Shown here one piece after another: positions 1 through 23,622 of a stretch of DNA of 23,622 nt. Within the stretch, counting starts at the first letter, position 1; each line of letters opens with the position of its first letter. The notes beneath the pieces were generated by a model. That model was not told the origin of the DNA and did no database searches. It was given only the letters and a program-made list of their open reading frames with translations. The stretch spans positions 1 through 23,622 of the IMG/VR virus record IMGVR_UViG_3300021962_000662; one strand, written 5' to 3'. Both the position numbers and the translations under genes were made by a program. The DNA is from a virus.

Positions 1-576
1 CATGTAGAAGTAGGAGCATCAGCTGAAGTAGGAGCATCTAACTCAGTAGAGTACGGTGGAGTAACTAACACAACCGAAGTACATGCTGGAGCAGAAGCTA
101 AAGCATATGTTGGTGCAAGTGGACAAGTAGGAATGGATGGTGCAGAAGGACATGCAGGAGCAATGGCTGGAGCATCAGTAGGAGTAGGCGCATCTAATAG
201 CACATACGATGAAAATGGTAATGGTGCTGAAGTTGGTGCTGGAGTATCAATCGGAGTACAAGCCGGAGCTGAAGTAGGCGGAGGCGCTACTATGGATGAT
301 GGTGTTGCAACCGTTGGAGTAGATGGTAAAGTTGCCTTATTAGCCGGGGTTGATGTAGATGCTTCAGTTAGCGTTGACACTAAACCAGCTCAAGAAGCAG
401 TCGTTGATACAGCAAACACAGTAGCTAAAGAAACTACTAAGGTAGTAGATAAAGTATCAGAACCTGTAAACAACGCGGGTAACGCAGTTGTGGGTGGAGC
501 TAAAGATGTTGGTAACGCAGCAGTTGGTGGTGCTAAAAATACTGGTAAGAAAATAAAGAAAGCATTTAAGTTCTAA
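1..576 (+). CDS. Gly/Ala/Val-rich repeat protein, 5' end cut by window
   Basis: The reading frame is open from base 1, so the true start lies upstream; the Met codon at 133 is internal to the same repetitive sequence. About 190 codons are visible. Most of them are short alternating runs such as VGAS, AEVGA, VGVGAS and GVSIGVQAG, with Gly or Ala every second or third residue and Val/Ile between them. This pattern suggests a beta-rich or solenoid fold rather than a globular enzyme. From about base 390 the sequence changes to a helical Lys/Val/Asn segment with two NAVVGGAKD-like repeats, and it ends in the basic tail KKIKKAFKF. No catalytic motif is visible. It stops directly before the next ATG, consistent with one transcript. 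I do not recognise the family. A virion-associated or membrane-active role is possible but unsupported. Confidence 0.75.
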   Translation, partial: HVEVGASAEVGASNSVEYGGVTNTTEVHAGAEAKAYVGASGQVGMDGAEGHAGAMAGASVGVGASNSTYDENGNGAEVGAGVSIGVQAGAEVGGGATMDDGVATVGVDGKVALLAGVDVDASVSVDTKPAQEAVVDTANTVAKETTKVVDKVSEPVNNAGNAVVGGAKDVGNAAVGGAKNTGKKIKKAFKF

Positions 577-870
577 ATGAGCCGACCTTACACCGATATA
601 CAAATCGACGACTACTGCGTTCAACGTAAGTTCGATGCAAACGTAGACTCTCAGGAGCTATACTGGCATAGAGACGACGAAGATCGAATCGTAGAAGTAA
701 TGAAGTGCGGTGAAGGCTGGAAGTTTCAAACTGACAATGAACTCCCTATTAACTTAGAAGAGGGTGTAACGATATTTATTTTAAGGCACGAATGGCATCG
801 TGTTATCAAAGGTTCTGGAGACTTACTTATAAAAATTTACAAATATGGCAAAGAAAAAACAGTCCGATAA
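577..870 (+). CDS. Small cupin-like protein
   Basis: This 97-residue protein starts at the ATG immediately after the preceding stop. The middle and C-terminal parts read as a short beta-barrel: ELYWHRDDEDRIVEV, then GWKFQTDNELP, then a hydrophobic strand ending in EWHRVIKGSGDLLIKI. The pattern of W-H-R-D, a Gly-rich turn, a D/N-E-L-P turn and a late W-H-R-V-I-K-G matches small cupin-like proteins that I associate with T4-like marine phages. Several His, Asp and Glu residues could bind metal, but a complete cupin metal triad cannot be assigned by eye. The last 26 bases overlap the next gene, which argues for translational coupling. The biological role is unknown. The fold call is family knowledge plus pattern matching. 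Confidence 0.7.
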   Translation: MSRPYTDIQIDDYCVQRKFDANVDSQELYWHRDDEDRIVEVMKCGEGWKFQTDNELPINLEEGVTIFILRHEWHRVIKGSGDLLIKIYKYGKEKTVR

Positions 871-1132
871 TGAGATTATCGACGAAGTAATTGCACAATC
901 AGCATCAGTTATTGAATCACTTCCAGAAGAAGTAATCGATGAAATTATTGCTGCCCCAGTAATTGAAGTAGTAAAAGAGAAAGCTACCAAAGTAGCAGCT
1001 AAAACACCAGGTATGTACCACAATGGTCGTCTAATTGAGAAAGTTATCTCTAGATTAGGAAGAACATGGGCAGTTGCTATCGACGGTAAGAGGGAGAAAG
1101 TACTTAGATCTGAAATTGAGATTATCAAGTAA
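845..1132 (+). CDS. Small two-part hypothetical protein
   Basis: This 95-residue protein begins inside the end of the cupin-like gene. Residues 1-55 are acidic and helical, rich in Glu, Ile, Val and Ala with little else. Residues 56-95 form a distinct basic piece (GMYHNGRLIEKVISRLGRTWAVAIDGKREKVL) that looks like a small beta-barrel with a conserved-looking R-x-W centre. The stop overlaps the next start as TAATG, so translation is probably coupled. No signal peptide or membrane segment is present. I do not recognise the family. It could be a small virion or nucleic-acid-associated protein, judging only from its basic C-terminal half. Confidence 0.7.
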   Translation: MAKKKQSDNEIIDEVIAQSASVIESLPEEVIDEIIAAPVIEVVKEKATKVAAKTPGMYHNGRLIEKVISRLGRTWAVAIDGKREKVLRSEIEIIK

Positions 1133-1275
1133 TGGCTAAGATTAAGTCTCAATCCGCATCTATGGCTTACGAAAAACCAAACGTAAGCCGTCCAGGTGTA
1201 CATTCTAAGACTCAAACTTCTCATTTAAAGAGTAGCAAGAATTATAAAAAGAAGTACCGTGGCCAAGGCAGATAA
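1132..1275 (+). CDS. Basic 47-residue protein ending YRGQGR
   Basis: The ATG overlaps the preceding stop (TAATG) and the frame stays open for 47 codons. The product is very basic and low in hydrophobics: SRPGVHSKTQTSHLKSSKN in the middle, then YKKKYRGQGR at the C-terminus. Short proteins with an RPGVH-K-T-x-x-S-x-x-K-S-S-K-N-Y-K-K core and a YRGQG end recur, as far as I recall, beside structural genes in marine T4-like phages. It lacks a hydrophobic core, so it is probably an unstructured nucleic-acid or protein-binding peptide. Its 3' end overlaps the next reading frame by 17 bases if that frame uses its GTG start. Function unknown. Confidence 0.65.
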   Translation: MAKIKSQSASMAYEKPNVSRPGVHSKTQTSHLKSSKNYKKKYRGQGR

Positions 1276-1453
1276 AGCAGCAATGCACGCTTTTATGAGA
1301 GACCTCATTAGAGAGGTGCTTACTGAGGAGAAGCCTGGCTTATGGGCTAACATTAGAGCTAAGAGAGCTAGAGGTGAGAAACCATCTCACCCTAACTCCA
1401 AGGCTTTCAAAGATGCAGTTAAAGCAGGCAAAGAAATCAACAAGAATAGCTGA
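1259..1453 (+). CDS. Small protein with LWANIRAKRARGEK motif
   Basis: This protein has up to 64 residues. The longest frame starts at GTG 1259, inside the previous gene; ATG 1283 is a plausible alternative and gives 56 residues. Neither has a Shine-Dalgarno sequence. The N-terminal part is an amphipathic helix, AFMRDLIREVLTEE. It is followed by KPGLWANIRAKRARGEKPSH, a motif I recognise from short proteins of many marine T4-like phages, and a basic Lys/Ala tail. The helix ends in L-T-E followed by E, which fits the (L/I)-x-E cleavage pattern of T4-type prohead proteases. It may therefore be delivered into the head. Function unknown. Confidence 0.65.
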   Translation: MAKADKAAMHAFMRDLIREVLTEEKPGLWANIRAKRARGEKPSHPNSKAFKDAVKAGKEINKNS

Positions 1454-1517
1454 TAAGCTTCCTACCTCAGGTATCCGAAGAAGAACTGCGTCAGGGAGAT
1501 TAGGAGGTGAAATATAA
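1413..1517 (+). CDS. Possible overlapping 34-residue basic ORF
   Basis: This frame begins at an ATG inside the end of the preceding gene and runs 34 codons past its stop. It ends in the Arg/Gly-rich stretch SGIRRRTASGRLGGEI. It would explain an otherwise non-coding 94-base gap, and its composition is similar to the other short basic proteins here. There is no independent support. It could instead be a chance frame, or a remnant joined to the upstream gene by a frameshift, although no canonical slippery heptamer is visible at the overlap. Confidence 0.25.
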   Translation: MQLKQAKKSTRIADKLPTSGIRRRTASGRLGGEI

Positions 1518-1547
1518 TGTTTTTGTAGTTTCCATTATACAGCAATT

Positions 1548-2030
1548 ATGAAGAAGAGTGAATTAGTAAGTATTATTAAAGAAATGATCCGCAAGGTAGA
1601 TGGTAAGTATGTTGTCTATCCTAAACACGGTGGTGAAAGACTCGGTACTCACGACACTAAAGCAGCAGCTGAAAAGCAGTTAGCTGCCATTCATATTAAT
1701 AAAGAAGTTGTAGCGCCTGCTGACGAAGACACTACTAATATGTTACAGTTAGCAGCCGGTATCGGAGTAGAGTTAGAACATACAGATGATCGAAGAGAAG
1801 CAACTAAGATTGCTCTACAGCATCTAGCTGAAGATCCATACTACTACTCTAAGTTACTTAAAGCAGGATTAGAAGAAGGTCCTCATGATCCTATGAATCC
1901 TGGCATTCTAAAGAAAAGATTAGGTAGCTTATCATGTTCTAAGGTGAGAGCTGAAAGAAGTAAGCTTAAAGACAAAGGAACCACATATGCTAAAGCATTA
2001 CAAAGGTATTTAAACTATCACTGTCAGTAA
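1548..2030 (+). CDS. Three-module phage protein with DUF5661-like segment
   Basis: This 160-residue protein contains three recognisable pieces. Residues 1-16 are a short amphipathic helix, MKKSELVSIIKEMIRK. Residues 17-50 read GKYVVYPKHGGERLGTHDT followed by a Lys/Ala helix, a small motif seen in many phage proteins. Residues 70-110 (ELEHTDDRREATKIALQHL, then AEDPYYYSKLLKAGLEE) match the pattern of DUF5661-like proteins, where a helix precedes E-D-P-x-Y-Y-x-K-L. The C-terminal 40 residues, with LSCSKVRAERSKLKDKGTTY and YLNYHC, form another conserved-looking phage tail with two Cys. The N-terminal helix resembles those of several neighbours. Probably a virion-associated protein; no enzymatic motif is seen. 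Confidence 0.7.
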   Translation: MKKSELVSIIKEMIRKVDGKYVVYPKHGGERLGTHDTKAAAEKQLAAIHINKEVVAPADEDTTNMLQLAAGIGVELEHTDDRREATKIALQHLAEDPYYYSKLLKAGLEEGPHDPMNPGILKKRLGSLSCSKVRAERSKLKDKGTTYAKALQRYLNYHCQ

Positions 2031-2031
2031 G

Positions 2032-2040
2032 CTATTTATA
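2032..2040 (+). promoter_or_regulatory. CTATTTATA motif, candidate late promoter element
   Basis: CTATTTATA lies 16 bases before the start of the gene at 2057 and just after the previous stop. The same core, usually NTATTTATA, occurs in seven other gaps between genes in this window. It is the exact reverse complement of the T4 late promoter box. Its role is inferred. Confidence 0.35.
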
Positions 2041-2056
2041 AAGAAATAACATTACC

Positions 2057-2878
2057 ATGGCCATATCCTTTAAGAAAGAGATCATCTTAGAAGCTATTCA
2101 GCAAGTATTAGCAGAAGCTGAGACAGTAAAGAAAGTAATCGGACCAAAAGGCGGATCTATTGCTCAAGCAGTATCCCCGGAAGAAGAAATCGAGCTTAAG
2201 AAAGCTGGTGCTAAGATTGAGCCGATGGAAGAAGATCACGCTGAGAATCCTAACGATGAATCAGATATGGCTAAAGTACAGTTACACAATACTGCCAAGT
2301 ACTGTATCGAGCTTTTAAGAATGATCCAAGACGGTCAGCAATTAGATGCTTGGGTTCAAAGTAAATTAACTGTAGCTTTTGAACATATTGATACTGTTAA
2401 GCATTATCTAGAAGGAGAGCAGTATTTAGCTTCTACTGAAGCTCCTTCTGAAGAAGAACCTCTTATGGAAGATGATGATGTTTATGATACAGATATTGAT
2501 GATAAGCAGCCATCTAAAAAAGATCTTAAAGCAGCTGAAAAAGAAACAGGCGGTAAACGTACACACTTTACTCCTGAAGCTCAAAAGATGCATGACATCA
2601 TTAAAGTTAAGGTCAATAAGATCGAAAAGAAAATGGACGATAAGCAAGACTATAAACTTGATCTTGCAGCATTAAAGCAGTATATCAGCAAACCAGAAGT
2701 TAAAAAAACACTTGGATCAAATCATATTAAAGGTATGGTTAGTTCAATTATCGGTGAGACACTCACAGAAGGTGTATCATGCTGCGGAAGATGCGGAAGA
2801 GTTCACGAAAGCTCTCAAGAGTGTAGAAAACCTTACATTTCAAAAAGCAGTCCTAAGCATTGCAGCAATAAGAAGTAA
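2057..2878 (+). CDS. Putative internal head protein with Cys-rich C-terminus
   Basis: This protein has 273 residues. The N-terminus is an amphipathic helix, FKKEIILEAIQQVLAEAE, with L18-A19-E20 matching the gp21-type cleavage pattern. Residues 75-120 contain AKYCIELLRMIQDGQQLDAW followed by VQSK and later VKHYLEG, a helical segment I recognise from T4-like marine phage proteins of unknown function. The centre is acidic and low in complexity, followed by a Lys-rich helical part. The last 40 residues carry C242, C243, C246, H250, C256, H268 and C269, which could bind zinc. They begin directly after another L-T-E-G site at 236-239. The stop overlaps the next start (TAATG). A head core or cargo protein is likely; the molecular role is unknown. 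Confidence 0.75.
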   Translation: MAISFKKEIILEAIQQVLAEAETVKKVIGPKGGSIAQAVSPEEEIELKKAGAKIEPMEEDHAENPNDESDMAKVQLHNTAKYCIELLRMIQDGQQLDAWVQSKLTVAFEHIDTVKHYLEGEQYLASTEAPSEEEPLMEDDDVYDTDIDDKQPSKKDLKAAEKETGGKRTHFTPEAQKMHDIIKVKVNKIEKKMDDKQDYKLDLAALKQYISKPEVKKTLGSNHIKGMVSSIIGETLTEGVSCCGRCGRVHESSQECRKPYISKSSPKHCSNKK

Positions 2879-3747
2879 TGAAGATTCAAGATCTAAAAAA
2901 TATTATTGAAGAAGCTTACTACGAGCTTTTAGCCGAGCAGGGAATGATCTCTACTCCAGCACAAGCTATGTACGAGAAAGCCTGTAAGATGAGTGAAGTT
3001 CAACTTAAAACTCTTCTTAACGAATTAGAAACTCAGGAGTTCTTAGATGCTGTTGAAGATGAATTTGATTTAGAAACCCTTCAGTTAATGAAAGGAGTAA
3101 TCGAAAAAAGAGTAGCATTCCTTCAGAAAGGTCTTGATATCGCTAACCCAAGAACAGTAGTTAAAGGGTACATTAAAGAAGCAGAAGGCGACGAAGAAGA
3201 AGTACCTACTGAAGAACCGACCGAAGAAACACCTGATACAGAATTTGCTGATTCAGGAGAAGTTGCTGAAGAGGAAGCTCCTGATGCTACAGCTGACATC
3301 CTAGCTAAGTTCCCTACATTAAAGAAGACATTAGTACACCTAATGACTCCCGATTTTGAGGAGTTTGTAGAAAAGGTAGGCTGGATGTCTCCTAAGCCAT
3401 CTACATTTAAAGTAGAGTTTAAGAATGGACAAGACATACTGCTAAAATGGATGGGCAAAGGCTTTGAAGCTACAGTAGAAGGTAAAAGATATTTCCTACA
3501 GAATCTAGCCGAATATCAGCAATGCCTGGATAAGATCACAGACATGCTTGCTTCCGGTCCAATTCAAAGTGGAATGGATGCTGTATCTGGAGAAGATATC
3601 TTCGGTGGAGTAGAAGGCGGTGGTGGAGAGTTTCCTGGAGAAGAAGGAGGCGCATCAGGAGCAGAAGCTGGAGCTGAAGCCGGTACTGAAGCAGGAGCCG
3701 AAGAAACACCAGCAGGAGGTGAAGAAGATGTATTTGCAGGAGTATAA
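2878..3747 (+). CDS. Acidic putative head core protein
   Basis: This 289-residue protein begins at a TAATG junction and ends at another one. Residues 1-20 form the helix MKIQDLKNIIEEAYYELLAE, ending L18-A19-E20 in the same register as the previous gene. Residues 25-100 are helical. Residues 100-145 are an almost pure Glu/Pro/Thr/Ala linker. Residues 145-235 look globular: TLKKTLVHLMTPDFEEFVEK, then a beta segment FKVEFKNGQDILLKWMGKGF, then KRYFLQNLAEYQQCLDKI. The end is a Gly/Glu/Ala-rich tail. The strong acidity and cleavage-like sites resemble scaffold-core or internal peptides of T4-type heads. No enzyme motif is visible. The family is not recognised. Confidence 0.72.
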   Translation: MKIQDLKNIIEEAYYELLAEQGMISTPAQAMYEKACKMSEVQLKTLLNELETQEFLDAVEDEFDLETLQLMKGVIEKRVAFLQKGLDIANPRTVVKGYIKEAEGDEEEVPTEEPTEETPDTEFADSGEVAEEEAPDATADILAKFPTLKKTLVHLMTPDFEEFVEKVGWMSPKPSTFKVEFKNGQDILLKWMGKGFEATVEGKRYFLQNLAEYQQCLDKITDMLASGPIQSGMDAVSGEDIFGGVEGGGGEFPGEEGGASGAEAGAEAGTEAGAEETPAGGEEDVFAGV

Positions 3748-4931
3748 TGAATCTCATAGACAAGATACTTACAGAATGGTCATGGAGAACTGCCAAAGGT
3801 TATCCTGATATCAACTCTCAAGAAGACCTAGACATCCTTTGGGAAGCACTAGGTATCGATCTTGAAGAAGCTTATACATTCTTTCCTAAATCAGTCGATG
3901 AACTAGAAGATGATAAGTTAGAAGCTCTTTTAACAATCGTTAAAGAGTACCCTAATCTTAAGATGGAAGATCCAATCGCCATCGATCCTAACAAACCAAA
4001 CTTTCCTAAGATCTCTCGCTCATTAAGTAGAGATAATCGCTTTATCGAGTACTTACAAGATAAATTAGGAGTAGAGGTAGATCCTATGAAAAGCATCAAA
4101 TGGAATGGCTTGACTATTAACTTTGGTGAAGGATCAAGAGGAGGTAGAGGAGCTGCTTCTAAAGGATTTTCTTTTGAGAAAGAACTAGAACAGGATCTTA
4201 ACAACTACAAAGAAGGCGCAAAAGAATTCCAACACCCAGATCTGACTAAAGAGATTGTAGATCAATTTAACTTATCTCCTGATAACTTTAAAGTTGTACC
4301 GGAAGGTGGTGAGAATAAGCCAAGACCCCTAGTATTTACCGACAACGGCCCTATTATTAGCCACTCAGGAGAGTCTATTGCAGCCACATTAACTGATCTT
4401 ACTTTAGATAAAGACGGTTCTCCAATCTACCTATCTCTTAAGTTTGGTAACACGTTAACATTCTTTAACTCAGGTGTCGCTAAAATATTTACTCCGGAAG
4501 ATTTTCAAGACGGTAAGATTGATAATGCTCAAGGAGCATCCTTATTAGAGACATTTGGTATTGATAACGAGATCTTCTGTAAAATATTTAACGAGTACGG
4601 TAAAACAGACTTTACTCAATACCATGAAACTGTCACAGATTACGATCAAGATAAACTGTATAACCTAGTTCGTTCAGGTATCGGAAGCGGTTACTGGATG
4701 GTAAAAGGAGGTAAAGGAAAGTACTCTTTCTTTGAAGTTACTGATGAGTTTGCTAAGAAAGCTGCTACTCCGCAAGGAGGTATTACAATCTTATATGGCG
4801 GTGATACAGGTAAAGGAAAGAGAATTGATATTAAATTCGAATCAGAATACTATACCTTCAAACTGAATATTAGAAATAAGCAAGGTAAGCTTTATCCATC
4901 TCACATTATGTGTGACTATGTAAGAAAGTAA
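3747..4931 (+). CDS. Putative PD-(D/E)XK-fold protein, possible head-packaged nuclease
   Basis: This 394-residue protein is coupled to the preceding gene by TAATG. Residues 1-10, MNLIDKILTE, end in the (L/I)-x-E pattern. The middle resembles restriction-endonuclease-like folds: a helix with FSFEKELEQDLNNY at 141-154, then SGESIAATLTDLTLDKDG at 207-224, then IYLSLKFGNTLTFFNSGV at 227-244. In such folds, D217 followed by a strand ending in x-L-K (K232) would be the metal-binding D and (D/E)-x-K. Here the middle acidic residue is replaced by Ser-Leu, so activity is uncertain. The C-terminus is beta-rich (ITILYGGDTGKGKRIDIKFE). No helicase or HNH motif is seen. The nuclease-fold call is inference from pattern; an inactive structural relative is the main alternative. 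Confidence 0.6.
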   Translation: MNLIDKILTEWSWRTAKGYPDINSQEDLDILWEALGIDLEEAYTFFPKSVDELEDDKLEALLTIVKEYPNLKMEDPIAIDPNKPNFPKISRSLSRDNRFIEYLQDKLGVEVDPMKSIKWNGLTINFGEGSRGGRGAASKGFSFEKELEQDLNNYKEGAKEFQHPDLTKEIVDQFNLSPDNFKVVPEGGENKPRPLVFTDNGPIISHSGESIAATLTDLTLDKDGSPIYLSLKFGNTLTFFNSGVAKIFTPEDFQDGKIDNAQGASLLETFGIDNEIFCKIFNEYGKTDFTQYHETVTDYDQDKLYNLVRSGIGSGYWMVKGGKGKYSFFEVTDEFAKKAATPQGGITILYGGDTGKGKRIDIKFESEYYTFKLNIRNKQGKLYPSHIMCDYVRK

Positions 4932-4938
4932 ACATTAT

Positions 4939-4947
4939 ATATTTATA
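4939..4947 (+). promoter_or_regulatory. ATATTTATA motif, candidate late promoter element
   Basis: This NTATTTATA match lies in the 24-base gap before the membrane-protein pair, 8 bases upstream of the ATG at 4956. Transcription starting from it would give an almost leaderless message. The role is inferred from recurrence across the window. Confidence 0.3.
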
Positions 4948-4955
4948 TAAAAGTT

Positions 4956-5297
4956 ATGAATAAACTACCGTACTTAATAGCCCTCATTGCCATTATTATT
5001 GCAGCAATGTATGCTACGGGATTGTATAACCCGTACAAAGCAGCTTATCTACAGGAACTAGATGACCAGAAGAAAGCTAGCGAGGCTAGAGAGTTAGAAT
5101 TAGTTAAACGTATTGACTCATTAGCTTTTGCAGCCGGCTTACTACAAGCACAGGCTGATTCTATTGAGAACGCTTTAGATATCGAGGAAGCAAAACGTAA
5201 AAGAGAAAGAGATGCATACAATAAAAAAATTGCTGAGCTTAGCAGGCTTTCTGTTGATAGCCTTCCCGGCTACTTCGCAAAGCGTTACGGTCGTTAA
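4956..5297 (+). CDS. Membrane-anchored coiled-coil protein, possible inner-membrane spanin
   Basis: This 113-residue protein has a single N-terminal hydrophobic segment at about residues 5-22 (YLIALIAIIIAAMYATG), followed by a long charged helix with heptad-like spacing to about residue 95. It ends in SLPGYFAKRYGR. The architecture of an N-terminal anchor plus periplasmic coiled coil, and the following gene starting inside its 3' end in another frame, match the Rz/Rz1 type of spanin arrangement, in which the inner-membrane partner comes first. No sequence similarity to a named spanin is claimed. It sits directly upstream of the terminase, and lysis genes are often inserted near structural modules. 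A generic small membrane protein remains possible. Confidence 0.6.
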   Translation: MNKLPYLIALIAIIIAAMYATGLYNPYKAAYLQELDDQKKASEARELELVKRIDSLAFAAGLLQAQADSIENALDIEEAKRKRERDAYNKKIAELSRLSVDSLPGYFAKRYGR

Positions 5298-5631
5298 CGG
5301 AGATACCCTAGTATGTCTTCCTGCTCACATGACCAGGCTGGTTATTGCTGATTTAGAAGCTGGTGACTTTTGTATTAAAGAAAAAACTAGCTTAGAAAAG
5401 AGCATTGAAGATTATAAAAAGCTTACCGAAACCAATAAAACTCAGATCAACAACCTACAACAGAGACTAAACAGCTACGATAACCTTTTTGCTGAAAAAG
5501 AAAAACAGATTGATTTATGTGATAAAAAAGTAGATGTGTTAGAAAAAGAAAAAAAGTCTAAATTCTGGTCAGGTGTTACCTTCGGGGCAGCTGGAGGCGC
5601 TCTAGCAACAGTACTACTACTATTATTATGA
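5212..5631 (+). CDS. Exported coiled-coil protein with C-terminal membrane segment, possible spanin partner
   Basis: This 139-residue protein starts 86 bases inside the previous gene, in a different frame. Residues 1-23 are a signal peptide: KK, then LLSLAGFLLIAFPATS. No lipobox Cys follows, so it is not a typical outer-membrane lipoprotein. Residues 27-57 contain NGDTLVCLPAHMTRLVIADL with C35 and C54. I associate this motif with small proteins of phages of Bacteroidota. Residues 58-115 are a coiled coil with C103. Residues 118-139 are a hydrophobic C-terminal segment (FWSGVTFGAAGGALATVLLLLL region). A signal peptide plus C-terminal anchor resembles a unimolecular spanin without the lipid anchor. 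Its stop overlaps the terminase start (ATGA). The lysis role is inference. Confidence 0.6.
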   Translation: MHTIKKLLSLAGFLLIAFPATSQSVTVVNGDTLVCLPAHMTRLVIADLEAGDFCIKEKTSLEKSIEDYKKLTETNKTQINNLQQRLNSYDNLFAEKEKQIDLCDKKVDVLEKEKKSKFWSGVTFGAAGGALATVLLLLL

Positions 5632-7202
5632 GTGAACAGCAGAATGTTAAGCAGATAGTAATACAAGAATACGCAAAGTGTGCCAAAGACCCGGCATATT
5701 TTATGCGTAAGTACTGCTATATTCAGCACCCTCAAAGAGGACGTATACTATTCAACCTTTACCCATTCCAGGACAAAGTACTTTATTTATTCAGAGATCA
5801 TCAGTACCTAATTACTCTTAAGTCAAGGCAGTTAGGTATCTCAACTTTAGCAGCAGGCTATTCATTATGGTTGATGCTCTTCCACAAAGACAAGAACGTA
5901 CTAGCTCTTGCAACCACACAATCTACTGCACGTAACCTTGTAACCAAGGTTCAATTTATGTACGATCAGCTTCCTAGCTGGTTAAAATTAAAAGCAGTAG
6001 AGAAGAATAAACTCTCACTAAGACTTACTAACGGCTCTAGAATAGCAGCTAAATCATCTAACTCAGATGCTGCTCGTTCAGAAGCTGTATCTTTACTCTT
6101 AATTGATGAGGCTGCGTTCATTGATAATATTGATGAAACGTTTGCAGCCGCTCAACAGACCCTTGCAACCGGTGGTCAATGTATGGCTCTATCAACTCCT
6201 AACGGAATTGGTAACTGGTTCCACCAGACCTGGGAAAAAGCAGAAACAGGTGAAAACTCCTTTGTTCCTATTAAACTACCTTGGACTGTGCACCCTGAGA
6301 GAAATCAGTCATGGAGAGACCAACAAGACAATGACCTGGGTCCTAGAATGGCAGCACAGGAATGTGACTGTGACTTCTTATCATCCGGTGATACAGTATT
6401 TGAACCAGAAGATCTAATCTTCTATGAAACTACAGCACAGCAAGACCCTCTAGAGAAAAGAGGTGTATCAGGTGACTACTGGATATGGGAATACCCAGAT
6501 TATATGAAGTCCTATATGGTTGTAGCCGACGTCGCTAGAGGTGACGGACAGGACTATTCTACCTTTCACATATTCGATGTTGAAGCAGCTACTCAAGTAG
6601 CAGAATTTAAAAGCAAAGTACCTCCTAAGGAATTTGGTAACATGTTGGTAGGAGTAGCGACTGAGTATAACAATGCAATGTTAGTAGTAGAAAATGCTAA
6701 CATCGGATGGTCTACTATCGAACAGATTATTGAAAGAGAGTACCCTAACCTTTACTACTCATCAAGATCAGAGCAAGATACTGTAGAGACTTATATGAAT
6801 AAGATGGAACGAGGAAACTTAGTTCCTGGCTTTACAATGTCTATGCGTACTCGTCCTTTAGTTATTGCTAAGATGATGGACTACGTAAGAGAAAGATCTG
6901 TAACCATTAAATCTCAGAGACTCTTAAAAGAGATGAGAGTATTTGTATGGAAGAACGGTAAAGCACAAGCACAGACTAGCTATAATGATGACTTAGTAAT
7001 GGCCTTTGCTACCGGACTATACGTCAGAGATACAGCATTAAGACTAAGACAACAGGGAATAGATCTATCAAGAGCATCCTTATCTGCTATGGGAAACCTA
7101 AATCAAAGACAAGGAGCCGCGTATTCAGTTGGAAATATGCAAAATAATCCGTATACTATAGATACTCCACATGGCCAAGAGGATATATCTTGGTTACTGT
7201 AG
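5628..7202 (+). CDS. Large terminase subunit, T4 gp17-like
   Basis: This 524-residue DNA packaging motor combines an N-terminal ATPase with a C-terminal RNase H-fold nuclease, close to the usual family size. The ATPase shows a Walker A variant, SRQLGIST, at 66-73 (T4-type SRQLGKT family), Walker B LLLIDEAAF with D160 and E161, and the coupling motif LSTPNG at 188-193. The nuclease has its metal-binding acids at D301 in VVADVARGDGQDYS, E355 in LVVENANIG, and D454/D455 in YNDDLVMAF. It docks on the portal encoded next and translocates DNA into the prohead. The start ATG overlaps the stop of the previous gene by 4 bases. No small terminase (gp16) is recognisable nearby, and gp18/gp19 do not follow it as they do in T4. 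Confidence 0.96.
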   Translation: MSEQQNVKQIVIQEYAKCAKDPAYFMRKYCYIQHPQRGRILFNLYPFQDKVLYLFRDHQYLITLKSRQLGISTLAAGYSLWLMLFHKDKNVLALATTQSTARNLVTKVQFMYDQLPSWLKLKAVEKNKLSLRLTNGSRIAAKSSNSDAARSEAVSLLLIDEAAFIDNIDETFAAAQQTLATGGQCMALSTPNGIGNWFHQTWEKAETGENSFVPIKLPWTVHPERNQSWRDQQDNDLGPRMAAQECDCDFLSSGDTVFEPEDLIFYETTAQQDPLEKRGVSGDYWIWEYPDYMKSYMVVADVARGDGQDYSTFHIFDVEAATQVAEFKSKVPPKEFGNMLVGVATEYNNAMLVVENANIGWSTIEQIIEREYPNLYYSSRSEQDTVETYMNKMERGNLVPGFTMSMRTRPLVIAKMMDYVRERSVTIKSQRLLKEMRVFVWKNGKAQAQTSYNDDLVMAFATGLYVRDTALRLRQQGIDLSRASLSAMGNLNQRQGAAYSVGNMQNNPYTIDTPHGQEDISWLL

Positions 7203-7207
7203 TAGTA

Positions 7208-7216
7208 CTATTTATA
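7208..7216 (+). promoter_or_regulatory. CTATTTATA motif, candidate late promoter element
   Basis: CTATTTATA lies in the 30-base gap between terminase and portal, 16 bases before the portal ATG. This is the same spacing as at 2032-2040. Role inferred. Confidence 0.35.
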
Positions 7217-7232
7217 ATTAAACTATTTTTGA

Positions 7233-9116
7233 ATGGCTGATACTTCTTTATTTGGTAGATTACAGAGACTTTTCTCTACCGACGTAGTAATTCGTAACGT
7301 AGGCGGCAATCAGCTGAAAATCGCCGATGTTAACCATATTCAAAGTACCGGTCGCTATGAGACAAACTCTTTAGTAGACCGTTTCTCTCGTCTATACATC
7401 TACAACAATAAGAATATTTTTAATCCTAACCTGAACTATCAGACGTTAAGAATTCAATTATATTCGGATTATGAAGCAATGGATACAGATCCAATTATCG
7501 CTTCTGCATTAGATATTCTAGCCGACGAAGCATGTCTTAAAAACGATGTAGGAGATATCCTTACCATTAAGACATCAGATGAGAATATTAAAAAGATTCT
7601 AACTAACTTATTTTACGACGTTCTTAACATCGAGTTTAACCTCTGGTCTTGGACTCGTAATATGGTTAAGTACGGTGACTTCTTTTTAAAGCTAGAGATT
7701 GCTGAAAAGTTCGGCGTATACAACGTACTACCTTATACTGTATATAGTATGGTACGTCATGAAAGCCAGGATCCAGACAATCCTGCTAAAGTACAATTTA
7801 CTATTGACCCAGACGGAATTGCCTCTTCTACCGATCCAAACTATATTCCTAGACATAAGGACAAAGTAATACTACTGGATAACTACGAGGTAGCGCATTT
7901 CCGTTTATTATCAGATACTAACTACCTACCTTACGGACGTTCTTATATCGAGCCTGCTAGAAAGATCTTCAAGCAGTTAACTCTTATGGAAGATGCGATG
8001 TTAATTCACCGTATCATGAGAGCTCCTGAGAAGAGAGTATTCTATGTTAACGTAGGTCAGATCCCACCAGCTGAAGTTGAGCAGTTTATGCAAAAGACTA
8101 TCAACGGTATGAAGAAGACTCCGTACGTTGATCCTCAGACCGGTCAATACAATCTGCGCTTCAATATGCAGAATATGATGGAGGATTTCTACATCCCTGT
8201 TAGAGGTGGAGATGCCACTACTCGTATCGATACTACAAAAGGTTTAGAGTACGACGGTACAAATGACGTGGAATACCTTAGAGACAAAATGTTTGCCGCA
8301 CTCAAAGTACCTAAAGCATACTTCGGGTATGAAGGCGATTTACAAGGTAAAGCGACATTGGCTGCGGAAGACATTCGTTTTGCTAGAACAGTAGAACGCA
8401 TCCAGCGCATACTTGAATCAGAGTTAACTAAGATCGCTTTAGTACACCTTTATACTCAAGGTTATAAGAATGAAAGCTTAACTAATTTTGAGCTTAAACT
8501 AACCACTCCTTCTATCATTTACGAGCAAGAGAAGATTGCTCTTATGAAAGAAAAGATTGATCTAGCCTCTCAGATGGTAGAAAGCAAGATGTTCTCTACA
8601 GACTATATCTATGAAAGTATCTTTAACTTATCAGAAGATCAGTACAACGAACAGAGAGATCTAATCAGAGAAGACAGTAAGAGAGCCTTTAGAGTCGCTC
8701 AGATTGAAAACGAAGGTAATGACCCAGCTAAATCTGGAGTTACTTACGGTACACCTCACGACCTTGCTTCTATGTACGGTAGAAGAGGAATGGACACTCC
8801 TAAGATGCCTGTAGGATATGATGAAGGAAATCCTGAAGGAAGACCTCAAATACATGCTTCTACTTATGGAACTCAAAATAGCCCATTTGGTAGAGATGCT
8901 CTAGGTCAACATGATATGCATGGTGGCTACGATAATGAGGAAGATTCTACTATTAATGTAGCTGAAGACACACAAGCTAGCAGTGTTATAACTAAATCAG
9001 TGTTCTATCAAAACCAAGATATCTTCAAACCTAAGAAGAGCTTAATCTTTGAGAAAAAAGAAGAACCGCAATCAAGTTTGCTTGATGAGAGCAATATTAA
9101 AGATTTAGGGCAGTAA
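7233..9116 (+). CDS. Portal vertex protein, T4 gp20-like
   Basis: This 627-residue protein would form the dodecameric portal ring through which DNA enters the head, bound to terminase and later to the neck proteins. Family landmarks are EAMDTDPIIASALDILADEA at 81-100, NLWSWTRNMVKYGDFFLKLE at 136-155, AHFRLLSDTNYLPYGRSYIE at 221-240, LIHRIMRAPEKRVFYVNVG at 257-275, MMEDFYIPVRGGDATTRIDT at 315-334, and KVPKAYFGYEG at 358-368. T4 gp20 has 524 residues. The conserved part here ends near 495, and about 130 residues of Gly/Asn/Asp-rich, probably flexible sequence follow. It is preceded by a short AT-rich gap without a Shine-Dalgarno sequence. The identity is firm; the extension has no recognised function. 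Confidence 0.95.
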   Translation: MADTSLFGRLQRLFSTDVVIRNVGGNQLKIADVNHIQSTGRYETNSLVDRFSRLYIYNNKNIFNPNLNYQTLRIQLYSDYEAMDTDPIIASALDILADEACLKNDVGDILTIKTSDENIKKILTNLFYDVLNIEFNLWSWTRNMVKYGDFFLKLEIAEKFGVYNVLPYTVYSMVRHESQDPDNPAKVQFTIDPDGIASSTDPNYIPRHKDKVILLDNYEVAHFRLLSDTNYLPYGRSYIEPARKIFKQLTLMEDAMLIHRIMRAPEKRVFYVNVGQIPPAEVEQFMQKTINGMKKTPYVDPQTGQYNLRFNMQNMMEDFYIPVRGGDATTRIDTTKGLEYDGTNDVEYLRDKMFAALKVPKAYFGYEGDLQGKATLAAEDIRFARTVERIQRILESELTKIALVHLYTQGYKNESLTNFELKLTTPSIIYEQEKIALMKEKIDLASQMVESKMFSTDYIYESIFNLSEDQYNEQRDLIREDSKRAFRVAQIENEGNDPAKSGVTYGTPHDLASMYGRRGMDTPKMPVGYDEGNPEGRPQIHASTYGTQNSPFGRDALGQHDMHGGYDNEEDSTINVAEDTQASSVITKSVFYQNQDIFKPKKSLIFEKKEEPQSSLLDESNIKDLGQ

Positions 9117-9119
9117 CAT

Positions 9120-9128
9120 ATATTTATA
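9120..9128 (+). promoter_or_regulatory. ATATTTATA motif, candidate late promoter element
   Basis: This NTATTTATA match lies in the 31-base gap between the portal gene and the gene at 9148, 19 bases before its ATG. Role inferred from recurrence. Confidence 0.33.
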
Positions 9129-9147
9129 TTAGTAGAATAGCATACTC

Positions 9148-9999
9148 ATGAAAATAAAGCATTCGAAGTACAAAAACACTGGATTGATCTTTGAGCTGCT
9201 GGTAAAGCAGATCGCTGCCGATACTCTGTCCCGTAAAGACTCGCCGGCCGTTAAGATCATGAAGAAGTTTTACACAGGTAAGACCTCTTTAGTCCGTGAA
9301 TTTAAATTGTACGAATATATCCTTAAAAATAAAGGAGTAAGTCAATCCAAAGGAGAGACTATTGTTTCCACTATTATTGAAATTTCTCGTAAGTTAGAAA
9401 GAGAGACAATCAAGAAACAGAAGTATGATCTTATCGCTGAGATTAAAAACAGCTACGACCTCGATGAGTTCTTCTCTATGAAGGTAAGAGATTACAAAGC
9501 TCTAGCTGCTCTATACTGCTTAATGGAAGCACAGAATGCTGACTTAGCTGACCCACAGACTTTAGTGGACAATAAAATGACTGTATTAGAGCATTTAACT
9601 GAATCTAAGCAAAACGAAGAGGACGTTAAAGATGCTTTAGTTGAAGAATATGCAAAGTATGATAAGGATCTTAGAATGCTTACATACAAGATTTTACTTG
9701 AGAAGTTTAACGGCGAATATGCCAACCTACTTCCAGAACAGAAAGCTATCTTAAGAGAGTTTATTACTGCTTCCGAATCTCAAGTAAAACTTAGAACAAT
9801 GATTAACGAGGAGCTTGAAAAAATTGGCCTTGCTGTCGAGAAGATGAAGACTAAGGTTAGTAACGATATCGCTAGAATTAAACTAGACGAGGTTGCTAAG
9901 ACTATCAAGCCCCTTTCAAAACAAACTCGTATTAACGATACCCACATCGTAAACCTACTACAGTATTACGACTTAGTTAACGAGCTTAATACCTTATGA
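9148..9999 (+). CDS. Helical hypothetical protein in the prohead core slot
   Basis: This 283-residue protein is almost wholly helical and highly charged. Its N-terminus is distinctive: MKIKHSKYKNTGLIFELLVK followed by QIAADTL. I associate this with proteins of unknown function next to the portal gene in marine T4-like phages. The remainder alternates Lys/Glu-rich helices with Leu/Ile heptads, for example LIAEIKNSYDLDEFFSMKVRD at its centre, and it has no enzyme motif, signal peptide or membrane segment. In T4 the genes between portal and protease (67 and 68) encode prohead core proteins. By position this gene and the next two fill that slot, but no sequence match is claimed. The stop overlaps the next start as ATGA. 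Confidence 0.75.
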   Translation: MKIKHSKYKNTGLIFELLVKQIAADTLSRKDSPAVKIMKKFYTGKTSLVREFKLYEYILKNKGVSQSKGETIVSTIIEISRKLERETIKKQKYDLIAEIKNSYDLDEFFSMKVRDYKALAALYCLMEAQNADLADPQTLVDNKMTVLEHLTESKQNEEDVKDALVEEYAKYDKDLRMLTYKILLEKFNGEYANLLPEQKAILREFITASESQVKLRTMINEELEKIGLAVEKMKTKVSNDIARIKLDEVAKTIKPLSKQTRINDTHIVNLLQYYDLVNELNTL

Positions 10000-10217
10000 A
10001 AAGAAGTGAAGTAGCAGAACTATTAAGAGAGTATGTTAGAGAACAACTCTCAGAAATGAACACTACTGGTGCAGTAGGAGCATATCAAACTCCTAATGCT
10101 TTTTCAAAAGACGATCGCGATAACTTAGCCACTAAGTTTATGGCTAAAATGGGTTTCAAGAAGACACAACGACCAAAAAGACCTTCTAGCACTAAAATGG
10201 TAGACTACAGACAATGA
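9996..10217 (+). CDS. Small putative prohead core protein
   Basis: This 73-residue protein is coupled on both sides by ATGA overlaps. Residues 1-20 are the amphipathic helix MKRSEVAELLREYVREQLSE, ending in L18-S19-E20, in the same register as the genes at 2057 and 2878. It is followed by GAVGAYQTPNAFS, a motif I recall from small cyanophage and marine T4-like proteins, and a Lys/Arg-rich C-terminus (MGFKKTQRPKRPSSTK). An acidic or amphipathic targeting helix followed by a basic body would suit a small DNA-binding internal head protein released by protease cleavage. This function is inferred from the pattern only. Confidence 0.7.
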   Translation: MKRSEVAELLREYVREQLSEMNTTGAVGAYQTPNAFSKDDRDNLATKFMAKMGFKKTQRPKRPSSTKMVDYRQ

Positions 10218-11557
10218 AAACATTACAAGAGAAATACAACGCTGTCGCCGAAGGTAGCTTCGCGAAATCCCAATTTGTTAGAGATGCTAGTATGCAACTA
10301 CCTAACCTTATCTCTAAGGTTAATAGCTACGATGATACTGTAAATATTCTCAAGAATAGAGGTATGATTGCTGAAGCTAAGATGCAAGAACCTAAATACT
10401 CTACAGCTAAGCCTGAGGATGCAATTGCTCCTGATGTATTAGATACAGGTATCAAATTTGAGCTTGATAAAAAATACGGTACTTTAGACGTTACCCCAGA
10501 GCAATATGAGAAATGTAAAGCAATAGCTGTTAGTAACCTAACTAAAGACGTACTATACTACGTTAAGCAAGATAGCGTTCAATTAGAGGCTCCAGGAGAG
10601 AAAATGGAGAAGGTAGTAGTTAAAGAAGAAGTTAGCGAGATGGGTAATGAGCCTGTAATGCTAAACAAAGCTTTAATCACTCAACTACTTAAAGACTTTT
10701 TAGCTGATGCTGATCCTAGGGATGAAGTTGCTAAAGCTTATGTAGCTTCTGTAATGAGAGACTTTAAATCAGGAGATCCTTCTAGAACAACTCAATATGC
10801 CACTTGGCAGTCAATGGACGATCTAGAGGACGACTTCAATGATTATATGGGTCAAAGAATGGATGAAAAGAAAGACGACTCTTTAGAAGAAGAATTGCCT
10901 GGTGAGAATCCTTTAAAGTTTAAAGAGGCTGATGCCTTCGATCCAACAAAGTTCTACATTAAGGATTTAAAGTCCGGAAGAATTCTAAACGCTGTTAGTG
11001 TACAGGGGAGTAAATTAATCTCATATTACGACACTGAGGCCGATGCTCAAGCACAGGCAGACTGGATTACCCGCTGGGAAGGAGACCCAGGTAGATTTGT
11101 AGTACTATCAGGCGACGAAGCTAAAGATCAAGTAAACAAGCAGACAGGCGTAGAGCAAGGCGACTTAGAAGAGCTTTTTGGAATGGGCGGCGGTAAAGTA
11201 GCAGATGCTGAACTTATTACTAAGCTTACTATAACTAACTTCCGCGATGTTGCACCGGTAACAGATATAAGCAGATTAGGTTTAAAACCAAACGAATACG
11301 CAATTAAGGATGTGGATAATAACAACTTCGTTGTTTACCTAAAAGGATTAAATCCTCAAGGAGGAGCTATTCCAAACAAGTTTAGAGATCAGAAAACTGC
11401 ACAAGCAATTCTTAACTCTTTATTAAAGACTAATAACGCATTAGGAATGAATAAGCTTTCCAAGAACTTACAAGTTGTATCTGGAGGCGGAGCAGTAAAC
11501 GAACAACAGCTTAAAGAGTTATTCAAGAAGATCATTACTAAAGTAATTACAGAGTAA
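10214..11557 (+). CDS. Putative internal head/core protein with T4-like targeting peptide
   Basis: This 447-residue protein lies directly upstream of the protease gene. Its first residues, MKTLQEKYNAVAEGSF, resemble the T4 capsid-targeting peptide of the internal proteins (MKTYQEFIAEA), including a cleavage-like V-A-E at 11-13. Residues 17-50 (AKSQFVRDASMQLPNLISKV, then NSYDDTVNILKNRGMI) form a conserved-looking helical unit. The middle is acidic. Two small beta-type modules follow, at about 250-300 (DPTKFYIKDLKSGRILNAVS) and 335-430 (LKPNEYAIKDVDNNNFVVYL). The last residues, LKELFKKIITKVITE, again form an amphipathic helix ending I-T-E. No catalytic motif is visible. Assignment as a head core or cargo protein rests on the N-terminus and the position. 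Confidence 0.75.
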   Translation: MKTLQEKYNAVAEGSFAKSQFVRDASMQLPNLISKVNSYDDTVNILKNRGMIAEAKMQEPKYSTAKPEDAIAPDVLDTGIKFELDKKYGTLDVTPEQYEKCKAIAVSNLTKDVLYYVKQDSVQLEAPGEKMEKVVVKEEVSEMGNEPVMLNKALITQLLKDFLADADPRDEVAKAYVASVMRDFKSGDPSRTTQYATWQSMDDLEDDFNDYMGQRMDEKKDDSLEEELPGENPLKFKEADAFDPTKFYIKDLKSGRILNAVSVQGSKLISYYDTEADAQAQADWITRWEGDPGRFVVLSGDEAKDQVNKQTGVEQGDLEELFGMGGGKVADAELITKLTITNFRDVAPVTDISRLGLKPNEYAIKDVDNNNFVVYLKGLNPQGGAIPNKFRDQKTAQAILNSLLKTNNALGMNKLSKNLQVVSGGGAVNEQQLKELFKKIITKVITE

Positions 11558-11559
11558 CC

Positions 11560-12138
11560 ATGGCAAACGTATTAGTAGAATATACCCCATTTAAGTCCGT
11601 CCTTAGAGAATCTAAGGAAAGACCGGGCGTATTCGAAGTTGAAGGCGTAATGCAGAGAGCAGGAGCACAAAACCAGAATGGCAGAGTATACGATAAAAAA
11701 GTCCTTCTTAGAGAAGTTAACAACTACATGGAGAACTTTGTTAAGGTGGGCAATGCTTATGGAGAACTAGATCACCCAGAATCTCCAATTGTATCTCTAA
11801 AGAATGCCTCCCACGTAGTTAAAGATCTATGGTGGGATGGAGATGATTTATGCGGTAGAGTAGAACTACTTAATACTCCATCCGGGAATATTGTAAAAGA
11901 AATTATTAAAGGTGGACACACCATCGGTATCTCTTCTAGAGGTACTGGATCTGTTAAACCTACAAACGAAGGATATTTAGAAGTTCAAGATGACTTCGAG
12001 TTAGTATGTTGGGATTTCGTTTCCAATCCATCTACTCACGGAGCATTTATGAACCCTATTTCATTGAACGAAGGAGCTGTAAAGCAAGATAAGTATGGTA
12101 AATTAGATTCCATTCTTAACGATATCTTAAGAGCTTAA
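11560..12138 (+). CDS. Prohead maturation protease, T4 gp21-like
   Basis: This 192-residue serine protease is slightly shorter than T4 gp21 (212). It sits in the prohead core and cleaves scaffold, core proteins, the capsid protein and itself after (L/I)-x-E. Family landmarks are the N-terminal substrate-like segment, GVMQRAGAQNQNGRVYDKKV at 29-48, the catalytic His region GELDHPES with H72, and the nucleophile region GGHTIGISSRGTGSV with S125/S126. Which of the two Ser residues is the nucleophile is not settled by eye. The C-terminus (SLNEGAVKQDKYG onward) has possible self-cleavage sites. It starts 3 bases after the preceding stop and is followed by two tiny basic genes before a terminator. 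Confidence 0.95.
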   Translation: MANVLVEYTPFKSVLRESKERPGVFEVEGVMQRAGAQNQNGRVYDKKVLLREVNNYMENFVKVGNAYGELDHPESPIVSLKNASHVVKDLWWDGDDLCGRVELLNTPSGNIVKEIIKGGHTIGISSRGTGSVKPTNEGYLEVQDDFELVCWDFVSNPSTHGAFMNPISLNEGAVKQDKYGKLDSILNDILRA

Positions 12139-12157
12139 TTATTAAATTTTATTTGTT

Positions 12158-12328
12158 ATGACATCACAAGAGTTATTTGACAAGATTGCTGAGCATTTTG
12201 CTACCATGCAATCAGAACACGAAAAGACAACCAAAGCTGCTCACTCTAGAGCTAGAAAGGCAGCCGGTGAGATCAAAAAATTGATCACTGAATACAGAAA
12301 AGCCTCAACAGCTGAAGACAAAGCCTAA
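12158..12328 (+). CDS. Small lysine-rich histone H1-like protein
   Basis: This 56-residue ORF starts 20 bases after the protease stop. It reads as an acidic-amphipathic first half (SQELFDKIAEHFATMQSEHE) and a basic second half (KAAHSRARKAAGEIKKLITEYRK). The order of a short Phe-containing helix, then S/T-R-A-R-K-A-A-G-E-I-K-K-L, resembles the small histone H1-like proteins of Bacteroidota, which have G-T-R-x-R-K-x-x-Q-x-L-K-x-L at the equivalent place. If correct it is a DNA-binding, condensing protein, possibly packaged with the genome. The similarity is by eye only. A small scaffold helper is the alternative. Its size hides it in ordinary ORF lists. Confidence 0.6.
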   Translation: MTSQELFDKIAEHFATMQSEHEKTTKAAHSRARKAAGEIKKLITEYRKASTAEDKA

Positions 12329-12330
12329 TC

Positions 12331-12447
12331 ATGGGTAAGTATCAGAAAGAGAATCAAAAGCCTCTTAGCAGAGCTTCTAAGATGAAGAGAAGCAAGAGAG
12401 TGCAAGCCAATCATCAAGTGATGAAAAAATTGGAACAAAGCATTTAA
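12331..12447 (+). CDS. Very basic 38-residue protein
   Basis: The ATG follows the previous stop by 2 bases and the frame ends 20 bases before the terminator hairpin, so it is the last gene of the terminase-portal-protease block. The product, with SRASKMKRSKRVQANHQVMKK in its centre, has more than a third Lys/Arg/His and no hydrophobic core. It is probably disordered and binds nucleic acid or an acidic partner such as the scaffold. No family is recognised. Support comes from tight spacing and from composition like that of its neighbours. Confidence 0.5.
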   Translation: MGKYQKENQKPLSRASKMKRSKRVQANHQVMKKLEQSI

Positions 12448-12467
12448 GAAGCCTGCTACCTTAGGCG

Positions 12468-12492
12468 CCCCGCTCCGGCGGGGTTTTTTTTT
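12468..12492 (+). terminator. Intrinsic terminator after the protease block
   Basis: A perfect 6-bp stem, CCCCGC (12468-12473) with GCGGGG (12478-12483), closes a TCCG loop and is followed by nine T residues and, after one G, another T run. It lies 20 bases after the last stop codon and separates the terminase-to-protease block from the scaffold-capsid block. Confidence 0.9.
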
Positions 12493-12510
12493 GTTTTTTA
12501 GTTTCCGGAT

Positions 12511-12519
12511 GTATTTATA
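12511..12519 (+). promoter_or_regulatory. GTATTTATA motif, candidate late promoter of scaffold-capsid block
   Basis: This NTATTTATA match lies just after the terminator and 97 bases before the scaffold ATG, so it would give a long untranslated leader, unlike most other copies. Role inferred. Confidence 0.35.
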
Positions 12520-12565
12520 TATGAATATATCGTCACATACGGTATCTATACTATAAAAATTTTAT

Positions 12566-12597
12566 TACGTTTGACCGCTCGGTCACAATTAAACGTA
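12566..12597 (+). promoter_or_regulatory. Palindromic element in the scaffold leader
   Basis: TACGTTT (12566-12572) is the exact reverse complement of AAACGTA (12591-12597). Between them lies the near-perfect palindrome TGACCG-CT-CGGTCA (12572-12585). In RNA this could fold as a two-part hairpin with a 6-base bulge; in DNA it could be a binding site. The first eight bases, TACGTTTG, also fit the TAnnTTTG promoter box of Bacteroidota, but no matching upstream TTG box is seen at the usual distance. It lies 20-50 bases before the scaffold start. Confidence 0.45.
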
Positions 12598-12616
12598 GAA
12601 ATCACAAGTTAACATT

Positions 12617-13825
12617 ATGGCTAACAAAGATTTATTCAAGCAGGCTATTGCTGATGCTAAATCTATTCGTGAAGCTGCTATCACTAACGCAAAACTTGCT
12701 TTAGAGGAGTCGTTAACTCCACAGTTAAAAGAGCTTTTAGCTCAACGTTTAGCTGAGATGGAAGAAGAAGCAGAGAACCAAGAGGTTCTTGCTGAGGCTG
12801 AAGTTGAAGAGACTGAACACATGGAGGAAGGTGACTACACGGAAGAAGAAGTAGCGGAGGCTGAAGAAGCTGAAGAAAAAGAGGAAGAAGAAGGCGAAGA
12901 AGCTGGTGAAGAAGAAGCTGAGAACGACTCTGAAGAATCAGAGGACGAAGCTGAAGAAGATCTAGAGGTTGAAGACATGACTGTCGAAGACCTAAAAGAC
13001 CTAATCCGTGATATCCTTTCTCAGGAAATAGGTGACATGGAAGAGCCAGCAGGTGAAGAAGGTGATGAGGAAGCTGAGGATATGGTAGGCATGGATATGA
13101 CTGCTGAACCTGAAGCTGAAGCCGGAGAGGAAGAAATCAACCTCGACGAACTCATGGCTGAATTAGCTGCTATGGCTAACGAAGAAGAAGTAGTTGCTGA
13201 AGAAGAAATCGAAGAGACTATCAACGATCCAGAAACTGAAACTGCTCACGGTAACGTAGCAGAAGAAGAAGAAGACACTATGGAAGAAGGAGCAATGGAT
13301 AAGATCAAGCAATTAGTTGCTAAGATGCAGCAAAATGCTAAAGAGGGTAAACCACTTATCGATGACGAGTTCTTCAAGTTCGTAGATAAGTTAGACAAAC
13401 TAGACCCAGGTACTGTTACCTCTGGTATGGCTAAGTCTGGTGCTGGTAGAACTTCTTCTATTGGTGAAGCTGAGGAATTAGCTGAAGCTCTAGAGACTAT
13501 CGAAACTCTTCGCAAAGATCTTAACGAAGTAAACTTACTAAACGCTAAGTTACTTTACGTTAATAAGGTATTCAAGGCTAACACCCTTACTGAATCACAG
13601 AAAGCTACAGTTATTGCTGCTTTCGACAAAGCTGAGACAGTTAAAGAAGTTAAGCTTGTTTTTGAAACGGTTAGCGAAAACATTCCTTCTGGTAAAAAAG
13701 AAGTAGTTAAGGAAGCCAAGGGCTTTGCTTCAGCTGCTGTAGGAACATCTGACAAACCAGAAGTAATTGCTGAAGCTAATCAGGCTGTATTACGCATGCA
13801 AAAACTTGCAGGAATTATTAAATAA
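12617..13825 (+). CDS. Acidic prohead scaffold protein, gp22-like
   Basis: This 402-residue protein lies directly before the major capsid gene, the position of T4 gene 22. Residues 1-60 are helical with cleavage-like sites (LLAQRLAEME). Residues 55-215 are extremely acidic, with long Glu/Ala runs. Residues 215-402 are mixed helical, including MDKIKQLVAKMQQNAKEG, AEELAEALETIETLRKDLNE and a C-terminal basic end (LRMQKLAGIIK). Scaffold proteins of this group form the internal core and are degraded by the prohead protease. Several L-x-E triplets fit that. The call depends on position, acidity and helical content; sequence similarity to T4 gp22 (269 residues) is weak, and the protein is larger. 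No Shine-Dalgarno sequence precedes its ATG. Confidence 0.85.
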   Translation: MANKDLFKQAIADAKSIREAAITNAKLALEESLTPQLKELLAQRLAEMEEEAENQEVLAEAEVEETEHMEEGDYTEEEVAEAEEAEEKEEEEGEEAGEEEAENDSEESEDEAEEDLEVEDMTVEDLKDLIRDILSQEIGDMEEPAGEEGDEEAEDMVGMDMTAEPEAEAGEEEINLDELMAELAAMANEEEVVAEEEIEETINDPETETAHGNVAEEEEDTMEEGAMDKIKQLVAKMQQNAKEGKPLIDDEFFKFVDKLDKLDPGTVTSGMAKSGAGRTSSIGEAEELAEALETIETLRKDLNEVNLLNAKLLYVNKVFKANTLTESQKATVIAAFDKAETVKEVKLVFETVSENIPSGKKEVVKEAKGFASAAVGTSDKPEVIAEANQAVLRMQKLAGIIK

Positions 13826-13845
13826 CTTTAAATCCAAAATTTATC

Positions 13846-15453
13846 ATGGAATTAAATTCTCTATTAAACGAGTCAGCTCAAGGCTTCAAGAGCTTACAAG
13901 CTGACGCAACTCGTTTAGCTGATAAGTGGTCTGCTACAGGCTTACTTGAGGGCTTAAACAACGAGATCGAGAAAAATAGCATGGCTATGATCCTCGAAAA
14001 CCAAGCTAAGCAGCTTGTAAACGAAATGAACTCTACTGGTGGCGGTGCTATCGGTACTGCTACAGCTAACGCTGAGCAATGGGCTGGTGTTGCTTTACCA
14101 CTTGTGCGTAAAGTATTCGCTCAGATCTCTGCTAAAGATTTCGTTTCTGTTCAACCAATGAACCTTCCTTCTGGCCTAGTATTCTATCTTGACTTCAAGT
14201 ATGGTAACGGTGTTAACGGTCGTACTCTAGGTGACAACCTTTACGGTAACGTTTCTACTGCTAACAGCAAAATGACTGTTGATCTAGAAGTTGCTGGTGG
14301 TCTTTACGGTGCTGGACAATTCGGTTACACAATCAACCCAGTTGCTACTGCATCTCTAGCTATCACAGCTGGTACTGCTACTTCAGCTTCTGTTGGCTAC
14401 CAAGACGGTGTTAACCCAGCTGAATTCAAGACTTACGCAATCACTTTTGCTCAAGACATTGATACTAAAGGTGTTCGTGCTTTCCGTCTTTCTTCTGGTT
14501 CTGCCGCTTACGGTGCCGCTAGCGACATCACTACACACCCAGAATTCACTACTGTATCTGGTAACACAGTTACTTTCGTAGTTTCTGGTTCTGCTGTAAC
14601 TGCTGCTAACTTAACTGACGCTGCTGCTGTATTCCACCTTCAGCCATCTGACAACACTCGTGGTGATTTCGAATTCACTGACGGTGTAGGTGATACAACT
14701 CCAGTTATCCCTGAGATCAACGTATCTCTTGCTTCTGAAGCTATCGTTGCTAAGACTCGTAAGTTAAAAGCACAATGGTCTCCAGAATTCGCTCAAGATC
14801 TTAACGCTTACCACAGCATCGACGCTGAGGCTGAGTTAACTTCTCTTCTTTCTGAGTATATCTCTATGGAAATCGATCTCGAGATCCTTGATATGCTTAT
14901 CCAAGATGCAGTTACTACTGAGAAGTGGTCTGCTGAGAACAACAAGATCTGGGCAAACGGTGCATGGCAGACTACTGCTGTAGCTGATTTCTACAACACT
15001 CAAGGTCAGTGGTTCCAAACTCTTGGTACTAAGATCCAAAAAGTGTCTAACAAGATCCACCAGAAGACTTTACGTGGCGGTGCAAACTTCCTAGTAGTTT
15101 CTCCTTCTGTTGCTACTATCCTTGAGTCAATTCCTGGATATGCTGCCGAGACTAACGGTGACAAGATGGACTTCGCAATGGGTGTTCAGAAAGTAGGTTC
15201 ACTTAACTCACGCTTCCGTGTTTATAAGAACCCTTACATGACTGAGAACGTTATCCTTATGGGTTACAGAGGTAGCCAGTTCCTAGAGACAGGTGCTGTT
15301 TATGCTCCATATGTACCATTAATGATGACTCCATTAGTATACGATCCTAAGAACTTCACTCCAACGAAGGGTATTATGACTCGTTACGCTAAGAAGATGA
15401 TCCGTCCTGAATTCTACGGTAAGATCTGGGTTTCTGACCTAGCTACTGTTTAA
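13846..15453 (+). CDS. Major capsid protein, T4 gp23-like
   Basis: This 535-residue protein is similar in length to T4 gp23 (521) and forms the hexameric shell with an HK97-type fold. SVQPMNLPSGLVFYLDFKYG at 101-120 aligns with the T4 stretch GVQPMNSPTGQVFALRAVYG, and ILENQAKQL at 49-57 with T4 KIFENQEKDF. Further C-terminal landmarks are KLKAQWSPEFAQDLNAYHSI, then FRVYKNPYMTENVILMGYRG, then APYVPL and DPKNFTPTKGIMTRYAKKM. By alignment with T4, protease cleavage is likely after E60 (LVNE, then MNSTGGG). Residues 160-295 are Thr/Ser/Ala-rich and may form an inserted surface domain. The gene favours C-ending codons (TTC, ATC, AAC) more than its neighbours, as expected for the most abundant product. 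It is followed by a terminator. Confidence 0.96.
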   Translation: MELNSLLNESAQGFKSLQADATRLADKWSATGLLEGLNNEIEKNSMAMILENQAKQLVNEMNSTGGGAIGTATANAEQWAGVALPLVRKVFAQISAKDFVSVQPMNLPSGLVFYLDFKYGNGVNGRTLGDNLYGNVSTANSKMTVDLEVAGGLYGAGQFGYTINPVATASLAITAGTATSASVGYQDGVNPAEFKTYAITFAQDIDTKGVRAFRLSSGSAAYGAASDITTHPEFTTVSGNTVTFVVSGSAVTAANLTDAAAVFHLQPSDNTRGDFEFTDGVGDTTPVIPEINVSLASEAIVAKTRKLKAQWSPEFAQDLNAYHSIDAEAELTSLLSEYISMEIDLEILDMLIQDAVTTEKWSAENNKIWANGAWQTTAVADFYNTQGQWFQTLGTKIQKVSNKIHQKTLRGGANFLVVSPSVATILESIPGYAAETNGDKMDFAMGVQKVGSLNSRFRVYKNPYMTENVILMGYRGSQFLETGAVYAPYVPLMMTPLVYDPKNFTPTKGIMTRYAKKMIRPEFYGKIWVSDLATV

Positions 15454-15476
15454 TTCATCCTTACATAGGAAAATTT

Positions 15477-15505
15477 GAGGGGGCCTTCGGGCCCCTTCTT
15501 TTTTT
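15477..15505 (+). terminator. Intrinsic terminator after the capsid gene
   Basis: GGGGCC (15480-15485) pairs with GGCCCC (15490-15495) around a TTCG tetraloop. The stem is extended by GAG/TTC to 15477 and 15498 with one G-T pair, and is followed by a T run to 15505. It lies 24 bases after the capsid stop. Confidence 0.92.
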
Positions 15506-15525
15506 ATCGTATATTAGTTATAAAT

Positions 15526-15534
15526 CTATTTATA
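15526..15534 (+). promoter_or_regulatory. CTATTTATA motif, candidate late promoter of phoH-neck block
   Basis: CTATTTATA lies between the capsid terminator and the phoH start, 25 bases before the ATG. TATAAAT, nearly the T4 late box on the same strand, lies immediately upstream. Position after a terminator makes a promoter here likely; the exact element is inferred. Confidence 0.45.
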
Positions 15535-15559
15535 CAATATAAACCAACGTTACGAATAT

Positions 15560-16246
15560 ATGAGTTCGAATCACCACGAAGACGAGATCTTCAAAGCTAA
15601 GAGACGACCAAAGAACCCAATTAAGTTTAATATTTCTCTCAACGATGAACAGAAAGCTGCGAAGGAAGTTATACTCACTAATCCCGTCACCGTTCTACGT
15701 GGTATGGCTGGAAGTGGTAAGACTTTGGTGGCAGTTCAATGTGCGCTTGACCTCTTATTCACGAAACAGGTCAACAAGATTATCATCACAAGACCAACAG
15801 TGGCTAAAGAAGACATTGGCTTCCTCCCAGGAGACATCCGCGAAAAGATGGACCCCTGGCTTGCACCGATTTATCACAACCTATACCTCCTATATTCGAA
15901 AGAAAAAATCGACAGGGAAGTAGAAGAAGGTAATATTGAAATCCTTCCATTCGCTTTTATGAGGGGCCGTACTTTCGTTGACACATTTGTTATTGTTGAT
16001 GAAGCACAAAACGTTACTCATACCCAGATGGAAATGGTCTTAGGTAGATTAGGTAGAAATAGCTGGATGGCTATTTGTGGAGACATCGCTCAGATCGATT
16101 TACGAGATAAAAGGCAAACTGGCTTCTCGTTCTTGAATCGCTTAGAAGAGAACGTTAAAGGCTTTAGGGTTGTAACGTTATTACAAAATCATAGACACCC
16201 TATTGTCGAACCTATACTTAATGTATACCAAACATTCAGGGATTAA
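15560..16246 (+). CDS. phoH: PhoH-family ATPase
   Basis: This 228-residue P-loop ATPase of the PhoH family is a common auxiliary gene in marine and other T4-like phages. Walker A is GMAGSGKT at 48-55, Walker B VIVDEAQN at 144-151, and the sensor-type motif is CGDIAQIDL at 173-181. RPTVAKEDIGFLPGDIREKM at 78-97 is a family signature following the first Asn/Arg strand. The protein covers the ATPase core only, without the N-terminal PIN domain of PhoH2-type fusions or a KH domain. Its function in phages is not established; RNA-related activity has been proposed for the family. Here it starts the neck-gene block, between capsid and gp13-like genes, with a candidate promoter upstream. No Shine-Dalgarno sequence is present. 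Confidence 0.95.
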   Translation: MSSNHHEDEIFKAKRRPKNPIKFNISLNDEQKAAKEVILTNPVTVLRGMAGSGKTLVAVQCALDLLFTKQVNKIIITRPTVAKEDIGFLPGDIREKMDPWLAPIYHNLYLLYSKEKIDREVEEGNIEILPFAFMRGRTFVDTFVIVDEAQNVTHTQMEMVLGRLGRNSWMAICGDIAQIDLRDKRQTGFSFLNRLEENVKGFRVVTLLQNHRHPIVEPILNVYQTFRD

Positions 16247-16257
16247 AAGCAGAGTTA

Positions 16258-16266
16258 CTATTTATA
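16258..16266 (+). promoter_or_regulatory. CTATTTATA motif, candidate late promoter element
   Basis: CTATTTATA lies in the 34-base gap between phoH and the gp13-like gene, 14 bases before its ATG. Role inferred from recurrence. Confidence 0.35.
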
Positions 16267-16280
16267 TATAAACTCGAACT

Positions 16281-17423
16281 ATGGCTGATATCGCAATCTG
16301 GGAAGGCTCATCTCAATTTCAAGCCGGACAGACTCCATTCGCATTCTATGACACAGATGCTGACTTTATAGCTGATGCTGATAAGGTAGCTAAGTTTTGT
16401 GCACAGAGATTGGGGTATCCATTGATGGATGTAGAGCTACAATCTGGTTCTATCTATGCCTGCTTTGAAGAAGCAGTAACCACTTACGGTAACGAAGTAT
16501 TTCAGTACAAGATTAGAGAGAATTACCTATCTATGGAAGGTGATTCATCAGCAACATCGTATAATAGTAAGTTAATAGAAGGATCTTTAGGTAGAGTTAT
16601 CGAAATTACTGAAAACTACGGTACTGAAGCAGGAGTTGGCGGTAATGTTACCAAATACTCAGGATCTTTACCGGTTTCTGGTGGAATTCAGAACTACGAC
16701 TTAGATGCTTGGGCGACTTCACAAGGAATTACCGGCGGAATTGAGATCAGAAAGGTATTTTATGAGTCTCCACCGGCAATCCTACGTTATTTTGACCCAT
16801 ATGCCGGTACAGGTACAGGTATTCAGTCACTAATGGACGCTTTTGACTTTGGATCATTCTCTCCAGGTGTAAACTTCCTGTTAATGCCTGCTTCTTACGA
16901 CATTTTAAAGGTTCAAGCCATCGAATTTAACGATCAGATCAGAAGATCAGCATATTCCTTTGAAGTAATCAATAATCAGCTTAAATTATTCCCTGTACCT
17001 AAGCAAAGTGGACGTATTTGGTTCGAATATTTTAAGAAAACTGAGAAGAAAGGTGCAGTTAAAGACAGTTCTTCTGGGTTAATCACCAATGTAGGTGAGG
17101 TGCCCTATGATAATGTTACCTATAGTACTGTAAACTCAGTAGGAAGACAATGGATTTACCGTTATACGCTAGCTCTCACTAAAGAACTCCTAGGGTACAT
17201 TAGAGGTAAGTACCAACAGATCCCTGTACCGGGCTCAAACACAGGACTAAACCAAGCAGATCTACTTACAGATGCAAGATCTGAAAAGATATCCTTACTT
17301 ACTGAACTAAGAGAGATGTTAGATCAAACGTCTAAGAAAGCTCAACTAGAAAGAAAGGCTGACGAATCAGACAATCTTAAGAGAATTACTACTCAAGTAC
17401 CAATGACAATCTTTATAGGATGA
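16281..17423 (+). CDS. Neck protein, T4 gp13-like
   Basis: This 380-residue protein is longer than T4 gp13 (309). The N-terminal part contains ADKVAKFCAQRLGYPLMDVE, then LQSGSIYACFEEAVTTYGNE, corresponding to the T4 gp13 segment FCLRKLGHPVLQIEITEEQI and DDCIDDALQFYQEY. The centre is beta-rich with a Gly/Ser/Thr insertion (about residues 105-165). It is followed by VNFLLMPASYDILKVQAIEF, then a Tyr/Phe-rich region, and a helical C-terminal part (LLTELREMLDQTSKKAQLER). gp13 and gp14 complete the portal vertex after packaging and provide the tail attachment site. Its neighbours, a gp14-like and a gp15-like gene, support the call. The stop overlaps the next start. Confidence 0.82.
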   Translation: MADIAIWEGSSQFQAGQTPFAFYDTDADFIADADKVAKFCAQRLGYPLMDVELQSGSIYACFEEAVTTYGNEVFQYKIRENYLSMEGDSSATSYNSKLIEGSLGRVIEITENYGTEAGVGGNVTKYSGSLPVSGGIQNYDLDAWATSQGITGGIEIRKVFYESPPAILRYFDPYAGTGTGIQSLMDAFDFGSFSPGVNFLLMPASYDILKVQAIEFNDQIRRSAYSFEVINNQLKLFPVPKQSGRIWFEYFKKTEKKGAVKDSSSGLITNVGEVPYDNVTYSTVNSVGRQWIYRYTLALTKELLGYIRGKYQQIPVPGSNTGLNQADLLTDARSEKISLLTELREMLDQTSKKAQLERKADESDNLKRITTQVPMTIFIG

Positions 17424-17737
17424 TGAAACTAGGTAACATACTACTTGAAGAGACATATAAGATGTTTAGAACTTATATGTACATTGAATTTGATGACGCT
17501 GATATGGATGTATCAACACTGGCTAATATTATTCGCGGTCTACCGCAGGTAGCTGTTATCAATAATAAGTCTGATAAAGAAGATCCTAGACCTAGAGCTC
17601 TATTTAGTGTAAAGATCTCTACTACTAAACCACCTATGGAAGCATTTCAGATGCTACAGAAGGATGTAATGACTAGAATCTCAGAAGTAAAAAAGTGTCA
17701 AATCTCAGAACGCCACGTAGAGGAGGTTAACTTATGA
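17420..17737 (+). CDS. Small alpha/beta protein in the neck cluster
   Basis: This protein has 105 residues (ATG at 17420; the second ATG at 17423 is equally possible). After a short helix, MKLGNILLEETYKMF, comes a compact beta-alpha-beta-like domain: RTYMYIEFDDADMDVSTLAN, then IIRGLPQVAVINNKSD, then RALFSVKISTTKPPMEAFQM. This looks like a ferredoxin-like or ACT-like fold of a phage protein type whose function I do not know. It begins with an L-L-E-E site resembling the prohead protease pattern. Both ends overlap neighbours by 4 bases, so it is part of the gp13-gp14 translation unit and may be a virion or assembly factor. Confidence 0.7.
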   Translation: MMKLGNILLEETYKMFRTYMYIEFDDADMDVSTLANIIRGLPQVAVINNKSDKEDPRPRALFSVKISTTKPPMEAFQMLQKDVMTRISEVKKCQISERHVEEVNL

Positions 17738-18222
17738 GTATATTCGGTAGTCAAAGAGATTTCGGTTTAATTAAAAAGATGAACCGTGCTCTGCTCAGAG
17801 ATATTATTGAGCAGGAGGTTGGCTATTATAAAATTTCTCTCAATGAGACTCAAGCTAACATTTACGGAGAGTCTAGCGAAAAGATTTATTATAGTCCTGT
17901 TTTAATGCAATGTTTGATTACTAGAGGAGATCAGATTTATACCGTAGATGAGTTTGGTCCTGATTTAGGACGTCAATTATCGTTTGCATTTTTAAGAGAT
18001 GATTTAGTAGATCAAAATCTTGTGCCTGAGGTAGGGGATATTATTATGCTAAGTGAAAACTACTATGAAGTAGATGTGGTAAGAGAGAATCAATTCTTCT
18101 TCGGTAAAGATAATAATTACAATTACGGAAGAACTGATGCGTACGGAGCTAGTATTTCTATCGTTTGTGATGCTCACCTAACAAGAGTAGATAAGCTCAA
18201 CATAACTCAGGTAAGACCATGA
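17734..18222 (+). CDS. Neck protein, T4 gp14-like
   Basis: This 162-residue protein is shorter than T4 gp14 (256). LRDIIEQEVGYYKISLNETQ at 22-41 and ANIYGESSEKIYYSPVLMQC at 42-61 resemble the N-terminal region of phage gp14-like proteins. VPEVGDIIMLSENYYEVDVV at 101-120, then FFFGKDNNY, matches the T4 stretch [20 protein letters not shown]. The protein would join gp13 on the portal to close the head. Unusually for this window, a GAGGAGG lies about 8 bases before the ATG, although it is inside the preceding coding sequence. Position after a gp13-like gene supports the call. The missing C-terminal third may be a genuine family difference. Confidence 0.78.
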   Translation: MSIFGSQRDFGLIKKMNRALLRDIIEQEVGYYKISLNETQANIYGESSEKIYYSPVLMQCLITRGDQIYTVDEFGPDLGRQLSFAFLRDDLVDQNLVPEVGDIIMLSENYYEVDVVRENQFFFGKDNNYNYGRTDAYGASISIVCDAHLTRVDKLNITQVRP

Positions 18223-18488
18223 AGCTAGTAGATATTATATACGAAGAAAATGCTCTTGGTTTTAAGACAACTAAGACTAATGTAGACCCAGAGACCGGCC
18301 AAGTTACCTGGGATGTAGAATACACTCCGTTAGTTAAGATTGACGGAGAGCTTGAAAAACTTGCTATTGAATTAGAGAGTGCTACAAAGAAGCATCCTGA
18401 AGATGAAAAACTACAGCAATACAACGAGCTGTTTAAGAACTTTAAGAAAGCGTTTAGATCACACGTTACTAAACACTACCGTAAATAA
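18219..18488 (+). CDS. Small hypothetical protein between gp14- and gp15-like genes
   Basis: This 89-residue protein is coupled on both sides: ATGA overlap at its start and TAATG at its end. The N-terminus MKLVDIIYEENALGFKTTKT contains an I-Y-E-E site. The middle is short beta segments (TGQVTWDVEYTPLVKIDGE) and the end is a helical, basic segment (FKNFKKAFRSHVTKHYRK). No motif or family is recognised. Its fixed place between two neck/tail-joining genes suggests a small assembly or connector protein, which is inference from context only. Confidence 0.68.
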   Translation: MKLVDIIYEENALGFKTTKTNVDPETGQVTWDVEYTPLVKIDGELEKLAIELESATKKHPEDEKLQQYNELFKNFKKAFRSHVTKHYRK

Positions 18489-19723
18489 TGGCGCAGTATA
18501 AAAGAAACAAACCAACACCGAAAACCCAATCGGAGTTAGCACGTGAGCAAATACAAGCTTACGATGCTACGAGAGGTACTGTGCCTGCTTCTACAAAATT
18601 AAACAGAGAGAATCAATTATCATTAAAAGACGATACGGTTAAATTACCTACCGTTACTTTTAAAGATATTGACGAAGCTATTGTTTACTACTTTAAAAAC
18701 ATTATCAAACCATCTGTTATTCAGAATGGCTCTAAGCTAGATGTACCTATTATCTACGGCTCACCTGAAAGATGGGCATCTGCACAGAAAGATGGCTTCT
18801 ATAGAGACAAAGACGGTAAGCTTCAAGTGCCGTTAATCATGTTCCGTAAAAGTAACATTGAGAAGAATAGGTCATTAGGTAATAAGTTAGACGGTAACGA
18901 AGTTAGTAACTTTGTTATTTACGAAAAGAAGTATTCCAAGAGAAACATCTACGATAGATTTTCCTTAATTTCTAATCGTCAACCATCCAAAGAACTTTAC
19001 GGAGTTGTAATACCAGATTACGTTACAGTAACCTACCAATGTATTATCTATACTGATTACGTAGAGCAGTGTGATAAACTGATTGAAGCTTTAAACTTTG
19101 CTTCTGATTCATACTGGGGTGATAAAGAGCGTTACCGCTTTAGAGCGAGAATTGATTCCTATACTCCTACCATTGAGATGGCTCAAGGAACAGATAGAGC
19201 AGTAAAAGCTACATTTAGCTTAGTGCTCCACGGATATATTATCACAGATACTTACAACCGCGATAAAGCTAACCTTAAGAAATTCTACTCTAAGGCTCAG
19301 GTTAACTTTGGATTTGAGACTGTAGGAGATTTAGAAACGTTAACAGCAGCATCTAGAACACCTCAAGAAGCAGCTCCGGCTAGATTCTTTGACAGTCAGA
19401 TTGGTGCATTCCAACCACCACCAGGAACAGGAGGTATGACAGGAGCAGAGATTACATTTATTAGCTTAAATACAACAGCTATAGCTGATACAGTTACCAG
19501 TAATAAAGCTACATTTAACAGCCGTACTATTGCTACAGCACCTTCAGGTTTTACTATTTCTGAAGCAAGCTTCCAAGTGTACGTTAATGGTATATTAATC
19601 CCAACCACTCAGAGAACAACATCTCAAGTAGGAGCTAACATTGAAGTACTCTTTGATACCAACGCAATTCAGTACGAAATGCTACCGGACTTTGAAGTTA
19701 TATTAGCAGGTAAGTTTACATAA
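18488..19723 (+). CDS. Tail completion protein, T4 gp15-like, with extra C-terminal domain
   Basis: This protein has 411 residues against 272 for T4 gp15. IVYYFKNIIKPSVIQNGSKL followed by DVPIIYGSPERW (65-96) corresponds to the T4 segment LFSNIQIKRQLESGDKFIRV followed by PITYASKEHF. VTVTYQCIIYTDYVEQCDKL (179-198) corresponds to MIYELSIFTRYEDDMFQIVE. The later RARIDSYTPTIEMAQGTDRA and ATFSLVLHGYI also follow the family order. gp15 caps the tail tube and sheath and joins the tail to the neck. After about residue 320 there is an added beta domain (FQVYVNGILIPTTQRTTS onward, to the end). This is not part of T4 gp15. Identity is supported by the adjacent gp13- and gp14-like genes. Confidence 0.82.
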   Translation: MAQYKRNKPTPKTQSELAREQIQAYDATRGTVPASTKLNRENQLSLKDDTVKLPTVTFKDIDEAIVYYFKNIIKPSVIQNGSKLDVPIIYGSPERWASAQKDGFYRDKDGKLQVPLIMFRKSNIEKNRSLGNKLDGNEVSNFVIYEKKYSKRNIYDRFSLISNRQPSKELYGVVIPDYVTVTYQCIIYTDYVEQCDKLIEALNFASDSYWGDKERYRFRARIDSYTPTIEMAQGTDRAVKATFSLVLHGYIITDTYNRDKANLKKFYSKAQVNFGFETVGDLETLTAASRTPQEAAPARFFDSQIGAFQPPPGTGGMTGAEITFISLNTTAIADTVTSNKATFNSRTIATAPSGFTISEASFQVYVNGILIPTTQRTTSQVGANIEVLFDTNAIQYEMLPDFEVILAGKFT

Positions 19724-19724
19724 T

Positions 19725-19982
19725 ATGGCACGAGTTCACCTATCACAATTAAACCCTTCTGGTTCGCTAAACATCACAGGTAGTTTTAGCGTAGCTGGTC
19801 AATCTGTATTCTACCAGACCGATAGCGCAATAGCAGCATTGATAGTATCAGGAGCCATGGAGATTGTTAAATCTACTCTAGCAGCACAAGCTGTTTCCGG
19901 TTCACTTTCTATTCAAGGCCTCGGTACTCTTGCAGATACTGGATCAAGAGAGACCATCGATCTCGGTACAGATGACTTTTAA
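19725..19982 (+). CDS. Small Ser/Gly-rich structural-type protein
   Basis: This 85-residue protein starts one base after the gp15-like stop. It is made of short beta-type segments rich in Ser, Gly and Ala: LNPSGSLNITGSFSVAGQSV, then SGAMEIV and VSGSLSIQGLGTLADTG. The ITGSF and SGSL motifs recur in the two large tail-fibre-like genes downstream, so it probably belongs to the same group of virion appendage proteins. It ends in an acidic tail, IDLGTDDF. It lies just before the hairpin at 20005-20023, making it the last gene of the neck block. Function unknown. Confidence 0.7.
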   Translation: MARVHLSQLNPSGSLNITGSFSVAGQSVFYQTDSAIAALIVSGAMEIVKSTLAAQAVSGSLSIQGLGTLADTGSRETIDLGTDDF

Positions 19983-20004
19983 TTAAAATACATATAAGGT
20001 TAGG

Positions 20005-20032
20005 AGCCGGCTTATCGCCGGCTTTCCTATTT
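20005..20032 (+). terminator. Hairpin after the neck block, probable terminator
   Basis: AGCCGGC (20005-20011) pairs perfectly with GCCGGCT (20017-20023) around TTATC. Only a short, interrupted pyrimidine/T stretch follows (TTCCTATTT), so it is weaker than the other two terminators. It begins 22 bases after the last stop. Confidence 0.75.
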
Positions 20033-20035
20033 ATT
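20027..20035 (+). promoter_or_regulatory. CTATTTATT motif, candidate late promoter of tail-fibre block
   Basis: CTATTTATT differs from the other copies only in the last base. It directly follows the hairpin and lies 52 bases before the ATG at 20088. Role inferred. Confidence 0.28.
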
Positions 20036-20087
20036 ATAGTCTTACATAAGACAACCCGGTATATACCTTCAAAACGTTACCATACAT

Positions 20088-21974
20088 ATGGCTCAAACAT
20101 TAAGACTGAAGCGATCCTCCGTCCCAGGAAGAGTGCCGACCACGGCCACTCTACAGACTGGTGAGATTGCGATAAATACAGCCGACGGCTTAGTGTACAT
20201 CCGTAAGGATGACGACACTATTATTCCGTTATTAGGAGCCAATACCACTGTTACCGGCAGTGTCGTACTATTAGGTAGCATAGAAGCCACTTCCTTTACT
20301 GGATCTTTTAATGGTCCGATTAACGGTACGTTAAGCAAGACTGTAGGAAGTGGGAACGGTATCGTATCTTTCTTATTTGACGGTTCAGATAATGTTACTG
20401 TAACTTTAGATACAGGATCTGATCATTTTAGAAACGCTGTAATCGATCTGATCGATACAAATGCTCCTAGCATTATAGCTCAAGATACAACAGGCCCAGG
20501 CGGTATTGACTTATCTTATAACTCAAACACAGGAGCATTAAGCGGTTCACTTTTATACTCAGACATACAGCTAGGATCTACCACTATTCAGCTAGGTAAT
20601 TCTGCTGCTGCTGTATCAGGATTTACTGTTACAGGATCATTTAGAGGTAATGTAGAAGGTACTGCTAGCTGGGCAAATAATGCAGTAGACGCAATCTCAG
20701 CTTCTCACGCTCTAATAGCAGATCAGGCAATCTCTGCTTCGTTTACAACTACAGCATCTTATTCTGCTTTTACTTCGCAAGCATTAAGCTCCTCTTATGC
20801 TAATTTTGCTAGTCAAGCTTTAAGCTCATCTTACGCTACTACAGCATCGTATGCTAACTTTGCCTCTAACGCCCAGAGCGCATCCTACGCCACCACAGCT
20901 TCATATGCTAATTTTACATCAAATGCTGAAAGCTCTTCATACGCTCAATTTACAACATATGCTCAAGACGCAGTCTCAGCTTCTTATGCAGCAACAGCTT
21001 CTTCAGCTAATGATTTCTTAGTAAGAGGAGACCTGAATGTAGACGGTATTGTAACAGCGAGAGAATTTCATACAACGTTTGTTTCTGCTTCAATAGTATA
21101 CTCTTCCGGTTCAACTAAATTCGGTGATACAGCAGATGATCTCCATGAATTCACAGGCTCTGTAGTAGTATCTGGATCTATAGATTCTAATGATATAACA
21201 ATCGACCAGTGGGGTTCAGTATCTGCTTCATTAGCTAGTATATCCGCCAGTGCTTCAACTACAACATTACAGCAGGTAACAGATAACGGTAACTCTACTA
21301 CTTTAGTAATAAGTGCCTCTAATCTAAACATTACAGATTTTCCTGACGTATCTGCTTCTTTAGCTGCTCTAGGAAATTATAACCTGCAAGACATAACAGA
21401 TAACGGTAATTCTACTAACTTAGTAGTTAGTGCTTCTAACTTAAACATCTCAGGCTTCCCTGATGTATCTGCATCCTTAGCAGCGCTTTCTAGCTCACTA
21501 GTAACTAATTTTGCAACAGCTTCAAGCTACACATTACAGGATATTACAGATAACGGCAACGCTACTACTTTAGTAATTAGTGCTTCCAATCTTAATATCA
21601 CGGACTTTCCTGATGTATCTAGTTCTCTAGCAGATCTATACGACACTTCAGCTAGTCTCGCTAGTGAATTAACTCTTGTATCAGCAACTGCTTCAGCAGC
21701 ATATAACTACACCTTACAGGATATTACGGATAATGGTAATAGCACCAACTTAGTAATATCAGCTTCCAATCTAAATATTACTGGATTCCCAGATGTATCG
21801 GCTTCTTTAGCAGCATTAGAATCTAGCAACACTCTACAAGGAGTTACCGATAACGGAAACACAACAACCAACGAAGTAATCATTAACAACCAGTTACAGG
21901 TTAGTCAATCTATCTACTCTAAAGGAGAAGAAGTATTAGACTTTGCTGTAGCAATGGCAATAGCATTAGGATAA
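20088..21974 (+). CDS. Large repeat-rich tail-fibre-like protein
   Basis: This 628-residue protein has an N-terminal segment, LRLKRSSVPGRVPTTATLQT followed by GEIAINTADGLVYIRKDD, that is the typical head of phage tail-fibre-like virion proteins. Residues 60-200 contain short beta segments with TGSF/TGSV motifs. Residues 204-308 are low-complexity repeats of ASYA/SSSYA type. Residues 310-382 form a block shared with the gene at 22311. Residues 393-600 hold five units beginning LQxxTDNGN. The C-terminus lacks a recognisable receptor-binding or S74 chaperone domain, so it may be a shaft or connector rather than a complete receptor-binding fibre. It follows a hairpin and a 65-base leader. Adhesion is inferred from repeat type and position. 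Confidence 0.8.
   Translation: MAQTLRLKRSSVPGRVPTTATLQTGEIAINTADGLVYIRKDDDTIIPLLGANTTVTGSVVLLGSIEATSFTGSFNGPINGTLSKTVGSGNGIVSFLFDGSDNVTVTLDTGSDHFRNAVIDLIDTNAPSIIAQDTTGPGGIDLSYNSNTGALSGSLLYSDIQLGSTTIQLGNSAAAVSGFTVTGSFRGNVEGTASWANNAVDAISASHALIADQAISASFTTTASYSAFTSQALSSSYANFASQALSSSYATTASYANFASNAQSASYATTASYANFTSNAESSSYAQFTTYAQDAVSASYAATASSANDFLVRGDLNVDGIVTAREFHTTFVSASIVYSSGSTKFGDTADDLHEFTGSVVVSGSIDSNDITIDQWGSVSASLASISASASTTTLQQVTDNGNSTTLVISASNLNITDFPDVSASLAALGNYNLQDITDNGNSTNLVVSASNLNISGFPDVSASLAALSSSLVTNFATASSYTLQDITDNGNATTLVISASNLNITDFPDVSSSLADLYDTSASLASELTLVSATASAAYNYTLQDITDNGNSTNLVISASNLNITGFPDVSASLAALESSNTLQGVTDNGNTTTNEVIINNQLQVSQSIYSKGEEVLDFAVAMAIALG
20697..21010 (+). repeat. ASYA-type low-complexity repeats
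   Basis: This coding region contains about ten imperfect copies of a Ser-Ala-Ser-Tyr-Ala type unit with Thr, Asn, Phe or Gln spacers (for example SSSYANFAS, SASYATTASYANF). The DNA copies differ in third positions, so selection acts on the protein. It is not a CRISPR array. Confidence 0.8.
21015..21233 (+). repeat. 73-residue block, copy 1 of 2
   Basis: This block (FLVRGDLNVDGIVTAREFHT at its start, SASL at its end) is repeated without gaps at 22680-22898. By my count 52 of 73 residues are identical. Confidence 0.85.
21264..21900 (+). repeat. Five LQxxTDNGN units
   Basis: Units start at 21264, 21381, 21531, 21711 and 21831, giving spacings of 39, 50, 60 and 40 codons. The first four read LQ-x-(V/I)-TDNGN-(S/A)-T, then L-V-(I/V)-SASNLNI-(T/S), then FPDVS-(A/S)-SLA. 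The fifth diverges after NGNTTTNE. Variable spacing comes from inserted Ser/Ala-rich linkers, as in fibrous proteins that change length by recombination. Confidence 0.85.
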
Positions 21975-21975
21975 G

Positions 21976-22305
21976 ATGGCAAATACATTTAAAAACAAAG
22001 TACTAGCAGCAATAGGTCCAGTAGCCGAAGGTTATACTGTTCCTGCTTCTACAACTACAACTGTAATCGGTATGGCAATTGCTAACCGTACTGCAGCTAC
22101 TATCACAGTAGATGCTGAGGTAGTAGATACTTCTGCAGGTGTTACCGCATACTTACTTAAAGACGGTATTATTGCAGCAGGAGGAAGCTTAGTTGTTGTA
22201 GGAGGAGATCAAAAAGTAGTACTAGAAACTACAGATGTTTTACAAGTGGCTTCTAACGTATCTTCTTCAGCAGATGTAGTTATATCAATGATGGAAACAA
22301 CCTAA
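21976..22305 (+). CDS. Small virion structural-type protein
   Basis: This 109-residue protein starts one base after the previous stop. The sequence MANTFKNKVLAAIGPVAEGY, then TVPASTTTTVIGMAIANRT, then GGSLVVVGGDQKVVLETTDV is a pattern I recognise in small beta-sandwich-like proteins from marine and other T4-like phages, located among tail-fibre genes. VPASTTTTVIG and GDQKVVLETTD are the most characteristic parts. No enzyme motif, signal peptide or membrane segment is seen. A role as a small fibre- or capsid-associated decoration protein is likely from fold and place. It is not experimentally named here. Confidence 0.78.
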   Translation: MANTFKNKVLAAIGPVAEGYTVPASTTTTVIGMAIANRTAATITVDAEVVDTSAGVTAYLLKDGIIAAGGSLVVVGGDQKVVLETTDVLQVASNVSSSADVVISMMETT

Positions 22306-22310
22306 GATAG

Positions 22311-23622
22311 ATGAGCAATAAAACGTACATAGGTTTACATCCTAACAACCTTAACCGTACAGAGTACGGGCAAGTCGTTCTCTACGTTGAAGGAGAACCG
22401 GTTGCCTTTTTCTCCGGATCTCAGGATGTTATAATTAGCGGAAGCCTTGCTATTGAAGGTATCACAAACGTATCTGCTTCTATTGCTGCTGCAATAGGTC
22501 TAGATACCGGTAGCTTCATGATTACAGGCTCTGTAAACAACGATACTATTACGTTTACTCAAGGAGACGGCACTACATTTGATATTACTATCACTAGTGT
22601 TACATCTTCTATAAGTGCATCATTTGCTCAAAATACATTAAGCGCATCTTATGCTGCGACAGCATCGTCTGCTGATGCATTTTTAGTAAGACAGGACCTT
22701 ACAGTACAAGGAATAGTAACAGCTAAAGAGTTTCACACTGAGTTTGTTAGTGCTTCAATCATCTACCAATCAGGGTCCACTAAGTTTGGCGATACTTCAG
22801 ACGATACTCATGCATTCACAGGATCAGTCACCGTAACAGAAACTATATCATCTTCAGACGCATACATTAACGACTGGGGATCGATATCAGCTTCTTTATC
22901 TACTATTCAAGATGCAGCAAGTAGTGTATCACTAGAACAAGCAGCTGCTATTGGTAATACAATCACAGGTTCAAGCATCGGTATTGGAACAAGCTCTCCA
23001 ACTAATACACTACATGTAGCAGCTAATAGTGATTACCCTGTTAAGATACAGTCTCTAAATATCACAGGAGATCCCTACTTAGAAGTAGGCGGCCAATCAT
23101 TAAGAATTATCGACCCAGACGGAGGTGTTTTCAGTATATGGTTTGACAGTAACTCAGGAGCATCTCCAACTAGAATAATAACTTTTGGAGAAAATTCCTT
23201 TAACGTTACAGGCAGTGTTTCTGTAGGTCAAGATCTTAGCATTGGAACAATTACAAACGCTACAGTAGATACAGATAAATTTTTAGTATCTAACGGAGGC
23301 ACTGTTGAATATAGAACAGGAGCACAGTTAGCTTCTGATATTGGAGTGCAACTTGCTGTACCTACTCTAGCACAAGTACTATCCTCAGGTAACACCTCCC
23401 CACTAGGTATGTCTGTAGGACCTATTACAGGCTCTGCTTTATCAATTATAAATAATGGTGGTATAAGCGGTACTTTATCTGTAGGACAATTAAAGATTGG
23501 CAATGTAAGTAACTATACTGTTGATCCTGATAAATTCTTAGTAGTAGATACCACAGGTAGTGTACTTTACAGAACAGGAGCTCAAGTACTATCAGATATT
23601 GGCGGTATTGGCTCTGGAGACC
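22311..23622 (+). CDS. Tail-fibre-like protein, 3' end beyond window
   Basis: The frame is open from ATG 22311 to the last base (437 codons, no stop). The N-terminus MSNKTYIGLHPNNLNRTEYG, then QVVLYVEGEPVAFFSGS, is followed by ITGSV segments, SASYAATAS repeats, and a 73-residue block shared with the gene at 20088. Then comes GIGTSSPTNTLHVAAN, a motif typical of fibres that precede an S74-type chaperone region. Two copies of D-x-D-K-FLV-(x)-G-x-V-x-YRTGAQ-x-x-SDIG occur at about 23266 and 23524. The C-terminus, and so any receptor-binding or self-cleaving domain, is not visible. Adhesion to the host is inferred from family style. Confidence 0.85.
   Translation, partial: MSNKTYIGLHPNNLNRTEYGQVVLYVEGEPVAFFSGSQDVIISGSLAIEGITNVSASIAAAIGLDTGSFMITGSVNNDTITFTQGDGTTFDITITSVTSSISASFAQNTLSASYAATASSADAFLVRQDLTVQGIVTAKEFHTEFVSASIIYQSGSTKFGDTSDDTHAFTGSVTVTETISSSDAYINDWGSISASLSTIQDAASSVSLEQAAAIGNTITGSSIGIGTSSPTNTLHVAANSDYPVKIQSLNITGDPYLEVGGQSLRIIDPDGGVFSIWFDSNSGASPTRIITFGENSFNVTGSVSVGQDLSIGTITNATVDTDKFLVSNGGTVEYRTGAQLASDIGVQLAVPTLAQVLSSGNTSPLGMSVGPITGSALSIINNGGISGTLSVGQLKIGNVSNYTVDPDKFLVVDTTGSVLYRTGAQVLSDIGGIGSGD
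22680..22898 (+). repeat. 73-residue block, copy 2 of 2
   Basis: This is the second copy of the block at 21015-21233, beginning FLVRQDLTVQGIVTAKEFHT. Differences concentrate in the last 25 residues. Confidence 0.85.

Follow-up and report, generated by a model that had tools for sequence, protein, structure and literature searches.

A short histone H1-like (Hc1) gene of changing position and a conserved hairpin among T4-like phage head genes

Results

A short Hc1 gene in a T4-like head module

A 56-residue member of the histone H1-like family Hc1 (Pfam PF07432) is encoded at positions 12158-12328, on the + strand, in the window, by which we mean the whole 23,622-base viral record analysed here. 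It is followed at 12331-12447 (+) by a basic ORF of 38 residues, p38, so that the two very small genes reported between protease and scaffold by an earlier, sequence-only reading are confirmed as ORFs on that strand. Our preferred interpretation, to which we assign a probability of about 0.6, is that Hc1 is a phage copy of a host-type short nucleoid protein that is made late, binds nucleic acid and helps to organise DNA.

The window carries a T4-like head module comprising terminase, portal (PHROG 213, E 1.4e-69), a gp21-type head maturation protease (11560-12138, +; PHROG 207, E 4.7e-53) and major head protein (PHROG 138, E 3.2e-76). The protease gene is the upstream neighbour of Hc1. The downstream neighbour is an acidic gene in the scaffold (gp22) position (12617-13825, +), which has no family match of its own and is identified by its position ahead of the major head protein gene. 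From portal through p38 the genes share one strand and are separated by short gaps, and the first strong terminator-like + strand site downstream of portal, a predicted intrinsic terminator at 12467-12484 (+), closes the protease-Hc1-p38 unit 19 nt past the p38 stop, where the sequence-only reading had also ended it; for these reasons the genes from portal to p38 are likely to be co-transcribed. The phage is T4-like and its host is probably among the Bacteroidota, the latter because its nearest cultured relatives are the immuto isolates on Flavobacterium (four records; portal 72.8% identical).

Identity, size, charge and predicted fold of Hc1

The proposed H1-like character of the 56-residue product is borne out by the Pfam Hc1 profile, which it matches with E 1.2e-10 and a score of 41.5 bits (cut-off 23.5), covering profile positions 2-56 of 57; by this measure it is a true family member, and it is the sole match when the whole window is searched with PF07432. 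Neither this ORF nor p38 gave anything significant in PHROGs or NCBIfam, so that phage annotation based on PHROGs would leave Hc1 unnamed, and neither a sequence-profile search nor Foldseek matched the 56-residue protein to a PDB entry at E<=0.001. When 30 phage and cellular members were aligned, 26 matched PF07432 at E<=0.001; the four that missed it are counted against the nucleoid interpretation.

The AF2 model of the protein is a two-helix hairpin (residues 3-21 and 26-55, pLDDT 97.6) with no strand, and the winged-helix domain of eukaryotic linker histone H1 is accordingly not found. Residues K26, A32, R33, K34, K40, K41 and Y46 are invariant across the 30 aligned members. The conserved basic residues of helix 2 (K26, R33, K34, K40, K41, R47, K48 and K55) cluster on one face, and the conserved hydrophobic/Ala face is turned about 160 degrees away from it; the conserved acidic residues E38, E45 and E53 lie between the two. 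In the model this basic face fits a role in nucleic-acid binding.

Chlamydial Hc1 has a lysine-rich DNA-binding C-terminal tail. A tail of that type is absent here, the 56-residue protein stopping where the profile stops. Both products had been described as basic, which holds for p38 (11 K/R versus 2 D/E, net +9, pI 10.8) and only mildly for Hc1 (net +2, pI 9.1). All 33 distinct phage Hc1 alleles are 55-61 residues long with net charges of +2 to +7. Among 28 cellular ORFs, taken from 30 loci (L172-L201, two of which yielded none), 21 are 57-60 residues long with net charges of +1 to +5 and seven exceed 70 residues, several of these with K-rich C-terminal tails and one (L183) with an over-long start.

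Conservation, distribution and kinship of Hc1

Hc1 dN/dS is 0.08-0.10 between the window and its three nearest distinct alleles from the protease/scaffold slot and about 0.05-0.12 across all close pairs, values that place the gene under purifying selection. Protease dN/dS was left out as invalid for two relatives (L012 and L015), whose genes have one additional codon and had not been realigned. The sequence-only reading had hinged in part on conservation in related phages, and both Hc1 and p38 do recur there. Among the best 80 of 393 protease relatives, 77 of them readable downstream, Hc1 follows the protease gene in all 12 with a protease at least 83% identical and in none of the 65 less similar ones. 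This split is not strict and is partly a sampling effect, since a further relative (L256) has a protease only 76.6% identical yet carries Hc1 and p38 in the slot.

A whole search of 20 related records (21.9-104.8 kb, all of them fragments, as viral contigs are) found Hc1 in three, in each case as a slot copy. With 17 of these fragmentary records lacking it, Hc1 is by this survey dispensable, a point also counted against the nucleoid interpretation. The family is carried by 37 of 119 Bacteroidia genomes. Six large T4-like contigs were chosen on protease and length alone, and five carry one Hc1 each, two of the six (L225 and L216) having been known as carriers beforehand. Judged from coordinates, Hc1 and the protease gene share a strand in four of the five carriers, with Hc1 15-17 kb upstream; in the fifth (G437) it lies near the opposite contig end.

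Sixty-three IMG/VR viral loci were anchored on Hc1, and in these the gene stands after the protease in five, directly after groEL in 33 and elsewhere in 25. The groEL-then-Hc1 order is kept by immuto-like phages (L001, 5001-5174; L104-L118, L121-L123 and L125-L139; the 33 IMG/VR loci), and groES precedes groEL wherever such a locus extends far enough. The ORFs were read in 10 of the 25 remaining loci (8 of 21 in the largest group and 2 of 4 of L140 type). In six of those eight largest-group loci a homologue of window ORF 2878 was seen by eye within a few kb downstream of Hc1; in the window this ORF is located upstream of terminase, a stretch in which the whole-window PF07432 search found no Hc1. 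In two phage groups a DUF5856 (PF19174) gene occurs about 1 kb upstream of Hc1 (L096, 5023-5382; L140, 4969-5340). Hc1 is thus common in these T4-like phages and mobile in position, occupying at least three places: the protease/scaffold slot, behind groEL and, in still other phages, upstream of terminase.

The Hc1 tree, built from 73 sequences over only 61 columns and hence provisional, joins the window copy to the three nearest slot alleles (97/84) and this group next to upstream-type phage copies (95/81, 98/95). The slot alleles L010, L012 and L013 stand apart from the window copy, and the slot group requires at least two changes, which suggests more than one event of slot filling or of Hc1 allele replacement. 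A single clade (99/97) unites all copies of the groEL, upstream and slot types with a Flavobacteriales sequence.

The small basic ORF p38

No family match to p38 was obtained in Pfam, PHROGs or NCBIfam, and a search of 50,697 phage records gave no credible match (best E 9). The ORF nevertheless recurs after Hc1: besides the window it is found in L005/L006 (one difference), L009 (58% identical) and L256 (44%, 39 residues), always just 5' of the same hairpin, which is described below. In L009 and L256 the Hc1 stop overlaps the p38 start in a TAATG; in the window the two are 2 nt apart. Twelve residues are invariant over four aligned sequences, representing three distinct alleles and one near-copy. 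Among the 12 slot-bearing relatives p38 is present in three and absent in eight, the remaining one (L004) being cut off inside it. Between the window and L009 its dN/dS is about 0.58, which is weak evidence by itself.

Such weak constraint would also be expected of a chance ORF in an untranslated stretch, as would the failure to match any family or to appear in named phages; we consider this explanation unlikely, as the start, the frame, the length (38-39 codons) and the 12 invariant residues are the same in three diverged alleles. On this comparison p38 is probably real and an optional partner of Hc1, to which it would be translationally linked.

A conserved hairpin at the gp21/gp22 junction

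A hairpin of the form GCCU-GCUACCUU-AGGC is predicted at 12451-12466 (+), beginning three bases past the p38 stop and lying 5' of the terminator. Its DNA, GCCTGCTACCTTAGGC, occurs once in the window and is present in all 11 slot-bearing relatives readable at this point (L004 ends earlier) and also in other phages. A scan of IMG/VR found it in at least 119 stretches, while a complete scan with the reversed control found 21. Each of 13 records known to hold the hairpin has exactly one exact copy. Of 86 distinct contexts, 81 place it <=19 nt past the stop of an ORF of >=50 residues (by script), three (L005, L009 and L256) place it after p38 (by eye) and two (L296 and L312) after neither. The ORFs upstream fall mainly into one BLAST cluster containing gp21 homologues (73 of 104), and those downstream into one containing the scaffold (62 of 88). 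On this evidence many aquatic T4-like phages carry the hairpin as a mark of the gp21/gp22 junction.

In the 77 readable protease-anchored loci, a set independent of the motif, the best match to the hairpin has no mismatches in 14, two in five and at least five in 58; the last group is within the range of shuffles (4-10), so that most gp21 units of this set lack the hairpin. Pairing is kept by changes on both sides in the two-mismatch forms ACCT/AGGT and GTCT/AGAC, while the form GCCT/AGGT (L356) combines a G-U pair with a loop change. A complete scan with the outer two pairs left free returned 69 stretches, and over all loci examined this pattern was found in 49 distinct places, all of them paired (46 GC/GC, two compensatory and one G-U). 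Some relatives have a related form, CCTCGGACGCTACCGAAGGCAGG, at the same junction. The window stretch at the hairpin folds into two hairpins (z -2.5). At gathering score the window has no Rfam match, and around the hairpin all Rfam matches stayed below threshold.

Two possible identities for the hairpin were set aside. Pairing with 23S rRNA was noticed post hoc as an 11-nt complementarity to what we take to be the 23S sequence, and it is not kept by the variant GGACGCTACCGAAGGC of other relatives. An origin as a host element is not favoured either, the exact 16-mer being found in 1 of 395 Bacteroidia genomes, which is about chance level; the reversed 16-mer likewise gave one match among those listed. 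Literature listings yielded nothing relevant on a GCUACCUU hairpin in phage or on structured RNA in head morphogenesis.

Ahead of the scaffold gene, the untranslated stretch 12500-12616 shows strong conservation among the slot-bearing relatives and contains TATTTATATATGAATATATCGT and, by eye, an apparently covarying hairpin (ACGTTT/AAACGT versus ACGTC/GACGT). It is a possible late promoter and leader element.

Discussion

In the interpretation that we prefer, the phage gene would be a copy of the short H1-like nucleoid protein of many Bacteroidia and Fidelibacterota (Marinimicrobia), made in the late, structural phase of infection in the window phage. The stripe of lysines and arginines on helix 2 of its hairpin would contact nucleic acid, and the protein would help to organise the DNA of the phage (or what remains of the host's), ahead of packaging or while it proceeds, in the manner of a nucleoid protein and not as a part of the capsid. 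The PF07432 match, the purifying selection, the predicted hairpin with its basic face, the host-like size and charge, the spread of the family among Bacteroidia genomes and its presence in five of the six large contigs all argue for this. The net charge of just +2 and the conserved E38, E45 and E53 argue against it, and adjacency to groEL, in 33 of the 63 loci, would equally fit a role in protein assembly.

The sequence-only reading had proposed that Hc1 is made with the prohead and could hence be packaged, and this is not supported, because the gene has at least three places among related phages, including one after groEL in immuto, and the candidate gp21-type cleavage triplet is not conserved among slot alleles. 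The corresponding explanation, in which Hc1 and perhaps p38 would join the scaffold in the prohead and be packaged along with the genome, as the internal proteins of T4 are, draws on the location of both genes between protease and scaffold in the window lineage and on the frequent FDLRKFLxEN-like starts of other slot ORFs (by eye; L256), which look like a targeting signal of the T4 kind. Hc1 itself has no such N-terminus, its helix 1 being that of the family. The triplet I-A-E at residues 10-12, picked out with the gp21 cleavage consensus, is missing from the slot alleles of L009, L010, L013 and L256, so that no T4-type targeting peptide with a conserved cleavage site is found, and in most Hc1-bearing phages the gene is located elsewhere; we therefore regard packaging as rather improbable. 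The phage protein closely resembles host-type short Hc1 in sequence, size and charge, which would also suit a factor that takes the place of host Hc1 on the host chromosome, or competes with it there, and silences transcription. The short forms lack the chlamydial tail, and a gene within the head unit, as in the window lineage, would come late for a take-over. In favour of such a role, PMC12619734 cites a drop in synthesis when E. coli expresses chlamydial Hc1; on balance we think the role unlikely. Least convincing to us, and very unlikely, is a split H1 in which Hc1 is the folded core and p38 a basic tail acting in trans, a detached version of the fused tail of Bacteroidia. The TAATG overlap, the p38 net charge of +9 to +10 in three alleles and the longer cellular ORFs with K-rich tails are in its favour; p38 is missing from 8 of the 12 slot-bearing relatives, and its composition is unlike that of the fused tails.

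In other phages (L017-L083) the gap between protease and scaffold is a variable slot that is empty or holds unrelated ORFs, several with FDLRKFLxEN-like starts; these starts may be capsid-targeting signals. By eye, the N-terminus of five further window ORFs (1548, 2057, 2878, 9996 and 10214) looks amphipathic and ends in what may be an xxE cleavage site, reminiscent of T4 head-targeting peptides. A wider reading of the locus, held tentatively and at somewhat less than even odds, is that Hc1-p38 is cargo of this slot, bounded downstream by a phage RNA element not described before. In many aquatic T4-like phages that element, the hairpin, would act on the 3' end of the gp21 message, through stability, termination or translation, and so contribute to keeping protease output low while that of scaffold and capsid is high. 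That the hairpin acts at an mRNA 3' end is a guess; the hairpin at this site is a candidate for a new class of regulatory RNA.

Should Hc1 bind DNA as we propose, T4-like phages of Bacteroidota would carry and shuffle a host-type nucleoid protein, and an H1-like role in lytic infection could be tested in culture, with Immutovirus on Flavobacterium. The locus also illustrates that very small genes of head operons can be conserved and yet left as hypothetical.

Comparison with known systems

A few large phages were already on record as carrying H1-like genes: PF07432 proteins were described in 2025 in four complete moraphage genomes, with function unknown and packaging speculated (PMC12619734). 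As here, these are large aquatic tailed phages predicted on Bacteroidota; a gene-order or conservation analysis is absent from the passages of that account consulted, whereas the present case adds a T4-like group, a changing Hc1 position and a partner ORF. In the literature searched, that paper alone names PF07432, and titles and abstract openings gave nothing further on short phage or Bacteroidota Hc1. New here are the additional phage group, the selection on the gene, its predicted fold, its changes of position and p38. Short Hc1 of Bacteroidia and Fidelibacterota shares with the phage protein its length (57-60 residues), hairpin core, RARKAxGExKKL-type motif and similar charge, but the phage copies cluster with one Flavobacteriales sequence, apart from most Bacteroidia. 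Chlamydial HctA/Hc1 belongs to the same Pfam family and has a homologous core; its lysine-rich tail is what the phage protein lacks. In the nearest cultured relative, Flavobacterium phage vB_FspM_immuto (Immutovirus), Hc1 is encoded by immuto35A_74 and is 57% identical to that of the window, but it is found at 42 kb, after groES-groEL, and an unrelated 75-residue ORF fills the gap between protease and scaffold.
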